A stretch of 64,000 nt of DNA from Flexibacter flexilis DSM 6793 (GTDB lineage Bacteria; Bacteroidota; Bacteroidia; Cytophagales; Flexibacteraceae). The position numbers and the translations under genes were made by a program. Of the stretch, positions 1 to 64,000 are shown piece by piece (positions within the stretch are counted from its first letter, which is position 1; the number at the start of each line of letters is the position of its first letter). The stretch spans positions 744,001-808,000 of the forward strand of contig NZ_FOLE01000001.1 in assembly GCF_900112255.1 (NCBI RefSeq). Direction: 5' to 3'. Below the pieces are notes generated by a model. That model saw only the letters and a program-made list of their open reading frames with translations, did not search any database and was not told the origin of the DNA.

Positions 1-134
1 GTTCCGAAATTCATCAGACCTGTGTTATTCATGGCCGCAAACAGCCAATAAGTTTTGCGCAATTGCGCATTGGTTTTGGAGGCAAAAGCCACTTCCAAAT
101 TGTCGAAAGATAGATTAATGGGGTCGTTAGCCAT
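1..134 (-). CDS. Proline dehydrogenase-like protein, N-terminal fragment
   Basis: Only the first 44 codons lie in the window; the gene runs off the left edge. The ATG is at 134 on the minus strand. The peptide begins MANDPINLSFDN and continues with VAFASK and YWLFAAMNN. This matches my memory of the start of Bacteroidota proline dehydrogenases, where an AF-x-x-K stretch is followed by YWLF and M-N. Such enzymes are FAD-dependent and oxidise proline to pyrroline-5-carboxylate. No catalytic residue is inside the window, so the name rests on the N-terminal pattern alone. The gene starts 58 bases beyond the hisS stop in the same direction. No clear -7 box was found in that gap. Confidence 0.5.
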   Translation of the reverse strand, partial: MANDPINLSFDNLEVAFASKTNAQLRKTYWLFAAMNNTGLMNFG

Positions 135-192
135 GACGCAAACAAGTTTTTATCTGACAGTGAGTTAGTTAGTTTTATTCAATAAGAATTTT

Positions 193-1566
193 TTAGGCTT
201 TCAATTGCTCAATCACTTGGTCAATAGCAAGGTTTTGTTGCTCGCCCGACGTCATATTTTTGAGTGTGAGCAAGCCCGTTTCCATTTCGTTGGAGCCAAT
301 CAGCAACACAAACGGAATTTGCTTGTTGTTGGCGTACGTCATTTGTTTTTTGAGTTTGCTGGATTCGGGGAAAAGCTCGGCGCAAATGCCTGCCGCGCGT
401 ATTTTGGCCAAAAGTGGCAACGCGTATTTTTCGGCTTGCGCATCAAAATTACTGATAAGTACCTGTGTGGTAGTGGTTTGACTCGCGGGAAAAAGCTGCA
501 ATTCTTCCATTACGTCGTAGATTCTGTCCACGCCAAACGAGAAGCCAACGCCCGACACATTCGGCAACCCAAACATTCCCGTCAGGTTGTCGTAACGGCC
601 ACCGCCGCTAATGCTGCCGATGCTCACGCCTAAGGCTTTTACCTCAAAAATCGCTCCTGTGTAATAGCTCAAGCCACGCGCCAACGTAACATCAAAAGCC
701 ACGTGCGCGGACGCGTCGTAACCAAATTGCGCCAAGTAATCAAACACGGCATTAAGTTCTTCCAAACCTTTTTGGCCTTGCTCAGAGCTTTCCAAAAACG
801 TTTTGATTTGGGTTAAAAGGGCTGTGTTATCACCTTGTACGGAGAAAATCGGAGCTAATTTTTCGATAGCTTCTGCCGAAAATCCGCGTTCGAGCAACTC
901 TTTTTCTACGGCTTGTTGGCCTATTTTGTCGAGCTTGTCGATGGCTACGCAAAGTTCGGCTTCGCGGCCAGCCGCGCCAATGGCTTCGGCCAAACCTGCC
1001 AATATTTTGCGGTTATTGATTTTTATCTGAAAAGATTTGATTCCCAAATTATGCAAAACCTCGTGCATCATCAACACGATTTCAGCTTCGCAAATCAACG
1101 AATCTGTACCCACTACGTCGGCATCGCACTGATAAAATTCGCGGTAACGGCCTTTTTGTGGACGGTCGGCACGCCAAACGGGTTGGATTTGGTAGCGTTT
1201 GAACGGAAAAGAAATATCGTTGCGATTCATCACCACGTAACGCGCAAACGGAACGGTCAGGTCGTAGCGCAACGCTTTTTCGGACACTTTTCTGGTCAGT
1301 GGCCTGTAGCCTTTGGCCAAATCGTCGGCCTGTACGTCTTTGAGAAAGTCGCCCGAATTGAGTACTTTGAAAATAAGTTGGTCGCCTTCGTCGCCATATT
1401 TTCCCGTCAGGACGGAGAGTTTTTCCATTGCGGGGGTTTCCAGTGGCGTAAAGCCAAAGCGTTTGAAAGTCGCTTTAATTGTATCAAAAATAAAATTACG
1501 GCGTATCATGGTAGCCGCGCCAAAATCGCGTGTTCCGCTTGGCAGGCTGGGTTTTTCGATGCTCAT
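193..1566 (-). CDS. hisS: Histidine--tRNA ligase
   Basis: Class II aminoacyl-tRNA synthetase that charges tRNA-His in the cytoplasm. At 457 residues it is a normal length. The N-terminus has the family SGTRDF signature (residues 10-15). Motif 2 spans about 122-153 with the RYQIQPVWRADRP and REFYQCDAD segments. The histidine-binding loop ARGLSYYTG is at 296-304, and motif 3 with GGGRYDNL is at 321-328. The C-terminal 100 residues form the anticodon-binding domain. The ATG at 1566 directly precedes the conserved N-terminus, so the start is secure. Upstream, TTACTTTG near 1599-1606 is only a one-mismatch match to the Bacteroidota -7 box, so I do not list a promoter. Nothing is unusual about the gene. 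Confidence 0.97.
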   Translation of the reverse strand: MSIEKPSLPSGTRDFGAATMIRRNFIFDTIKATFKRFGFTPLETPAMEKLSVLTGKYGDEGDQLIFKVLNSGDFLKDVQADDLAKGYRPLTRKVSEKALRYDLTVPFARYVVMNRNDISFPFKRYQIQPVWRADRPQKGRYREFYQCDADVVGTDSLICEAEIVLMMHEVLHNLGIKSFQIKINNRKILAGLAEAIGAAGREAELCVAIDKLDKIGQQAVEKELLERGFSAEAIEKLAPIFSVQGDNTALLTQIKTFLESSEQGQKGLEELNAVFDYLAQFGYDASAHVAFDVTLARGLSYYTGAIFEVKALGVSIGSISGGGRYDNLTGMFGLPNVSGVGFSFGVDRIYDVMEELQLFPASQTTTTQVLISNFDAQAEKYALPLLAKIRAAGICAELFPESSKLKKQMTYANNKQIPFVLLIGSNEMETGLLTLKNMTSGEQQNLAIDQVIEQLKA

Positions 1567-1644
1567 ATTGTCAGGTAAAATCTTTAATAAATCAGGTGCA
1601 AAGTAAGCACAAATGCCAGAAATTTTAACAGCCCAACGCGCTGC

Positions 1645-2655
1645 TTAGCTGAGTTGTTTGCGGAGTTTGTCTATTTCTTTTTGTGCAGATTTTTTTTCAT
1701 ACAAAATCTTGTAAACCGCTTCCATAATCGGCATTTGTGCGCCGTATTTTTGGTTTACCTGATACAAACTTTGTACGGCGTAATAGCCTTCGGCAATCAT
1801 ATTCATTTCCACTTGCGCCGATTTTACGCTGTATCCGCGCCCAATCATGTTCCCGAAAGTTCTGTTACGACTAAATTGCGAATAGGCCGTAACCAGCAAA
1901 TCGCCCATGTAGGCCGATGAGTTTACGTCGCGCTGAAGCGGAAAACGCGTGTCCAGAAAGCATTTGATTTCTTGCATGGCATTGGAAACCAACACGGCTT
2001 GGAAGTTGTCGCCATGATTTAACCCATGACAAATGCCGCAAGCAATGGCCACAATATTTTTGATTACAGCGGCGTATTCCACCCCATAAAGGTCTGTGTT
2101 TACAGTCGCTTTGATGTATCGGCAATTGAGCAAAGCGGCAAAGCGTTCGGCAGTTTCTTTTTGGTAGCCTGCAATGGTCAGGTAGGATTGACGCTCTAAG
2201 GCCACCTCTTCTGCATGGCAAGGCCCTGCAATAATGCAAAGCTGTTCGGGCGGAACATTATAATATTGCTCAACATAATCCGTCACCAAAATATTGCGTT
2301 CGGGAATCATGCCTTTGATGGCCGAAACGATTACTTTTCCTTGCAAATCCTCCGAATCTATGCCTTGCAAGGCACTTTGTACGAAAGCCGCAGGCACAGC
2401 CAGCACCACAAAATCAGCTTCGGAAAGCACATATTTCAAATCGCTGTGCGCCTCTACTTTGTGTGTATCTATTTGTACATCAGTCAAATAACTTGGATTA
2501 TGATGATAATGGCTGATATGCGCCACGTCTTCGGGTTTGCGCAACCACCAACGTATTTTTACGGATTGTTCGCACAAAATTTTAACGATGGCCGTAGCCC
2601 AACTGCCACCACCCACAACGGCTACACGTGGCACTGTGTCTAAAGATGTATTCAA
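1645..2655 (-). CDS. gpsA: NAD(P)H-dependent glycerol-3-phosphate dehydrogenase
   Basis: Reduces dihydroxyacetone phosphate to sn-glycerol-3-phosphate, the backbone of phospholipids. The Rossmann fold begins at residues 11-23 (VAVVGGGSWATAI). SAIKGM is at 111-116 and IIAGPCHAEE at 141-150. The catalytic lysine is K199 in AAVIKNIVAIA, followed by the HGLNHGDN substrate loop. At 336 residues the length is normal. The only in-frame start upstream of the Rossmann motif is TTG at 2655, with GTG at 2634 as an alternative. An in-frame stop lies two codons before the TTG. A non-ATG start is unusual for this window. A good -7 box lies about 80 bases upstream, so the gene is probably transcribed alone or into hisS, 78 bases downstream. 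Confidence 0.95.
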   Translation of the reverse strand: MNTSLDTVPRVAVVGGGSWATAIVKILCEQSVKIRWWLRKPEDVAHISHYHHNPSYLTDVQIDTHKVEAHSDLKYVLSEADFVVLAVPAAFVQSALQGIDSEDLQGKVIVSAIKGMIPERNILVTDYVEQYYNVPPEQLCIIAGPCHAEEVALERQSYLTIAGYQKETAERFAALLNCRYIKATVNTDLYGVEYAAVIKNIVAIACGICHGLNHGDNFQAVLVSNAMQEIKCFLDTRFPLQRDVNSSAYMGDLLVTAYSQFSRNRTFGNMIGRGYSVKSAQVEMNMIAEGYYAVQSLYQVNQKYGAQMPIMEAVYKILYEKKSAQKEIDKLRKQLS

Positions 2656-2734
2656 AGCTTATTTTAGGCTTATTTGATTGATAATAAGTTATTTATAAAT
2701 TATTATTTCTGACCAAATCGGCAGATTGTCGGCG

Positions 2735-2761
2735 CAAAGGTAAATAAAATATCAAGTGCAA
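2735..2761 (-). promoter_or_regulatory. Promoter for gpsA
   Basis: On the minus strand TACCTTTG occupies 2742-2735, an exact Bacteroidota -7 box (TAnnTTTG). A TTG at 2761-2759 sits 16 bases upstream, close to the expected -33 distance. It points at the gpsA start about 80 bases away. Confidence 0.55.
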
Positions 2762-2780
2762 TGCAGCATGTGTCAGAAAA

Positions 2781-2816
2781 GCAAAAGGCTTCCTCCGAAA
2801 AGAAGAAGCCTTTTGC
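2781..2816 (-). terminator. Intrinsic terminator of the Fn3 gene
   Basis: A perfect 12-bp stem pairs 2781-2792 with 2805-2816 around a 12-base loop. On the minus strand the stem is followed by TTTT. It lies 21 bases beyond the stop codon of the Fn3-repeat gene. Confidence 0.85.
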
Positions 2817-2837
2817 TAAAAAACATATAGTTAGTGA

Positions 2838-5800
2838 TTAACGATTCTCAAGAATGAGCTGGCGAGTAACCACTTTTTGAGCTGATTTCATTTTCACGAA
2901 ATACATACCAGCAGGCAAAGCCGTAAGGTTAAATTCTGTGGTATTGTTATCATTAGTGAAAGTTACATTTCTGCTCATTACTTGTTGTCCCAACGCATTA
3001 AGTACAGTGATTTCAATTGGTAATTCGTTAGAAGTTTCCACACCAATATTTACCAATCCACCGCTTGGGTTAGGATACAAATTAATGGTTTCTGTCCAGT
3101 TATTAGCAAAAGATTCATCACCAAAACGTGGTGCAAGTGTCGCAAAATTAGTTCCATTAACCCAAGGATTGATATCTGTATTAGTACACTTGTTACGCAT
3201 GCGCCACATATATGTAGTACCAGATGTTAGGCCTGTTCTTGTGCGAGACACAGCCGAGCCACTCAAACCTGTTACAACACTTGTCCATGCAGTAGCTGCC
3301 ACAGTTTTGAACTGGATATCATAAGTTGAAATATTAGAACCGCCAGTCCAGTTAAACGTTACAGCCGAAGTGGTAATTCCCGACGTAAACAAACTTGACG
3401 GTTGGCTACAAGCAAATGTATCCACAGTCGTAAAATTACTTGTAACATACGCCTGAACATCACCATTGCTACATACAGTTCTTATACGCCAATCATAAGA
3501 GGTATTCGCGGTTAGAGTATTTAATCTATACGAAGTTACAGCTTTAGCCAAAGTTACAGCAGTCCCCCATGTGGTTGCTGCACTCGTTTTATATGATATT
3601 TGCATGTTCTTCAAACCCGTAGTATCCAATGTCCAACCCAATGTAGCACCAGAAGCTGTTAGGTTTGTAGCTGTTAGGCTTGCAGGTGAGTTGCAAGCCG
3701 CAGCGTTAGTTGTAGAGAATGAACTTGTTACAAAATTTTGTACATCATTATTGCTACAAATAGTTCTGATTCTCCAATCATAAGAAGTTGTTGCGGTAAG
3801 GCCTGTCAACCTATAAGATGTCGTAGCTTTTGTGATAGCAATCGCCGAACTCCAAGTAGCAGACGAACTCAGTTTATAGTACAATTGCATGCTCTTTAAG
3901 CCTACGGTATCTATGCTCCAGCCTAATGTTGCGCCCGTAGAAGTAATACTTGTCGCCGTTAAACTTGTAGGGTAGTTACAAGCATTTACATTCGTAGTAG
4001 TAAAAGATGCCGTTACAAATGCTTGCACATCACCATTGCTACATACAGTTCTTATGCGCCAATCATAAGAGGTGTTCACAGCCAATGTGCTCAAACGATA
4101 ACTTGTAGCCCCTTTAGCTAATGTTACCGCTGTGCCCCATGTCGTTCCTGCACTCGTTTTATACGATATTTGCATGTTCTTCAAACCCGTAGTATCCAAG
4201 CTCCAATTCAATGTCGCTCCATTGGAGGTAGTATCGGAGACAAACAAACCCGTAGCACTTTGACAAGCTCCGACAGATGTTGTAAGGAAACTTGATGCCG
4301 TTACAAATGCTTGCACATCGCCATTGCTACATACAGTTCTTATGCGCCAATCATAAGAGGTGTTCACAGCCAATGTGCTCAAACGATAACTTGTAGCCCC
4401 TTTAGCTAATGTTACTGCCGTACCCCATGTACTTGATGATGTTAATTTGTAAGAAATCTGTACAGAACCTAAGCCCGTGGTATCCAAGCTCCAATTCAAT
4501 GTCGCTCCGTTAGCAGTCAAATCACTTGTATGTAAACTTGTTGGAGACTGACACGCAACTTCAGCTGTTGTTGTAAAGTCTGCACCGTTCACCCAAGGAG
4601 ACACATCACCGTTAGAGCATACACTACGAACACGCCACATGTAAGTAGTAAGCTGGATTAATGTAGTAAGCCTGCGAGAGGTAGTTGCACTAGAAAGTCC
4701 CGAAATTCTTGTCCATGTAGTGGCTGCACTTGTCTTGTATTCTATATCAAAAGTAGCAATACTTGTTCCGCCAACCCAAGTCAAATCTGCGCCATTACTT
4801 GTAATATCAGCCGTTGCCAAACTAGTTGGTTGACTACACGCAAAAGTCCCTTTTGTCGTAAATTCATTTGATTGGATCCAATTGTTCACAGTATTGTTAC
4901 TACAAGTACTCCTAATTCTCCAAACATAAGGAGTAGAAGGAGACAAGGTAGATACCCGAATATTCAGAGCTGTTTTTGCTAAACTCGTGGATACATTGGT
5001 CCAAGTCGTTGCAGCAACAGTTTTAATTTGCACCTCAAACTTACTAACATTTGTGTTATCTATAGCCCAGTTAAGCGTAGCTCCCGTACCCGTTACGCTA
5101 CTTGTATCCAAACCAGAAGGAGAAGCACAAACAGTTGTAAAATTAGCTCCGAGAATCCAATCATTATTTTGGTCTCCGTTTGTACATTCATTTTTCATTC
5201 TCCACTCGTAGGTCACGCCAGAAGACAAAAAATTAACGGTATAGGTACTAAGCGCACCACTAACATTTATCGCGGTCCAAGAGTTGCTTGGAGAAGATGT
5301 ATTCCGAACTGCTAATGTGTATTGTCCGACTAAAGAAGTAGGAGTCCAATTAAATACCGCCCCATTAGATGTAATGGTTCCAAGACTAAGGCCAGATGGA
5401 TCAGCACAATACGGTGTCGCTAAGGTTGTAAATACACCTGCATTTCTCCACGGATTCACATTTCCTGACAAACATGTATCAAGAACTTGCCATTCATAGG
5501 TAGTACTCAACTTCAAATCTGAAAGTCTTACAGTAGTATCTGTAGATACGGAAAGCGGATAGTAATTCCATGTTGACGATACAATATCTTTCACTCGTAC
5601 AGCAAAGCCTTTTGCTGACACTTTATTCCAATTAAGTGTAGCCCCTTTTCCTGTAATGTCAGTAGTAGAAAATATAGTTGGCGACTGACAATTTGTGGTA
5701 AATGTTCCTCCTGAAACCCATGGCTGTCTATCTGCATTAGTGCAATGAGTCCTTACTTTCCAAAAATATTCTGTATTAGGAAGCAAATTGGATGCTCTAA

Positions 5801-6944
5801 GTGACAAAACTTTTTTAAACTTAATAAATAAAATAGCTCCTGAAGATCCTCCTTTTCTAAATTCAACCTCATAATATTTGACAGTAGATGATGTATCAGC
5901 TACCCAATTTAAGGTTGCACCAGTGTCAGCAACTTGCGTTACACTCAAAGATGAAGGCGAGCTGCAATACTCGGTACTATTTGTTGTAAAATCTGGGCCA
6001 TAGTATTTTGAAGAAGGTATATCCCCATTGTTACAAACAGTCTGAATATACCAAGAGTAGGTTGTATTCGGTCGTAAATCATATGCCCTGACACTAGTGG
6101 AATCACCTGGCACACTTGGCCACAAATACCAACTTCCCGTGCCAGTTTTAGTATAAAGTTGCGATTTTTTCGTATTGGTTGTCGGATCCCAATTAAAACG
6201 TGCGCCTACATTGGTAATTCTATCCACACTCAGATTCGTGGGAACTGAGCATGCAGGCTCAGTAGGTGTAACAAAATTTGTACCATTCACAGCAACTTTA
6301 TCACCATTAGTACATATCCCATTTACAACCCACTGATACGTTTGACCAGCAACTAAGTTGGTCATTCGCTTACTATAAGTCATTTGAGCTGGCAATACTC
6401 CAGTAGAAAACCAACTACCTCCTAATATACGGTAACGAACTTCATAACTTGTAAGGTTATCAACAGTCGATTCCCAGTTGAATGTTGCTCCTACTGATGT
6501 CACCTCTGTTGCATTAAGATTAAACGGAAAACCGCAAGTTGGAGTGCTTGTTGTACGTATATACCCTGCATAAACGTACGCCGACTTTGTTCCGCCGCAA
6601 GTAGATCTAACCCTTATTTGATACGTTTTATTTGGGGAAAGTGCAACATCTTTACCGATTCGATAGCTTGTCGCCGAACCACTAATGGCTGAACTCGCAG
6701 TAACCCAAGTAGATGATAATGAATCTCTTGTGTTTACTTCATAGTAAGTTACAGAAGACGGGCTTGCCGTCCAATTCAATGTAACCGCAGAGCCTGTTAC
6801 ATCCGTAAAACTAAATCCTGTGGGCGGTGAGCACTGAGCCGTTGCTACTGATACAGTAGCAAGCAAACCTGCGGCAACCATCACACAGGAAACCCAAAAC
6901 GCTCGAGCACGTTTTTTAACTGTGTAAATCATTGGCTTTTCCAT
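2838..6944 (-). CDS. Exported 13-repeat fibronectin type III protein with type IX sorting domain
   Basis: A 1368-residue secreted surface protein. A signal peptide (KKRARAFWVS...ATAQ, ending near residue 36) is followed by 13 tandem modules of about 95 residues. Each module opens with a Cys (CSPPTG, CQSPTSL and similar) and has a second Cys near its end in the motif VCSNGD or TCSNN. Each module therefore probably carries one disulfide, which is not typical of Fn3. The last 80 residues (NLYPNPSGG, ITVLNALGQQV, LPAGMYFVKM) are a type A sorting domain of the type IX secretion system, cleaved at export. No enzymatic motif is visible, so adhesion or gliding is an inference from architecture. Modules 9 to 12 are nearly identical in DNA, pointing to recent internal duplication. 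Confidence 0.9.
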   Translation of the reverse strand: MEKPMIYTVKKRARAFWVSCVMVAAGLLATVSVATAQCSPPTGFSFTDVTGSAVTLNWTASPSSVTYYEVNTRDSLSSTWVTASSAISGSATSYRIGKDVALSPNKTYQIRVRSTCGGTKSAYVYAGYIRTTSTPTCGFPFNLNATEVTSVGATFNWESTVDNLTSYEVRYRILGGSWFSTGVLPAQMTYSKRMTNLVAGQTYQWVVNGICTNGDKVAVNGTNFVTPTEPACSVPTNLSVDRITNVGARFNWDPTTNTKKSQLYTKTGTGSWYLWPSVPGDSTSVRAYDLRPNTTYSWYIQTVCNNGDIPSSKYYGPDFTTNSTEYCSSPSSLSVTQVADTGATLNWVADTSSTVKYYEVEFRKGGSSGAILFIKFKKVLSLRASNLLPNTEYFWKVRTHCTNADRQPWVSGGTFTTNCQSPTIFSTTDITGKGATLNWNKVSAKGFAVRVKDIVSSTWNYYPLSVSTDTTVRLSDLKLSTTYEWQVLDTCLSGNVNPWRNAGVFTTLATPYCADPSGLSLGTITSNGAVFNWTPTSLVGQYTLAVRNTSSPSNSWTAINVSGALSTYTVNFLSSGVTYEWRMKNECTNGDQNNDWILGANFTTVCASPSGLDTSSVTGTGATLNWAIDNTNVSKFEVQIKTVAATTWTNVSTSLAKTALNIRVSTLSPSTPYVWRIRSTCSNNTVNNWIQSNEFTTKGTFACSQPTSLATADITSNGADLTWVGGTSIATFDIEYKTSAATTWTRISGLSSATTSRRLTTLIQLTTYMWRVRSVCSNGDVSPWVNGADFTTTAEVACQSPTSLHTSDLTANGATLNWSLDTTGLGSVQISYKLTSSSTWGTAVTLAKGATSYRLSTLAVNTSYDWRIRTVCSNGDVQAFVTASSFLTTSVGACQSATGLFVSDTTSNGATLNWSLDTTGLKNMQISYKTSAGTTWGTAVTLAKGATSYRLSTLAVNTSYDWRIRTVCSNGDVQAFVTASFTTTNVNACNYPTSLTATSITSTGATLGWSIDTVGLKSMQLYYKLSSSATWSSAIAITKATTSYRLTGLTATTSYDWRIRTICSNNDVQNFVTSSFSTTNAAACNSPASLTATNLTASGATLGWTLDTTGLKNMQISYKTSAATTWGTAVTLAKAVTSYRLNTLTANTSYDWRIRTVCSNGDVQAYVTSNFTTVDTFACSQPSSLFTSGITTSAVTFNWTGGSNISTYDIQFKTVAATAWTSVVTGLSGSAVSRTRTGLTSGTTYMWRMRNKCTNTDINPWVNGTNFATLAPRFGDESFANNWTETINLYPNPSGGLVNIGVETSNELPIEITVLNALGQQVMSRNVTFTNDNNTTEFNLTALPAGMYFVKMKSAQKVVTRQLILENR
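4006..4415 (-). repeat. Near-identical direct repeat inside the Fn3 gene
   Basis: The segments 4006-4127 and 4294-4415 match at all but two positions over 122 bases, with a period of exactly 288 bases (96 codons). Shorter matches to the same unit occur near 3440-3640 and 3580-3630. This is a recent module duplication within the coding region. Confidence 0.9.
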
Positions 6945-6979
6945 ATTTATTAAATTTTAATGTTAATGCTTCTCTTTGG

Positions 6980-7008
6980 CAAAACTACTATTTTTTTAGC
7001 TTAACCAA
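6980..7008 (-). promoter_or_regulatory. Promoter for the Fn3 gene
   Basis: On the minus strand TAGTTTTG at 6987-6980 fits the TAnnTTTG -7 box. A TTGG at 7008-7005 lies 17 bases upstream as a possible -33 element. The predicted start site is about 35 bases before the ATG at 6944. Confidence 0.5.
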
Positions 7009-7262
7009 GATATATTATATATTAAAAAATTATTTATGCCATACAACGCCTTGGTTCATACCCAAAAGATTATAATACACAATATAATTATCTTTCTTTT
7101 TTTCATCTATACCAACACAAAAGCAAATGTAAACAATTTTGAAAAAAATTTTATTTTTTCACGAAAAACTATTTTTAAAAAACGGAATAAAACCAGCCAC
7201 AAATTCAATGTTGCAGTTATCGTCATTCCCATAATTTATTAACACTATCAAAAGCAATAAAA
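7009..7262. other. AT-rich gap with no recognisable gene
   Basis: Between the Fn3 promoter and the aconitase terminator the sequence is strongly AT-rich, with long A and T runs near 7130-7190. The only open stretch here (7036-7242, plus strand) reads as low-complexity Ile/Asn/Lys and shows no promoter or family resemblance. I see no gene. Confidence 0.6.
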
Positions 7263-7306
7263 AAAACTCACCTTGCTATTGCATTGCGCATAACAAGGTG
7301 AGTTTT
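7263..7306 (-). terminator. Intrinsic terminator of aconitase gene
   Basis: A perfect 13-bp stem pairs 7263-7275 with 7294-7306 around an 18-base loop. On the minus strand it runs into eight T residues. It starts 31 bases after the aconitase stop. Confidence 0.92.
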
Positions 7307-7336
7307 CTATGTTTATTACAAACTTAATTCAGCCGA

Positions 7337-9598
7337 TTACTTTTGTTGTCTCAAAAGGTTAAGAGCCGAACCCGCTTTGAACCAGCCAATTTGACCGTCG
7401 TTGTAGCTGTGGTTTGCTTTGATTTCCTCTTTCGAGCCATCCGCGTGGTTAAGTACCACTGTAAGCTGTACGCCAGGAGCAAATGAAGTCAAACCTACTA
7501 TGTCCAACACGTCGTTTTCTTGGATTTTGTCGTAGTCAGCAGGGTTTGCAAACGTAAGAGCCAACATACCTTGTTTTTTAAGGTTTGTTTCGTGGATACG
7601 AGCAAATGATTTTACCAATACAACTCTTACGCCCAAATGACGTGGCTCCATCGCTGCGTGCTCGCGTGAAGAACCTTCGCCGTAGTTTTCGTCACCTACC
7701 ACGATAGAACCTACACCAGCCGCTTTGTAAGCGCGTTGTACTGCTGGAACTGCATCATAAGCACCAGTCAATTGGTTTTTAACGCTGTTTGCTTTTTCGT
7801 TAGCAAAGTTTGTAGCACCAATCAACAAGTTGTTAGAGATGTTGTCCAAGTGGCCACGGAATTTCAACCAAGGACCAGCCATAGAGATGTGGTCAGTAGT
7901 ACATTTTCCTTTGGCTTTGATAAGAAGTTTCAAACCTGAAAGGTCTGTACCTTCCCAAGCCTTGAACGATTCGAGCAATTGCAAACGAGTAGAAGTAGGA
8001 GCTACTACCACTTGTACGCCAGAGCCGTTAGCCGCAGGAGCTTGATAACCTGGGTCTTCTACTGAGAAGCCTTTTACTGGCAACTCGAAACCTTTTGGTT
8101 CGTCAAGTTTCACTGCTACGCCGTCTTCGTTGATAAGCGTGTCTGTAAGTGGGTTGAAGCCCAAATCACCAGCGATAGCCAAAGCCGTTACGATTTCTGG
8201 CGATGCCACGAAAGCGTAAGTATTTGGGTTGCCGTCCTGACGTGCTTTGAAGTTACGGTTGAACGAGTGAATAATGGTGTTTTTCTCTTGCTTGTCAGCA
8301 CCTGTACGCGCCCACATACCGATACATGGACCGCAAGCGTTAGCAAATACTTCAGCACCGATTTTATTGAATGTTTCTACATAACCATCTTTAGCGATAG
8401 TGTAACGAACCAATTCAGAACCTGGTGTGATGGTAAATTCACCTTTAGTTTTCAATTTTTTAGCTGCTACTTGTTCAGCCAAAGAAGCTGCGCGAGAAAT
8501 ATCTTCGTAAGAAGAGTTGGTACATGAACCAATCAAACCAACATCAACTTTCATTGGCCAGCCGTTAGCCAAAGCTACTTCTTTCAATTTAGAAATAGGT
8601 GTAGCCAAATCAGGCGTAAATGGGCCGTTTACGTAAGGCTCAAGTTCAGACAAATTGATTTCGATTACTTCGTCGAAGTAAGCCGAAGGATTTGCATACA
8701 CTTCAGGGTCAGCAGTCAAGTGTGCTTTTACAGTGTTGGCCAAATCAGCTACGTCTGCGCGGCTTGTTGCACGCAAATAACGCTCCATAGACTCATCGTA
8801 ACCGAATGTAGAAGTAGTTGCACCCACTTCAGCACCCATGTTACAGATAGTACCTTTACCTGTACAAGACAAAGATTCTGCACCTTCACCGAAATATTCG
8901 ATTACTTTATCAGTACCACCTTTTACAGTAAGAATACCAGCCACTTTCAAAATAACGTCTTTTGCAGAAGCCCAGCCGCTCAATTTACCAGTAAGTTTCA
9001 CACCGATAAGTTTTGGCATTTTAAGCTCCCATGGCATACCTGCCATTACGTCCATAGCGTCAGAACCACCAACACCGATAGCAATCATACCCAAACCACC
9101 TGCGTTTACAGTGTGTGAGTCTGTACCAATCATCAAACCACCTGGGAAAGCATAGTTTTCCAATACAACTTGGTGAATGATACCAGCACCTGGTTTCCAG
9201 AAGCCAATGCCGTATTTGTTAGAAACTGACGAAAGGAAATTGTAAACTTCTTCGTTTTCTTTGTTTGCTACGGCCAAATCCGTTGAGGCTGTAACTTTTG
9301 CTTGGATAAGGTGGTCGCAGTGAACTGTCGAAGGAACAGCAACGCGGTCTTTACCAGCAGTCATAAATTGCAACAAAGCCATTTGTGCTGTGGCATCTTG
9401 CATTGCTACGCGGTCTGGGTTGAAGTCCACATAAGACTTACCACGCTCATATTTTTGTGTAGACAAACCTTCTGAAAGGTGAGAATACAAGATTTTTTCG
9501 GTTAAAGTAAGCGGACGGCCTACTACTTTTCTGGCGGCTTCCACACGCTCACCCATGCGAGCGTAAGTGGCCTTAATCATTTCTATATCAAAAGCCAT
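7337..9598 (-). CDS. Aconitate hydratase
   Basis: Interconverts citrate and isocitrate in the TCA cycle through a [4Fe-4S] cluster. The cluster ligands are visible as C359 (in IGSCTNSS), C422 and C425 (in ACGPCIGMW). Other family signatures are [20 protein letters not shown] near residue 160 and [17 protein letters not shown] in the swivel domain near 640. At 753 residues with no long N-terminal extension it resembles the mitochondrial-type aconitases common in Bacteroidota, rather than the roughly 890-residue AcnA/IRP type. I therefore leave the symbol open. It appears monocistronic, with its own terminator and a -7 box about 95 bases upstream. Confidence 0.97.
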
Positions 9599-9692
9599 GA
9601 TGAAATTGATAAGTTTGAAGTATATTGATTGTTAATAATTTAAAATCTCTCATCTAAGCTCGGCAGCCACAAGCTACCCAAGCCGACATGGG

Positions 9693-9700
9693 CAAAAGTA
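9693..9700 (-). promoter_or_regulatory. -7 box for aconitase gene
   Basis: On the minus strand TACTTTTG exactly matches TAnnTTTG, 95 bases upstream of the aconitase ATG. No convincing -33 TTTG is seen at the expected distance. Confidence 0.4.
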
Positions 9701-9785
9701 CGAAAACAAACAGGCAAGGAAATGACAGTTGTCATTTAATTTGCAAATTAGAACAATTCTAAATTAAGGCCAGTTGTAACACTGT

Positions 9786-11027
9786 TTATCTTGCAAAAAA
9801 GTAGATTAATGGCTCGTCTATTAGCGCACGCCAATTGCCCCACGAATGGCCTTCGGGCACTTCGCGATACTGCACGATGTAGCCTTTTTTCTCCATAATC
9901 TCTTTCATGCGTCTGGCACTTTTTTCCGTGTCCCTAATCGTGCCTGTACTCATAAAAATACGGCTAATCGGCAACTTAGGGCTTTGTTCGTAAAACGTAT
10001 AAATTTCGGGTTTGTCGCCAAATTCGGGAGATTGTAACCCTAACATTGAGAAAGTATGCGAAGCCTTATAACCAAAATAAGCCGTACTTAAACCACCCCA
10101 CGACAGCCCCATCATGGCGCGGTCGGCAGCCTTGCGGCTGGTTTTGAAATTGTAATCCACTTCGGGCACAAGTTCCGTAACCACAAAATCCACGAATTTA
10201 TCATTGAGCAACAATTCCTTTTCGCGGCGATTCTGCGAAAGCGTATCAGGATTGCGCGGGTCAATGAACACGGCAATCACTGGTTTTATTTCTTTATTGG
10301 CAATCAAATTATCCAAAACCGTAATCATACTTCCCATTTGCGAAGAAGAATATTCTTGTCCGTCGGTCAGGTAAATAGTCGGCAAATTGCGTAAGTCCTC
10401 GTAGTCGGCAGGTGTATAAACTTGATATTGAACATCATAACCAAGTTTACGGCTTTTGATTCGGATATTTTCGCTCAAATTGCCGCGTACAATATCGTAG
10501 TTGGGTACGGTAGCGGGTTCGATGTGCCACGCGGGCATTCGCAATTCCGAATTTGGCCCAGCACCGCCCCATTGCTGAAACGGGTTGGCGGGGTCTAATA
10601 TCCAGCGGTCATTTACCACAATTTTATAATCCAAGCGAGCCGCCGAAGGAAAAGAGGCTTTGAGCAACCAAATATCTGTTTTGCCTACGCGGCGTGCGCG
10701 ACTCTGAAAACCTTCGGGGCGTGCGCTCCAGCCATCAAAATCGCCATGAAAAAATACGGAATCGGCTTCGCCTTTGTACAAAAATGCCACCGAGTCGCCA
10801 GAGATATAAGGTACATTTCCTTCCGAAACCATTTCTTCCCAAAAATCCGCCACCGCGTCTTTGCGTTGGGCAGCGTTGGGCAAGTTGGCTACTCGATTCA
10901 GTGCCATCATGGTTTTAGTAAAACGGGTTAAGGGTTTGCGTTTAGCTTGAGTCGCTTTGTTTTTTTGTGCCAAAACTGGCTGACAAACAATGCACAAACC
11001 CAAAAGCAACAGAAATATATTTTTCAT
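9786..11027 (-). CDS. Exported alpha/beta-hydrolase esterase, enterochelin-esterase (esterase D) type
   Basis: A 413-residue exported hydrolase. I use the ATG at 11027 because it opens a clean signal peptide (MKNIFLLLLGLCIVCQPVLAQ); open frame continues upstream but lacks export features. Residues about 75-165 form an E-set/CBM48-like domain (VFFHGDFDGWSA). The C-terminal half is an esterase D-type hydrolase with IYLTDGQEY, the nucleophile elbow GLSWGG (S309) and a C-terminal histidine in PEGHSWGNW (H394). The family includes siderophore esterases and acetyl-xylan or feruloyl esterases, so the substrate is open. No TonB receptor or glycoside hydrolase is adjacent to narrow it. It is divergent from the ABC-F gene. 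Confidence 0.85.
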   Translation of the reverse strand: MKNIFLLLLGLCIVCQPVLAQKNKATQAKRKPLTRFTKTMMALNRVANLPNAAQRKDAVADFWEEMVSEGNVPYISGDSVAFLYKGEADSVFFHGDFDGWSARPEGFQSRARRVGKTDIWLLKASFPSAARLDYKIVVNDRWILDPANPFQQWGGAGPNSELRMPAWHIEPATVPNYDIVRGNLSENIRIKSRKLGYDVQYQVYTPADYEDLRNLPTIYLTDGQEYSSSQMGSMITVLDNLIANKEIKPVIAVFIDPRNPDTLSQNRREKELLLNDKFVDFVVTELVPEVDYNFKTSRKAADRAMMGLSWGGLSTAYFGYKASHTFSMLGLQSPEFGDKPEIYTFYEQSPKLPISRIFMSTGTIRDTEKSARRMKEIMEKKGYIVQYREVPEGHSWGNWRALIDEPLIYFFAR

Positions 11028-11210
11028 TTTTTGTATCAAAAAAAGTAGTTCGAGAGCCTTGCTCGGCTGTTCTGCGCGAGTTGGAATCGGCAAAAATAAC
11101 CTTATTTGCCACTTTTGCACTATACAGCCGCAAATCTTTGTATTTTTTGGGTAAACAGAAAAACCTATGTCTTTTCGGCGGCATATCATAAAAGTATGCG
11201 ATGTATCTAC

Positions 11211-11218
11211 TAAATTTG
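11211..11218 (+). promoter_or_regulatory. -7 box for ABC-F gene
   Basis: TAAATTTG matches TAnnTTTG 54 bases before the ABC-F ATG at 11273. No TTTG is present at the expected -33 distance, so this is only suggestive. Confidence 0.33.
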
Positions 11219-11272
11219 TCCGCAATTTTTGCATCAAATGGCGTGTTTCTTATTCATATTTAGCCCAATAGC

Positions 11273-13210
11273 ATGATTTCGATTACCAACCTTTCTTTTC
11301 ATTTTGGAGGCAGAACCCTCTACGATACCACTTCGTTGCACATCAAACCCAAAGACAGAATCGGTCTGATTGGCGCAAACGGAACAGGAAAATCTACGCT
11401 GTTGCGTTTGATTGATGGCGAATACCAACCCGACGGCGGTGTTATTTCCAAAAGCAATGATTGTAGCATTGGGTTTTTGAACCAAGATTTGCTGAGTTAT
11501 CAAAGTGACGATTCTATTTTGCACGTAACCATGCAGGCTTTTGAGCGTGCCTTGCAGTTGCAAGTAGAAATTGATAAAGTTTTGCATCAAATGGAAGTGA
11601 ACTACGAGGACAAACTCGTGGACAAACTCACTCGCCTACAAGAGGAATACGAGCAACTCGACGGCTATACGTTGCAGTCGCGTGCCGAAGAAATTTTGGA
11701 AGGTTTGGGCTTCTCGACTGAGTCGCTGCAACGCCCTTTGCGCGAGTTTTCGGGCGGTTGGCGTATGCGTGTGATGTTGGCCAAATTGCTTTTGCAAAAA
11801 CCTTCGTTGCTCATGCTCGACGAACCGACCAACCACTTGGACTTGCCGTCTATTGAGTGGATTGAAAACTACTTGGAAACTTACGAAGGTGCGATTATTA
11901 TCGTTTCCCACGACCGCTTTTTCTTGGACAATACCGTAGAAACCATCGCGGAAGTTTCGCAACAAAAAATAAATGTGTATTCGGGCAATTATTCTTTTTA
12001 TTTGGAAGAAAAAGCCCTTCGCAACGAAATCCAGAAAGGCGCGTTTGAAAACCAACAAGCCAAAATCCGTCAAACAGAACGTTTTATCGAGCGTTTCAAG
12101 GCCAAAGCCAGCAAATCGCGCCAAGTGCAATCGCGCGTGAAAGCATTGGCCAAAATCGACATGATAGACGATGTCGTGGACGAAACGGCGCGCGTAAATT
12201 TCCGTTTCACGTTCTCGCAACAGTCTGGCCGCAACGTGTTGGAACTGGAAGATATTTCTAAAGCCTACGGCTCTTTGCAAATCCTCAATAACACGACGGC
12301 ACGCATCGAAAAAGGCGACAAAATCGCACTTATTGGGGCAAACGGTCGCGGAAAATCAACGCTGTTGCGCATCATCGACGGCAGCGAACCCATCGAAGGC
12401 AAACGCACGGCGGGTTACAACGTGATTAAATCGTTTTTTGCGCAACATCAGTTGGAATCTTTAAACGTGGAAAGCAATTTGCTCGACGAACTCAAACAAA
12501 CAGGCACGGCCAAAACCGAAATGGAATTGCGCGGCGTGTTGGGCTGTTTCTTGTTCAGCAACGATGATGTTTTCAAGAAAATCAAAGTGCTTTCGGGTGG
12601 TGAAAAATCGCGCGTGGCATTGGCTAAAACCCTGATTTCGGAAGCTAACTTTTTGCTCTTGGACGAACCGACCAACCACTTGGACATTGTGTCGGTAAAC
12701 ATCCTGATTCAGGCTTTGCAACAGTACGAAGGTACGTTTGTAGTCGTTTCCCACGACCGTTTCTTTGTGTCCCAAATCGCCAACAAAATCTGGTACATCG
12801 AAGATCAAGAAATTAAAGAATACCCAGGCACATTTGAGGAGTACGAATATTGGCGTGAACAACGCGAAGCCGACCGCAAAGCAGGTGTTACGCCTACGCC
12901 ATTGCCTAAAAAGCAAAACGACTCGGCAGCCAAAGAAAACCACGCCAACGATGCGCGTCGCGAGGCTCAAAACAACCTGAAAAAAGCAGAACGCCAACTC
13001 GAACAAACCGAGCAAAAAATCGCGGAGTTTGAAAAACAAAAAGCGTTGGTAGATGCACAGTTAGCCAAACCAGAAGTGTTCGGAAGTGTGGAGCTTTTGC
13101 ACAAACACAACGCAGAACGCACGCAAATCGAAGCGAATTTGGCAGAGCAAATGGAACTTTGGGAAAAATTGGTAGCCGAAATCGCGCTTTTACAACAAAC
13201 CATTAGTTAA
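11273..13210 (+). CDS. ABC-F family ATPase
   Basis: A 645-residue soluble protein with two ABC domains and no membrane segment, as in the ribosome-associated ABC-F family (Uup/EttA/YfmM-like). Domain 1 has Walker A GANGTGKST (34-42), signature FSGGWRMR and Walker B LLMLDEPTNHLD. Domain 2 has GANGRGKST, LSGGEKSR and FLLLDEPTNHLD. The linker of about 80 residues between them is rich in Arg/Lys, and the C-terminal 110 residues are a charged coiled coil like that of Uup. Family members act on translation by binding the ribosomal E site or, for Uup, influence DNA stability; the sequence does not separate these. The next gene follows after 27 bases in the same direction. Confidence 0.93.
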   Translation: MISITNLSFHFGGRTLYDTTSLHIKPKDRIGLIGANGTGKSTLLRLIDGEYQPDGGVISKSNDCSIGFLNQDLLSYQSDDSILHVTMQAFERALQLQVEIDKVLHQMEVNYEDKLVDKLTRLQEEYEQLDGYTLQSRAEEILEGLGFSTESLQRPLREFSGGWRMRVMLAKLLLQKPSLLMLDEPTNHLDLPSIEWIENYLETYEGAIIIVSHDRFFLDNTVETIAEVSQQKINVYSGNYSFYLEEKALRNEIQKGAFENQQAKIRQTERFIERFKAKASKSRQVQSRVKALAKIDMIDDVVDETARVNFRFTFSQQSGRNVLELEDISKAYGSLQILNNTTARIEKGDKIALIGANGRGKSTLLRIIDGSEPIEGKRTAGYNVIKSFFAQHQLESLNVESNLLDELKQTGTAKTEMELRGVLGCFLFSNDDVFKKIKVLSGGEKSRVALAKTLISEANFLLLDEPTNHLDIVSVNILIQALQQYEGTFVVVSHDRFFVSQIANKIWYIEDQEIKEYPGTFEEYEYWREQREADRKAGVTPTPLPKKQNDSAAKENHANDARREAQNNLKKAERQLEQTEQKIAEFEKQKALVDAQLAKPEVFGSVELLHKHNAERTQIEANLAEQMELWEKLVAEIALLQQTIS

Positions 13211-13237
13211 TTATTTAGGCTAATTGCTCCATAGAAA

Positions 13238-14200
13238 ATGTATAAAATAATTGCGTATCTAAAAGACTTTATCAAAGAACATAATTCTGTAAAATTCTGG
13301 ATAGCTTGGTTTGTTTTTAATGCGATTTGCATTGGAATAAATTACGGTTATCGGTTCAAAGATAAGTACATAGATGCGCAAAATTTTCCTTTTGTAGAAA
13401 AGGTTTTTGTTTTTACTATTTTCTATGGAGTTGCTTGGTTTACGCCTTTTTTATTATACAAAATATTCGCTCCTAATCCACCAAAACTACCAACCAAACA
13501 GTTTTGGTGGATTAGTTTTTTCGCGCTTTTTTTACTGGCTGTTTATATCAATTCGGCCAGTTTGTACTCTTTTTTAGTAACCGAAAAAATAGACTATCAT
13601 TTACAATATTTTATCTTAAAATGCTGCAATAGTGTTATTAGGCCGCTTTTTGTTGTGCCGTTAATGTTGGTTTATTGGTATTTTTTTGACCGAAAACACA
13701 CCAATAGTTTTTACGGCTTTAGCACACAAAATTTTGACTGGAAACCGTATGCCATTATGCTTGGCATCATGATTCCGTTGATATTTTCTGCTTCTTTTCT
13801 TCCTGATTTTCTGAAACAATATCCGCGCTATTTGCCCAATCGCCCAGACTACAATCAAGCGGAAATTATCCTTAATTGGCCTAAAACTTATACAATAGCA
13901 GTCTATGAATTTTGCTACGGAATAAGTTTTGTTTTTATCGAATTATTTTTCAGAGGATTTCTTATTTTTTGCTTGCTAAGATACACGGGTTCTTCCGTAA
14001 TTTTTGCAGCCACAAGCCTGTATATTTTTATTCATTTTGACAAGCCTTTGGGCGAAACCATTGGCTCCATGTTTGGCGGCCTGATACTGGGCGTTATCGC
14101 GAGCCGAACCCAAAATATTTGGGGCGGCATTGCCATTCATTTGGGCGTGGCGTGGCTCATGGAGCTGTTCGCGCTGCTGCAACACTACCACTATTTGTAG
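13238..14200 (+). CDS. CPBP family intramembrane metalloprotease (Abi)
   Basis: A 320-residue polytopic membrane protein with about eight hydrophobic segments. The CPBP/Abi core is C-terminal: ELFFRG with E235 and R239, FIHFDKP with H266, and AIHLGVA with H301. These are the putative catalytic residues of the glutamic/metallo intramembrane protease family related to Rce1. The first Glu of the usual EExxxR pair is Ile here, which is common in Bacteroidota members. Family roles range from prenyl-protein processing to bacteriocin self-immunity, and the substrate cannot be inferred. It follows the ABC-F gene by 27 bases and may share its transcript. Confidence 0.85.
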   Translation: MYKIIAYLKDFIKEHNSVKFWIAWFVFNAICIGINYGYRFKDKYIDAQNFPFVEKVFVFTIFYGVAWFTPFLLYKIFAPNPPKLPTKQFWWISFFALFLLAVYINSASLYSFLVTEKIDYHLQYFILKCCNSVIRPLFVVPLMLVYWYFFDRKHTNSFYGFSTQNFDWKPYAIMLGIMIPLIFSASFLPDFLKQYPRYLPNRPDYNQAEIILNWPKTYTIAVYEFCYGISFVFIELFFRGFLIFCLLRYTGSSVIFAATSLYIFIHFDKPLGETIGSMFGGLILGVIASRTQNIWGGIAIHLGVAWLMELFALLQHYHYL

Positions 14201-14247
14201 CAAATTGCGGCAAGAGTTGGCCGCCGCGCTGACATATATCATTCGGG

Positions 14248-14273
14248 TTTGTGGAAAGAAAATCGTACATTTG
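14248..14273 (+). promoter_or_regulatory. Probable promoter for trhO
   Basis: TTTG at 14248-14251 and TACATTTG at 14266-14273 (exact TAnnTTTG) precede trhO by about 57 bases. The 14-base spacing is shorter than usual, so the -7 box is the stronger part. Confidence 0.45.
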
Positions 14274-14329
14274 CGGCAGTTTTTTATTAACATAAACATC
14301 TGCTATGAAGGCAGAATCGTTAAAAAATT

Positions 14330-15298
14330 ATGGAATCTACAAAGCCTTACAGCGTGCTGCTGTATTACTGCTATTCGCCCATCGAAGACCCCGAAGCATT
14401 TAGAGAAGAACACCATTTGTTCTGTTTGGAAAACAACATCAGAGGCCGCATCATCGTGGCCAAAGAGGGTTTGAACGGAACGGTTTCGGGCTTGGTGGCC
14501 GACTGCGAAGCCTACATGAACCATGTAAAATCTGACCCACGTTTTGCCAAAACGGATTTTAAGGTAGAAGCCCACGACAAACATGCATTTTCTAAATTGC
14601 ACGTGCGCTACAAACCCGAAATCGTACACGTAGGTTTGCCAAGCATTGACCCCAACCAACGCACGGGCATTCACTTAGAACCCAAAGAGTTCAGGGCCAT
14701 GAAAGACGACGAAGACGTTGTAATTTTGGACGTTCGCTCGAATTACGAACACGAATTAGGTCGTTTCAAAAATGCCGTAACCTTGAATATTGACAATTTC
14801 CGTGAGTTCCCAGACAAATTGGCGGAGTTGGAACAATACAAAGACAAAAAGATTTTGACGTACTGCACAGGCGGCATCAAATGCGAAAAAGCAAGTGCTT
14901 ATTTGCTCGAAAATGGCTTTGAAAATGTGTATCAGTTGCACGGCGGCATCATCAAATACGGCATGGAAGCGGAAGGCGCAGACTTTGAAGGGAAATGTTA
15001 TGTGTTTGATAATCGCATTGCTGTAGATGTAAACACTGCAAACCCGACTGTAATTTCTAAATGTTATGTTTGCGGCACGCCATCCGACCGCATGATTAAC
15101 TGTGCTAACGAACATTGTAACAACCACATAGCCATGTGCGAAAAATGCGGCTGGGAAATGGAAGGTAGTTGCTCGGCAGAATGCAAATCGCAACCCGACA
15201 AACGCGTTTATGATGGCACAGGTTATTATCAAAAAAATACAAACCACTACAATCCGTACAAAGGTTTAGTGCGTCGTAAAAAAGAAGTACACGAATAA
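14330..15298 (+). CDS. trhO: tRNA uridine-34 hydroxylase (rhodanese-type TrhO/YceA)
   Basis: Oxygen-dependent hydroxylase that makes 5-hydroxyuridine at wobble position 34 of certain tRNAs. It has 322 residues. The N-terminal ferredoxin-like domain contains IVAKEGLNGTVSG. The rhodanese domain contains VILDVRSNYEHELGRF and the active-site loop YCTGGIKCEKAS, with the putative catalytic cysteine C179. The C-terminus holds a Cys-rich knuckle (CYVCGTP, CANEHC, CEKCGWE) typical of family members and probably metal-binding. The gene stands alone, with its own -7 box and a strong terminator. Confidence 0.94.
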   Translation: MESTKPYSVLLYYCYSPIEDPEAFREEHHLFCLENNIRGRIIVAKEGLNGTVSGLVADCEAYMNHVKSDPRFAKTDFKVEAHDKHAFSKLHVRYKPEIVHVGLPSIDPNQRTGIHLEPKEFRAMKDDEDVVILDVRSNYEHELGRFKNAVTLNIDNFREFPDKLAELEQYKDKKILTYCTGGIKCEKASAYLLENGFENVYQLHGGIIKYGMEAEGADFEGKCYVFDNRIAVDVNTANPTVISKCYVCGTPSDRMINCANEHCNNHIAMCEKCGWEMEGSCSAECKSQPDKRVYDGTGYYQKNTNHYNPYKGLVRRKKEVHE

Positions 15299-15318
15299 TT
15301 TTTTCCTTTATTCGTTTC

Positions 15319-15370
15319 AACCATCACAACCTCATTTAAGTTTTTAATTGGGGTTGTGGTGGTTTTTTGT
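15319..15370 (+). terminator. Intrinsic terminator of trhO
   Basis: A 13-bp stem (one G-U pair) joins 15319-15331 to 15352-15364, followed by six T residues. It lies 21 bases past the trhO stop. Confidence 0.9.
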
Positions 15371-15426
15371 TTGTAAAATACATTCATTTTATTAGATTTA
15401 GCGACAAAACACACTATTGCAAATAC

Positions 15427-18402
15427 ATGAGGAATTTTTTTGGGCTATTAGGCTTTTGGTTAATGCTGTCTCTGGCTTGCAAAGCGCAAGACGAAAGACA
15501 ATTACATTCCTATTTTCCTCACAAGCATTATACTGTAAATCAAGGGCTTGCTTCTTCTACGGTTTATTTTACGATGCAAGATTCCAAAGGCTATCTTTGG
15601 ATAATGACTAGTTCGGGCGTGAATCGCTTCGACGGGCAAAATTTCGAGTATTTTTCCACAGACAATGGTCTTTCCGACAACGAAGTTTTCAAAGCCTACG
15701 AAGACACCCAAGGGCGCATTTGGTTTTTGACCTATAACGGTAAACTTTCTTATTTTTTTAACAATAAATTTTACAACGGAAACAATACGGCTTTTTTGGC
15801 TAAAGCCGAATCGCCTTCCCAATTTACCTGCATTTACGAAGACAAAAACAACGGAGATATTTGGCTCGGGACGTTCCGCAATGGCATCGTGCGCATTAGC
15901 GGCCAGCAAGTCCAGCACTACAACGTGGAAGTTGCCACGAGCAAAATGAATGTGCCGTGCTTCTTTTTTCGCGACAAACAAGGGATCATTTGCGTGCAAA
16001 CCTACGCAGGTAAAATGCGATTTAGTAGTACCAACAATCTATTCCGACTTTACGGCGAACGCTACAAAGTCGGGCGCAAATATTATTCTGTACACGAAGA
16101 CGAAAAAGCCTCATTTTATGCCGACTCGTTTAGTGTTCATGTAGAAATCGGGAAATACACTTACACCGTTACCGACTCAGTGCATTTTAATTTCCAAAAC
16201 CTGAATTGCTTTTACATAGACCCCAGCGATAGGCTCTGGATAGGAACGTACAACGGTGTTTATGTCATCGAAAATTACCAAAAACCACGCCATGAGCAAC
16301 ACCGCAACCATTATCTGAAAGGTGTAGAAGTGGGTCATTTCATGCGCGACCACGAAGGGAATTTGTGGTGTAGCACCCTGAATCAAGGACTTTATTTTTT
16401 TGCCAACAAATTCGATAAAATAAATCTATACGATCAAAGCACAGGCTTGCCCAGCAGTAAAGTAACCAGTTTGGCTAGTTGTGGCGAAGGCATGGGGCTG
16501 CTCGTGGGTTTCGATAATGGGCAATTTGGGTTTTGGGAAAACAAGAACCTTTCGTTGTTCCAACTCAAAAGTCCTCGTCAAACCAACAAAATTCGCCAGT
16601 TTGTATGGGCATTCGGCAAACTTTGGATAGCCGCCGACATGGGTTTGTATTGCTGGGAAGGCGAAGACCGCCCCGCAGTACTCAAAGAAGTAAACTCAAT
16701 GAAAAGCATATTGCACGACAATCAGAGTTTATATTCGGCTACGTCTATGGGTTTGTCGCAGTATCTGCCGACACCTTCGGGCAAAGATTTTAGAAATTAT
16801 GTACTGACCAATTATCCTGCGGCCTATACTTTATGCAAAGGCAACAACGATACGATTTGGTTTGCAACCAGCAAAGACCTGATGTATTTTGACGAAGCCT
16901 CTGGCCAAATTGGTATGTCACCGCTGCGTTTTCAGAGCCGTATTACTTCTATTCTGTTGCTGCCAGACCGTAGTTTGCTCATCGGCACGGCGGGGCTGGG
17001 ACTGTTTCAGGTACAAGGCCAACGTATTATCAAGCGGGTATCTGTCAATAACGGACTGGTAAGTAACGTGTGCAATAAATTGTATATGAAAGATGGCCGA
17101 AACATTTGGGGTTGTACCAACAACGGCCTTACGCATATACAACTTGCTGGAAAAGAATGGATTATATCGTCTATTACAATGGCAGAAGGCCTGCCTTCGA
17201 ACGAAATAAATGATGTTTGTGCCGACCAACACGGTAATCTTTATGTCGCAACCAACAATGGCTTATGTCATTTCTCGGAAAGCGATTTGAAAGGACTTTT
17301 GCCTCCTCCGACGCTGCTCATCAGCCAAGTGCGTATTGACGATGTGTTGATTAAAAACCCTAAAAAAATAGCCCTTCGGACGCACGAAAACAATTTAGAG
17401 TTTTATTTTGTGGGAATCGCTTATCGGTACGCTAATTTGGTATCTTATGAATACCGTTTGAGTCGTAACGGAAAAGATGCCCCATGGATTACGACAACCA
17501 ACGGGCGTTTACAACTGGCCGAACTCCCGCACGGCGATTATGTTTTGCAGGTACGTTGCAGGCGTTTTCATAGTGGCTGGAGCAATACCGAAGATGTGAA
17601 ATTTAGTATTGCTGCGCCATTTTGGTTAAAATGGTGGTTTATTTCGCTGTGTAGCATTGCGTTAGGTATCCTGATTTGGCAAATTTACACCCGCCGCGTG
17701 TCCTATTTGCTTATCAGAGAGCGAGCAAAAAAAATGATACAACAGCGCAACCACCAACTAGAGCAACAAGCCTTACAGTTGGCACTCAAAAGAGATTTGC
17801 TCAAGCAGTCTAGCCAAACCATTCAGCAACTCATCAAAGACGACGAGAAAAAACAGGCCTATAACAGCCTTAATACTTTTGTGAATTGGGTGGACACGAA
17901 CATCAACAATTCACAACAATCTTTCGTAACTATTGCGCAGGAAATCAGCACGATACAAGATTTTTTAGAATTAGAAAAACAGCGTCTGGGCGAGCAAATG
18001 AGCTTTCAAATCAGCATCAGCCCAAAAATTGATATGGACAAAATGCGGATTCCGCCGCTTATTTTGGAGTCTTACGTGGACAACGCCATACAACATGGTT
18101 TGGCTCACAAAGAAAAACGCGGTCGTATCAACATCGTACTGGAACGAATTTCAGAAAATTATTTGCAAATTATTATACAAGACAATGGCATCGGGCTGGA
18201 GGCTTCGCGCGAGTTATACAGGGCGCAAGGTCGCCTTCACAAAGATACTGGCCTGATTGTCAGCCGTGAACGAATCGAACAAATCCGCGATACAGAAGGC
18301 CGACACGGTAGTGTTTCGATCGAAGAACTTAAAGCTCCAGACAATAGTGTTATGGGTACGGTTGTCGTCATACAGTTGCCCGTGCGCCCCATCGCGCTCT
18401 AA
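15427..18402 (+). CDS. Reg_prop/Y_Y_Y sensor with LytS-type kinase region lacking the conserved histidine
   Basis: A 991-residue membrane sensor. I start it at the ATG at 15427, which opens a signal peptide (MRNFFGLLGFWLML...CKAQ). Residues about 35-640 are two-component-regulator propeller repeats (for example DSKGYLWIMTSSGVNRFDG), followed by a Y_Y_Y domain (ENNLEFYFVGIAY, about 655-725). One membrane helix (about 735-757) leads to a coiled coil and a LytS-type kinase region. ATP-binding motifs remain: N-box DNAIQHG near 885 and DNGIG near 919. However, the NPHFxFN phospho-acceptor motif of the His_kinase family is replaced by a KRDLLKQSSQ-type stretch near 788 with no histidine. No LytTR response regulator is adjacent. 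It may signal by heterodimerisation or have lost kinase activity. Confidence 0.85.
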   Translation: MRNFFGLLGFWLMLSLACKAQDERQLHSYFPHKHYTVNQGLASSTVYFTMQDSKGYLWIMTSSGVNRFDGQNFEYFSTDNGLSDNEVFKAYEDTQGRIWFLTYNGKLSYFFNNKFYNGNNTAFLAKAESPSQFTCIYEDKNNGDIWLGTFRNGIVRISGQQVQHYNVEVATSKMNVPCFFFRDKQGIICVQTYAGKMRFSSTNNLFRLYGERYKVGRKYYSVHEDEKASFYADSFSVHVEIGKYTYTVTDSVHFNFQNLNCFYIDPSDRLWIGTYNGVYVIENYQKPRHEQHRNHYLKGVEVGHFMRDHEGNLWCSTLNQGLYFFANKFDKINLYDQSTGLPSSKVTSLASCGEGMGLLVGFDNGQFGFWENKNLSLFQLKSPRQTNKIRQFVWAFGKLWIAADMGLYCWEGEDRPAVLKEVNSMKSILHDNQSLYSATSMGLSQYLPTPSGKDFRNYVLTNYPAAYTLCKGNNDTIWFATSKDLMYFDEASGQIGMSPLRFQSRITSILLLPDRSLLIGTAGLGLFQVQGQRIIKRVSVNNGLVSNVCNKLYMKDGRNIWGCTNNGLTHIQLAGKEWIISSITMAEGLPSNEINDVCADQHGNLYVATNNGLCHFSESDLKGLLPPPTLLISQVRIDDVLIKNPKKIALRTHENNLEFYFVGIAYRYANLVSYEYRLSRNGKDAPWITTTNGRLQLAELPHGDYVLQVRCRRFHSGWSNTEDVKFSIAAPFWLKWWFISLCSIALGILIWQIYTRRVSYLLIRERAKKMIQQRNHQLEQQALQLALKRDLLKQSSQTIQQLIKDDEKKQAYNSLNTFVNWVDTNINNSQQSFVTIAQEISTIQDFLELEKQRLGEQMSFQISISPKIDMDKMRIPPLILESYVDNAIQHGLAHKEKRGRINIVLERISENYLQIIIQDNGIGLEASRELYRAQGRLHKDTGLIVSRERIEQIRDTEGRHGSVSIEELKAPDNSVMGTVVVIQLPVRPIAL

Positions 18403-18415
18403 TTTTTCTGAAAAT

Positions 18416-18667
18416 ATGGGCATCCAACGCAATGATATTTTTTTCACTTTGGGACTAATCACAGCCCTTTGGTTTGCCCTTACGTCTTACATTTGGGCGT
18501 ATTGGGCGGCAGTGGTTATCTCCTACCCTTTCGGAATTATCAGTTATTTTTTATGGCAAAAAATTCGGCACGAAAACCGTCAGCGTACCCTCATTATTCC
18601 CATCATTTTGGGCATTGGTTTGTTTGCGTCGGTGGCAATGCTGCTGGGTTTATTGATTTTGGGTTAA
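18416..18667 (+). CDS. Small membrane protein of unknown function
   Basis: An 83-residue ORF from the ATG at 18416, 13 bases after the sensor stop. It is almost entirely hydrophobic, with three likely membrane segments: about 7-28 (LGLITALWFALTSYIW), 30-46 and 61-82. A basic loop (KIRHENRQR) separates the last two. I recognise no family. The tight spacing after the sensor and before the metallo-hydrolase gene suggests co-transcription. Confidence 0.6.
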   Translation: MGIQRNDIFFTLGLITALWFALTSYIWAYWAAVVISYPFGIISYFLWQKIRHENRQRTLIIPIILGIGLFASVAMLLGLLILG

Positions 18668-18729
18668 AGTAATTATGAACTTTTCTGGCAGCCAGTTGTT
18701 TTGGGCAAATCAGACACAATAAACCCAAA

Positions 18730-19851
18730 ATGAAATTAATCTTCCGACGTATCATGTTTATAACCCTTGCTATTGTAGCAGTATTGGCACTGGCCGTATT
18801 TATATTTTTGCAACAGCCGCTTTTCGGCAAAGCTCCCGCTGACCAACGCCTTGAGCGAATGAAAAAATCCCCACATTACCGCGATGGCGCATTTGACAAC
18901 CTCATGCCCACACCCCAACTGACCGAAGGCTATTCCATGCCCAAAATTCTTTTCGATTTTTTCTTCAATAAAAGTAAAACAGGCCGACCGCCGCGCCCTT
19001 TGCCGAGCGTCAAAACAGATTTGAAGCAGTTGCCGCCCAACGAAAACGTATTTGTTTGGTTCGGGCATTCCTCATACTACATGCAAGTGGACGGCCTCAA
19101 ATTTCTGATTGACCCTGTTTTTAGCAATAATGCTTCGCCGATTGCTAGTTCTAACACTGCTTTTGAAGGCACAAATATTTACAGCGTAGCCGATTTGCCC
19201 GAAATAGATTATTTACTCATTTCCCACGACCACTACGACCACCTAGACTACGCCACCATCAAGGAACTGAAAGGAAAAGTAAAGAAAATTGTGTGCGGTT
19301 TGGGCGTAGGCGAGCATTTGGAATATTGGGGTTATGCGCCCGAATCCATCACGGAATTGGATTGGGACGAAACCGTAAACATTGACAATCAGTTAAAAAT
19401 TCATGCACTGCCAGCCCGCCATTTTTCGGGTAGAACTTTCAAACGAAACAATACGCTTTGGATAGCGATGTTGTTGCAAACGCCTACGCAAAAAATCTTG
19501 GTGGGTGGCGATAGCGGCTTCGGAAATCATTTTGCAGAAATAGGCAAAAAGTTTGCGCCGATAGATTGGGCAATTATGGAAAATGGCCAGTACAATTTGG
19601 CTTGGCAGGCAATACACTCGCTACCCGAAGAAACGCTCAAAGCCGCACAACTCCTTCAGGCAAAACACGTTATACCTGTACATTCGTCCAAATTCGAGTT
19701 GGCATTGCACGCTTGGGACGAGCCACTAAACGAAATTACGCGCCTCAATGCCCAATACGGCCTTGATTTGGTTACGCCAAAAATCGGGCAAGTGGTGCGC
19801 TTCACCGACGAGCCGCAGCACTTCGGGCAATGGTGGAAAGAGGTGAAATAA
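18730..19851 (+). CDS. Membrane-anchored metallo-beta-lactamase-fold hydrolase (NAPE-PLD/UlaG-like)
   Basis: A 373-residue metal-dependent hydrolase with an N-terminal membrane anchor (IMFITLAIVAVLALAVFIF, about 8-27). The zinc motif HxHxDH is H166-D-H168-Y-D170-H171 in ISHDHYDHLD. Further ligands appear as ARHFSGR, GGDSGFG and PVHSSKF. The GHSSYYMQVDGLKFLIDPVF segment and the SPHYRDGAF N-terminal pattern resemble the N-acylphosphatidylethanolamine phospholipase D/RomA branch, so a phospholipid-like substrate is possible but unproven. It probably faces the periplasm. It lies 62 bases after the small membrane gene. Confidence 0.87.
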   Translation: MKLIFRRIMFITLAIVAVLALAVFIFLQQPLFGKAPADQRLERMKKSPHYRDGAFDNLMPTPQLTEGYSMPKILFDFFFNKSKTGRPPRPLPSVKTDLKQLPPNENVFVWFGHSSYYMQVDGLKFLIDPVFSNNASPIASSNTAFEGTNIYSVADLPEIDYLLISHDHYDHLDYATIKELKGKVKKIVCGLGVGEHLEYWGYAPESITELDWDETVNIDNQLKIHALPARHFSGRTFKRNNTLWIAMLLQTPTQKILVGGDSGFGNHFAEIGKKFAPIDWAIMENGQYNLAWQAIHSLPEETLKAAQLLQAKHVIPVHSSKFELALHAWDEPLNEITRLNAQYGLDLVTPKIGQVVRFTDEPQHFGQWWKEVK

Positions 19852-19895
19852 CACGACTTTCTTACCCGAACCTTTCCAAATTTTTAGGCCTTGTT

Positions 19896-19927
19896 TTTGT
19901 GAAAATAAAATCAATGCTTTACTTTTG
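19896..19927 (+). promoter_or_regulatory. Strong canonical promoter of the metNIQ leader
   Basis: TTTG at 19896-19899, a 20-base spacer, and TACTTTTG at 19920-19927 give a perfect match to the Bacteroidota -33/-7 consensus. The predicted start near 19933 is about 300 bases ahead of metN. No comparable promoter is seen between the downstream terminator and metN, where the best candidate at 20221 ends only seven bases before the start codon. Confidence 0.8.
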
Positions 19928-19983
19928 GGCATCGTTTGCGGCTCAATTTCCATGTAAGCAAATGTAAATCAACAAGATACAAC

Positions 19984-20097
19984 ATGAAAATCAGTTTATC
20001 AAAAGCATTGGCAATACAAAACAACGCTGGCAAGCAAATGGCAGCGGTGATGTGTTGTTGTATGATGAAACATACAACCTTGTATTGCTGTGTCTGA
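19984..20097 (+). CDS. Met/Cys-rich leader peptide (37 codons) upstream of metNIQ
   Basis: A short ORF, ATG at 19984 and TGA at 20095-20097, lying between a strong promoter and an intrinsic terminator. The peptide has five Cys and five Met. Nine of its last 19 residues are sulfur amino acids, in the runs MCCCMMKH (codons 23-30) and YCCV (codons 34-37). Such runs mark leader peptides that sense the matching charged tRNAs through ribosome stalling. The downstream genes import methionine, which fits. The coding sequence also contains RNA pairing partners for the terminator region. Translation is inferred. Cysteine-run leader peptides controlling sulfur genes are known in mycobacteria; I know of none described in Bacteroidota. 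Confidence 0.6.
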   Translation: MKISLSKALAIQNNAGKQMAAVMCCCMMKHTTLYCCV

Positions 20098-20149
20098 TAT
20101 AACGCGTTTTCTACACCATAAACTTTAGAAAAGGGCTTTACCACACAGC
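20011..20149 (+). promoter_or_regulatory. Candidate attenuator structure of the metNIQ leader
   Basis: Three pairings are perfect. 20057-20064 pairs with 20071-20078 (8 bp, 6-base loop) and overlaps the CCCMM codons. 20011-20019 pairs with 20080-20088 (9 bp) and encloses that hairpin. 20087-20093, which contains the last Cys codons, pairs with 20143-20149 in the terminator loop (7 bp). The second and third share bases 20087-20088, so they compete. A ribosome stalled on the Cys/Met codons would break the first hairpin and could favour the third, antiterminating pairing. Confidence 0.5.
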
Positions 20150-20166
20150 GTAAAGCCCTTTTTTTA
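20129..20166 (+). terminator. Intrinsic terminator ahead of metN
   Basis: A 12-bp perfect stem pairs 20129-20140 with 20151-20162 around a 10-base loop and runs into a T tract. It follows the leader ORF stop by 31 bases and precedes the metN ATG by about 70 bases, the position expected of an attenuator. Confidence 0.92.
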
Positions 20167-20234
20167 TTTTCTTTTCGTTAAGCGCACACCCCATTTGAGT
20201 ACCTATCAAAAACATTTATTTAACTTTTTGTTCA

Positions 20235-21263
20235 ATGATTTCAATACAGAACATTTCTAAAACTTTTACGCTCAAAAGCAAGACGTTCAAAGCTTTAGAC
20301 CAAGTAAATATGGAAATTGCGGAAGGGGACATAGTCGGCATTATTGGCAGTTCGGGCGCAGGCAAAAGCACTTTGATTCGGTGTATCAACCTGCTGGAAA
20401 AACCCGACAACGGCGCAATTGTGGTCAGGGGGCGCGACCTTACCAAGCTCAACGCCTCCGAACTGGCCGCAGAGCGCAAAAAAATCGGCATGATATTCCA
20501 GCATTTCAACTTGCTTTCTTCGCGTACCGTATTCGAAAATGTGGCTTTGCCGCTCGAATTAGACAAAGCCAACAAAACGCACATTCAGGCCAAAGTAACG
20601 GAACTGCTGAAAATAGTTGGATTGGAACACAAAGCAGACGAGTATCCCAAGAATTTGTCGGGCGGCCAAAAACAACGCGTTGCCATTGCCAGAGCTTTGG
20701 CCAACGACCCGCATTTGTTGCTTTGCGATGAGGCAACCAGTGCTTTAGACCCCATCACGACCCAGTCCATTTTGCAACTGCTCCGCGACATCAACCAGCG
20801 TTTGCGGATTACGGTTTTGCTCATCACGCACGAAATGGAAGTCGTAAAAGCCATTTGTAACCATGTGGCCGTTATTGACCATGGCCAACTGGTAGCCAAA
20901 GGCACGTTGGAAAACATTTTGTTCAACAACTCCCACCCCATTATCCGACAATTTTTAAATACCAAAAACATGACGATTCCTTCAGATTTTAATAAAACAC
21001 TTCAATCGCAACAAAACGACGGCTTGTTTCCGCTCGTAGAAATAGAACTCAACGGCAGAGTTGCTTTTGAGGATTTGGTAGATACGATTTACCATCATTA
21101 CAAAGTGCCTTACAAAATTATTCGGGCAGAAATAGAATATATCGGCAAAAAGAACTTCGGAAAAGCACTGCTCCAACTGCAAGGAAACGCCGACCACAAC
21201 GCCGACGTAATCAATTATTTTAATCAACACAAAATCTATAATTCGGTAAGAGGTTATGCTTAA
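20235..21263 (+). CDS. metN: Methionine ABC transporter, ATP-binding protein
   Basis: ATPase of the D/L-methionine importer MetNIQ. It has 342 residues. Walker A is GSSGAGKST (38-46), the signature is LSGGQKQR, and Walker B is LLLCDEATSALDP followed by the LLITHEMEV switch histidine. The last 80 residues form the C-terminal NIL domain (VEIELNGRVAFEDLV...), which binds methionine and shuts down transport in characterised homologues. The domain pins the family to MetN. It overlaps metI by 8 bases. The upstream leader and terminator suggest that transcription responds to sulfur amino acids. Confidence 0.95.
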   Translation: MISIQNISKTFTLKSKTFKALDQVNMEIAEGDIVGIIGSSGAGKSTLIRCINLLEKPDNGAIVVRGRDLTKLNASELAAERKKIGMIFQHFNLLSSRTVFENVALPLELDKANKTHIQAKVTELLKIVGLEHKADEYPKNLSGGQKQRVAIARALANDPHLLLCDEATSALDPITTQSILQLLRDINQRLRITVLLITHEMEVVKAICNHVAVIDHGQLVAKGTLENILFNNSHPIIRQFLNTKNMTIPSDFNKTLQSQQNDGLFPLVEIELNGRVAFEDLVDTIYHHYKVPYKIIRAEIEYIGKKNFGKALLQLQGNADHNADVINYFNQHKIYNSVRGYA

Positions 21264-21909
21264 TTCTAATGTGTCGCTGCTGCTGCAAGGCTTGCTCGAA
21301 ACTATTTTTATGACTTTTGCCGCTGGGCTGTTGGGTTTTGCTATTGGCTTGCCTGTGGGCATTTTTTTGTTCCTGACGCGGCGCGGCCAACTGCTCGAAC
21401 ACGCCATTTATCACCGCATTTTGTCGGTTTGGGTCAATGTGTTTCGTTCTATTCCGTTTATTATTCTCATCGTTTGGCTTATTCCGTTCACGCGTGCGCT
21501 GGTGGGAACGTCTATTGGCGTGTGGGCGGCTTTAGTGCCATTAAGTATTGGAGCTGCGCCATTTATTGCGCGTTTGGTGGAAAATAGTTTGCTCGAAATT
21601 CCCGCAGGACTCATCGAAACGGCGCGCGCGATGGGTGCAAACACCTACCAGATTATCACTAAAGTTTTGTTGCCTGAAGCATTGCCTTCGCTAATCAACA
21701 ACGCCACCATAACACTCATTACACTGGTCGGTTATTCGGCCATGGGCGGAGCTGTTGGCGCGGGAGGTTTAGGCCAAATCGGATACCAATACGGTTATGT
21801 CGGGTACGATACATTCATTATGAATGCTGTATTGCTGCTGCTCGTAGCCTTAGTTTTTATCATTCAATTTACGGGCGAAACGCTTTCCAAAAAATTTAAT
21901 CACCGATAA
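21256..21909 (+). CDS. metI: Methionine ABC transporter, permease
   Basis: A 217-residue inner-membrane permease with about five helices. The cytoplasmic coupling loop has the EAA-type motif ETARAMGANTYQIITKVLLPEALP (about 116-139), typical of MetI. The ATG overlaps the metN stop by 8 bases, so translation is likely coupled. Confidence 0.94.
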   Translation: MLNSNVSLLLQGLLETIFMTFAAGLLGFAIGLPVGIFLFLTRRGQLLEHAIYHRILSVWVNVFRSIPFIILIVWLIPFTRALVGTSIGVWAALVPLSIGAAPFIARLVENSLLEIPAGLIETARAMGANTYQIITKVLLPEALPSLINNATITLITLVGYSAMGGAVGAGGLGQIGYQYGYVGYDTFIMNAVLLLLVALVFIIQFTGETLSKKFNHR

Positions 21910-21926
21910 TTTTCTTATTCTATAAA

Positions 21927-22736
21927 ATGAAAAATCTTAGCATCATTACATTGTTTTTCAGTGCATTAACTTTATTTTCTTGTCAGAAATCGGCCAAAGA
22001 AAACAATCCTAATCACCTAAAAGTAGGCGTTACTTCTGGCCCAGAAAGACAAATTGCGGAAGCTGCCCAAAAAGAGGCAAAAGACAAATATAACTTGGAC
22101 GTGGAACTGGTTTTCTTTAATGATTATGTCGTTCCCAACGAAGCACTCAATCAGGGCGACATCGACCTTAACGCCTTCCAACACGTGCCGTATTTGGAGC
22201 AGCAAGCCAAACAACGCGGCTACAAACTCGCTGTTGTGGGCAAAACGTTCGTGTATCCGATAGTGGCTTATTCCAACAAAATCCGAAATATCAGGGAACT
22301 GGCCAACGGTAGCACCATCGCCATTCCCAACGACCCGACCAACGGAGGCCGTTCGTTGCTTTTGTTACAACAAAATAGCTTGCTCCAACTGCGCGAAGGC
22401 GTGGGTTTGCTGCCGAAAGTAACCGACATCACGGCCAACCCTAAGCAGCTCAACATTCTGGAAATAGAAGCCCCGCAACTTCCGAGAGTTTTGGACGACG
22501 AAAACGTCGTACTGGCCATTATTAACAGTAACTTTGCGGCGCAAGCTGGCCTTGACCCCAACAAAAATGGTTTGTTGAAAGAAGATAAAAATTCGCCTTA
22601 TGTGAATGTTATTGCTGCCCGCGAAGACAACCAACACGAAGAAAAAGTACAGAAATTCGTAAAGGCCTATCAGTCGGAAGCGGTGCTACAAGCCGCCGAA
22701 AAAGCATTTGGTGCAAATGCAATAAAAGGCTGGTAA
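21927..22736 (+). CDS. metQ: Methionine-binding lipoprotein
   Basis: Substrate-binding component of MetNIQ, of the NlpA family, 269 residues. The signal peptide ends in a lipobox (TLFSC, lipidated Cys at about residue 19), so it is anchored to a membrane. The mature part starts with the family pattern LKVGVTSGPERQIAEAA and includes NDYVVPNEALNQGDIDLNAFQH and AIPNDPTNGGRSLLLLQ, which line the methionine pocket in homologues. It starts 17 bases after metI. Confidence 0.95.
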   Translation: MKNLSIITLFFSALTLFSCQKSAKENNPNHLKVGVTSGPERQIAEAAQKEAKDKYNLDVELVFFNDYVVPNEALNQGDIDLNAFQHVPYLEQQAKQRGYKLAVVGKTFVYPIVAYSNKIRNIRELANGSTIAIPNDPTNGGRSLLLLQQNSLLQLREGVGLLPKVTDITANPKQLNILEIEAPQLPRVLDDENVVLAIINSNFAAQAGLDPNKNGLLKEDKNSPYVNVIAAREDNQHEEKVQKFVKAYQSEAVLQAAEKAFGANAIKGW

Positions 22737-22782
22737 TCAATTTTATGTTTTAATTTTCAAAAAGAATTTAGTCGCATAAATT

Positions 22783-23397
22783 ATGCAAGTACAATATTGG
22801 TTTGAGTTGTTCGGAACGGCATTTTTTGCCGTTTCGGGCGCACTCTCCGCTACCGAAAAAGCCCGCGCCGACTGGTTTGGGGCTACGTTTATTGGATACA
22901 TTACGGCCATCGGAGGCGGCTCGCTGCGCGATGTGTTGCTGGGCAACTACCCGATTGCTTGGATAAAAGATGTAAACATGATTTATGCCGTGTTTGCGGG
23001 CATCGTGATGGCCAAAGTGTTTTATTCGTATTTTATCAAACTCAAAAAAACGTTTTTTCTGTTCGATACGCTGGGCATCGCCTTGTTTACGGTGGTTGGG
23101 ACGGCCAAAGCCATTTCTTTGGGAGTCGGCAACATCAACGCGGCCATTATGGGAATGTTTACGGCGGTTTTTGGAGGTGTGATTCGGGACATGCTCACCA
23201 ACGAAATTCCTGTTATTTTTCAAAAAGAAATCTATGCAACAGCTTGTTTTGCAGGTGCTTTACTGTACCTGACGCTTCATAGCTATGGTGTAAATTTTGA
23301 TTATAACTTGGCTATTTCGGGTAGTATTATTATTATAATTCGAGTGCTGGCGGTTCGCTACGACTGGCAACTTCCGCAATTTAAGAAACATGAATAA
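22783..23397 (+). CDS. Trimeric intracellular cation (TRIC) channel family protein
   Basis: A 204-residue inner-membrane protein with about seven helices in two related halves. Each half carries the glycine-rich family signature: IGGGSLRDVLLG near residue 45 and FGGVIRDMLTNE near 130 (YadS/YicG, formerly UPF0126). Prokaryotic TRIC proteins form trimeric, potassium- or sodium-permeable channels. The gene starts 46 bases after metQ in the same direction without an intervening terminator and may be the last gene of that operon, though a link to methionine uptake is not established. Confidence 0.88.
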   Translation: MQVQYWFELFGTAFFAVSGALSATEKARADWFGATFIGYITAIGGGSLRDVLLGNYPIAWIKDVNMIYAVFAGIVMAKVFYSYFIKLKKTFFLFDTLGIALFTVVGTAKAISLGVGNINAAIMGMFTAVFGGVIRDMLTNEIPVIFQKEIYATACFAGALLYLTLHSYGVNFDYNLAISGSIIIIIRVLAVRYDWQLPQFKKHE

Positions 23398-23400
23398 TAC

Positions 23401-24387
23401 TTAGATTTTGGAAATCAAATCTTTGGTATATACGTCATTAATCACTTTGTGAATAACCGCGTCTAACTCATCGGCAGACTCTTTCAAATATTGGAGGTAT
23501 AGCGTTTTGTATTCTTCGTCTTTTTCTGTCTGAAACAAATTAACCAAACCCAATATTTTGGCCAGCGGGCTTCTTACTTTGTGCGCCTGATACCATGCAA
23601 TGTCTTGTAACTGCGTTACCTGACTTTCTATAATAGACTCGTGTTCAATTCGTTGTGTAACATCTTGTATCAACGCCACAAAATATTTTTTCCCAGCCAA
23701 TATAAAATTATTAAGGCTGATTTCTGTAAAAATTTCTTTCCCTTCTTTGGTAAGAGCAGGAAACACGCGACCCGTTCCTAATTTATAGGGTGTAGGGTTC
23801 GAGGTATAAGTAAGCAGAGAAACCTCATGACTTTCCCAAAATCGTCTGGGAATTAGCACATTAATACTTTCCCCTATAAGTTCCCCCAGATCATAATGAA
23901 AAAGATTTTTGGTTTCAGGATTAGCATCAACAATGCACATATTACTATCCACAATCAGAATCGTAACGGGAGCAGAATGAAAAATACTGCTAAATTTTGC
24001 TTCTGACTCCTCCAGCTTAATTTCTGCTTGTTTTTGGTGATGAATATCCTGTATAATCCATAACGTAGCCCAAACCTTTCCTTCTGCATCATAAATCGGC
24101 GGCAACTGATGTTTGAGCCAACGTTCTGTTTTTTTATAAGTCATCAATAATTCCAATTCTGCACTTTGACCCGCCAAAACCTTTTGATTCGCATCCAAAA
24201 TTAAACCCCCACACTTTGGATTCAGGTATTCCCTCACATCAACCCCAACTTCCATTTGCTCGCCATTGAGCAAATCATACATCTTTTGAGCCGTATTATT
24301 GATATACGTTATTTTTAAATCAAGCCCTAACATAATGATGCTATCGCTTGTTTTCTCCAAAATGGCTCTTAGTATCTGATTGTTCAT
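23401..24387 (-). CDS. PAS-PAS protein ending in a histidine-kinase dimerisation helix, without ATPase domain
   Basis: A 328-residue soluble protein. It has two PAS domains, about 1-125 (ITYINNTAQKMYDLLNGEQ) and 130-255 (IVDANPETKNLFHYDLGELIGESI, then FVALIQDVTQRIEHES). A DHp-like pair of helices with a conserved H-box follows (AWYQAHKVRSPLAKILGLVNLF). The protein stops some 50 residues later, so the HATPase domain is absent. No in-frame remnant of an ATPase domain exists, since the next gene starts directly beyond. Similar short proteins recur in Bacteroidota, so this may be a natural form acting as a phosphotransfer or inhibitory partner. It converges on the TRIC channel gene with only three bases between them. 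Confidence 0.85.
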   Translation of the reverse strand: MNNQILRAILEKTSDSIIMLGLDLKITYINNTAQKMYDLLNGEQMEVGVDVREYLNPKCGGLILDANQKVLAGQSAELELLMTYKKTERWLKHQLPPIYDAEGKVWATLWIIQDIHHQKQAEIKLEESEAKFSSIFHSAPVTILIVDSNMCIVDANPETKNLFHYDLGELIGESINVLIPRRFWESHEVSLLTYTSNPTPYKLGTGRVFPALTKEGKEIFTEISLNNFILAGKKYFVALIQDVTQRIEHESIIESQVTQLQDIAWYQAHKVRSPLAKILGLVNLFQTEKDEEYKTLYLQYLKESADELDAVIHKVINDVYTKDLISKI

Positions 24388-24782
24388 GACTGAAAATGAT
24401 TAGAGATTTGATGATTAGTAGCAACGTAAAGACTGCCAATGTGCAATATCTTATTTTAATGCGAAGCGATTTAGATTAAAATAGTAGAATTTAATCATCT
24501 GTAATATTCAACTTCTTATTTCATAAAACAACCAGCAAGCTACCTGCTATCAAACGCTACAAACAACAAAAACAATATAAACTCTTATATTCATTCAAAA
24601 ACAACAAACACTCGTCTTTAAAAAATTATATAATACAAATTATTGAATAATTCATTGTATCATTATCAACTCATTAACAATGCGTTACAAAAAGAAAGAA
24701 GTACAGATGTAATATGTTACTATATCGTAAATAAATAATGAGACAATCTGTGCAACAGCGAATTATATGTTCATCATTTCCG
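24388..24782. other. AT-rich gap with no recognisable gene
   Basis: About 395 bases, roughly 70% A+T, between the PAS gene and the hypothetical gene. I found no ORF with protein-like composition, no strong hairpin with a T tract, and no good -33/-7 pair. It probably holds the PAS gene promoter in a form I cannot recognise. Confidence 0.5.
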
Positions 24783-25556
24783 CTAGGAATAGACTTTTCG
24801 TACTTGTTCCAGCCCGAACGGTTGCCCCACAAAAAAGCCTGCTTGCGGAAATTGTTCTTCAAAAAACGCTCCTTTGTTATACTCATAACTTAACCAAGTA
24901 TCTTGTTTTATCCCCAAAATATTGGCCATTGCCAACACATAAGTCTTTGCTTCATAAGCAGATACATTCGCCCAACGAAAAAGCAAAGAATCTGTTTCCA
25001 ACAAACGAGTTCGCAGTTTTCCGCCAGCATATACACAAAATTTTTGGTGCAAATATTTCCGTTGATTTGCTGAGACATTCAACAAAGGATTCGTGAAACC
25101 CCAATACGAGGTAAGTAAATACATCTCCGAATAGCCTTTCATGGCAAGCATTTGCTCGAAATACTCAAAAATGTCTGCATCATCTTCATACAAAAGCTGC
25201 TCCAAATCATAACCCATTGCCAACCAACGATTTGCTATTTTCTGATTTTGCAAACAAGTATCTATACTTTTCACGATGGTTTGCATCCATTGATTGGTGT
25301 CGGGCAAAAGACTCAAGCCATCCAATACACGCCGATAACCATTGCACTGCAACTCCAAAAACAATAATTGCCGCGAAAGTTGCGCCTGCGGGCAAGCCAC
25401 AGGACTATAATAAATTACAGATTCTTTTCCATGAAATACTGAATACCAAACATTTACGTGCCAATTATCGTTCGGCAGAAAGTGGATTTTAGTATGCCGC
25501 GATAGCGAATCGTACAGCGGAGTATTGGTGGAGTCAAGTGCGTCTGTGATGTTCAT
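24783..25556 (-). CDS. Hypothetical protein
   Basis: A 257-residue protein I do not recognise. It has no signal peptide or membrane segment. It is rich in aromatic residues (about 12% Tyr/Trp/Phe), with segments such as HVNVWYSVFHGKESVIYY, LLFLELQCNGYRR and TSYWGFTNPLL. The look is of a compact helical cytoplasmic protein. No metal-binding or nucleotide-binding motif stands out. It is divergent from the NFACT gene across 125 bases. Confidence 0.7.
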   Translation of the reverse strand: MNITDALDSTNTPLYDSLSRHTKIHFLPNDNWHVNVWYSVFHGKESVIYYSPVACPQAQLSRQLLFLELQCNGYRRVLDGLSLLPDTNQWMQTIVKSIDTCLQNQKIANRWLAMGYDLEQLLYEDDADIFEYFEQMLAMKGYSEMYLLTSYWGFTNPLLNVSANQRKYLHQKFCVYAGGKLRTRLLETDSLLFRWANVSAYEAKTYVLAMANILGIKQDTWLSYEYNKGAFFEEQFPQAGFFVGQPFGLEQVRKVYS

Positions 25557-25622
25557 TGTTTGTAGTTTTCTGGCAAAATATTAAACCAAAACCACAAAAA
25601 CACGTAGTTCCGTGCAATTGGC

Positions 25623-25630
25623 TATCTTTG
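25623..25630 (+). promoter_or_regulatory. -7 box for the NFACT gene
   Basis: TATCTTTG is an exact TAnnTTTG box 52 bases before the GTG start at 25682. A -33 TTTG is not evident. Confidence 0.45.
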
Positions 25631-25681
25631 TGAGATTTATCGCCTCCCGCAAAAGTTTTTTATTTCCTAAAAATACGCACC

Positions 25682-27253
25682 GTGCACAACAATTTTTTCT
25701 TTCTCCAGCAAGTAGCCCAGTCGCTCAAAAACAAATTAACTAACTGGATATTAGCTACTTGCTTTAGTCAAAACAAAGACGAACTTATCTTGGGTTTTTG
25801 CACCACCGACCAAGAGTTTTATATCCGTGCCATGCTCACGCAAGAAATTTCCGCGCTAAGTTTTCCCGAAAATTTCCAACGCGCCAAACGCAACAGCGTA
25901 GAACTTTTTGACGAAATTTTGAACAAAACTGTTCTGGACGTAATTCAAATCCCGAACGAACGCAGTTTTTATTTTTTATTTGAAGATAATTTCGCCTTAC
26001 TTTTCAAAATGCACGGCAACCGCGCCAACGTCATTTTATTTGAAAATCAGAAAGTTACAAGTGTTTTCAAACATTCGCTTTCCAAAGATTTGGAGATAAA
26101 TTTCGCGGAATTGGCTCGCCCGCTCGACTATCACGATGCGGCCTATTTTCTGGAAAATGGCCAAAATCTCAAAAAAGCCTATCCCACGTTGGGCAACGTG
26201 CCACTGACCTACTGGCAACAACACGGCTTGGATTTGCTGGGTTTGGTGGAACAATGGCCGCATTTTGAGGAAATGATTTCGGTGCTGGAAAAACCTTCGA
26301 GCTACTATGTCGGTACGCTCAACGACGAGTTAATTTTGTCGCTTTTACCGATTTTTGAAGATGGCCAATCTCGGAAATATACCAATCCACTGGAAGCGGC
26401 CAATCAGTTTGCTGCCGAATACGCAAGGCTGTATTTTTCGGAAAATGAAAAATCCGACGCGCTGCGGCTACTCCAAAAGCGTAAAGAACAGACAACCAAT
26501 TACATACAAAAAACAGAAACCAAACTCAACGGTTTGGAAAGTAGTGCACGTTACGAAGAAATTGGCCATATTCTGATGGCTAACTTGCACAATATCAAGC
26601 CTCGAACCGAAAAAATTACGCTTGAGGATTTTTATAGAAATCAACCGCTCGAAATCAAGCTAAAGGCCGACCTTAGTCCGCAGCGCAACGCCGAAAACTA
26701 TTACCGCAAAGCTAAAAATCAAAAAGTAGAGCTTGATAAATTGTACGAAAATCTGGATAAAAAACAGCAAGAACTCGCACGCATTGAGACGCATATTAAT
26801 TTTATAGAAAAAGCCAACAGCGTAAAAGAAATCCGTAAGTACCTGAAAGACAACAAAATAATTTCAGACCAACAAAAAGAAGAAATGGCCCTGCCCTATC
26901 GCCGCTTCGAGTACGAAGGTTTTGACATTTGGGTTGGCAAAAACGCACAACACAACGACACACTTACGCAACGCTATTCGCACAAAGAAGACCTTTGGTT
27001 GCACGCCCGCGATGTGTCTGGGTCGCACGTCCTCGTAAAATACAAATCTGGCAAACCCTTTCCCAAATCTGTCATAGAAAAAGCCGCATCGCTGGCCGCC
27101 TATTATTCCAAACGCAAAACCGACACGCTTTGCCCCGTCATCTGCACACCCAAAAAGTTTGTGCGCAAGGTAAAAGGTGCGGCAGCTGGCTCTGTGATAG
27201 TGGACAAAGAAGACGTGATTTTGGTAAGGCCTGCGGCTTTCGATGAAAACTAA
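25682..27253 (+). CDS. NFACT family protein (RqcH/Rqc2-like ribosome quality control factor)
   Basis: A 523-residue protein with an N-terminal NFACT-N region (about 1-190), a long charged coiled coil (about 255-395, RKEQTTNYIQKTETKL...) and a C-terminal NFACT-R domain (about 405-515) containing DLWLHARDVSGSHVLVK. Homologues bind 60S/50S subunits with trapped peptidyl-tRNA and add C-terminal alanine tails. The DLW and DVSGSHV residues are characteristic of the RNA-binding domain. At roughly 520 residues it is somewhat shorter than Bacillus RqcH (about 570). The start is GTG; no in-frame ATG occurs before conserved sequence. A bidirectional terminator follows. Confidence 0.88.
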   Translation: MHNNFFFLQQVAQSLKNKLTNWILATCFSQNKDELILGFCTTDQEFYIRAMLTQEISALSFPENFQRAKRNSVELFDEILNKTVLDVIQIPNERSFYFLFEDNFALLFKMHGNRANVILFENQKVTSVFKHSLSKDLEINFAELARPLDYHDAAYFLENGQNLKKAYPTLGNVPLTYWQQHGLDLLGLVEQWPHFEEMISVLEKPSSYYVGTLNDELILSLLPIFEDGQSRKYTNPLEAANQFAAEYARLYFSENEKSDALRLLQKRKEQTTNYIQKTETKLNGLESSARYEEIGHILMANLHNIKPRTEKITLEDFYRNQPLEIKLKADLSPQRNAENYYRKAKNQKVELDKLYENLDKKQQELARIETHINFIEKANSVKEIRKYLKDNKIISDQQKEEMALPYRRFEYEGFDIWVGKNAQHNDTLTQRYSHKEDLWLHARDVSGSHVLVKYKSGKPFPKSVIEKAASLAAYYSKRKTDTLCPVICTPKKFVRKVKGAAAGSVIVDKEDVILVRPAAFDEN

Positions 27254-27287
27254 AATTGTCTCAGTTCAAAAAAAATTCGATGCCCTA

Positions 27288-27328
27288 CAAAAAACGCCTT
27301 TCACGATACACGTAAAAGGCGTTTTTTG
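27288..27328. terminator. Bidirectional intrinsic terminator between NFACT gene and rny
   Basis: A perfect 14-bp stem pairs 27288-27301 with 27315-27328 and has A/T tracts on both sides. It can stop transcription from the NFACT gene (plus) and from rny (minus), which converge here. Confidence 0.92.
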
Positions 27329-27346
27329 TTAGCAAATAATGCTGTG

Positions 27347-28912
27347 TTATTTTGCGTAAGCCACAGAGCGCATTTCGCGGATTACCGTTACTTTGATTTG
27401 GCCTGGGTATTGCATATCTTTTTCTATTTTCTGCGAAATTTGGAAAGATAACATGCTGGCTTTTTCGTCAGTTACGTTGTCGGCATCTACCATCACGCGC
27501 AACTCGCGGCCTGCTTGTATAGCGTAGCAATTGGTTACGCCATCAAACGACAAGGCCAATGTTTCCAAATCTTTCAGACGCTTAATGTACGACTCCATCA
27601 CCTCGCGGCGTGCGCCTGGGCGCGAACCCGAAATCGCATCGCAAGCCTGCACGATAGGCGAAAGCATCGAAGTCATTTCTATTTCGTCGTGGTGCGCACC
27701 GATAGCGTTGCAAACTTCTGGGTGTTCTTTGTATTTTTTAGCAAGTTCCATGCCCAAAAGTGCGTGAGGCAATTCGGGTTCTTCTGGCCATACTTTCCCG
27801 ATGTCGTGCAACAAACCTGCACGTTTGGCAAGTTTAGCATTTAAGCCCAATTCTGCGGCCATTGTAGCACAAAGTTTGGCTACTTCGCGCGAGTGTTGCA
27901 ACAAGTTTTGACCGTAAGAAGAACGGAAACGCATACGACCTACCAATTTGATAAGCTCTGGGTGCAAACCATGAATCCCTAAATCTATGGCCGTACGTTC
28001 GCCAATTTCCAAGATTTCCTCTTCAATGTTTTTGCGCGTTTTGGAAACAATCTCCTCAATACGTGCGGGATGAATACGTCCGTCTTGTACGAGGCGGTGC
28101 AACGAAAGACGAGCAATTTCGCGGCGCACAGGGTCGAAGCCCGAAATAATAATGGCTTCTGGCGTATCATCCACGATGATTTCCACACCTGTGGCAGCTT
28201 CCAAAGCTCTGATATTACGACCTTCGCGACCAATGATTTTACCTTTCACGTCATCACTTTCAATGTTGAAAACTGATACACAGTTTTCGATGGCGTGTTC
28301 GGTGGCAGTGCGTTGGATTGTTTCCAAAACCACTTTTTTAGCTTCTTTCGTAGCGGTCATTTTAGCCTCTTCGATAATGTCTTTGATGTAAGACGAGGCT
28401 TTACTTTGGGCTTCTTGCTTGAGTGCTTCCAGTATTTGTTCTTTGGCTTCATCTGCCGTCAGACCCGCTATTTTTTCCAGCTTTTGTACTTGTTGAAGGC
28501 GTAGTTTTTCGGCTTCGTCTTTCTTTTTGTTGGTGATGTCGAGTTGGGCGCGTAGATTTTCTTTTTCGCTATCCAATTCGGCTTCTTTGCGGTTTACTTG
28601 TTCTTGCAATTTGGCAACGGCTTGTTCGCGTTGTTTTACTTTGTTTTCATTTTGCAAGATGATGTTTTTCTTTTTATTCGACTCGTCTTCAAACTCAGCT
28701 TTGAGTTTGAGAAACTTTTCTTTAGCCTCAAAAATGCGATCTTTTTTAATGGTTTCCCCATTAATTTCGGCTTCTTTAATGATGAGAGCAGCTTTCTCGC
28801 GGGCTTCTTGCTCTTTGCGAGCATACAACTTTTGAAGTTGTTTCTGACCCAGCCACAGCCCAACAAATAGGCTAAGCAAAGAAGCGGCAACGACGTAAAT
28901 TATTATTTCCAT
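27347..28912 (-). CDS. rny: Ribonuclease Y
   Basis: Membrane-anchored endoribonuclease that initiates mRNA decay. It has 521 residues. An N-terminal helix ([19 protein letters not shown]) is followed by a coiled coil to about residue 200, a KH domain ([24 protein letters not shown], about 225-250) and an HD domain with the metal-binding pair H369-D370 in [12 protein letters not shown]. The order TM, coiled coil, KH, HD and the length are diagnostic. It lies downstream of zapA on the same strand, with a -7 box in between. Confidence 0.97.
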
Positions 28913-28998
28913 TGGTGCTGTAAAAACAGTTGTTTGTGATGTTAAAATGTTAGTTCCAAATCAATCATCAGAAATCAACTTCGCGCACAAGCACGAAT

Positions 28999-29006
28999 CA
29001 AAACTA
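28999..29006 (-). promoter_or_regulatory. -7 box for rny
   Basis: On the minus strand TAGTTTTG matches TAnnTTTG about 87 bases before the rny ATG. No clear -33 element accompanies it. Confidence 0.35.
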
Positions 29007-29039
29007 CAGTATCAAAAAATGGGGCGAGAGTTTGCTATT

Positions 29040-29327
29040 TTATTCTAACTCTCTGCTTATCTGTGCATCCAATTGCGCCAATGCGCCATTGAGTTGCTTG
29101 TATGTGTTAGTCAGTTCGTTGTCGGTTCTTATTTTGTCTGCGAGTGCATCGAATGCCACCATCGCCAAAATATCCAATTTATCACTGATGCCGAACCGTT
29201 CTCGATATTCTACAATTGCTTCGTTGAGCTGTTTGGCTGCACGCCTAATGTACTCTTCTTCAGAGGCTTCTACCTTCATGGGGTATTCGCGGTCGGCAAT
29301 TTTTATTTTGATAGAAATAACGGCCAT
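29040..29327 (-). CDS. zapA: Cell division protein ZapA
   Basis: A 95-residue FtsZ-associated protein that stabilises the Z ring. The start used is the ATG at 29327 (MAVISIKIKIADREYPM), which fits the ZapA N-terminal beta strands; a TTG four codons upstream is also possible. The rest is helical (EEEYIRRAAKQLNEAIVEYRERFG, then ILAMVAFDALADKI), as in the family, and forms the tetramerising coiled coil. It follows a small coiled-coil gene by 40 bases. Confidence 0.88.
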   Translation of the reverse strand: MAVISIKIKIADREYPMKVEASEEEYIRRAAKQLNEAIVEYRERFGISDKLDILAMVAFDALADKIRTDNELTNTYKQLNGALAQLDAQISRELE

Positions 29328-29367
29328 AGTTACGGACAACCTCCAACTTTTTTCAACCCCAAAATTT

Positions 29368-29667
29368 TTACTTCTGATTCAATTGCGCTATGCACTTGTC
29401 AATTTCTGCTACATACTCCTCTATTTTTTGGCAAATTGCCGCATTTTGTTGCGGAGTAGTCGCGATTGTGGCTACAATCTTACTTGTTTTAATTTTATTT
29501 TGAAAATTTTTTAACTCTTCTTTTTGTTTCTCATTTTGCACCCGCAACTGTTTGCGCTCTATATTTGCCTCCTGTAAGGCTTGTTTGAGTTGGCGGTGTT
29601 GTACAAGCAACTTTGCTACTTTTTGTTGAAGTTGTGCAAGTTGCGTTTGTAAGGCTTCGGCGTTCAT
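29368..29667 (-). CDS. Small coiled-coil protein upstream of zapA
   Basis: A 99-residue protein, almost all heptad-like helix: residues 1-55 (LQTQLAQLQQKVAKLLVQHRQLKQAL...) are Gln/Leu-rich coiled coil, followed by a short Thr/Pro hinge near 70-73 and a final helix. The position directly before zapA, with 40 bases between, and its shape suggest a ZapB-like division partner. Sequence identity to ZapB cannot be claimed by eye. Confidence 0.7.
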   Translation of the reverse strand: MNAEALQTQLAQLQQKVAKLLVQHRQLKQALQEANIERKQLRVQNEKQKEELKNFQNKIKTSKIVATIATTPQQNAAICQKIEEYVAEIDKCIAQLNQK

Positions 29668-29831
29668 GGGCTGTATCGGGCTTAATGTTATCAGCGAATT
29701 TAATTACAAAAAACAGCATAAATGTTTTCGATTTGAATACAAAAACATTGTTTGGCCGCCACAATATTAGGCAAACACGCCCTTATTTTTATACTGTTTT
29801 ACACTAACTCAATTTTTTTTAAGTATCAGAA

Positions 29832-31199
29832 ATGTCTGCTATTGCAACCATTAATCCTCAAAATAACGAAATTGTACGGCAATTTGAGCCGCACAGCCCC
29901 GCGCAAGTGGCGCAGGGGATTGAGCGAGCCAATGAGGCTTGGCTTGCATGGAAAAATTTACCTCTTGCCCAACGCGTAACGTATGTGCATCGCCTGTCCG
30001 ATGTTCTGCTGGAACGCAAACACGAACTTGCTCAGCTTGCCGCCCTCGAAATGGGTAAAGTGCTGCGCGAAAGCATCAGCGAAATAGAAAAATGTGCGCT
30101 TACGTGCCGTTTTTATGCCGAAAAAGCCGAACAAATGCTTGCTCCACAGCCAGTTGGCACGGAGGCTTCGCGTTGCTATGTGGCCTTTGAACCTTTGGGT
30201 GTGGTGTCTGCGATTATGCCTTGGAACTATCCATATTGGCAAGTGTTTCGGTTTGCTGCGCCTGCGCTGGCTGCTGGCAATGTGATTGTACTGAAACACG
30301 CGCCCAACGTACCGCAATGCGCGTTGGCCATTGCGTCTGTGTTCGAGCAAGCGGGTTTCCCCGAAAATGTTTACACAAACTTTTTTTTACCAAACGAAAG
30401 AGTACACGAACTAATTTCGCACGAACTGGTACGCGCAGTTACCTTTACGGGTAGCAGCTACGCGGGTTCTGTAGTGGCTTCATTGGCAGGTAAATATTTG
30501 AAAAAGACGCTGTTAGAACTTGGCGGAAGTGATGCCTTTGTGGTGCTCGCAGATGCCGACGTGCAGGCTGTGGCTCAAAAAGCCGTAAAAGCACGTTTCA
30601 CCAATGGCGGGCAAGGTTGTACTTCGGCCAAGCGTTTTATTGTAGAAAAACCAATCGCGGCAGCATTTACGGCAGCTTTGCGCGAAAAAATCGCAGCTTT
30701 GCAGGCAGGCGACCCCACCGACCCACAAACCAGTTTTGGGCCAATGGCACGCGAAGACCTCGCCCAAATCCTGCTGGAGCAAGTGCAAAAAAGCGTTGCG
30801 GCAGGTGCACAAGTGCTGGTGGGTGGTGCTCGCCCCACGAAAGTAGGCGCGTGGTTTGAACCGACTTTGCTCACCAACGTAAAGCGCGGAATGCCTGCCT
30901 ACGATGAAGAAATGTTTGGAGCGGTGGCCAGTGTGATTGTGGTAGAAAATGCCCAAGAAGCCGTCGCGGTGGCCAATGACACGCCTTATGGCTTGGGGGC
31001 TTCCGTCTGGACGGCCAACACCGAAAAAGGAGAAAAAATCGCGGCACAAATACAAGCGGGTTGTACTTTTGTGAATGAAATTGTACGCACAGACCCACGT
31101 GTTCCGTTTGGAGGCGTGAAGCAGTCGGGCTATGGCCGCGAGCTGTCGCACTGGGGAATGCACGAGTTCGTGAACATCAAAACCGTTTGGGTGGCGTAA
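29832..31199 (+). CDS. NAD(P)-dependent aldehyde dehydrogenase (succinate-semialdehyde dehydrogenase type)
   Basis: Oxidises an aldehyde to the acid. It has 455 residues. The cofactor site shows MPWNYPYWQVFRFAAPALAAGN near residue 118. The general base is E229 in LELGGSDAFVVLADAD, and the catalytic cysteine is C263 in GGQGCTSAKRF. The short form and the GGSD-(A/P)-F and TSAKRF patterns place it near the GabD2/Sad branch that takes succinate semialdehyde, but the substrate needs testing. It is divergent from the zapA pair and 57 bases upstream of surE. Confidence 0.9.
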   Translation: MSAIATINPQNNEIVRQFEPHSPAQVAQGIERANEAWLAWKNLPLAQRVTYVHRLSDVLLERKHELAQLAALEMGKVLRESISEIEKCALTCRFYAEKAEQMLAPQPVGTEASRCYVAFEPLGVVSAIMPWNYPYWQVFRFAAPALAAGNVIVLKHAPNVPQCALAIASVFEQAGFPENVYTNFFLPNERVHELISHELVRAVTFTGSSYAGSVVASLAGKYLKKTLLELGGSDAFVVLADADVQAVAQKAVKARFTNGGQGCTSAKRFIVEKPIAAAFTAALREKIAALQAGDPTDPQTSFGPMAREDLAQILLEQVQKSVAAGAQVLVGGARPTKVGAWFEPTLLTNVKRGMPAYDEEMFGAVASVIVVENAQEAVAVANDTPYGLGASVWTANTEKGEKIAAQIQAGCTFVNEIVRTDPRVPFGGVKQSGYGRELSHWGMHEFVNIKTVWVA

Positions 31200-31256
31200 C
31201 AGAATGTTAAAGTTACTTTTCAATCAAGAAATTTATTCATCAGAAAATAAAAAATT

Positions 31257-32039
31257 ATGTCTAAAAAACCGTTAATTCTCATTTCTAACGACGACGGCAT
31301 TACCTCCAAAGGTATCCGTACATTGGTAGAAGTGATGGCCGAAATTGGAGAAGTAGTTGTGGTAGCTCCCGACAGCCCGCAATCGGGCATGGGACACGCC
31401 ATCACCATCGGCAATACGTTGCGCTTAGACCGCAGCAACCAATTTGGAGATTTGGGCGTAGAAGCCTATCAATGTTCGGGTACGCCTGCCGACTGTGTGA
31501 AACTGGCCAAACATCACGTGTTGCACGACCGCCGCCCTGATTTGGTGGTGAGTGGTATCAATCACGGTAGCAATACTTCCGTGAGCGTGTTGTATTCGGG
31601 CACAATGTCGGCAGCTATTGAGGCGGCTTTGGAAGGCTTGCCAGCGATTGGTTTTTCGCTTTGTGACTATAGCCACGATGCCGATTTTTCGCACGTGCGC
31701 CATTGGGTAAAAGAAATCACGCTCAAAGCCTTAGCCAATGGCATTCCTGAAGGCATTACGCTTAACGTGAATTTCCCGCCACACAAAGCAGGCGAAGTGA
31801 AAGGCCTAAAAGTTTGCCGCCAAGCGCGTGCCCGTTGGCAAGAAGAATTTGACCAACGCAAAGACCCCGCAGGCCGTTCGTATTTTTGGTTGGTGGGTAG
31901 CTTCGTGAACATGGAAACGGGCGATAGCTCCGACTCCGACGAATGGGCAATCGCTAACGGTTATGTTTCGTTGGTGCCTTGTACTTTCGACCTGACGGCC
32001 TACAAAACCATGCAGCAAATACAGGGTTGGGGTTTATAG
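31257..32039 (+). CDS. surE: 5'/3'-nucleotidase SurE
   Basis: Survival protein SurE, a metal-dependent phosphatase on nucleoside monophosphates and short polyphosphate. It has 260 residues. The N-terminal ILISNDDGI (D12, D13) is the metal site, followed by VVAPDSPQSGMGHAIT and the loop GTPADCVKLA, then SGINHGSNTSVSVLYSGTMSAA. All are family hallmarks. The length is normal. A strong terminator follows 20 bases past the stop. Confidence 0.96.
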   Translation: MSKKPLILISNDDGITSKGIRTLVEVMAEIGEVVVVAPDSPQSGMGHAITIGNTLRLDRSNQFGDLGVEAYQCSGTPADCVKLAKHHVLHDRRPDLVVSGINHGSNTSVSVLYSGTMSAAIEAALEGLPAIGFSLCDYSHDADFSHVRHWVKEITLKALANGIPEGITLNVNFPPHKAGEVKGLKVCRQARARWQEEFDQRKDPAGRSYFWLVGSFVNMETGDSSDSDEWAIANGYVSLVPCTFDLTAYKTMQQIQGWGL

Positions 32040-32059
32040 TTACTACCTGTTTTTTATAA

Positions 32060-32097
32060 AATAAAGGCCGACATTTATGCGAATGTCGGCCTTTATT
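32060..32097. terminator. Bidirectional intrinsic terminator between surE and the thioesterase gene
   Basis: A perfect 16-bp stem pairs 32060-32075 with 32082-32097 around a 6-base loop, with T-rich flanks on both strands. It serves the convergent surE and thioesterase genes. Confidence 0.92.
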
Positions 32098-32099
32098 CT

Positions 32100-32621
32100 T
32101 TATTCATCTAACTTGAAAATAGATTTGAGTTCGGTGGCATCTGATGGCTTGAGACGGCCAGCTAATACCAAACGTAACTGCCTGCGACGGAGGGCGTAAT
32201 CATACATATTCTTTTCGTCTTCTGTCTCTGGAATGAGTTCGGGTACATCTATGGGGCGGCCTGTTTGGTCAACGGCCACAAACGTAAAAAACGCCTCGTT
32301 GCTTTTGAAACGTTGGCCTGAGGGAATGTCTTCGGCGTGTACGATAATGTGTACTTCCATCGAAGAGTTGAACGCACGCGTAACTTTGGCTTCGTAAGTA
32401 ACGGCAGCACCCAAAGGAATAGGCCGCGAAAAAGAAATATTGTCCACCGAAGCGGTTACGACGATGCGATTACTGTGGCGTTGGGCGGCCAAGGCGGCTG
32501 CTACGTCCATGCTGTGCATCAAATGGCCTCCCATCAAGTTGTTGAGGGGATTGGTTTCGTTGGGCATTACCATTTCCGTCGTAATGACAAATGATTCGCG
32601 GGCAAATTTTTGCTTGGCCAT
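32100..32621 (-). CDS. Acyl-CoA thioesterase, hotdog fold
   Basis: Hydrolyses acyl-CoA to free acid and CoA. It has 173 residues from the ATG at 32621 (MAKQKFARES); a further possible start 12 codons upstream adds an unconserved tail. The hotdog signature is NPLNNLMGGHLMHSMDVAAALAAQRHS, with N and the HLMHSMD segment carrying the catalytic acid, followed by VTASVDNISFSRPIPLGAAVTYEAKV. This is the YciA/BACH branch. The C-terminal tail (about 135-173) is charged and helical. Confidence 0.9.
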   Translation of the reverse strand: MAKQKFARESFVITTEMVMPNETNPLNNLMGGHLMHSMDVAAALAAQRHSNRIVVTASVDNISFSRPIPLGAAVTYEAKVTRAFNSSMEVHIIVHAEDIPSGQRFKSNEAFFTFVAVDQTGRPIDVPELIPETEDEKNMYDYALRRRQLRLVLAGRLKPSDATELKSIFKLDE

Positions 32622-32656
32622 GTTTTGCTGATAGATTTTGAGTAAATAATTACGCA

Positions 32657-32676
32657 CAAAAATAAATACAAATATA
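32657..32676 (-). promoter_or_regulatory. Possible -7 boxes for thioesterase gene
   Basis: Two overlapping candidates on the minus strand match TAnnTTTG: TATTTTTG at 32664-32657 and TATATTTG at 32676-32669. Neither has a TTTG at a good -33 distance. Confidence 0.35.
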
Positions 32677-32888
32677 CAAACGAATTAGATTGCCAGTGCG
32701 GTTTTAGGTTAAACTTTAGATTTTTCCAATACGACTCGGTGGGTAGGATTGTATGTTTTGAGGGTATGCCAAATAGCATTAAATGGGTTTTAATTGAGAT
32801 TTAAGGCAATAATATCACACAATCGCATCAACGACGGCGGAGACTTTCAGATATTTTTATTAACTTTCGTTTTAATTTCTTTTTGCAC

Positions 32889-35852
32889 ATGAAAGTATCT
32901 CCCACCAAACCGTTCCAAATTGTCTATTCGTTATTTCAGCACGAATTCTTAGGGTATTTATTTGAATCTTTTGCCGTACAACTCGACGACCATGGCCGTT
33001 TGAGTTTGCAGTCGCAAAATATTTCATTCAAAAACGCAAACGAATTTTCCGACAGAATGGACGAAGCCGATTGGCGTTTGGTGAAACTCATTGATGAGAT
33101 TCAGCAAGATGCTGTGTTTAAACATTTTTCTACCAACAACAAAAAGCAAACTGTTTCAGATTTTTTCATCAAAATCTACGACCCGAACAAACCTGACAAG
33201 CCATTACAGGAGCAAATCAGCCATTACCTGGAACGGCGAATGTCCGAAATCATTCCGTTGCTATCCAACAAACCCATTTTTGAAATGGGCAGCGACGGCG
33301 AAGCCACGTACCGCCGTTTGGCGATGGCCGACGAACCCGCCTCGATTTGGTTTCATTTTCACCGCAACCAAGAAGCTACACATTATTTCCCGACAATTTT
33401 ATTTAAAGGTCAAAAGCTTGATTTTCAATACAAAAACGCGATTGTGATGAGCAATGAGCCTGCGTGTCTGCTGCTCAATCGTGTACTTTATACCTTTAAG
33501 CAAAGTATTGATGGCAATAAACTTAAGCCATTTTTGAATAAAAACCACATCGTCGTGCCGCGCTCGGTGGAAGAAACCTATTTTAATAAGTTTCTAAAGC
33601 CGCTTATTTCACATTCTGAAGATATTTATGCAGAAGGTTTTGAGATAATAAAACAAACACCTAAGCCAGAAACTATATTGGTAATCAGGGAGTTGTTGCA
33701 AGAAAATGCGCGAGTGGCTGCCCCGCTATTGGTAGGCCAAACCGACGAAAACCCTGCGGCAGAAGTGCGCACCGAAAACAATACCAACATCTCGTTTGAG
33801 CTACAATTTGAGTACACAGGAGCCGAAACCGTCAAGCTCAACAACTCGCAAGATGTATTGGTAACCATGCAAAAAGAGGGCGATTCTTATACGTTTGTTC
33901 GCACGCAACGCGATACAGCCAAAGAAAAAAATATTTTAAAAATTTTGCAGGAAAACGGACTCAAACTCCATGCGGGACAAGTCGTAATGCCGCATTTTGA
34001 AGCCTTGGAATGGCTTGGTCGCCATGCAGATTTGCTGGCAGAAAATGCAGTGCGCGTAGAACAACAAACCGTTTCGGACGTAAAATATTTTATTGGCCAC
34101 ACCAGCATTAGTCTGGACGTACGCGAGAACTCCGATTGGTTCGATATTTACGCCAACGTACAATTTGGAGAATATACTATTCCTTTCCTGAAAATCAGAC
34201 AGTTAATTCTGCAAAATAAACGTGAATTTCTGTTGCCTAATGGCGAAATTGCCGTAATTCCAGAGGCTTGGTTTACAGAATATTCCGAACTTTTTGCCCT
34301 TGCCAACACCTCCGACACGGGCGAAGTGAACATCACAAAAGCGCATTTTGCGATGCTCAATACCATGCACGACCAAGAACTTTTGAGCGTGAAAATGAAC
34401 GAAAAACTGGAGCGTTTGCGCGACTTTTCATCTATCGAAAGTTATCCGTTGCCTAAGGCGTTTAAAGGCGTGTTGCGTCCGTACCAAAAAGCTGGCTACG
34501 ATTGGATGCGATTTTTGAACCAATACAAATTGGGCGGCTGCCTTGCCGACGACATGGGTTTGGGCAAAACCGTACAAACGCTGGCCTTGTTGCAAAGCCA
34601 AAAAGACGAGGGCATCAAACGAGCGTCTTTGCTAGTCATGCCAACATCGTTGGTGTATAACTGGGAAATGGAAGCCAAAAAGTTTACGACTGGCCTCAAA
34701 ATCTTGAATTATACGGGAGCTGACCGCGAGAAAAGCAGCGAATTTTTTAGCTATTTTGATATAATCATCACTTCGTATGGCATTGTGCGTCTGGATTTGG
34801 ACGTTTTGAAGCAATATCAATTCAATTATTTGATTCTGGACGAGTCGCAAGCCATCAAAAATCCGAGTTCGCACATTGCCCGCGCCGTAACGCAAATCGG
34901 GGCAATACATCGCCTTATCCTGACGGGTACACCATTGGAAAACAGCACGTTAGACCTTTGGTCGCAAATGAATTTTATCAACGAAGGCCTGTTGGGTACG
35001 CAGACGTATTTCCGCAACGAATTTCAAACACCAATCGAGCGGAAAAATGATGAAACCAGATTGCACAAGCTGCACGCCATCATCAAACCGTTTATTTTGC
35101 GCCGACATAAGTCGCAAGTAGCCAAAGAGTTGCCCGAAAAAGTGGAAAATATACATTACAGCCGCATGAACGCCGAGCAGGAGACCGAATACGAGGAAGC
35201 AAAATCGTATTTCCGTAACAAAATCTTGGAACATATCGAGCAGAAAGGCATGGCGCAGTCGCAAATTTTGTTGTTGCAGGGGCTTACGCAATTGCGGCAG
35301 TTGGCCAACCACCCGCGCATGGTAAACGAAGAATACAAAGGCAGTTCGGGCAAAATGGAAGACATCGTGCATAAGTTGGATAATGTGATTCGCGAAAATC
35401 ATAAAGTTTTGATTTTCAGTCAATTTGTAAAACATTTAAGTATTTTGCGCGAATATTTAGAGCATTTCAAACTCAATTATGCGTACTTGGACGGTAGCAC
35501 CCGCGACCGCCAAGAGCAAGTCAATTTGTTCCAGAAAAATGCAGATTGCCAAGTATTTTTGATTTCGCTCAAAGCAGGAGGCGTTGGCCTGAACCTCACA
35601 GCCGCCGACTATGTTTTCATCTTAGATCCGTGGTGGAATCCTGCCGTAGAAGCACAAGCCATTGACCGAGCACACCGCATTGGGCAAGACAAAACCGTTT
35701 TTGTCTATAAGTTTATTAGCAAAGATTCGGTAGAAGAAAAGATTTTAGCTTTGCAACAAAACAAACTAAAACTTGCTGGAGATCTGATCGTTACAGAAGA
35801 AAACTTTGTAAAAGCCCTGAGCAAAGATGACATTGTAGAGCTTTTGGCGTAA
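32889..35852 (+). CDS. SNF2-family DNA-dependent ATPase/helicase-like protein
   Basis: A 987-residue SWI2/SNF2 ATPase. The start is the ATG at 32889. The N-terminal half (about 1-510) is a poorly conserved accessory region. The ATPase has motif I LADDMGLGKTVQT (about 548-561), motif II LDESQAIKN (DESQ instead of DEAH, usual in bacterial members), motif III LTGTPLENS, and the helicase C lobe with VLIFSQFVKHL, LISLKAGGVGLNLTAADYVF and AIDRAHRIGQDKTV. Bacterial relatives remodel DNA-protein complexes or aid RNA polymerase recycling. No zinc-finger SWIM domain is seen. The gene stands alone, with no adjacent restriction or defence gene. Confidence 0.92.
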   Translation: MKVSPTKPFQIVYSLFQHEFLGYLFESFAVQLDDHGRLSLQSQNISFKNANEFSDRMDEADWRLVKLIDEIQQDAVFKHFSTNNKKQTVSDFFIKIYDPNKPDKPLQEQISHYLERRMSEIIPLLSNKPIFEMGSDGEATYRRLAMADEPASIWFHFHRNQEATHYFPTILFKGQKLDFQYKNAIVMSNEPACLLLNRVLYTFKQSIDGNKLKPFLNKNHIVVPRSVEETYFNKFLKPLISHSEDIYAEGFEIIKQTPKPETILVIRELLQENARVAAPLLVGQTDENPAAEVRTENNTNISFELQFEYTGAETVKLNNSQDVLVTMQKEGDSYTFVRTQRDTAKEKNILKILQENGLKLHAGQVVMPHFEALEWLGRHADLLAENAVRVEQQTVSDVKYFIGHTSISLDVRENSDWFDIYANVQFGEYTIPFLKIRQLILQNKREFLLPNGEIAVIPEAWFTEYSELFALANTSDTGEVNITKAHFAMLNTMHDQELLSVKMNEKLERLRDFSSIESYPLPKAFKGVLRPYQKAGYDWMRFLNQYKLGGCLADDMGLGKTVQTLALLQSQKDEGIKRASLLVMPTSLVYNWEMEAKKFTTGLKILNYTGADREKSSEFFSYFDIIITSYGIVRLDLDVLKQYQFNYLILDESQAIKNPSSHIARAVTQIGAIHRLILTGTPLENSTLDLWSQMNFINEGLLGTQTYFRNEFQTPIERKNDETRLHKLHAIIKPFILRRHKSQVAKELPEKVENIHYSRMNAEQETEYEEAKSYFRNKILEHIEQKGMAQSQILLLQGLTQLRQLANHPRMVNEEYKGSSGKMEDIVHKLDNVIRENHKVLIFSQFVKHLSILREYLEHFKLNYAYLDGSTRDRQEQVNLFQKNADCQVFLISLKAGGVGLNLTAADYVFILDPWWNPAVEAQAIDRAHRIGQDKTVFVYKFISKDSVEEKILALQQNKLKLAGDLIVTEENFVKALSKDDIVELLA

Positions 35853-35865
35853 CGCATACGCTTCC

Positions 35866-35926
35866 AAGTAGATACGCACTGCGTATCTACTTCTTTCTTG
35901 TGTAGCAAAATTTCCCGCGAAGCGGG
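35866..35926. repeat. Perfect intergenic palindromes after the SNF2 gene
   Basis: A 13-bp perfect inverted repeat (35866-35878 with 35880-35892, one base apart) lies 13 bases after the SNF2 stop. A second hairpin, CCCGC-gaa-GCGGG, is at 35914-35926. The half-sequence TGCGTATCTAC of the first recurs at 48442-48452. T tracts are weak, so these may be dispersed palindromes that also serve as terminators. Confidence 0.75.
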
Positions 35927-35947
35927 TCTGTGCCATACAACAATAGA

Positions 35948-36322
35948 TTATACGGCCATATCTCGTTTGATTTTTTCTTTATGTTGAATCCCCCATTTTG
36001 TCATGGCAGTAACGACTTCCTCAAGTGTATGACTATAAGGAAGTAACTCATACTCAATAAGAACAGGGTAGCCAACAGAAACTTTTTTTACAACAAATCC
36101 ATTTAATTCTAAGTCTTTTAATTCATTTGAAAGAACCCTTGCCGAAATTCCCTTGACTTGCCGTTGAAGTTCTGTAAATCTAGTATTGCCTCTCGCCAGA
36201 GCAATAATTATCATAAGTTTCCATTTCCCTCCAATAACGTACAGAAAATCACTTACAGCACCAAGCACTTTGTCGCATTCTTCTGTAAATTCTTTATTCG
36301 CGTCTTCTTGATTATTTAACAT
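35948..36322 (-). CDS. HxlR family transcriptional regulator
   Basis: A 124-residue winged-helix DNA-binding protein of the HxlR/MarR-like group. The core reads VIGGKWKLMIIIALARGNTRFTELQRQVKGISARVLSNELKDLELNGFV, with the wing following (VSVGYPVLIEYELLPYS). A conserved Cys near the N-terminus (ECDKVLG, about residue 16) corresponds to the redox or electrophile-sensing cysteine of YodB/HypR-type members. It is divergent from an NTF2-like/DoxX pair, with a palindrome in between, and probably controls that pair and itself. Confidence 0.93.
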   Translation of the reverse strand: MLNNQEDANKEFTEECDKVLGAVSDFLYVIGGKWKLMIIIALARGNTRFTELQRQVKGISARVLSNELKDLELNGFVVKKVSVGYPVLIEYELLPYSHTLEEVVTAMTKWGIQHKEKIKRDMAV

Positions 36323-36332
36323 TGTGATTTAT

Positions 36333-36347
36333 GGTTACGCAGTAACC
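36333..36347. promoter_or_regulatory. Candidate HxlR operator palindrome
   Basis: GGTTAC-gca-GTAACC is a perfect 6-bp inverted repeat 11 bases upstream of the HxlR start, with another GGTAAC half at 36352-36357. It lies just upstream of the -7 box of the divergent gene, where a repressor could block both directions. Confidence 0.55.
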
Positions 36348-36367
36348 TTTAGGTAACAACTAATAAA

Positions 36368-36393
36368 TTGTAAGCAACTATGGCATACTTTTG
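36368..36393 (+). promoter_or_regulatory. Promoter for the NTF2-like/DoxX pair
   Basis: TACTTTTG at 36386-36393 is an exact -7 box. TTG at 36368-36370 is 15 bases upstream, slightly close for -33. It starts 44 bases before the ATG at 36437. Confidence 0.5.
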
Positions 36394-36436
36394 CCAACAA
36401 CAATTTAAAAATAATGTTCAACTAAAAAAAATAACG

Positions 36437-36883
36437 ATGTTTTTAGAAGCCTTAAAAGCAAAAGAAGAGTTAAGAACTCTGATAGATGCCTACGCCTATT
36501 TGGGTGATGAAAAAAAGATTACCGAACAAATGACTTTGTTTACGAAAGATGTCACCTATACAGTGTATATGAATGGGGTAATAGTTGCTAACATTACTGG
36601 TAATGAGGCATTAGAAAAAGAGTTTACGGGACACGCTTCTCTGGTCAAAACCTATTTTACATTAAATGGACAACATACTGTAACCATAGAAGGCGATACC
36701 GCAAAGGGTGTTTCATTCTCTTTACTTAAAATGATTAGAGAAAACGAAGGAAAAGACGTTATCACAGATTATAGCGTCAAATATGAGGATTCATACGTTT
36801 TTCAGAACGGAAAATGGCTGATAAAAGAGCGAGTTGGCTATTTTTTAATGATAGAAGCAAGAACATTAAATCTGCCGTACTAA
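36437..36883 (+). CDS. SnoaL/NTF2-like domain protein
   Basis: A 148-residue protein from the ATG at 36437 (MFLEALKAKEELRTLIDAYAYLGD). It shows the NTF2-like cone-fold pattern: an N-terminal helix pair, then strands such as TYTVYMNGVIV, then HASLVKTYFTLNGQHTVTIEGDTAKGVSFSLLKMI, ending with a strand pair (DSYVFQNGKWLIKER). Members are polyketide-cyclase-like enzymes or ligand-binding proteins, and the substrate is unknown. The stop codon abuts the ATG of the DoxX gene, so the two are co-translated, and both probably belong to the HxlR regulon. Confidence 0.8.
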   Translation: MFLEALKAKEELRTLIDAYAYLGDEKKITEQMTLFTKDVTYTVYMNGVIVANITGNEALEKEFTGHASLVKTYFTLNGQHTVTIEGDTAKGVSFSLLKMIRENEGKDVITDYSVKYEDSYVFQNGKWLIKERVGYFLMIEARTLNLPY

Positions 36884-37240
36884 ATGAAAACGCAACACAT
36901 TATTGCAACGTCTCTTTTAGTCTTAACGACTATAATTGTATTTGTAAGTGGACTGCTAAAAGCGATACATTTTGCTTGGTCTGTTGAGGGTTTGGTTAAA
37001 TTTAATTTGCCAAACGCTGCTACTATGCTTGGTTTAATGGAAATGACATTTATTATTCTATTTGTTATTCCCAAAACTATGCGAATTGGTTTTATTCTGT
37101 TGTGCTGCTACTTTGCTGGGGCGATGGCCGTGGAGTTAGCCTATGACGGCTCTATGCTTAACCCAGGTATTCCATTGGCATTGATTTGGATTACCGCATT
37201 TTTGCGTGATAAAACTATATTTTGGGACGCAAACCGATAG
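36884..37240 (+). CDS. DoxX-like family membrane protein
   Basis: A 118-residue inner-membrane protein with four helices (about 5-25, 45-63, 68-88, 95-110). It has the DoxX_2 pattern: SGLLKAIHFAWSVEGLVKFNLPNAA, then LGLMEMTFIILFVIPKTMRIG. Members are linked to oxidative stress or quinone chemistry, but a biochemical role is unproven. The start codon immediately follows the NTF2-like stop. Pairing with an HxlR regulator is common for electrophile-response genes. Confidence 0.85.
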   Translation: MKTQHIIATSLLVLTTIIVFVSGLLKAIHFAWSVEGLVKFNLPNAATMLGLMEMTFIILFVIPKTMRIGFILLCCYFAGAMAVELAYDGSMLNPGIPLALIWITAFLRDKTIFWDANR

Positions 37241-37293
37241 TATCTTTCCCATAAGATACAGCGATAAAATAAATCTCTGTTAAGGCTAAAATA

Positions 37294-37343
37294 ATTATCG
37301 CTGATTAGGTGCATAAGATAGCACGCCCCTAATCAGCAATAAT
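37294..37343. terminator. Bidirectional terminator between DoxX gene and exported repeat protein
   Basis: A 16-bp stem with one mismatch pairs 37294-37309 with 37328-37343. An inner GTGC/GCAC pairing closes the loop. It sits between convergent genes with A/T-rich flanks. Confidence 0.75.
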
Positions 37344-37358
37344 TTGATATACAGAATA

Positions 37359-40079
37359 TTAACTCACCTTATTCGATTTTTGCTTAGGCAACGTTTCGCG
37401 CAAGGCTGGGCATTCGTTCAGGTACGGAACGGCCTGCGGCTTGTCGGCAAACACCTTTTTCCAAAGCGCGTACATTGGCTCAAAATCGTCGGTATAAATG
37501 CCTTCGTGGAACGTGGTTTGCGTGTGTTTGGTCAGGCTCATTCCCAAATAACAAGCCTGTGCGCCCAGTTCGTTGCTGGTCGTTTCGGCGGCTTTCTGGT
37601 AATATTTCCCTGCCAAAAGGCTCGTACCGTAGCGGTTCATAAAGTGCATTTTGCGCACATAAAACTGCGTGGCGAGTGTGTCCGAGACATTGAGTGGATA
37701 CTGATTTCCGTCAAAATATCGGGCGGTCGTAATCAAATCGCCGCGCCAAAGTGTCTGATTATAACCCCAATACGCCGAACTCCACAAGGCATTGCCCACT
37801 GTCATCCATTCTTGCGCCGCATTTTGCGGATTAGCCGCCGCATTGGCCCGCAACGAGTCGATGGTCGTGAAAAATTGCAAGTGATTGTACGTGCGATACG
37901 GCATATCATGGTACTTGTTGCCCAAACTGGCCGCAAACGTGTCGGGGGCGTGTTGCCAATAGCTCGCGGGCAAATCGTCAAGTGCCGCCACTGCTTCTGT
38001 AAAGTGATTGTCTCTGGCCAAACGCACGGCTTTTATTTCTGTTAATTGACTGGCATTAAAGAACTTACCAACCAAATAGCTTTCCAGTTTGTTTTCACCG
38101 CCTTTGCGCACCGTTTCCAACAAGGTCGTAAATTGTGCGTCGGTCGCGTACATATCCAACAGCACAGCCATCGCCCACGAACTACCCGCACGATGATAGG
38201 CCATTGCCGCTTTTTGCCAATCGTTTTGAGCCAAATATTTTTGTCCCAATCTATTAAAGAAAATTTGGTCAAAGTGGCTGGTAGTATCGGTTTGAGAAGC
38301 CACAAAATCACCTAATTTATTTTCGTATTCTGCCGAAATTTTCGGTTGATTTTCGAGCGCAATATATTGTTCTAACAAATTGGTTTGCAGCAAAATATAC
38401 TCATTTTGCCCTTGCTTTGTTTTGAATTGCTGACGCGCCATTTCTACGGATTCTTGCGCCTGCGGCCATTCGCTGTTCATGATGTGCAAATAGGCTTTTG
38501 TCAAATGCCAAAGTGCAGGTTGCTCCGTGTTGCCTGCCGCCGCAATTTTATTCACAATGCTTTTGAGTCCCATATAATAATCCTCACGCGCTTCGCGGTC
38601 TGCCGCACTGGCAAAACCCGTAAAAGCAAAGGTATTATCATAATAAAATCCTGATTCGTACGGATTTACATAATCGTCCACAAGCAACGTATCGGCGGAA
38701 TTTTCACCGTCCGACTGTTTGTTTTTGTTGGTCGATTTTTTATCCGAACTCGAAAACCAATCCCAGATACTATGCCAAAAATTAACGATGGCTTTCGTTA
38801 TTTTTTTGAAAAACGAAGGTTTTTCCACTGCCGTTGGCGCGAAGGCAACATTAGTAATGTTATGGTCGGTGGCTTTGTAGGCTGCCGTATCTATTTTGGG
38901 TTGGTTGGCAAGGAGCATCGGGCGGAAATAATCGTCTTCCACTTCCTGCAAATTACGCCAAAGTGCCGTTTCGAGGGCTTCGTCTGTGGGCGAATTTTGC
39001 CAAATCTGCTCCAGCGTGTTGAGCATGGACGCGTGCAAATTTTGGTATTCTTGCGTAGGCGTTTCCCCTTCGGCCATGTCCCAGTAAGTACTATATGAGT
39101 CCACCAAAGAACCTAAAAACCAGACAGTTGCACGTTCTTGATTGTCTTTTGCCAGCTTTACACACGCCTCAAAATGCTTTTTGTCTTGAATCAGCGTGCG
39201 GAAATTGACATACGAACGCTCCGCAAATGCCGCATCCGTTTTGATATAATCTTTGTAAATCATGGCGTAAGTATGCGCAGACTCAGCCACGCGCCCCAAC
39301 CGAAAATACGCCCCTGCAATACGACCACGCAAGCGCGAATCTATATAGTTTTTGGGCATTTCGGGGCGCAAATACGCTTGTGTAACTTGCAATATTTGTT
39401 CAAAATTTTCTACAAAATAATTAAGCCTAACCACCTGATACAGATAGCGTTGCTTTAGGGCGATATTCGGCTCAGCAGCCAGTAATTGCATTCCCTCTTC
39501 GCGCACGGCGGCCATCAATTCGCGTTCGGCTTCATTGGCTTTGGTATTGGCTTCCCAATCCAACCAATCCCATTCGCGCAAGGCGAAAGGCTCGCATTTT
39601 TTGGCATAAACCAAATACTTGGCAATGTCAAGGCGTTTTTGCGCTACAATCTCGGTAGCAAAGGCGTTTACCTGCAAATCATTGGGCAACTCAACAGACT
39701 TACCTTCAAGCTTTTGCACCAAAAAATCAAGCGTATCCACGCCCGTGCGATAAACGATTTGCGCAATTTGGCTTTCTTGTGCTCTGGACTGCAAAAGCAG
39801 TTGCCAAGCCTCTATGTTATGGTCTTTATTGGGTTCGGCAGGTGAAAAACCTTCGTCAAAATGAAAATCGTAAGAGTTACGATGCGCACAGCCCTTGCAA
39901 GCGGCGATGTAGCGATTATAAACAAAATACTTGTTGTCGGTGCAGTTTTTAGGCAAAAAATAATCGAACAACGACACGTGCCCCAATTGCGGCGAATACC
40001 AACCGCAAGCCTGTGCAGGCGAAACCACCGACCACAAGGCCAATACTCCTAAGCCCCAAACTCTTATTTTTTTGCGCAT
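37359..40079 (-). CDS. Large exported helical-repeat protein of unknown function
   Basis: A 906-residue protein with a signal peptide (MRKKIRVWGLGVLALWSVVSPAQA). The mature N-terminus is Cys-rich (ACGWYSP, KNCTDN, AACKGCAH), which could bind metal or form disulfides. The rest is an alpha-solenoid with TPR-like helices (for example LRGRIAGAYFRLGRVAESAHTYAMIY and QEWMTVGNALWSS). It is interrupted near 425-475 by a basic and then acidic low-complexity insert (SSSDKKSTNKNKQSDGE). I recognise no family. It follows the VWA gene by 50 bases and is probably its partner in one operon; it is therefore likely periplasmic or outer-membrane associated. Confidence 0.8.
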   Translation of the reverse strand: MRKKIRVWGLGVLALWSVVSPAQACGWYSPQLGHVSLFDYFLPKNCTDNKYFVYNRYIAACKGCAHRNSYDFHFDEGFSPAEPNKDHNIEAWQLLLQSRAQESQIAQIVYRTGVDTLDFLVQKLEGKSVELPNDLQVNAFATEIVAQKRLDIAKYLVYAKKCEPFALREWDWLDWEANTKANEAERELMAAVREEGMQLLAAEPNIALKQRYLYQVVRLNYFVENFEQILQVTQAYLRPEMPKNYIDSRLRGRIAGAYFRLGRVAESAHTYAMIYKDYIKTDAAFAERSYVNFRTLIQDKKHFEACVKLAKDNQERATVWFLGSLVDSYSTYWDMAEGETPTQEYQNLHASMLNTLEQIWQNSPTDEALETALWRNLQEVEDDYFRPMLLANQPKIDTAAYKATDHNITNVAFAPTAVEKPSFFKKITKAIVNFWHSIWDWFSSSDKKSTNKNKQSDGENSADTLLVDDYVNPYESGFYYDNTFAFTGFASAADREAREDYYMGLKSIVNKIAAAGNTEQPALWHLTKAYLHIMNSEWPQAQESVEMARQQFKTKQGQNEYILLQTNLLEQYIALENQPKISAEYENKLGDFVASQTDTTSHFDQIFFNRLGQKYLAQNDWQKAAMAYHRAGSSWAMAVLLDMYATDAQFTTLLETVRKGGENKLESYLVGKFFNASQLTEIKAVRLARDNHFTEAVAALDDLPASYWQHAPDTFAASLGNKYHDMPYRTYNHLQFFTTIDSLRANAAANPQNAAQEWMTVGNALWSSAYWGYNQTLWRGDLITTARYFDGNQYPLNVSDTLATQFYVRKMHFMNRYGTSLLAGKYYQKAAETTSNELGAQACYLGMSLTKHTQTTFHEGIYTDDFEPMYALWKKVFADKPQAVPYLNECPALRETLPKQKSNKVS

Positions 40080-40129
40080 TTTTTTGGATAAAAAGAAAGT
40101 ATAATTATGATTTACAACAAGTTAATTCA

Positions 40130-41545
40130 CTAAAACAAAGTAACATCTACTACGCTACCAGTGGCCTCTACCGTGAAATATTTCACTGCCGTAAACTTTG
40201 AATTGATGGCTTTGGCCGACCTATACACCACCTTATATTCGCCAGGTTGAATGGACAAACTCACACGCGAACCTCTGCTCAGGTTATAGATTAAGACTTC
40301 TTGGCCATCTTCGCGCACTTCGTAAATACCGCCATAACCCGCCACGTTGTCGGTAATGTTCACGAGGCCAGGGCCAGGTATGTCGATAGTCGTATTTTTG
40401 CCACCCTGAATATTTACATTTTTCATCACAGTACGCGGAAGTGTGAGTACCTCCACATCGTAAGTACCCATCAAATACGGCTGGGGCGTATTGATTGCCT
40501 GCACATTAAGCAGATTCTTTCCCTGCCGAATCATGACGGGCAGCGTCTTGCCGTAGCCCGAGCTCAAGGGATGCGTAACCATCAAATTTCCTTGCGGCAC
40601 TTTTACAGAAATATTATTATGCATTCCAGCGTTAATGACTACATTTTTCTTTTCTACGGCAGGAATGCTGTTTATCACCAAATTATAAGTAATGGCAGGG
40701 TCAATACTTAGCGTATCAGGCAGGCCTCTGCCGTCCAAATAATGCACGATGTCGTAGATAACCTCTCCATTCTGGGCATTATAAAAACTCATATTCAAAT
40801 TCGTCTCTTTGGGTAAATTGACATGGTTTAATAAGCTAACGGTTACAGTCGTTTTGTTGAGGGTTTGGCGCACGATTTTACGCAACACTGATTTGAATCC
40901 TTGCGCACTTTTAGCATCAAAATATTGTCCCACACAACTATACGCCGTTTTGAAATCGGCATCACTACCTACCCCAATAATAAACGGTTTTAGATTAATG
41001 TTTTTACTGCGCAAAGCAGCCGCCACAGCGCATGGGTCGCGGTTGCAGGATTCCAAACCGTCAGTAATCAGAATCACTAAATTCTCGGCGTTAGGGTCTT
41101 TGGGAAAATCTCTGGCCGACTGCTCCAACGAATATGAAATAGGCGTGTTGCCTTTGGCTTGCAGCGTTTTGAGGCGGTTTTTGATGGCCGTCGTATTTTT
41201 TGGCCAAAAACCAACTTCCAATTTGGAGTCATAACAATCCGCTTCGGTGCGGTCGGATTGGTGTCCGTATGCACGCAAAGCAATTTCAAGATTTGGTTTA
41301 GTAGAAAGGGAGTCTATGAGTTCGGACAAAAGTCGTTTGGCTACGTTCATGCGCGAGTCACCGTCCATGTTGGCCAACATACTTCCCGAACAATCCAACA
41401 AAAACAAAATGCGGGTTTTCTTCGGCCCCGTCGGAGCGGCAGCGGCAACAGGTTTAGGCGCAGGCTTTTTGCGGACTTGGGCTATCGCATTGGAACTCAT
41501 CAAGGTGAGCAATAGACATAATAAAATCGCTATTCTACGCAACAT
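40130..41545 (-). CDS. Exported von Willebrand factor A domain protein
   Basis: A 471-residue secreted protein. The start is the ATG at 41545, opening a signal peptide (MLRRIAILLCLLLTLMSSNAIAQ). The VWA domain (about 45-230) has the complete MIDAS: DCSGSM, a Thr-containing loop near TPISYS, and ITDGLES. Two Cys-containing loops follow (CNRDPCA, YSCVGQYF). The C-terminal 240 residues are repeated beta modules (KNTTIDIPGPG, VQAINTPQPYLMGTYDVEVLTLP) reminiscent of PEGA-type surface domains. A metal-dependent protein-binding function is expected. It is first in an operon with the helical-repeat protein. Confidence 0.88.
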   Translation of the reverse strand: MLRRIAILLCLLLTLMSSNAIAQVRKKPAPKPVAAAAPTGPKKTRILFLLDCSGSMLANMDGDSRMNVAKRLLSELIDSLSTKPNLEIALRAYGHQSDRTEADCYDSKLEVGFWPKNTTAIKNRLKTLQAKGNTPISYSLEQSARDFPKDPNAENLVILITDGLESCNRDPCAVAAALRSKNINLKPFIIGVGSDADFKTAYSCVGQYFDAKSAQGFKSVLRKIVRQTLNKTTVTVSLLNHVNLPKETNLNMSFYNAQNGEVIYDIVHYLDGRGLPDTLSIDPAITYNLVINSIPAVEKKNVVINAGMHNNISVKVPQGNLMVTHPLSSGYGKTLPVMIRQGKNLLNVQAINTPQPYLMGTYDVEVLTLPRTVMKNVNIQGGKNTTIDIPGPGLVNITDNVAGYGGIYEVREDGQEVLIYNLSRGSRVSLSIQPGEYKVVYRSAKAINSKFTAVKYFTVEATGSVVDVTLF

Positions 41546-41618
41546 AAGCAAAATGTTTTAGGTGGCTTAAATATCCGTTTTATAAGAAAACAATACAAAA
41601 AAAGTTTTGCTACCAACA

Positions 41619-41652
41619 AAAAAAGCCCACAACCGAAGTCGCGGGCTTTTTT
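41619..41652 (-). terminator. Intrinsic terminator of menB
   Basis: A 10-bp stem pairs 41619-41628 with 41643-41652. On the minus strand it ends in a run of eight T residues, 27 bases past the menB stop. Confidence 0.85.
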
Positions 41653-41678
41653 GTATCAAAAGACTTTTGGAGGAAAAA

Positions 41679-42503
41679 TCAAGGGAATTTTGGATACTTC
41701 GCAAAGTCAGGTTTGCGTTTCTGAACAAAAGCATCGCGGCCTTCTTTGGCTTCTTCCGAAAGATAATACAACAACGTGGCATTACCTGCAAGTTCCTGAA
41801 TACCAGCCTGTCCGTCAAGTTCCGCATTGAATGCCGACTTAAGCATACGCAAAGCCATTGGGCTTTTTTCGAGCATTTTGGCACACCATTCCATTGTTGT
41901 TTCTTCGAGTTTCTCCAACGGAACTACTTTGTTTACCAAGCCCATTTGCAAAGCGTCTTGCGCGTCGTATTGGTCGCACAAATACCAAATTTCGCGGGCT
42001 TTTTTCTGACCTACCACACGCGCCAAGTACGAAGCACCAAAGCCACCATCAAAACTACCCACTTTAGGGCCAGTTTGTCCGAAACGTGCGTTCTCGGCAG
42101 CAATACTCAAATCGCAAACCACATGCAACACGTGGCCGCCACCGATAGCCCAACCCGCCACCATCGCCACTACAGGCTTCGGGATACGACGGATTTGCAT
42201 CTGAAGATCAAGCACGTTCAGACGCGGCACTTTGTCTTCGCCCACATAGCCGCCATGACCGCGTACACTTTGGTCGCCACCGCTGCAAAATGCTTTGCCG
42301 CCTTCGCCTGTAAGGATAACAACGCCTACGCGTTCGTCCTGACGTGCCAACTCCATCGCTTCCGACATTTCGCGCACCGTAAGCGGCGTGAAAGCGTTGT
42401 GTACGTGCGGACGGTTAATGCTGATTTTGGCTACACCGTTGTAATACGAATACTTAATTTCTTGGTATTCTTTAATGGTTTCCCAAGCGTATTTTGATTC
42501 CAT
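41679..42503 (-). CDS. menB: 1,4-dihydroxy-2-naphthoyl-CoA synthase
   Basis: Crotonase-fold enzyme that closes the naphthoate ring of menaquinone. It has 274 residues. Family signatures are [61 protein letters not shown] and the C-terminal [21 protein letters not shown]. The HGGY and VGSFDGG segments distinguish MenB from generic enoyl-CoA hydratases. The cell therefore uses menaquinone. No other men gene is nearby. Confidence 0.96.
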
Positions 42504-43048
42504 TTATGTTGTTGTATTGATTATTATTAGATGAATTAAAGCAATTTTAGTAAAAGATTGAAGGAAAAAAATGCTTCAATGTTCCGTTGCAAAGGTGGGA
42601 AAAAATGGCAAAAAAAGAATAATTCCCCCAAGATTCTTTGCAGAAAGAAACAAGCCTTTTCTATTTCAAACCCTTCCTGAATTCTCCCACACAGGAAAGT
42701 ATTTACTTCACTACCGACATTTTCAGAACGCCCAAGGGCGCAGTACTCAATCACAAAATATTATCTGTCAGCGATACTTATTATTCTACCAATACGTTTC
42801 CTCTGCCAACTTCGCTCAGGCGAATCACCGCAGACTCAAGGAGAATTGAAGCGTAGGAAACGATGACCGCAAGGCTGAAGAGCAGTAGTAAGCATAGTTT
42901 ACACATGGGTTTGCGGTTTTAAATGTATTTAAATGATACTGGAAGAAAGCAATGTAGCTCACCAACCCAAAAAAAATTTAAGTTGTATCACTAAAATCAC
43001 TCCATTTTAAAAAATACAATTCTTATGAGAAAAATAAATTCTGGACGC
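42504..43048. other. Long gap with no certain gene
   Basis: About 550 bases between menB and the rdgB promoter. Two weak candidate ORFs overlap on opposite strands: a 41-codon minus-strand ORF at 42781-42906 (listed separately) and a plus-strand TTG-started reading at 42638-42856 containing FYFKPFLNSPTQES and DIFRTPKGAVLNH. I cannot show that either is real. No strong hairpin is present. Confidence 0.5.
42781..42906 (-). CDS. Possible small single-span membrane peptide
   Basis: A 41-codon ORF, ATG at 42906, stop at 42783-42781. The first 22 residues form a plausible membrane helix or signal (MCKLCLLLLFSLAVIVSYAS), followed by a short polar tail ending VLVE. No promoter or ribosome-binding evidence supports it, and a plus-strand reading overlaps it. 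It may be chance. Confidence 0.25.
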   Translation of the reverse strand: MCKLCLLLLFSLAVIVSYASILLESAVIRLSEVGRGNVLVE

Positions 43049-43056
43049 TACCTTTG
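43049..43056 (+). promoter_or_regulatory. -7 box for rdgB
   Basis: TACCTTTG, the most favoured form of TAnnTTTG, lies 53 bases before the rdgB ATG. No TTTG is found at -33. Confidence 0.5.
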
Positions 43057-43108
43057 CACCATAGTTACATAATACACGCCCTAATATCATATTCATTTTC
43101 AATAGTTT

Positions 43109-43690
43109 ATGTTAAAAATTTGTTTGGCCACCAACAACCGCCACAAAATAGAAGAATTGCTCCCGTTGCTTGGAGAAGGAATTGAGTTAGTTACGCTGCG
43201 CGATATTGGTTGCGAAGTGGATTTGCCCGAAAACCAAGACACGCTACAAGGCAACGCCCTGGAAAAAGCGCAATACGTTTGGGATAATTTTGGGGTGAGT
43301 TGCATCGCCGACGATACGGGCTTGGAAGTGGCGACCTTAGACGGCGCACCTGGTGTTTATTCGGCGCGTTATGCTGGGCCTGCGCGTTCGGATGCCGCGA
43401 ATGTGGCTTTGTTGCTCCAAAATTTAGCCAATAAAACCAATCGCACGGCGCAATTTCGGACTTGTATCGCGTTGATTCTGGGCGGAGAAAAACACTTTTT
43501 TGAGGGAAAAATAGAAGGCGAAATTGCCGTCGCCCCGACGGGTACAAATGGTTTCGGTTACGACCCCGTATTCGTACCTGTGGGTTTTGCAGAAACTTTT
43601 GCTCAAATGCCACTGGAGCAAAAAAATACGATGAGTCACCGCGCACGTGCTACGGCCAAGCTCTTAGATTTCTTGAAAACAAAAGTTTAA
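43109..43690 (+). CDS. rdgB: dITP/XTP pyrophosphatase (RdgB/HAM1)
   Basis: Removes deaminated purine nucleotides from the pool. It has 193 residues. The N-terminal LATNNRHKIEELLPLL is the substrate loop. IADDTGLEVATLDGAPGVYSARYAG carries the metal-binding acidic pair, and GTNGFGYDPVF and MSHRARA complete the nucleotide pocket. It converges on a merR gene and the two coding regions overlap by 4 bases at their stops. Confidence 0.96.
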   Translation: MLKICLATNNRHKIEELLPLLGEGIELVTLRDIGCEVDLPENQDTLQGNALEKAQYVWDNFGVSCIADDTGLEVATLDGAPGVYSARYAGPARSDAANVALLLQNLANKTNRTAQFRTCIALILGGEKHFFEGKIEGEIAVAPTGTNGFGYDPVFVPVGFAETFAQMPLEQKNTMSHRARATAKLLDFLKTKV

Positions 43691-44034
43691 TCTGGCTGTT
43701 GGTCAGGATTTTGCAAAATGTCTTTCAATTCCAACAAAAACGCCTTGATGTCTTGGAGTTTTTCCACGACATCAGTTTGGCGTTGGCTCTGGTTGGTACT
43801 CAAATATTCGCGTGCACCTTGCAGCGTATAGCCTTTTTGTTTTACCAACACAAATATTTCTTGCACATTATTCACGTCTTGGCGCGTATAACGGCGGTCG
43901 CCTTTAGCATTGGTTTGGGGGCGTATATGCGGAAATTCTGATTCCCAATGCCTTAACGTAGAAGTATTTAGATTAAAATATGCTGCCACTTCGCCAATGG
44001 TATAATATCTTTTTTCGGGCAAAGGTTTGTCCAT
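43687..44034 (-). CDS. MerR family transcriptional regulator
   Basis: A 115-residue regulator. The N-terminal winged helix (YYTIGEVAAYFNLNTSTLRHWESEFPHIRPQTNAKGDRRYTRQDV) is the MerR DNA-binding domain, followed by a helical dimerisation region (LQGAREYLSTNQSQ, VVEKLQDIKAFLLELKDIL). No effector domain or conserved cysteine is present, so the signal is unknown. It starts 5 bases after tsaB and probably shares the GWxTD-tsaB transcript. This short MerR type is widespread in Bacteroidota. Confidence 0.93.
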   Translation of the reverse strand: MDKPLPEKRYYTIGEVAAYFNLNTSTLRHWESEFPHIRPQTNAKGDRRYTRQDVNNVQEIFVLVKQKGYTLQGAREYLSTNQSQRQTDVVEKLQDIKAFLLELKDILQNPDQQPD

Positions 44035-44039
44035 GTCTG

Positions 44040-44726
44040 CTACGATTTTGGAGCGGTTACATTTCCTTCTTTCAAATAATAAGGCTCAAAATAAGCCACA
44101 TCGGCCAAGCGGCCTTGTTGCCAATACGTGTGCGCCAACTCGCCGACGTTTTTTGCCGAGGGATTCAGGCCGTTGACAAACACAAAGTTAGGGCGATGTG
44201 CCAACAGTGGCGCGTATTTCGCCGCACCATTTCCAAAGCAAATAACTTGCTGATTGTCCGTTATTTCTGCAAAAGATTCGGCATTCAGAACGCGCGGTGC
44301 AGCATCCCAAATGGTTTCCAACCCGTTTGGCGCGTACAGCGCACTCCATGCTTCCATACGACGCGCGTCGAGTAGCGGACAAAGTAGCGCATCGCTGTAA
44401 ATATTGGCTTGGCGGAAACCATGCGCCATTGCCTCCAGCGTCCCAACAGCAATCAGGGGTTTGTCCAGCGCAAAACATAAGCCTTTGGCCGTAGCCGTCC
44501 CGATGCGCAAACCCGTATAAGAACCTGGCCCTGCCGAAAGAGCCACAGCATCAAGTTGCGCAAGCGAAAAGCCCGCCAAAGTTACGGCTTGCTCAATTTG
44601 GAGTGTAAGCGTCTGAGAATGTGAATTTTCCAGGCAAATATCAAACAAAGAAACAAGTACACCAGCCCTATGCAAAGCAACCGAGCCGACGCTTGTAGAA
44701 GTTTCTATACTTAAAATTAAAGACAC
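44040..44726 (-). CDS. tsaB: tRNA threonylcarbamoyladenosine biosynthesis protein TsaB
   Basis: Inactive ASKHA-fold partner of TsaD in making t6A37 on tRNAs. It has 228 residues. LSIETSTSVGSVAL is the first phosphate-loop-like strand, and ALSAGPGSYTGLRIGTATAKGLCFAL is the family signature. The start is GTG at 44726. It follows the GWxTD gene by 24 bases and precedes merR by 5 bases. Confidence 0.94.
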   Translation of the reverse strand: MSLILSIETSTSVGSVALHRAGVLVSLFDICLENSHSQTLTLQIEQAVTLAGFSLAQLDAVALSAGPGSYTGLRIGTATAKGLCFALDKPLIAVGTLEAMAHGFRQANIYSDALLCPLLDARRMEAWSALYAPNGLETIWDAAPRVLNAESFAEITDNQQVICFGNGAAKYAPLLAHRPNFVFVNGLNPSAKNVGELAHTYWQQGRLADVAYFEPYYLKEGNVTAPKS

Positions 44727-44750
44727 GAATACAAATATTAGATTGGTAAA

Positions 44751-46232
44751 TTATTTATCAACGGGCATATAATCGAAGTTGTTGGAGTTAGTGGCTTTTT
44801 TCTCTAAAGCCGTGCGCCAATCTGTATTTTTAAACTCTCCGATAGCCGTCGAATGAAGTAGTTTGTAATTGTTGTTACCCAAACTCGTTTGCACAAACGC
44901 AAATTCTACATTGGTCTGGTTTCTTTCTTCAATGGCATAATAATACCAAACTTCGTAAGGCGGCAAACTACTGATTTCCAAATGAGAAGTGCGTTTTCTG
45001 TCCGTAAATTCATTCTCGATTTGGTTAGGTGGGCCATGTTTCAAAAATATGCGACCTCTGTCCGTTTCGTAGGCTTTCATGGTTTTGGTGCTATATTTTT
45101 CTTCGGCTACGGCGATGCGTTGTGCGTATTCGATAAAAGCTTTAGTTGGACTTTCTGGGTTGCGACGGCGGAAAAAATCGTACAAATATTTGCGTTGTGC
45201 CACTACATTCCCGCCGTTAGACAGCGCGATAATACTCGCATTTTCTTGACGGTTGGCCAGTGGCTCTAGGGCTCGCAAATAATCTTTCAAGTCCTCAGGT
45301 TTTAATTTGGAAGTAAAATCTTCGCCATAATTTACATTTGTTCCGCTCACCGATTCGCTATTGGCGGCAATGTCCAAACCTGCGTCAGCTTTGGGGTTGC
45401 TACGTTGGAAAAACTTGCTTTGCTGTACCAACATTTTACGATTGCCATCAATAATTTCTACCACCAAATCATAGTTGCCAGAAGGTAGATTGCTCACGTC
45501 CAATGTCCCAAAAAATACATTGGTAGCTTGAGCCTTTTTGTACAAAATACGGGTAAGTTCAGGAATGTTTTTATATGTGCCATTTTTACGCACAGCATAA
45601 GCCAACGCAAAAGAGGCTGTATCGCCAAGCACTTTGGTAGCATTATAAAGCTCCACAAAAAACGAAATTTGATGCTGCTTGGCAGGATAAAAGCCTTGTA
45701 CCTGAGGCCAAAGCTCCATGCCATGTTTTACGATTACGCTTTTTGCCGTTGCTTTTTCGTATTTATCCAAAAGCTGTATATCACTGAAATTCAGATTTTT
45801 ATTATTGAAATTCAATTCAACGGGCAATTGTGCGCGTAGCGCAGCAGTATCGTGGCTGTTCGGGTCGGAAGCAAGCAAATGCAACGTGAATTTTCCGTTG
45901 GGCAACGGAATACGTTTGATAGTATTAAGTAAGTTCTTTTTGAAAGAAAGCGTATCGGCAGCCGTAGGCGTGGTCATTTCAAATTTGTCGGCAAAAAACG
46001 TGCGACTGCTGTCTTGCACCCACACCGCAACATTTACTTTTCCCTGAAATTGCTTTTTGGCATCAGGTTTCAGCCGAAGTGTAGCTGCATCAAATTGCAA
46101 ATACACTTCCAGTAGATTCTGAGTCGAATCCAGCCGAAAACGTGAGTAATTCAGCGTTGCAGAAAGGCGTTGAGCTTGCACCGAACCCATCAGTAACACG
46201 CCCAAGGCAAGCAACAAATATCTTTTTCTCAT
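44751..46232 (-). CDS. Exported GWxTD-domain protein
   Basis: A 493-residue protein with a signal peptide (MRKRYLLLALGVLLMGSVQA). The N-terminal two thirds are beta-rich (LSATLNYSRFRLDS..., FTLHLLASDPN). The last third is a GWxTD domain, recognised by GRIFLKHGPPNQIENEF and YEVWYYYAIEERNQTNVEFAFVQ. The family is frequent in Bacteroidota, Acidobacteria and related groups, but its biochemical role is not known. It heads an operon with tsaB and merR and has one of the best promoters in the window. Confidence 0.88.
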   Translation of the reverse strand: MRKRYLLLALGVLLMGSVQAQRLSATLNYSRFRLDSTQNLLEVYLQFDAATLRLKPDAKKQFQGKVNVAVWVQDSSRTFFADKFEMTTPTAADTLSFKKNLLNTIKRIPLPNGKFTLHLLASDPNSHDTAALRAQLPVELNFNNKNLNFSDIQLLDKYEKATAKSVIVKHGMELWPQVQGFYPAKQHQISFFVELYNATKVLGDTASFALAYAVRKNGTYKNIPELTRILYKKAQATNVFFGTLDVSNLPSGNYDLVVEIIDGNRKMLVQQSKFFQRSNPKADAGLDIAANSESVSGTNVNYGEDFTSKLKPEDLKDYLRALEPLANRQENASIIALSNGGNVVAQRKYLYDFFRRRNPESPTKAFIEYAQRIAVAEEKYSTKTMKAYETDRGRIFLKHGPPNQIENEFTDRKRTSHLEISSLPPYEVWYYYAIEERNQTNVEFAFVQTSLGNNNYKLLHSTAIGEFKNTDWRTALEKKATNSNNFDYMPVDK

Positions 46233-46271
46233 AAGCTAAGTTTTTTTGAATAAAAGGTTTTTTCCTGCAAA

Positions 46272-46303
46272 CAAAGGTACAGCATTTGGATAGGCCACGC
46301 AAA
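46272..46303 (-). promoter_or_regulatory. Canonical promoter of the GWxTD-tsaB-merR operon
   Basis: On the minus strand TTTG at 46303-46300, a 20-base spacer and TACCTTTG at 46279-46272 match the consensus exactly. The predicted start is about 33 bases before the ATG at 46232. Confidence 0.78.
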
Positions 46304-46362
46304 AATGCAGTCATAAATTAGTCCTACTATTTCATTTTACCCAAACCCTCCTTCCCTATCCT

Positions 46363-46398
46363 TTTGCGCAAGAGTCTGACCTTTTTTTGCTACTTTCG
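46363..46398 (+). promoter_or_regulatory. Probable promoter for ruvB
   Basis: TTTG at 46363-46366 and TACTTTCG at 46391-46398 (one mismatch to TAnnTTTG) are spaced by 24 bases. They lie about 70 bases before the ruvB ATG. Confidence 0.42.
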
Positions 46399-46466
46399 CG
46401 TTAAAGAATCAAAAACAAATTGGTCTGTTAAGAGTGTTTTTGATTGGCACAAAGCCCTAAATTACT

Positions 46467-47498
46467 ATGCGTGAAGATTATTTGAACGGCAATAAAGATT
46501 CGCTTTCCAACAGCGACCGCGAGATAGAAAAAGCCTTGCGCCCATTGAGTTTTGAGGACTTTGCGGGGCAAGACAAAATTTTGGAGAATCTAAAAATATT
46601 TGTGGCTGCAGCGCGGCTGCGTGGCGAAGCTCTCGACCACGTGCTACTGCATGGCCCTCCAGGCTTGGGCAAAACCACGCTTTCTAACATCGTGGCCAAT
46701 GAGTTGGGTTCGGGTATCAAAATTACGTCGGGGCCAGTGTTGGACAAACCCAGCGATTTGGCGGGGCTACTCACCAACTTGGACACCAACGACGTTTTGT
46801 TTATCGACGAAATTCACCGCCTCAATCCCATTGTGGAAGAATACTTGTATTCGGCAATGGAAGATTACAAAATTGATATTATGCTCGATTCGGGTCCAAA
46901 TGCGCGAAGCGTCCAAATCGGTCTGAATCCGTTTACGCTCATCGGCGCAACGACCCGCGCAGGAATGCTTACCTCGCCATTGCGTGCGCGTTTTGGGATT
47001 AATTGCCGTTTGGAATATTATGATGCTAAATTACTGACTACCATCGTGATGCGTTCGTGCCACATACTCGGTACGCCCGTAGATGAAGAAGCCGCCTACG
47101 AAATTGCGCGTCGCAGCAGAGGCACGCCACGTATTGCCAACAACTTGTTGCGCCGCACACGCGATTTTGCGCAAATCAAAGGCACTGGCCGCATTACGTT
47201 GGCCATCGCGCAAATGGCTCTAAAGGCTTTGGACGTGGACGAATACGGCTTGGACGAAATGGACTTGCGGATTTTGCGCACCATTATTCACAAATTTAAA
47301 GGCGGCCCTGTCGGGATTACAACCATCGCTACGGCCTGCGGCGAAGAGGGCGAAACCATCGAGGAAGTATATGAACCATTTCTTATACAAGAAGGATTTA
47401 TCAAACGCACGCAGCGAGGCCGCGAAGTAACCGAAAAAGCCTACAAACATTTGGGATTGGCTTCGCCCAACCAAACAGGTACGCTTTTTGAAGGCTAA
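46467..47498 (+). CDS. ruvB: Holliday junction branch migration DNA helicase RuvB
   Basis: AAA+ motor that drives branch migration with RuvA. It has 343 residues. [18 protein letters not shown] leads into Walker A (GPPGLGKT), Walker B (LFIDEIHRL) and sensor 1 ([20 protein letters not shown]). The winged-helix C-terminus includes [24 protein letters not shown]. All are canonical. ruvA is not in the window, as is usual for Bacteroidota. A lipoprotein gene follows 21 bases later. Confidence 0.98.
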
Positions 47499-47519
47499 TT
47501 GCTTTTTAAGTTTTTTTGT

Positions 47520-48341
47520 ATGAATATCGTTACAGGCAAAAGCCTTTTATTCTGTGTTTCAATATTTTGTGGTGGATTAAATATGGTAGCTTGTAAGTCG
47601 GCGCGGCAGCACAGCACGCCAACAACTGCCCCAGTGCAAGCGGTAAATGCTCCGAGCAGCAACCCAGACGCGGCGCGGACTTCGGTGCTAAACGTGCAAA
47701 AATTGCCGTTTCATTATCTTTCTACCAAACTAAAAATTAGGTACGAAGACGAGGCCAGCAGCTTTAGCGCGACGGCCAGCATCAGGGCGGCGCAGGATAG
47801 TTTGTTGTGGGTTTCGGTACAAAAATTAGGCATTGAATTTTTGCGTTGCCGCTTTACGCCCGACTCGGCACTAATCGCCGACCATTACAACCACACTTTT
47901 TATACTTGGGGCTATGCGGCACTGAGCAAAGAGTTAGGCGTAACGGTTAGCTATGATTTGTTGCAGGCCTTAGTGGTCGGCAACTTGCCCCAGCCGCACA
48001 CCCAAAGCGACAGCATAGCCAACGACAGCACCGTATTTCAGCCCGTCAATGACGATGTTTTTTGGAAAAATATCATTGCCAACACGCGCCCCAAACACTT
48101 ACTTTTGTCGGATACAGCGCGTAAAAGCGAACTTTCGGTAGCTCTTTCGAGTTGGCAAACTACGCCTCAAAACGTAAATTTTGCTTTGCAGAAAAATATA
48201 CACCTACAATACCAAACCCAAAGCCTTGACACCGACCACACGTATTTGCAGTTGGAGCATACGCGGTTAGAGTGGCCAAGCCAATGCCCAGAATTTCCGT
48301 TCAAAGCCTATCCGAACTATAAGCAGGTGAAAAGTTTTTGA
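47520..48341 (+). CDS. DUF4292 family lipoprotein
   Basis: A 273-residue predicted lipoprotein, starting at the ATG at 47520. The signal region ends in NMVACKS, with a probable lipidated Cys near residue 24. The mature domain reads FHYLSTKLKIRYEDEASSFSATASIRAAQDSLLWVSVQKLGIEFLRCRFTPDS in two long segments, matching DUF4292, whose fold resembles lipoprotein-carrier LolA/LolB proteins. A role in outer-membrane lipoprotein handling is inferred from the fold, not shown. It is probably co-transcribed with ruvB. Confidence 0.82.
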   Translation: MNIVTGKSLLFCVSIFCGGLNMVACKSARQHSTPTTAPVQAVNAPSSNPDAARTSVLNVQKLPFHYLSTKLKIRYEDEASSFSATASIRAAQDSLLWVSVQKLGIEFLRCRFTPDSALIADHYNHTFYTWGYAALSKELGVTVSYDLLQALVVGNLPQPHTQSDSIANDSTVFQPVNDDVFWKNIIANTRPKHLLLSDTARKSELSVALSSWQTTPQNVNFALQKNIHLQYQTQSLDTDHTYLQLEHTRLEWPSQCPEFPFKAYPNYKQVKSF

Positions 48342-48367
48342 TTTTCACCTCCTCATCACATAAATTT

Positions 48368-48405
48368 CCCACATAGAGACGTATTGAAATACGCCTCTAT
48401 GTGGG
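48368..48405. repeat. Long imperfect palindrome, CCACATAG family
   Basis: An 11-bp perfect outer stem pairs 48368-48378 with 48395-48405, with an inner CGTAT/ATACG pairing around GAA. It follows the DUF4292 gene and precedes the stop of the convergent reductase gene by about 55 bases, so it could act as a terminator, but T tracts are absent. A related sequence starting CCACATAG lies at 53107-53134 with a differently sequenced but equally paired stem. Confidence 0.7.
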
Positions 48406-48461
48406 AGGATCACACTGCCATAATTATAATATGCACGGATGTGCGTATCTACCTGTCTGGA

Positions 48462-50654
48462 CTAATAACAATCTGTCAAAATTTGGTTGTTGTTTTTGTA
48501 ATATGCTACGTCGTGCGCGTTGCGAGATTTGAGCATTTGGTTAAGCATTGTTTCTACATCGCGTTGCATTGCCCACGAACCGCAAATCATGATTACGCCA
48601 CCGCGTGTCAACAAGTCAGCTACCAAATCAGTGTCTTTCTGCAACAAATCCATTACATATTTTGGGTCTTTTTCGCGCGAAAAAGCAAATTGATGCGTTT
48701 TTACTTGTGAGATATTTTGTTGCGCTGTGGCCATTTGCTGGTACTGTTGCACTAATGGCGTAGCGTGTCGGAATCCTGCGTATAAATATGCTTCGGTGTG
48801 CTTTTTGTTTTGGGCAATCATTCCCCAAAATGGCGCAATGCCCGTTCCGTTGGCAATCATGAGGACGGCGGGGGCAGCCTCAGGCCAATGAAACGCGACG
48901 TTACGCACCAAACGCGCGCGAAATGTGTCGCCGATTTTTAAATTATTCAAAAAACCTGAACCCAGTCCCGACTCATGCAGTTTAATAATCAACTGAATAT
49001 CACGGCCAATTTTGGCCACCGAATAGAGCCGTTCTTGTTGCTGGGGATAAATGGCCAGCAAATCGCCTGACTCGAACCGACTCCAAAACGGAGGGCGTAA
49101 AGTTAGGATAAATGTTTGGTCTTGTTCGGTAACTGTGGTTTTGGAAATGACGCGCAGCGTACGCAAATGCTTGGGTTTCTGAAAATAGGTGTCTTGATTC
49201 TGAGAAAGTGTTAGGTTAGTTGCTGCATTTAATGCTTTTACCCACGTTGTAAAATCCTGTGCGGATTTGTCATTGACGGTGTGTAATGGCAATAAAGCAT
49301 TTGCCCACGTTTGCCCTGCCAATAGTGTTTGAATTTCTTTGGCGTAACCACAAAAATCTGGATAGGCTTTTGAGCCAAAACCCACGATAGCAAAGTTAAT
49401 CGTTTGGTTTTGTGTTATTTGTGGTAGTAATGTAGCAAATTTTCGGGCATTGGAAGGGGCATCGCCCAACCCGTGTGTTGCTGCGAAAATAAGTAAATGC
49501 TTTGCCTTTGGGAAGGTCTGGTAATTGTTTAGGTCGGTAAGATGTACGTGCAAACCTGCCTGTAAAAGTTGCGTATGGATAGCGTTTGCAAATCGGCGTG
49601 TACTGCCATTTTCTGAACCTACTAACAAAATATATTCTGCTTCGGCGGCGGTGTAAGGATTGCGGACGCGTGTACGCAAACGGCGGTACGTCATAGCAAA
49701 ACCTGAGTACACAAAAAACAACATGTTGAGCGAAACCAAACCCAACACGACAGCCCATCCCAAATTAGTGCGGCCTGTGTGCAAGTCAAGGCTTAAATTT
49801 GCTAACATGGTGGTTTTGTTATAGAAAACTTGGCTTAGGATTTTGCCCGTAAACTGGTCTATTACTACTTCGCGGTCTTGGAGTTTGATGGTAAAATATT
49901 CCTCTGGGTCTGGGGCAAAAGGAAATTCGATGGATTGGACTTGCGCCCAGTTGATTGCCTTAAAACCTTCAAAATCGGCCATGTTTAAAGGCTTTTCGGG
50001 AGCATCTGAGGGCGGCGTAATGTTGTGTTTTATTTTTTCTTTGCCGAAAATTTCGAAACGTTCGGCTGACAAATACGAACCCGTAAGGGCAATCAGCAAA
50101 ATAGGGACAAGCAACAAACGACCTGCTGTAACATGATAATATTGCGCCCAACCGTCTTTGGGAATTTTGGCAAAAAATCGCTTTAACCCCTGCTGACGTT
50201 GCACGAACAACACCAAGCCCGACAACGTAATGAGCAGCAAACAAAACGAAGTGATGCCCACTATCAAACGACCCGTTTCGTGCAGAAACAAAGACCTGTG
50301 CAGTGCGGTAACCCATTGCACCCATTCGGCGGGTTTCTGGGCTTTGCCTAAAATTTGGCCTGTGCTTGGGTCAATGTAGGCGTTAATGTCGTTGCCGTCG
50401 GCATCTATGCCCTGAAGCGTAACTTGCTGATTGTGATTGATATTAATTTCCGTAATTTCGGGGTATGCCTTGCGCAAAATGGGCAGCGTTTGGGCAAGGG
50501 TCAGGTTTTGCAAATCATGCACACGCAAAGGCGACATTCTCTCTTGTGCTGCACTTACGGCCAACAGTGTACCTGTTAGCGAAACGATGAGCAAAAAAGC
50601 AAAAGAAAATGCCGCCAGTGTCAAATGCGCATATCGCCAAATGGATAAGGTCAT
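48462..50654 (-). CDS. PepSY-membrane / flavodoxin / FNR-type flavoprotein reductase
   Basis: A 730-residue inner-membrane oxidoreductase. Residues 1-330 are a PepSY-associated region with four main helices and conserved membrane histidines (TALHRSLFLHETGR, YYHVTAGR, LDLHTGR) suited to bind heme. Residues about 340-490 are a flavodoxin domain (LLVGSENGSTRRFANAIHTQL; FAATHGLGDAPSNARKF). The rest is a sulfite-reductase-type FAD/NAD(P)H module (ERLYSVAK; MIANGTGIAPFWGMI; MICGSWAMQRDV). The architecture moves electrons from cytoplasmic NAD(P)H through FAD, FMN and membrane heme to a periplasmic acceptor. It is last in an operon with ankyrin and DUF2271 genes. Confidence 0.9.
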   Translation of the reverse strand: MTLSIWRYAHLTLAAFSFAFLLIVSLTGTLLAVSAAQERMSPLRVHDLQNLTLAQTLPILRKAYPEITEININHNQQVTLQGIDADGNDINAYIDPSTGQILGKAQKPAEWVQWVTALHRSLFLHETGRLIVGITSFCLLLITLSGLVLFVQRQQGLKRFFAKIPKDGWAQYYHVTAGRLLLVPILLIALTGSYLSAERFEIFGKEKIKHNITPPSDAPEKPLNMADFEGFKAINWAQVQSIEFPFAPDPEEYFTIKLQDREVVIDQFTGKILSQVFYNKTTMLANLSLDLHTGRTNLGWAVVLGLVSLNMLFFVYSGFAMTYRRLRTRVRNPYTAAEAEYILLVGSENGSTRRFANAIHTQLLQAGLHVHLTDLNNYQTFPKAKHLLIFAATHGLGDAPSNARKFATLLPQITQNQTINFAIVGFGSKAYPDFCGYAKEIQTLLAGQTWANALLPLHTVNDKSAQDFTTWVKALNAATNLTLSQNQDTYFQKPKHLRTLRVISKTTVTEQDQTFILTLRPPFWSRFESGDLLAIYPQQQERLYSVAKIGRDIQLIIKLHESGLGSGFLNNLKIGDTFRARLVRNVAFHWPEAAPAVLMIANGTGIAPFWGMIAQNKKHTEAYLYAGFRHATPLVQQYQQMATAQQNISQVKTHQFAFSREKDPKYVMDLLQKDTDLVADLLTRGGVIMICGSWAMQRDVETMLNQMLKSRNAHDVAYYKNNNQILTDCY

Positions 50655-50669
50655 TTGTTAGACTAAAAA

Positions 50670-51152
50670 CTATTGTACTTTACTAAATTTCACGTAACGG
50701 ATATAACCTTTTCCGTCGGTTTTTTCGGCCATTGCCTCTGTGGTAAGGGGCATTTCCAAATCGTCAAGGTAATATTTTTGGTCTTCTACCGCCGACTCAA
50801 AACGAAGTTTGTAACCAGCGTTTACTTTCGCGTCTTCGATTTCCATTGTCGTAACGCTGCGGTCGCCCCCCGTTACCGACGCGCCTGTAATGGCACTAAT
50901 GTCTGTTGGTTTGTTTTTGTAAAACTTGTGCCACTCTTTGAGAGTGTTGTACCATCTTTTGTTGTCGCCCATCACATACAAAGTCTTTTCGTATTGTCCT
51001 TGTGGGTTGATAAGAGAAACAACAATGTACGCGCCTTCGCCCATGTAGTTGGACATCTGTAACATACATTTGTATTTGCTATTTTGGGCGTAAGTGCTTT
51101 GTAGGGAAGCGATTGTAAGCATTAAGCCCAGTATCAAGAATTTTAATTTCAT
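50670..51152 (-). CDS. DUF2271 periplasmic protein with a candidate flavinylation motif
   Basis: A 160-residue exported protein with a signal peptide (MKLKFLILGLMLTIASLQSTYA). The body matches DUF2271: YIVVSLINPQGQYEKTLYVMGDNKRWYNTLKEW followed by ISAITGASVTGG. The stretch TGASVT (T89-T94) fits the ApbE target pattern [S/T]GA[S/T]x[S/T], in which FMN is esterified to a Ser/Thr. The Asp that often precedes the motif is Ser here. With the reductase 15 bases downstream and apbE nearby, it is a likely covalent flavin carrier. That is inference. Confidence 0.82.
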   Translation of the reverse strand: MKLKFLILGLMLTIASLQSTYAQNSKYKCMLQMSNYMGEGAYIVVSLINPQGQYEKTLYVMGDNKRWYNTLKEWHKFYKNKPTDISAITGASVTGGDRSVTTMEIEDAKVNAGYKLRFESAVEDQKYYLDDLEMPLTTEAMAEKTDGKGYIRYVKFSKVQ

Positions 51153-51161
51153 TGTGTTTTA

Positions 51162-52661
51162 TTATTTTAAGAAATCAACAGATATGTTGTTTTTGGTTAG
51201 GAACTCATTTTCTTTGGCTAAGCGGTATGCAGTTTCATCAAAGTCCGTTTTGATGTCTTTCTTTGCGCCTATGGAAACCAAATATTTCAAAATGGTATCG
51301 TCTTTTGCTAATAACGCAGCTTTGTGCAGTGCTGTCATGCCCTCTTTATTTTTTGCGTTGAGGTCGATGCCTAAAGCTGCTATTTTCTGCAACAAAGCCA
51401 AATCGTTTTTGGCTACGGCCAAATGATACAGCGTATTTCCATCTTTTTGGGCTGCTGTTAGGTTAAAGCCTTTTTCTTGTAGCAATTTCATTTTTGCCTC
51501 AAAGAAATCGGGTAATGGTCTTCCGCCTTCGCCGCGTGCGCCTTGCGGTCTGTAGGACTGTAGCCAATAGTATGCCAAATTATTTCCGCTCTTGTCGGTG
51601 GCTTTTGTATCTGCACCGTTTTTAAGCAAGAACGCCACGACATCCGAAGAGCCATAACGCAAAGCAATGGCCAAAGCTGTTTCGCCTTTGTTGTTGGCGG
51701 CGTTGATGTTTTTGATTTTAGGCAAAAGGGTTTCCAAAGAACTCACTTCTTCGCCAGAAGCTGCGACCATCAAGGCGTTATTACCTTCTTTGTCTGCTTG
51801 GTTGGCCTCTACTCCTTTTTGCAAAAAGTATTTGATGATTTCGGTTTGATTGGGTTTGCGGGCTACCAAGTGCAAGACATTTTCGCCGTCTTTGGTCGTT
51901 ACGGTTGGTTTGATTTTTACTTCGTCCACTAAATACTGATAACTTTCGAGTGAGTTGGCACTACGGCGCGAACCTTCGGCAGCTACCAACAATGCGTTAT
52001 CCGAATGTTTTACGCCTTTTTCTTTTAGTGTTTTTAGCAACTTGATGTTTCCGTTACGGGCGGCATAATCAAATACGGTATAGCCGTTTTTGTCCACATC
52101 CTTTAGCGACAACCCTTTTGTTACTAAATAATTGGCCAGCGTTAAATCTTTGTCGGTGGCAATGGACAAATGCAAAAGTGTTGCGTCGTTCTTATATTTT
52201 TTCTTGGCATCAAGTCCTGCATTAAAGAAGGCTTCGTAAAGTGCGGGGTTTGTTTGTCCGACACCAGCGGCAAATACTAATGGTGTAGCCTCGTGGCTAT
52301 CTTCCAGATTGATGTCCGAACCTTTGCTAATAAGGTATTGTACCAATTCTACGTTGCCTTTATAGGCAGCCCAGTGCAAATAAATACGTGCGTCGTGCGT
52401 AATTTTGCTAATGCTGTTGCCTTGTTGGTCTATCAAGAACTTGATCGTTTCGATTGGCGCGCCGTTGTTGATGGCCAAGCAAACAGGATCGAAAGTGAAA
52501 GGATTAAAAGCGGAAGGGTTGTTACCTTTTGCAATTTCGGCTTTTACGGCTTCTACATTAGGGCTATTTTTCCAAAAGGCTTGGTCTAAAAGCGCGTTTT
52601 TTTGTTGGGCTTTTAGCGAGCTAAACGACAAGGCTAAAGCCAACACGAGTATTTTTTTCAT
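51162..52661 (-). CDS. Exported ankyrin-repeat protein
   Basis: A 499-residue protein with a signal peptide (MKKILVLALALSFSSLKAQ) and about ten to twelve ankyrin repeats, for example YLHWAAYKGNVELVQYLISKGSDINLED and NKEGMTALHKAALLAKDDTILKYLVSIGA. It has no catalytic motif, so it is a periplasmic scaffold or protein-interaction module. It heads the operon: 9 bases separate it from the DUF2271 gene. Comparable ankyrin genes next to redox enzymes occur in other bacteria, but the partner here is not known. Confidence 0.9.
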   Translation of the reverse strand: MKKILVLALALSFSSLKAQQKNALLDQAFWKNSPNVEAVKAEIAKGNNPSAFNPFTFDPVCLAINNGAPIETIKFLIDQQGNSISKITHDARIYLHWAAYKGNVELVQYLISKGSDINLEDSHEATPLVFAAGVGQTNPALYEAFFNAGLDAKKKYKNDATLLHLSIATDKDLTLANYLVTKGLSLKDVDKNGYTVFDYAARNGNIKLLKTLKEKGVKHSDNALLVAAEGSRRSANSLESYQYLVDEVKIKPTVTTKDGENVLHLVARKPNQTEIIKYFLQKGVEANQADKEGNNALMVAASGEEVSSLETLLPKIKNINAANNKGETALAIALRYGSSDVVAFLLKNGADTKATDKSGNNLAYYWLQSYRPQGARGEGGRPLPDFFEAKMKLLQEKGFNLTAAQKDGNTLYHLAVAKNDLALLQKIAALGIDLNAKNKEGMTALHKAALLAKDDTILKYLVSIGAKKDIKTDFDETAYRLAKENEFLTKNNISVDFLK

Positions 52662-53058
52662 AAAAAAGTTATAATTGAATATGGGTGTTTAGAATTAATA
52701 CAAATCTTTGATTAAACACCAGTGTAAACTATCTGCAATCACAGCGTGTTGGGGCTGGTTTGAGCGGCAAATATAAGGCTTATTTAGAATTAGTATAAAT
52801 AATTTTCAGAAAAATAAATAAAGGTTTGTTAGTTGGCTGGGAATTGTGTTCGAGATGTCACGCCTACGGCGTTAGTACGCCGAGCGTTATACTTTGCTAC
52901 AAAGATTTGAATCCTAACGGATTTTATTTTTGCCTTGCATTTGGCATTAGCTTAGAACCACCGTAAACCCTATTTAATTCCTGAAAACATTTGTCATAAA
53001 GCCTGTGTGTAAACTTTAATAACTGAAATAAAATAGGTTTATTGCATTGCATAATAAT

Positions 53059-53316
53059 TGCCATGCGTATCTTTTTTTTAATTGCACACATCTTTTCACA
53101 TCATCCCCACATAGCAACGCATTTCAATGCGTTGAATAATAATTGCCGTGTGTATGATATAACATCTTTGCAAAAAAACAATTCCACTCCTTTGGAGAGG
53201 TTAAGGGAGCTTTTAAATATATTCCTTATACTGCACTTTCAAAATAGACAACTAACAAATCAAAATAACTTACTGCACTTTCAAAATAGATAACTTTCTT
53301 GTACATACGCATGGCA
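53059..53316. repeat. Possible MITE-like block bounded by 12-bp inverted repeats
   Basis: TGCCATGCGTAT at 53059-53070 and its exact complement at 53305-53316 bound a 258-base AT-rich block. A degenerate inner copy (AATTGCCGTGTGTAT, 53141-53155) and a 9-bp hairpin (53115-53123 with 53126-53134) lie inside. There is no coding capacity. The size and ends resemble a miniature element, but no target-site duplication is obvious. Confidence 0.45.
53230..53294. repeat. Short direct repeat, 42-base period
   Basis: Two 23-base copies (53230-53252 and 53272-53294), differing at one base, are separated by 19 bases. Only two copies are present, so it is not a CRISPR array. Confidence 0.7.
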
Positions 53317-53374
53317 GTGCATATCATAAACATAACTAACATTCTAATTAAAGCATCATACTAAATAAAACTAA

Positions 53375-54361
53375 ATGAACCAATTAAGTATAATTTTTTT
53401 AACAATCATCTTTAATATTTTCACAACACAAAGCCATGCCCAAACATTACGTAAGCGTACAACTTTATTGATGGGCGGAAGATTTGATATTACAATCGTT
53501 GCCAACGATTCAGCCACCGCAGAACATTATATTGATACCATCATCACCGAAATTACGCGCATCGAATACTTAATTTCGGACTGGAAACCCCAGACACAAA
53601 TCTCGGAAGTCAATCGTAATGCGGGTATTAAGCCAGTGAAAGTGGACAAAGAAGTTTTTGACCTCACGCAACGCGCAATTCACTGGTCAGAAATCACAAA
53701 CGGGGCTTTTGATATTAGTTTTGCGGCCATGGAACGTATATGGAAGTTCGACGGCTCCATGACGACCATGCCAACACCCGAAGCGGTGCGCAAATCCGTC
53801 CAAAAAGTAGGCTATAAAAACATAATACTGGACTCGGCAGCCTCAACAATCTTCCTCAAACTCGAAGGCATGAAGATAGGTTTCGGAGCATTGGGCGAAG
53901 GTTACGCAACAGATAGATGTCGCGCCATGATGCAGGCCAAAGGAATAAAAGCAGGCATCGTCAATGCCTCAGGCGACATGAGTGTTTGGGGAACTCAGCC
54001 CAACAAAAAAGCATGGAACATCGGCATTACCAATCCTTTCAAGAATGACGAAATATTCACGACCCTACACCTCACAAATGCGGCCATAACTACCTCAGGA
54101 AGCTACCAAAAGTTTGCAATCATCGACGGCAAACGCTATTCACACATCATCAATCCCGCAACGGGCTACCCCGCCACAGGATTGTGCAGCGTTACAGTCG
54201 TAGGCGAAAGCGCAGAAATAGCAAACGGCTTCAGTACTTCCATAATGGTGTTGGGCAAAGAAGAAGGCCTCAAGTTATTAAGCAAATACCCCGCCTACCG
54301 TTGTCTAATGATTACGGACACAGGCAAAATCCTGAAAAGTAAAAACTGGAAAAGGAAGTAA
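53375..54361 (+). CDS. apbE: FAD:protein FMN transferase ApbE
   Basis: Periplasmic enzyme that transfers FMN from FAD onto Ser/Thr of target proteins. It has 328 residues. The signal peptide (MNQLSIIFLTIIFNIFTTQSHA) is followed by MGGRFDI, ISDWKPQTQISEVNR, GFGALGEGYATDR, NASGDMSVWG and YSHIINPATGYP (H257), the successive FAD- and Mg-binding motifs of the family. The usual HxxDP is HIINP here. Nearby, though on the opposite strand, lie a DUF2271 protein with a TGASVT motif and a PepSY flavoreductase, its likely partners. Confidence 0.94.
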   Translation: MNQLSIIFLTIIFNIFTTQSHAQTLRKRTTLLMGGRFDITIVANDSATAEHYIDTIITEITRIEYLISDWKPQTQISEVNRNAGIKPVKVDKEVFDLTQRAIHWSEITNGAFDISFAAMERIWKFDGSMTTMPTPEAVRKSVQKVGYKNIILDSAASTIFLKLEGMKIGFGALGEGYATDRCRAMMQAKGIKAGIVNASGDMSVWGTQPNKKAWNIGITNPFKNDEIFTTLHLTNAAITTSGSYQKFAIIDGKRYSHIINPATGYPATGLCSVTVVGESAEIANGFSTSIMVLGKEEGLKLLSKYPAYRCLMITDTGKILKSKNWKRK

Positions 54362-54394
54362 AATGCAAGTAAATAGAACTGTGAATTGCATCAC

Positions 54395-54436
54395 AAAAAC
54401 AAAAGCCCCGACATCATCGTCAGGGCTTTTGTTTTT
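54395..54436. terminator. Bidirectional terminator between apbE and dnaA
   Basis: A perfect 14-bp stem pairs 54395-54408 with 54423-54436 and has A/T tracts on both sides. It lies 33 bases after apbE and abuts the dnaA stop. Confidence 0.92.
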
Positions 54437-55864
54437 TTATCTAATTTTCAATTTCTTTTGTAACTCTTCGATAGATGTTTTAAACTTTCGATTGGTATCT
54501 ATCAGGTCATTGACCGACTGTATCGCATGAATTACGGTACTGTGGTCGCGGCCTCCGAAATGCAAACCAATTGTTTTGAGTGAATAGTTGGTATATTCTT
54601 TAGCAAAATACATAGCCACCTGACGCGCTACCACGATTTCCTTTTTGCGTGTTTTGGCTTTGAGCGAATCTATCGTAACATCAAAATACTCAGAAACAGA
54701 ACGTTGAATAAAATCAATATCAATTTCTTTTTCGATGTTATGCACCATATTTTGCAAAATTTGTTTGGCCAAACCAATATCAAATTCGCGACGGTTCAGG
54801 GTCGTTTGCGCCACCAACGAAATAAGTATGCCTTCCAGTTCGCGCACGTTGGTATCCACGCTCGAAGCCAAATATTCTACTACTTCAAACGGCAAATCAA
54901 TGCCATCGCCTTGCATTTTCTTTTGGATAATGGCAATACGCGTCTCAAAATCAGGCTGTTGCAAATCTGCCGTAAGTCCCCACTTGAAACGAGAAGCCAA
55001 ACGCTCGTGCATACCTTTCAGGTCTTTGGGCGCACAGTCGCTTGTCGTGATGATTTGCTTACGCAAACCGTGTAAGTGATTGAATATGTGAAAGAAAATT
55101 TCCTGAGTACGTTCTTTGCCCGCCAAAAACTGCACGTCGTCGAGCATAAGCACGTCCACTTGCATATAAAAGTTGGTGAAATCCTGAACGCTATTATTTT
55201 TCAATGAATCCAAAAACTGATTTGTAAATTTCTCGGAAGAAACATACAACACAAATTTGTCGGGGCGGTCTTTCTTGATTTGGTTGCCGATAGCATGTAG
55301 CAAGTGTGTTTTGCCAAGCCCAACGCCACCATAAATCATCAAGGGATTAAAAGCAGTATCGCCAGGTTTGTTGGCCACAGCTACACCCGCCGAACGCGCA
55401 AAACTATTGCAAGTACCTTCGATGTAGGTCTCGAACGTATAGTTAGGATTTAGTTGCGACTCGTGTATATGATTGTTGTCGAGGCTACGCAACTGAAAAG
55501 GACTGCGCCCTGTACCCGCATTGATAGAACTCTCATTATTTTTGGTTCTGGCCAACTCTGGTTTGTTGGTCGGGATATTGATAGCCAACGGCTTGTTTTG
55601 CTCGTTGCCTTTGTCAATAATCACAGAATAATCCAGCATTCCGCGAGGACCTAACTCCAAATAAATAGCACGCCACAGCAACTCTACATATTGCTCCTCC
55701 AACCATTCGTAAAAAAACTGGCTTGGAACTTGAATCGTCAGCACGTTGTCGGTTAGGCGCAATGGTACGATAGGCTCGAACCAAGTTTTAAAGTTGGCCT
55801 CGTCTATGTTCTCCTTGATTACGCGAAGACAATTATTCCAAACCGTGATATGGTCTTTGTGCAT
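54437..55864 (-). CDS. dnaA: Chromosomal replication initiator protein DnaA
   Basis: ATP-dependent initiator that binds DnaA boxes at oriC. It has 475 residues. Domain I is recognisable (WNNCLRVIKENIDEANFKTWFEPIVPL). Domain III has NPLMIYGGVGLGKTHLLHAIGN and DVLMLDDVQFLAGKERTQEIFFHIFNHL. Domain IV has LKTIGLHFGGRDHSTVIHAI for box recognition. The length is typical. The upstream gap contains no TTATNCACA box, so oriC is probably elsewhere, as in many Bacteroidota. Confidence 0.98.
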   Translation of the reverse strand: MHKDHITVWNNCLRVIKENIDEANFKTWFEPIVPLRLTDNVLTIQVPSQFFYEWLEEQYVELLWRAIYLELGPRGMLDYSVIIDKGNEQNKPLAINIPTNKPELARTKNNESSINAGTGRSPFQLRSLDNNHIHESQLNPNYTFETYIEGTCNSFARSAGVAVANKPGDTAFNPLMIYGGVGLGKTHLLHAIGNQIKKDRPDKFVLYVSSEKFTNQFLDSLKNNSVQDFTNFYMQVDVLMLDDVQFLAGKERTQEIFFHIFNHLHGLRKQIITTSDCAPKDLKGMHERLASRFKWGLTADLQQPDFETRIAIIQKKMQGDGIDLPFEVVEYLASSVDTNVRELEGILISLVAQTTLNRREFDIGLAKQILQNMVHNIEKEIDIDFIQRSVSEYFDVTIDSLKAKTRKKEIVVARQVAMYFAKEYTNYSLKTIGLHFGGRDHSTVIHAIQSVNDLIDTNRKFKTSIEELQKKLKIR

Positions 55865-55958
55865 CGAAATGATAGAGTATAAAAGCTAAATGAATTAAGC
55901 GTTAGTATTTTAAGTTGTATTAAGGCAATAATGAGTAGTGTTGCTTCGGTTTGCACCG

Positions 55959-56031
55959 CAATAATACGGGCAATCTCAAAAATGCAAAATGATATTTCGC
56001 AGGTTCCGCAAACAGTCTTTTGCATTTTGAG
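55959..56031 (-). promoter_or_regulatory. Possible dnaA promoter overlapping an inverted repeat
   Basis: On the minus strand TTTG at 55988-55985, an 18-base spacer and TATTATTG at 55966-55959 (one mismatch) form a candidate promoter about 95 bases before dnaA. The -33 element lies in one arm of an 11-bp perfect inverted repeat (55979-55989 with 56018-56028), extended by three further pairs after a bulge. A factor bound there would affect dnaA. The rest of 55865-56225 is AT-rich, with nothing else recognised. Confidence 0.4.
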
Positions 56032-56225
56032 GGCGACAAAAGTCCCAAAAAAAACGCTAACAAAAAAATATTGTTACTGTTTAATTTTTGGTTTTATGTC
56101 ATCGAACGCAAGAATTTTACTTTTTATATACGTTTTGTGTTGTTTTACCTCGCAAATTAAGCATAAATGCGATTTTGACGTACTTTTTTTTATAAAAATG
56201 CTCAAAATTTTAGGTTAAATTTTTC

Positions 56226-56582
56226 CTAATAAAAAGCGTCTTCAAGGTGTAAAATCTCTTGTAGCTGTTGTTTGTGCACCAGAATCGAAACAATATCAAA
56301 TCGGATAAGCCCTTGCCAATTCGTTTTGGAAATATATTGCTCGGCAGCCGCCACGATTCGGGCGGCTTTGGCCGTGCTTACGGCCTCTTCGGGATAGCCG
56401 TGCAAAGCCGAACTCCGCGCCTTTACCTCCACAAAAACCAATAGCTTTTCTTTTTGGGCAATAATGTCGATTTCCGTGCGGCCTTCGCGGTGATTGCGGG
56501 CTACTATCTCAAATCCTTTGTCGGTCAAGAATCGGGCGGCCATATTTTCGCCTTCTTGTCCCAGTTCTTTGCGCTGATTCAT
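56226..56582 (-). CDS. yraN: YraN family (UPF0102) endonuclease-like protein
   Basis: A 118-residue protein of the restriction-endonuclease-like fold. LGQEGENMAARFLTDKGFEIVARNHREGRTEIDIIA followed by LLVFVEVKARSS contains the E-x(n)-D-x(n)-ExK nuclease motif (D in EIDII, EVK). Its cellular role is unsettled. It follows the small lipoprotein gene by 7 bases and is the last gene of the exbB cluster. Confidence 0.93.
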   Translation of the reverse strand: MNQRKELGQEGENMAARFLTDKGFEIVARNHREGRTEIDIIAQKEKLLVFVEVKARSSALHGYPEEAVSTAKAARIVAAAEQYISKTNWQGLIRFDIVSILVHKQQLQEILHLEDAFY

Positions 56583-56589
56583 GGATTTT

Positions 56590-56958
56590 TTATTCGATAA
56601 TGGCTTCGCTAATAATGCCCATGGCCGACGAACTAAACTTAATTCGTTTGCCCAACGCGGCTGCTTTGGGGTCGCATTGGTTGCCAGCCGAAATAAAATA
56701 AGTAATGTATTTGCGATTGCGTTCGTCCAGTTCGTTGCGGTCTGGTTTGCCCAGCAATTGCATCAAATGGCGGTCGCTAATGCCTTTGAGTTGGGGACGA
56801 ATGCGTTCCAAATTCGTTTGCATCGTGTCGCGGATGCCTTGGCAGGCGTTGCGGTCTGCACGCCATGCCTCAAAGTCAAATCCTTTGATTTCGGGGGCAG
56901 AGGTGCAGGCCGCTAATACTACTAAAGTTACAGATAATAAGATGGTTATGCGTTTCAT
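56590..56958 (-). CDS. Small lipoprotein, BamE-like
   Basis: A 122-residue predicted lipoprotein. The signal ends in LAAC, with lipidated Cys at residue 18. The mature part has a helical segment and then LKGISDRHLMQLLGKPDRNELDERNRKYITYFIS, which resembles the SmpA/OmlA (BamE) pattern of a helix, a loop with GKPD and beta strands. Two further Cys (NAC, NQC) could form a disulfide. It lies between exbD and yraN with 15 and 7 bases between genes. BamE identity is tentative. Confidence 0.7.
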   Translation of the reverse strand: MKRITILLSVTLVVLAACTSAPEIKGFDFEAWRADRNACQGIRDTMQTNLERIRPQLKGISDRHLMQLLGKPDRNELDERNRKYITYFISAGNQCDPKAAALGKRIKFSSSAMGIISEAIIE

Positions 56959-56973
56959 TGTTGAAAGAATTGG

Positions 56974-57372
56974 CTATTTACTTTTGTCTGTGGCAATCAC
57001 CAGCGGAATGCGCAAGCGATTCACAATGTCCACTACTTTTACCAATTCTTCTACGGTTACGGACTTGTCCACGCGCAACACAACGGTTGGATTTTCGTAG
57101 TTTTTGGATTCGCGTTGCAGTTCGGGTTCTAACGTTTCCAAACTCACCATGCGTTTGTCGATATAATAGCTCAGATTCGCGCTAATCGAAACGTTAATGG
57201 CGTGGTGCGAAATGGTCTGTCCTGTGGAGGCTTTCGGCAACAACAACTTAATAGCGTTGGGGCTGGCCAGCGTCGAGATAATCAGGAAGAACAAAAGCAA
57301 AAAAAACAAAATATCCGAAAGCGACGAGGCCTCAACTGCGGCGTGTGGTCGGCGATGTTTTCTAAAATTCAT
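56974..57372 (-). CDS. Biopolymer transport protein ExbD/TolR family
   Basis: A 132-residue inner-membrane protein with one helix (SLSDILFFLLLFFLIISTLA, about 17-37) that carries the conserved Asp (D20) for proton passage, then a periplasmic domain. With the adjacent ExbB-like gene it forms a proton-driven stator that energises TonB- or Tol-type transport. It starts 39 bases after the exbB stop. No tonB or tolA is in the window, so ExbD and TolR cannot be separated. Confidence 0.92.
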   Translation of the reverse strand: MNFRKHRRPHAAVEASSLSDILFFLLLFFLIISTLASPNAIKLLLPKASTGQTISHHAINVSISANLSYYIDKRMVSLETLEPELQRESKNYENPTVVLRVDKSVTVEELVKVVDIVNRLRIPLVIATDKSK

Positions 57373-57411
57373 ATTGTCAGCGGTTGTTTTTTGTAAGAAA
57401 AAAATAAAAAC

Positions 57412-58119
57412 CTACTGAACAGGCTTATGCAAAATATCTAAAAAGTCGATGGCAGTTACTTCCATTTTGTGCGTTACGCGGTCAATCATGCCCGTCAGGT
57501 AAGTGAAAAGCATGTGCGCCAACACCCCCACAATCAAGCCAGCCGCCGAGGTAACCATTTTCTCATAAATACCGCTGGCAATGATACCGATACTAATGTT
57601 ATCGGCCAACGAAATGTTATAGAAGGCTTTAATCATACCCATAACCGTACCCAAAAAGCCAAACATTGGCGCGATGGCCGCAATAGCTCCCAAAATTGAA
57701 AGGTTTTTTTCCATTTTGTAAATTTCTACGCGTGCCGTGTTTTCGATGGCGCGTTCGATGTCGGCCACAGGCGAACCCAAACGCGTAAGTCCTTTTTCGA
57801 GCAGACGCGCAATCGGGTATTTGGATTGGCTGCAATAAGACATTGCGCCCTTCACGTCGCCCGAATAGAGTTTTTCGCGGATTTGAGCAAGAAAATTAGC
57901 GTCTAATTTGCCCGCGCTGCGGATATAAAGAAAACGTTCGATGAATAGAAAAATGGCCGTAAACGACAAAATGAAAATAGGAATCATTACCACGCCACCT
58001 TTCATCAATAAATCAAAAACCGAAAGGCCTTCGGCAGCAGCGGCAGGAACAGTAGTGGCCGCGCCTGTTTGTGAGCCGCCAGTTTGGGTGATTTGCAATA
58101 GAATCCAAGAAAGTTGCAT
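57412..58119 (-). CDS. MotA/TolQ/ExbB proton channel family protein
   Basis: A 235-residue inner-membrane protein with three helices (about 36-55, 135-160, 185-205). The signature ENTARVEIYKMEKNLSILGAIAAIAPMFGFLGTVMGMI is the ExbB/TolQ channel core, spread over helices 2 and 3. The start is the ATG at 58119; a TTG two codons upstream is less likely. It heads a cluster with exbD, a BamE-like lipoprotein and yraN. Confidence 0.92.
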   Translation of the reverse strand: MQLSWILLQITQTGGSQTGAATTVPAAAAEGLSVFDLLMKGGVVMIPIFILSFTAIFLFIERFLYIRSAGKLDANFLAQIREKLYSGDVKGAMSYCSQSKYPIARLLEKGLTRLGSPVADIERAIENTARVEIYKMEKNLSILGAIAAIAPMFGFLGTVMGMIKAFYNISLADNISIGIIASGIYEKMVTSAAGLIVGVLAHMLFTYLTGMIDRVTHKMEVTAIDFLDILHKPVQ

Positions 58120-58291
58120 ATTCAATTTTTATGTTTTTAGAAAAAATCAATTCTGTTTAGAAAAATACTAAAAATTCGGAAATCACGGGCTTTATTTATT
58201 TCCAACGCCCAAATTTTGTGTAAAATTATAAACTCTGACACAAATACAAACCCACTGCATTTTAAATTTGCTTTAAAAACCACCAAAAAGT

Positions 58292-58324
58292 AAAAAGCCT
58301 CCCTGTAAAACAAGAAGGCTTTTT
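58292..58324 (-). terminator. Intrinsic terminator of acyl-CoA dehydrogenase gene
   Basis: A 9-bp stem pairs 58292-58300 with 58316-58324. On the minus strand it ends in TTTTT. It lies 21 bases after the stop. 58126-58291 is otherwise AT-rich and empty. Confidence 0.8.
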
Positions 58325-58344
58325 GTGTGTCAGAATTATTCTGC

Positions 58345-60138
58345 TTAGAATGGATATTTGTTTTCTTTAATAACGTGAGCCGCAATACGACGACGTGCCG
58401 CAGTAGTGTTGTAAGGAGCAACTTTTGTAAAGCGTTTCAAGCCCATCAACATTACGCGCAACTCATCACCTTCTGCGAAAGCGTTAATTGCTTCTTTACC
58501 AGCTACATTTGTTTTGTCAACTGCTTTGTATAGGTAAGAAAGAGCCAAGTCTGTGTAGATGCTGCAAGCTTCTTCGCCACGCATACCAATCAATTTTTCG
58601 GTACGCAAAAGAGCAGATTCAGCGGCATATACTTCGATGAGCATATCGGCTACATTCATCAAAATTTCTTGTTGTGCGTCGATTTTCACAGTGAATTTTT
58701 GTACTGCTGCACCCGCTACCATCAAAATAGCTTTTTTCAAGTTGCGCAATACTTTTTTCTCTGCTACGAACAAACCGTCTTCGTCGTCTCCAAATTCTGG
58801 GATAGACATGATTTCTTTCGCAACGGCCATTGCTGGAGTCATTACGTCCAACTCGCCTTTCATAGCACGTTTCAGGATAGTACCTACGGCCAAAATGCGG
58901 TTGATTTCGTTTGTACCTTCAAAGATACGGTTGATACGTGAGTCGCGGTAAGCTCTGTCCATTGGTGCATCAGCCGAGAAGCCCATACCACCATAGATTT
59001 GAACACCTTCGTCAGTAACGTAGTCAAGTACTTCCGAACCGTGAACTTTAGAAATAGCACATTCGATCGCGAATTGCTCAACACCTTTAAGTTTTGCTTC
59101 GTTTTCGGCCATGCCACCTGCGATAAGTGCGCTTGTAGCTTCGTCAATGTTTTGACCTGCTCTGTACGAAAGAGCTTCAGTAGCATAAATACGGATAGCT
59201 TGTTCAGCGATTTTGTATTGGATAGCACCGAAAGAAGCGATTGGCGTATTGAATTGTTTGCGTTCGTTAGCGTATTGTACAGACAAACTTGCCACGCGCT
59301 TAGAAGCACCAATAGCAGCACCGCCCAATTTGATACGGCCAATGTTCAAGATGTTTACAGCGATTTTGAAGCCGTTTTCGCGTGTAGAAAGCATATTTTC
59401 CACAGGAACTGGCGTATCGTTGAAGAAGATTTGACGCGTAGATGAGCCTTTGATACCCATTTTGTGCTCTTCTTCGTTCATGGTGATGCCACCGAATGAT
59501 TTTTCAACGATGAAAGCTGTTAAGTTTTTGTCGTCACCGATTTTAGCAAAAACAGTCATTACGTCAGCGAAACCACCGTTCGTAATCCACATTTTTTGAC
59601 CAGTGATAAGGTAGTGCTTACCGTCTGCCGACAAAACAGCTTTAGTTTTGCCAGAGTTTGCGTCCGAACCAGAATCTGGTTCTGTGAGGCAGTAAGCCGC
59701 TTTCCATTCGCCAGAAGCTAATTTTGGCAAATATTTATGTTTTTGTTCTTCGTTACCGTAGTAAAGAATTGGCAAAGTACCGATACCTGTGTGCGCCGAA
59801 AGAGCCACCGCGAACGAGTGACCGCCACCGATTACTTCACTTACAAGCAAAGACGTGTTAAAGTCCATGCCGAAACCGCCGTAGTTTTCGGGTACTGACG
59901 TGCCCAACAAACCCAACTCGCCAGCTTTTTCCAAAAGCGTAGGCATGAACGTAGGGTCTTTTTGTGTGTCGATTTTGTCCAAGTGTGGGAAAACTTCTTT
60001 CTCTAAGAAATCTTCGCAAGTCTTGGCAATCATGCGTTGCTCTTCAGCAAATTCTTCTGGAATGAAAATTTCGTGTGCCGCTGTTTCGCGGATTAGGAAT
60101 TCGCCTCCTTTAATGGCTTTTTTGGTGGTAGTCTCCAT
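58345..60138 (-). CDS. Acyl-CoA dehydrogenase, long form (VLCAD-like)
   Basis: FAD flavoenzyme for the first step of fatty acid beta-oxidation. At 597 residues it has the extra C-terminal domain of the very-long-chain/ACAD9 branch. AYCLTEPDSGSDANS and ITGQKMWITNGGFAD bind FAD and substrate. The catalytic glutamate is probably E407 in RIFEGTNEINR, preceded by YGGMGFSADAPMDRAYRD. Electrons would pass to electron-transfer flavoprotein. No other beta-oxidation gene is adjacent. An extremely AT-rich stretch lies upstream. Confidence 0.93.
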   Translation of the reverse strand: METTTKKAIKGGEFLIRETAAHEIFIPEEFAEEQRMIAKTCEDFLEKEVFPHLDKIDTQKDPTFMPTLLEKAGELGLLGTSVPENYGGFGMDFNTSLLVSEVIGGGHSFAVALSAHTGIGTLPILYYGNEEQKHKYLPKLASGEWKAAYCLTEPDSGSDANSGKTKAVLSADGKHYLITGQKMWITNGGFADVMTVFAKIGDDKNLTAFIVEKSFGGITMNEEEHKMGIKGSSTRQIFFNDTPVPVENMLSTRENGFKIAVNILNIGRIKLGGAAIGASKRVASLSVQYANERKQFNTPIASFGAIQYKIAEQAIRIYATEALSYRAGQNIDEATSALIAGGMAENEAKLKGVEQFAIECAISKVHGSEVLDYVTDEGVQIYGGMGFSADAPMDRAYRDSRINRIFEGTNEINRILAVGTILKRAMKGELDVMTPAMAVAKEIMSIPEFGDDEDGLFVAEKKVLRNLKKAILMVAGAAVQKFTVKIDAQQEILMNVADMLIEVYAAESALLRTEKLIGMRGEEACSIYTDLALSYLYKAVDKTNVAGKEAINAFAEGDELRVMLMGLKRFTKVAPYNTTAARRRIAAHVIKENKYPF

Positions 60139-60229
60139 AAAATATTGTTACTTTTTAGGTGAAACGTCTTAATTTGTGCTGTAAAGTTAGAGATTTTAAA
60201 ATGAAAAGCGCAAATTGAATTTGTTTTTG

Positions 60230-60348
60230 TCAAAAATTATTAAAATATAATTTATTGAAATTTTCGAGAAAAAATAATTTATTACCAAAAAAACAAAAAA
60301 TACAGAATTTAATATTTAAAAAATTGATTTAATTAAAATAAAATTTTT
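60230..60348. other. Extremely AT-rich spacer
   Basis: Only a handful of G or C residues occur in about 120 bases before the glycosyltransferase stop, mostly A and T runs. No hairpin terminator can be made out. It contrasts with the roughly 45% GC of neighbouring genes. Confidence 0.8.
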
Positions 60349-61326
60349 TTAAAAATATTTTTTAGTCCAAAGATAACACTTATAAATTGGATATAAATTT
60401 AGACCAAATCTTGAAAAAGTTAAAATAAGTTTACTTGTCCAGTCAAGCAAGCCCATTTGCTGTAACAAATTAGCGTATTTTTGTACTAAATCAGGATTGT
60501 GCATAAATGCCGACTGCCGCAAATGATACCTTACGAACACGGCCAAAGCCTGCTTTTCTTCTTGATTAATACACAGATTATCAGCTTTTTGACAAATAAT
60601 AAGCGTAGAAGAAAGCATTTTATTTTGACGTTGTGTGTAGAATTGTTGGGATAAAGAGCCACGCACAACGCGGTACTTGGTTTGTACTGAATCCTGAAAC
60701 AGCAAGTCCCAATTCCTCGCCAATCGCATCATCACATCAAAATCTTCGTAGGCCAGTGTCTCGTCGTAGCCGCCAAGCGCACGCAACGGCTGCGCACGGA
60801 ACATCAGCGTAGGCGAACAAATGAAATGCCCCAGAAATAAACGCCGAAAAATATTGCCCGAAGCCACCGTTTCCAGTAGTTTTCCGTTGGCGTCGCGCCG
60901 AAAATGCGTGTGTAGCGGTTGGCCAGTTTCCGAAATCAGCAGCGCATCGGCAAAAGCCGCCGCCGCCTGCGGATTAGCCTCCAACAAACTGACTTGTTCG
61001 GCCAAGCGTTGCGGCAAAAGCACATCGTCCGCCGCAAAATCAATCACATATTGGCCTTTGGCCTGCGCCAAACCGCGATTAAAAGCTGCACAATTGCCGA
61101 CATTTTGCTCCAAAGCCAAAAAAGAAATGGCTTGCGGCTGTGGCGTGTGCTGTGTTATCCAGTCTTGGATGACGGTTACACTGTTGTCGGGGCTTTGGTC
61201 GTCGATGATAATCAATTCCCAGTGTGGGTAGGTTTGCGCCAACACTGAATCCAAGGCCTCCGCCACAAAACGCGCATGTTTATAACACAAACAAATAACA
61301 CTAACCAAAGGCAATGAGTTGGGCAT
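60349..61326 (-). CDS. Glycosyltransferase family 2 protein
   Basis: A 325-residue cytoplasmic GT-A enzyme. LVSVICLCYKHARFVAEALDSVLAQTYPHWELIIIDDQSPDNS is the nucleotide-sugar site, and YVIDFAADDVLLPQRLAEQ has the DxD-like metal motif (ADD). YEDFDVMMRLARNWDLLF follows at the acceptor side. The C-terminal 60 residues are hydrophobic and basic. No polysaccharide cluster surrounds it, so it is an orphan. Its 3' end runs into a very AT-rich region. Confidence 0.9.
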   Translation of the reverse strand: MPNSLPLVSVICLCYKHARFVAEALDSVLAQTYPHWELIIIDDQSPDNSVTVIQDWITQHTPQPQAISFLALEQNVGNCAAFNRGLAQAKGQYVIDFAADDVLLPQRLAEQVSLLEANPQAAAAFADALLISETGQPLHTHFRRDANGKLLETVASGNIFRRLFLGHFICSPTLMFRAQPLRALGGYDETLAYEDFDVMMRLARNWDLLFQDSVQTKYRVVRGSLSQQFYTQRQNKMLSSTLIICQKADNLCINQEEKQALAVFVRYHLRQSAFMHNPDLVQKYANLLQQMGLLDWTSKLILTFSRFGLNLYPIYKCYLWTKKYF

Positions 61327-61409
61327 AAAATATCAGAAAATGCAAATTATTAATTCATTATCAATCCTTTACAAGAAGAAATAATAATGATAAAAGGCAT
61401 AAGTTAATA

Positions 61410-61447
61410 AAAAAGCCGCGTTTAATTGAGTTTAAACGCGGCTTTTT
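61410..61447 (-). terminator. Intrinsic terminator of mgtE
   Basis: A perfect 16-bp stem pairs 61410-61425 with 61432-61447 around a 6-base loop. On the minus strand it runs into six T residues. It begins 14 bases after the mgtE stop. Confidence 0.92.
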
Positions 61448-61461
61448 GTCAAAGAAAGAAA

Positions 61462-62814
61462 TTACAAATTGTACAGCCAATGCGCCACGCCAAAATACAC
61501 GGCCAGTCCCAACAAATCGTTGGCGGTGGTGATGAATGGCCCAGAGGCTAAAGCGGGATTTATTTCAAATCGGTTGAGAATAATCGGCGTAATCGTCCCC
61601 ATCAGCGAGGCCAAAATTACCACCGAAAACAAGGCGATACTTACCACCAAAGCCAGTTGCAAGGCACTGCCCGTCAAGATATTAAACAAAAAAACCAAAG
61701 TAGAAATAACCGCGGCGTTTATCAGAGCCACCAACAATACTTTAACGATTCGGTTATAAAACGAGTTGCCCAAAAATGAAGCATTAGTAAGGCTTTGTAC
61801 CACGACCGTCGAAGACTGAATACCCACGTTGCCGCCTGTGGCCGTAATGAGCGGAATAAAAAACGCCATCGCGGGAATGAGTTTAATATCTGCTTCAAAA
61901 AAGCCCGCAAAACGTGCGCCCAGCAGTCCGCCGCCCATACCTATCAGCAACCACGGCAAACGCGCTTTGGCAGAAGTGAGTACGCCGTCGTCTTCTTCTT
62001 CGGGTTGCGAGAGACCCGACATCATTTGTTGGTCTAACTCGGCTTGCTCCGTGATTACGTCCACCACGTCGTCAATCGTAATACGGCCTAATAGTTTGCC
62101 CTGAATATTCACCACAGGGATTGTTTCCAAATCGTATTTTTGCATCATTTCGGCCACTTCCTCGCTGTCGCGGTAAGATTCCACCGCAATAATATCGTCT
62201 TCGTAAATGTCGGCAATGCGCGTGTAGGCACGTGCCAAAATGATTTTTTTGAGCGAAACGCGCCCCAACAATTTGTCTTCGTCATCTACCACATACACCG
62301 AAAATATTTTTTCTACGTCTTCGGCCTGTCGGCGAATTTCCTCAATACACTGCACCACCGTCCAATTAATATTGGCTTTGATAAGCTCTTTGGCCATCAG
62401 GCCGCCCGCGCAATCTTCGTCGTAATGCAGCAGTTCGATGATGTGATTAGCCGTTTCGGCATCATTTATCAGCGCGATTACTTCTTCCCGAAACTTAACG
62501 GGTTGTTGGTTGAGCAAATCGGCGGCATCGTCCGAATCCACATACGGAATCAGCTCGGCCAGCTCGGCAGAAGTAAAGGCTTTCAAGAATTTGCGTTGGG
62601 TGTCGCCGTCCAGACTACTGATGATTTCGGCACTTACTTCGCGCGGGAGTAAGTCTATCACATATTTGGACTGAGCCGTGTCCAGTTCGTACAGCACCGA
62701 CGAAATATCGGCGGGGTGTTCCCCGTCCATGCTTTCGCGAATAAACGCTTCATCACGTTTTTCGATGGCCGTCTCTAACCTTTCGAGATATTCTTTGGAA
62801 AGTTCGAGTTGCAT
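61462..62814 (-). CDS. mgtE: Magnesium transporter MgtE
   Basis: A 450-residue Mg2+ channel. The start is the ATG at 62814 (MQLELSKEYLERLE), as the promoter at 62904-62938 makes the longer open frame impossible. The order is an N-terminal superhelical domain (about 1-130), tandem CBS domains (about 135-255; FSVYVVDDEDKLLGRVSLKKI and VVNIQGKLLGRITIDDVVDVI), then five helices. Pore signatures are PALASGPFITTANDLLGLAVYF near the C-terminus and FFIPLITATGGNVGIQSS. The CBS domains close the pore when Mg2+ is plentiful. Confidence 0.96.
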   Translation of the reverse strand: MQLELSKEYLERLETAIEKRDEAFIRESMDGEHPADISSVLYELDTAQSKYVIDLLPREVSAEIISSLDGDTQRKFLKAFTSAELAELIPYVDSDDAADLLNQQPVKFREEVIALINDAETANHIIELLHYDEDCAGGLMAKELIKANINWTVVQCIEEIRRQAEDVEKIFSVYVVDDEDKLLGRVSLKKIILARAYTRIADIYEDDIIAVESYRDSEEVAEMMQKYDLETIPVVNIQGKLLGRITIDDVVDVITEQAELDQQMMSGLSQPEEEDDGVLTSAKARLPWLLIGMGGGLLGARFAGFFEADIKLIPAMAFFIPLITATGGNVGIQSSTVVVQSLTNASFLGNSFYNRIVKVLLVALINAAVISTLVFLFNILTGSALQLALVVSIALFSVVILASLMGTITPIILNRFEINPALASGPFITTANDLLGLAVYFGVAHWLYNL

Positions 62815-62903
62815 TGTTTTGCAATGTTTATGAGGTTGAACGAACGGTAAACTTTTGGCCAAAAGAAACAGGCCTGCATCAACTCGGCGTTTTGGATGCG
62901 TTA

Positions 62904-62938
62904 CAAAGGTATAAATTTTGGGGTGGCTATTGCGCAAA
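62904..62938 (-). promoter_or_regulatory. Canonical promoter of mgtE
   Basis: On the minus strand TTTG at 62938-62935, a 23-base spacer and TACCTTTG at 62911-62904. The predicted 5' untranslated region is about 80 bases, too short for an M-box riboswitch. Confidence 0.7.
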
Positions 62939-63004
62939 AAATGTGTTTTTATGCAAAAAAAAGCCCTTTGGTTAGGGCATAGCCCATGATTTAGAACAGG
63001 AACA

Positions 63005-63036
63005 AAAAAGGCTTCGGGGTGTCCGAAGCCTTGGGG
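63005..63036 (-). terminator. Terminator of the small-gene cassette (left copy of a 32-bp repeat)
   Basis: A perfect 10-bp stem pairs 63008-63017 with 63023-63032 and is followed on the minus strand by a T-rich run. It lies 31 bases beyond the stop of the 54-residue gene. All 32 bases recur exactly at 63845-63876. Confidence 0.85.
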
Positions 63037-63066
63037 AGCGACCTGAAGGGGAACGCCCAAATGAGT

Positions 63067-63231
63067 TTATTTAAGAGGTGTTTTGAATGTAGCACCTTGT
63101 AAAACACGTTTAGCGTCTTCCACCTTCTCAGGAAAAAGGTTGCGGCCTTGCGTTACCCTCAGCACCATACGGAGTAGTGCTTTTTCTGGAATGCTTACCA
63201 TTGGTTGGGTTGGTTCTTTTCCTTTTTGCAT
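63067..63231 (-). CDS. 54-residue conserved-looking small protein
   Basis: ATG at 63231, TAA at 63069-63067. The peptide is basic and soluble: it begins MQKGKEPTQPMVSIPEKALL and has NLFPEKVEDAKRVL near its end, followed by a short basic tail. It starts only 9 bases after the stop of the DUF6934-like gene and has its own terminator, so the two form one transcript. I recall similar small proteins with an LFPEK motif beside DUF6934 genes in Bacteroidota, but cannot verify this here. The function is unknown; an antitoxin-like or accessory role is one possibility. Confidence 0.7.
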   Translation of the reverse strand: MQKGKEPTQPMVSIPEKALLRMVLRVTQGRNLFPEKVEDAKRVLQGATFKTPLK

Positions 63232-63240
63232 GACACAAAT

Positions 63241-63789
63241 TTAGTGTTTTATTTTTTTTAATAAGACGGTATCGTAAACATTGTGTGGTAGATATTGCTC
63301 AAATTCCGTTTGGGCATTTGGAGTAGAAATGCCGCCCCAAAACTCATATTCGAGGCATAATTGATTGTAATTTTTGTTGATATAATTACAGTAAATAGTA
63401 ATTCTTCTGTGGCTTTTCTTACACAATTCATCACAATTTTTGGTGCAGGTAGCTCGGCATTTATCTATAAAAAGTGTCTTGCTATCGCTACCACGTACAA
63501 TGAGCAGGTCATTAGGGTTGATTTGAAAGAATAAGGGGATGGTGTTTAGTACAGTATTAAACACTTTGTAAGCATCGCCATTATTGGTACTTTCGTCATC
63601 AATAACACTATCATTGTCAATGTTATAATCTCCAAATCCAAGATTAAAAACACGTTTCCCCTCAATATCATGCGTATAAAAATACTCCACTATTTTGATT
63701 ATGTCTCTCAACCCCTTACTAATAAACACAAACTGTAACGGTTGTAGTTCATCGGATTCAATTAAAGGGTAGGTATTCTCTTTGCTCAT
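63241..63789 (-). CDS. DUF6934-like protein
   Basis: A 182-residue cytoplasmic protein. The start is the ATG at 63789, which follows a good promoter; the frame is open further upstream but lies before the promoter. The pattern LQFVFISKGLRDIIKIVEYF, then FNLGFGDY, DDESTNNGDAYKVFNTVLNTI, and LLIVRGSDSKT fits what I remember of DUF6934 (NLGFGD, NNGD, a GS turn). A Cys cluster (CRATCTKNCDELC) is an unusual addition and might bind metal. Base composition is more AT-rich than mgtE, suggesting acquisition. The biochemical function is unknown. Confidence 0.7.
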   Translation of the reverse strand: MSKENTYPLIESDELQPLQFVFISKGLRDIIKIVEYFYTHDIEGKRVFNLGFGDYNIDNDSVIDDESTNNGDAYKVFNTVLNTIPLFFQINPNDLLIVRGSDSKTLFIDKCRATCTKNCDELCKKSHRRITIYCNYINKNYNQLCLEYEFWGGISTPNAQTEFEQYLPHNVYDTVLLKKIKH

Positions 63790-63808
63790 GGTTGGTAGTA
63801 AACTAACA

Positions 63809-63839
63809 CAAAAATACGGAAATACAGGAAGTAAGGCAA
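63809..63839 (-). promoter_or_regulatory. Promoter of the DUF6934-like/small-protein cassette
   Basis: On the minus strand TTG at 63839-63837, a 20-base spacer and TATTTTTG at 63816-63809 match the consensus. It leaves an untranslated leader of only about 13 bases before the ATG at 63789. Confidence 0.65.
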
Positions 63840-63844
63840 CCAAT

Positions 63845-63876
63845 AAAAAGGCTTCGGGGTGTCCGAAGCCTTGGGG
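63845..63876 (-). repeat. Right copy of the 32-bp terminator-type repeat
   Basis: Identical to 63005-63036 over 32 bases, including the 10-bp hairpin (63848-63857 with 63863-63872) and a T-rich tail on the minus strand. It sits immediately upstream of the cassette promoter, insulating it from upstream transcription. Confidence 0.85.
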
Positions 63877-63936
63877 GATAATTAACGGTTTGGGATTTTC
63901 ATTCGGGTGGGGTTTCGGAGCACAAAACAGTCCATT

Positions 63937-64000
63937 ATGATAAAATTTAACAGTTCCAATACTTTTAAATACGGCACTTACAGCTCGCCTTTTGCTAATA
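63937..64000 (+). CDS. Possible gene start truncated by window edge
   Basis: An ATG at 63937 opens 21 codons (MIKFNSSNTFKYGTYSSPFA...) that stay open to the end of the window. No promoter box is seen directly upstream, and the minus strand is also open in one frame here, so this is uncertain. No family is assigned. Confidence 0.3.
   Translation, partial: MIKFNSSNTFKYGTYSSPFAN

Follow-up and report, generated by a model that had tools for sequence, protein, structure and literature searches.

One of the closest described systems is uORFC-8-2, a Rhodobacterales uORF ahead of cysS that carries tandem Cys codons and a U-run terminator, and for which attenuation through charged tRNA-Cys has been proposed (PMC8632094). 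The leader ahead of metNIQ in the Flexibacter flexilis DNA studied here (the window, the whole 64,000-nt stretch that was analysed) shares with it a uORF with Cys codons, a terminator with a U run, and a proposed ribosome-mediated attenuation (PMC8632094). However, uORFC-8-2 belongs to Alphaproteobacteria, precedes cysS alone and has two Cys codons, usually at positions 14-15, with no Met run mentioned in the excerpted account (PMC8632094), whereas the Bacteroidota leaders precede metNIQ, sulfite reductase, cysCDN, cysteine-synthase-like and EamA genes. By its gene, phylum and peptide, and with no Rfam match at gathering score, the window leader falls outside the uORFC-8-2 family.

Cys-run leader ORFs also precede cys operons of actinobacteria, mycobacteria included, with no conserved terminator according to the excerpted account (PMC1262725), and the poly-Cys leader of M. 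smegmatis is presented in the excerpted source as a case of translation attenuation (PMC13236596). The actinobacterial and Bacteroidota leaders alike are short ORFs before cysteine genes, with Cys runs close to the stop codon, as far as the excerpted actinobacterial account goes (PMC1262725), but in the Bacteroidota leaders a terminator is present and Met runs join the Cys runs. The mycobacterial poly-Cys class is marked by a leaderless ORF, no terminator and control of translation, and the window leader does not belong to it. Canestrari et al. 2020, to judge from its title, reportedly treats a cysteine-responsive mycobacterial leader.

Four marks of a trp/his-type attenuator (an amino-acid codon run, a terminator, an alternative pairing and the spacing) are found in the window leader. 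It shares with the trp, his and ilv attenuators control codons, a terminator, alternative pairing and a geometry of stop-codon masking (for ilvB1, in the excerpted text of PMC13236596), and is unlike them in its Cys/Met control codons, its phylum and its target genes. Within Bacteroidota, hints of leader-peptide attenuation have been noted ahead of operons for amino-acid biosynthesis in Flavobacterium psychrophilum (PMC9723704), and the long 5' UTRs of Bacteroides thetaiotaomicron contain sORFs reminiscent of it (PMC7366714); the excerpted portions of these two accounts mention neither a Cys/Met leader nor a sulfur operon, and overlap with the present leaders is possible (PMC9723704; PMC7366714). 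No description of a Cys/Met leader in Bacteroidota was recognised in searches of the open-licence PMC literature. To our knowledge, the sensing of cysteine and methionine supply in this phylum is largely open. Start sites in Bacteroidota are mostly without Shine-Dalgarno sequences, and the present reading, if true, would place leader-peptide attenuation in such a phylum.

The locus ahead of metNIQ

The features of the locus are collected in Table 1. The promoter match follows a pattern that we take to be the Bacteroidota consensus, and the pattern alone is at chance (five in the window against 3.8 expected); the transcript is expected to start a few bases 3' of 19927, with the leader ATG 57 nt past the end of the -7 element. 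The peptide ends in ..MAAVMCCCMMKHTTLYCCV, and nine of its final 19 residues are Met or Cys. When the 300 nt ahead of the window metN were dinucleotide-shuffled 200 times, no ATG ORF with at least five Cys/Met per eight residues appeared. Of the 15 terminator pairs, five are G-C.

Table 1. Features of the leader locus and the metNIQ genes in the window
Feature	Position	Strand	Basis
Promoter match, Bacteroidota type, TTTG-N20-TACTTTTG	19896-19927	+	sequence pattern; consensus presumed
Leader peptide ORF, 37 codons, MKISLSKALAIQNNAGKQMAAVMCCCMMKHTTLYCCV then stop	19984-20097	+	sequence; counterparts before Chryseobacterium and Flavobacterium metN
Strand 1, partner 20080-20088; would sequester strand 2	20011-20019	+	leader MFE
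Met/Cys control-codon run MCCCMM, codons 23-28	20050-20067	+	0/200 shuffles give such a run
Local hairpin across Cys/Met codons, arms 20057-20064 / 20071-20078	20057-20078	+	leader MFE
Strand 2, antiterminator 5' strand within last codons (CCV)	20087-20093	+	MFE of 20074-20151
Intrinsic terminator: 15-pair stem, 8-nt loop, U tract	20127-20164	+	folding
Strand 3, in terminator loop; pairs with 20087-20093 in putative antiterminator	20143-20149	+	MFE of 20074-20151
metN, ABC ATPase with NIL domain	20235-21263	+	Pfam ABC_tran and NIL; identity to Chryseobacterium MetN
metI, permease	21256-21909	+	Pfam BPD_transp_1
metQ, NlpA-type substrate-binding lipoprotein	21927-22736	+	Pfam Lipoprotein_9 (NlpA lipoprotein)

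The minimum free energy structure of the leader holds both the strand 1 pairing and the local hairpin (z -3.9; one in 200 shuffles as good). The pairing of strands 2 and 3 appears in the structure of 20074-20151, that is, while the 3' arm of the terminator is still absent; taken alone this single pairing is not beyond chance, as eight of 100 shuffles of region 2 are as good.

Most of the initial annotation was recovered at this locus. Its promoter match and its 37-codon Met/Cys-rich ORF were found again in the sequence, and all three of its pairings were reproduced by folding. It had drawn a 12-bp terminator at 20129-20166; the terminator stands, with an extent of 15 pairs beginning and ending two bases earlier. 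Its statement that metN has no other good promoter holds roughly, TTTG-N23-TAACTTTTTG at 20194-20230 being, by eye, too widely spaced for the consensus that we presume. It had pointed to the runs MCCCMMKH and YCCV; MCCCMM is the likely control site, and the YCCV end encodes the antiterminator strand.

In other phyla metN is under SAM riboswitches or T-boxes, and the same might be supposed here, with the ORF a by-product; given that neither the window nor ten related loci matched an Rfam family at gathering score, and that a low-threshold search over the locus returned just families of other kinds, we regard this as extremely improbable. A search of 59 genomes (the window's own included) gave the leader peptide no convincing homologue in the 58 others: besides the leader itself there were 12 weak matches, of which ten were inspected and looked unrelated. 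A metallothionein-like or RiPP peptide was also considered and dropped, as no mature peptide is conserved and the terminator and gene context fit attenuation.

Recurrence ahead of metN and other sulfur genes

By sequence comparison, the Cys/Met leader is not confined to the window genome or to metN. Few genomes of the order (three of 291) encode a MetN with a NIL domain, and such proteins are likewise rare in a sample of the phylum, where a NIL match was found in 19 of 395 genomes, one of which (G307) contributes just a 113-residue frame. Of the 78 Chryseobacterium operons retrieved, 72 have a Cys/Met-run ORF and a following terminator ahead of metN or of EamA-metN, as in the example MKSNFRNQSIKKHTINTMMMYCCMPELRNCCG; the leader is lacking in the other six, one of them on a short contig. 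A leader ORF likewise stands before 22 of 25 Flavobacterium metN genes (19 with CC, three with one Cys in the motif), for example MKKENQKMNNYYHCSMMCCNAVMVFIDLA, again followed by a terminator, and further leaders occur at the metN of L062, from another family, and L057, from another genus of the Chryseobacterium family. The leader starts more than 1000 nt upstream of metN in 47 of the 72 Chryseobacterium operons; in L074 the intervening gene is an EamA transporter (Pfam), and leader and terminator sit before the operon's first gene even where this is EamA. At the threshold of at least five Cys/Met per eight residues, ten of 20 Bacteroidota metN loci (window included) carry such an ORF against 0.01 expected, and one of 58 metN loci (L150) does so outside the phylum.

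The Chryseobacterium leaders resemble that of the window in KHT..YCC and in the terminator arm GGCTTTACCAC, and the window MetN is, among the proteins listed, 66-70% identical to Chryseobacterium MetN, 50-52% to that of Flavobacterium and 51% to that of Dyadobacter; the likeness of leader and protein between the window and Chryseobacterium suggests shared ancestry or transfer. Comparison of the regions upstream of metN, which the initial annotation had proposed, thus found the Cys/Met ORF, the terminator and the leader-end pairing recurring with differing sequences in Flavobacterium and Chryseobacterium, and none of the metN loci inspected retained the terminator after losing the Cys/Met ORF. 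Neither leader nor terminator was seen at the order's two other metN genes (L014 and L015), the leader is absent at the metN loci L047, L051, L183, L200 and L201, and Dyadobacter, Pedobacter and Apibacter metN have no leader within 330 nt. The pattern CCCMM matched in 33 of 281 genomes of the order, and the 30 of 37 places inspected yielded no leader outside the window; forward matches exceed those of the reversed-pattern control in the same 281 genomes.

Sulfite reductase provides a set taken irrespective of the motif: among 198 genomes of Bacteroidia 47 gave a match, and 30 loci from these were examined. An ATG ORF with at least five Cys/Met per eight residues lies upstream in 18 of these 30, spread over 12 of the 16 families, against 0.02 expected from shuffles; among sulfite-reductase loci of the order the threshold is passed by four of 24, against 0.00 expected. 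Three leaders (L361, L363 and L373) have Cys runs that fall below it. A promoter-ATG-MMCC pattern matched in 93 of 247 Bacteroidia genomes, mostly by chance judging from the reading frames, and the leaders selected by eye among the matches stand ahead of cysC-cysD-cysN, of sulfite reductase accompanied by a tetrapyrrole methylase (SUMT-like), of a PAPS-reductase-like gene and of homoserine dehydrogenase; one further by-eye leader, from another search, precedes an EamA gene. Sample proteins of these operons were assigned by Pfam and the remaining genes named by eye.

It might be argued that no regulation through an ORF takes place at all, the terminator being constitutive or serving the upstream gene and the Cys/Met run having arisen by chance. 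The promoter match that is at chance by itself and a weak coding signal in the leaders (pN/pS 0.56-0.76) would agree with this, but runs at the leader position far above shuffles in three sets, the constant place of leader and terminator before the first gene of the operon, EamA included, and the permutation results on own-arm pairing and spacing given below all speak against it, and we consider it very unlikely. We think it rather likely that Cys/Met leader attenuators are a principal, phylum-wide control of sulfur metabolism in Bacteroidota, with operons that have leaders of their own, some in tandem, and codons that are matched to the target or mixed, a mixed leader answering either shortage. 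On this reading the metNIQ, EamA, sulfite reductase, cysCDN, cysH-like and cysteine synthase operons would each have a terminator of their own and an antiterminator strand to match it. The family, whose leaders can be spotted by eye, offers a ready list of target operons.

Pairing, spacing and the proposed switch

The window leader is very probably a ribosome-mediated transcription attenuator that reads charged Cys- and/or Met-tRNA and belongs to a family ahead of Bacteroidota sulfur genes. With Cys- and Met-tRNA charged, the ribosome would reach the stop codon at 20095 and cover strand 2, whereupon the terminator would form and transcription would stop before metN. With cysteine or methionine scarce, it would stall in the MCCCMM run, the first codon of which is 37 nt upstream of strand 2, and strand 2 could then pair with strand 3 before the 3' arm of the terminator is made, allowing readthrough into metNIQ. 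That the leader is translated, that the ribosome stalls, which tRNA is sensed and in which direction the operon responds are matters that we infer. The leader would probably act as a built-in sensor of sulfur amino-acid supply. A ribosome stalled in the run would leave strand 1 uncovered, and the pairing of strands 1 and 2, a hairpin present in the leader structure of the window and of the kind that in trp/his-type attenuators gives termination without translation, might still compete.

This geometry was compared across 25 leaders that were chosen by us and several of which are related. Duplexes of the leader end with the 5' half of the cognate terminator average -11.62 kcal/mol and those with the terminators of other leaders -8.12 kcal/mol, and the cognate value was attained in none of 20,000 permutations (n=25). 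The best partner of the window leader among the 25 terminator arms is its own, and 18 leaders have their own arm within the top four of 25; the own arm ranks 7 for L360 and L373 and between 12 and 24 for L057, L341, L344, L352 and L353, although for L341 the hairpin ranked differs from the terminator found earlier for that locus. In L352 and L373 a strong pairing site lies outside the stretch used for the ranking. When lineages were compared with one another, own-lineage pairing was strongest for Flavobacterium, L062 and the window, whereas for strand 2 of Chryseobacterium the window arm is a slightly better partner (-12.1) than the cognate one (-10.8), and that of L057 does not favour its own arm.

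The position of the pairing site recurs as well. With the whole leader searched in all 25 cases, and with both ranges set after the first, restricted count had been seen, the best site falls 20-45 nt past the first codon of the run in 21 of 25 leaders (the fraction is 0.46 for non-cognate arms; one of 20,000 permutations), the exceptions being L341, L057, L360 and L367; in 20 of the 25 this site lies between -20 and +12 nt relative to the stop codon (0.51 for non-cognate arms; three of 20,000 permutations), the exceptions being L189, L054, L352, L360 and L373. Such spacing implies a strand left free by a ribosome stalled at the run and mostly masked by one standing at the stop codon, which is the geometry of classical attenuation (PMC13236596). 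The first count (19 of 25 leaders, leaving out L057, L341, L344, L352, L360 and L373) had limited the stretch around the stop codon and was partly built in, and it was redone for that reason. Leader, run, terminator, own-arm complementarity and spacing are thus shown by comparison to recur, and the attenuator that the initial annotation had proposed gains support, as a candidate, from this recurrence before metN and other sulfur operons. The leaders also form a natural set of antiterminator and terminator pairs whose sequences differ while their spacing is common.

Covariation, by which the same annotation would have had the helices judged, was not found in the strict sense within one genus, Flavobacterium: the pairs between strands 2 and 3 are nearly invariant there, and the variable flank shows none, the observed values being equalled or exceeded by 3819 and 1293 of 5000 permutations. 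Five Flavobacterium leaders (L083, L192, L195, L196 and L198) retain the TGGCT(T/G) strand past earlier stop codons, and its retention outside these early-stopping ORFs points to a constraint on the RNA. In 62 Chryseobacterium leaders, RNAalifold gives the terminator and, once the 3' arm is removed, a four-pair CCUU:AAGG helix; individual folds of these close relatives contain the CCUU:AAGG helix in 60 of 62 cases, and 47 of the 62 have both helices.

A fairly fixed distance between run and strand 2 would also suit the arrest site of a nascent chain. A Cys/Met-rich peptide might itself sense a ligand (cysteine, methionine, SAM or a metal) and stall, throwing the same terminator switch, and Cys/Met runs could bind metals or react with oxidants. 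The order and surroundings of the runs vary freely, however (MCCCMM, MMCC, CCCACCCC, MMKDMCM), which suits the sensing of codons better than a specific fold of the nascent chain, and the downstream genes concern sulfur supply; an arrest peptide is thus an unlikely explanation.

Control codons and a tandem case

Given codon sensing by an attenuator, it might be asked whether each leader senses a single amino acid, either Met before the Met importer with Cys incidental, or Cys throughout with Met incidental. All 72 Chryseobacterium metN leaders, which were selected for CC or MM, hold MM, and 33 hold CC; in contrast, CC is present in 18 of 18 sulfite-reductase leaders and MM, as counted by eye, in eight, and L057, L361, L363 and L364 have Cys without a Met run. 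Against a single amino acid stand the many leaders in which Cys and Met lie side by side, the MCCCMM run of the window among them, and the presence of at least one Cys in 72 of 72 Chryseobacterium leaders; the Chryseobacterium metN and sulfite-reductase sets, moreover, differ in taxa. We hold the single-amino-acid reading to be possible, at somewhat short of an even chance. It alters the signal and not the mechanism. The control codons of the attenuators may follow the target, Met importer or Cys synthesis, or both may be read, and MCCCMM fits either.

The window's genome holds a second case. An MM..CC scan gave 29 matches against 16 for the reversed pattern, eight of them in frames of 90 codons or less; three of these eight were examined (L393, L405 and L418), and L405 is a pair of tandem leaders on contig C3, at about 297,430-297,770, ..MCCCCCCMAMPYLEDCIG and MTQDFNIAVSVQNNANSLCAMMACCCCFAASRRCRM, both followed directly by a stop codon and each with its own terminator. 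The first reads in full MALSNIRQMTKNVNFYNQIAAATMCCCCCCMAMPYLEDCIG, the first ATG of the frame being taken as its start. Downstream are a PALP-family, cysteine-synthase-like gene and a JAB-domain gene. Arms chosen automatically gave no signal for either leader (194 and 198 of 500 shuffles as good), and the terminator arms were thereafter set by hand. With a hand-set arm, the end of the first leader, UUGUAUCGG, pairs with CCGAUACAA of its terminator (46 of 2000 shuffles as good), and for the second, with its arm likewise hand-set, the pairing was not distinguished (322 of 2000). A sulfite reductase query found no match in this genome, which may therefore depend on reduced sulfur from outside. 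With two leaders in tandem ahead of a single gene, the switch might work in two steps or on two signals. The AVSVQNNAN of the second resembles the ALAIQNNAG of the window leader.

Leader position and tandem arrangements

In 47 of the 72 Chryseobacterium loci that carry both leader and terminator, the distance from leader to metN exceeds 1000 nt, and many Chryseobacterium operons, including L074–L076 and L079–L082, have an extra gene between leader and metN (in L074 an EamA gene by Pfam). Where a gene intervenes in this way, the leader thus remains ahead of the first gene of the operon.

Leaders also occur in pairs. At a second locus of the window's own genome (L405), two Cys-run leaders, each with its terminator, stand in tandem 5' of a cysteine-synthase-like gene of the PALP family, which is followed by a JAB-domain gene. 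The Cys/Met leaders MRNISHNKMTTVCCMMCCMSDALYEMAPR and MKTQASKNFAKKHHSMDCCHMMMCVHCCRNVSS are likewise in tandem upstream of an EamA gene in a Flavobacterium genome (locus L358, genome G822) that lies outside the set of 25 with a NIL match; a terminator was computed for the first, and visual inspection shows a hairpin resembling a terminator after the second.

An upstream element, and leaders with no terminator found nearby

Three loci (L349, L350 and L351) carry the leaders MTPIKQHHSSIASNRMMCCCCCCC and MTHIKQHHSFIKSAGMMCCFCCCC upstream of a PAPS-reductase-like gene, and no terminator was found within the next 160 nt. These are possibly a translational variant.

In Flavobacterium and Chryseobacterium (upstream regions of L048–L055, L072, L077 and L078) the promoter of the leader is immediately preceded by a palindrome-like element, CCTACTAAATTGATAGG / GTCTACT..AGTGGACTAATAAAA, which may be a regulator site. 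None was seen by eye in the window.

Outside Bacteroidota, a Cys/Met-rich ORF (MRMCMMTMVL) precedes metN in Parasutterella secunda (L150), the only such case among 58 metN upstream regions.

Other genes in the genomes compared

Coordinates of additional features in the window and its genome
Feature	Location	Position	Strand and context	Source
Glycine-transporter-family gene (PF03458)	window	22783–23397	same strand as metQ, downstream of metQ	Pfam
Tandem leaders and genes (L405)	own genome (G000), contig C3	about 297,430–298,800 and on		

An assimilatory sulfite reductase query gave no match in the whole genome of the window; across the order, 58 of 118 genomes matched at E 0.001 or better. Most of 88 Chryseobacterium genomes hold a second NIL-domain frame besides MetN, of about 110 residues among the matches listed.
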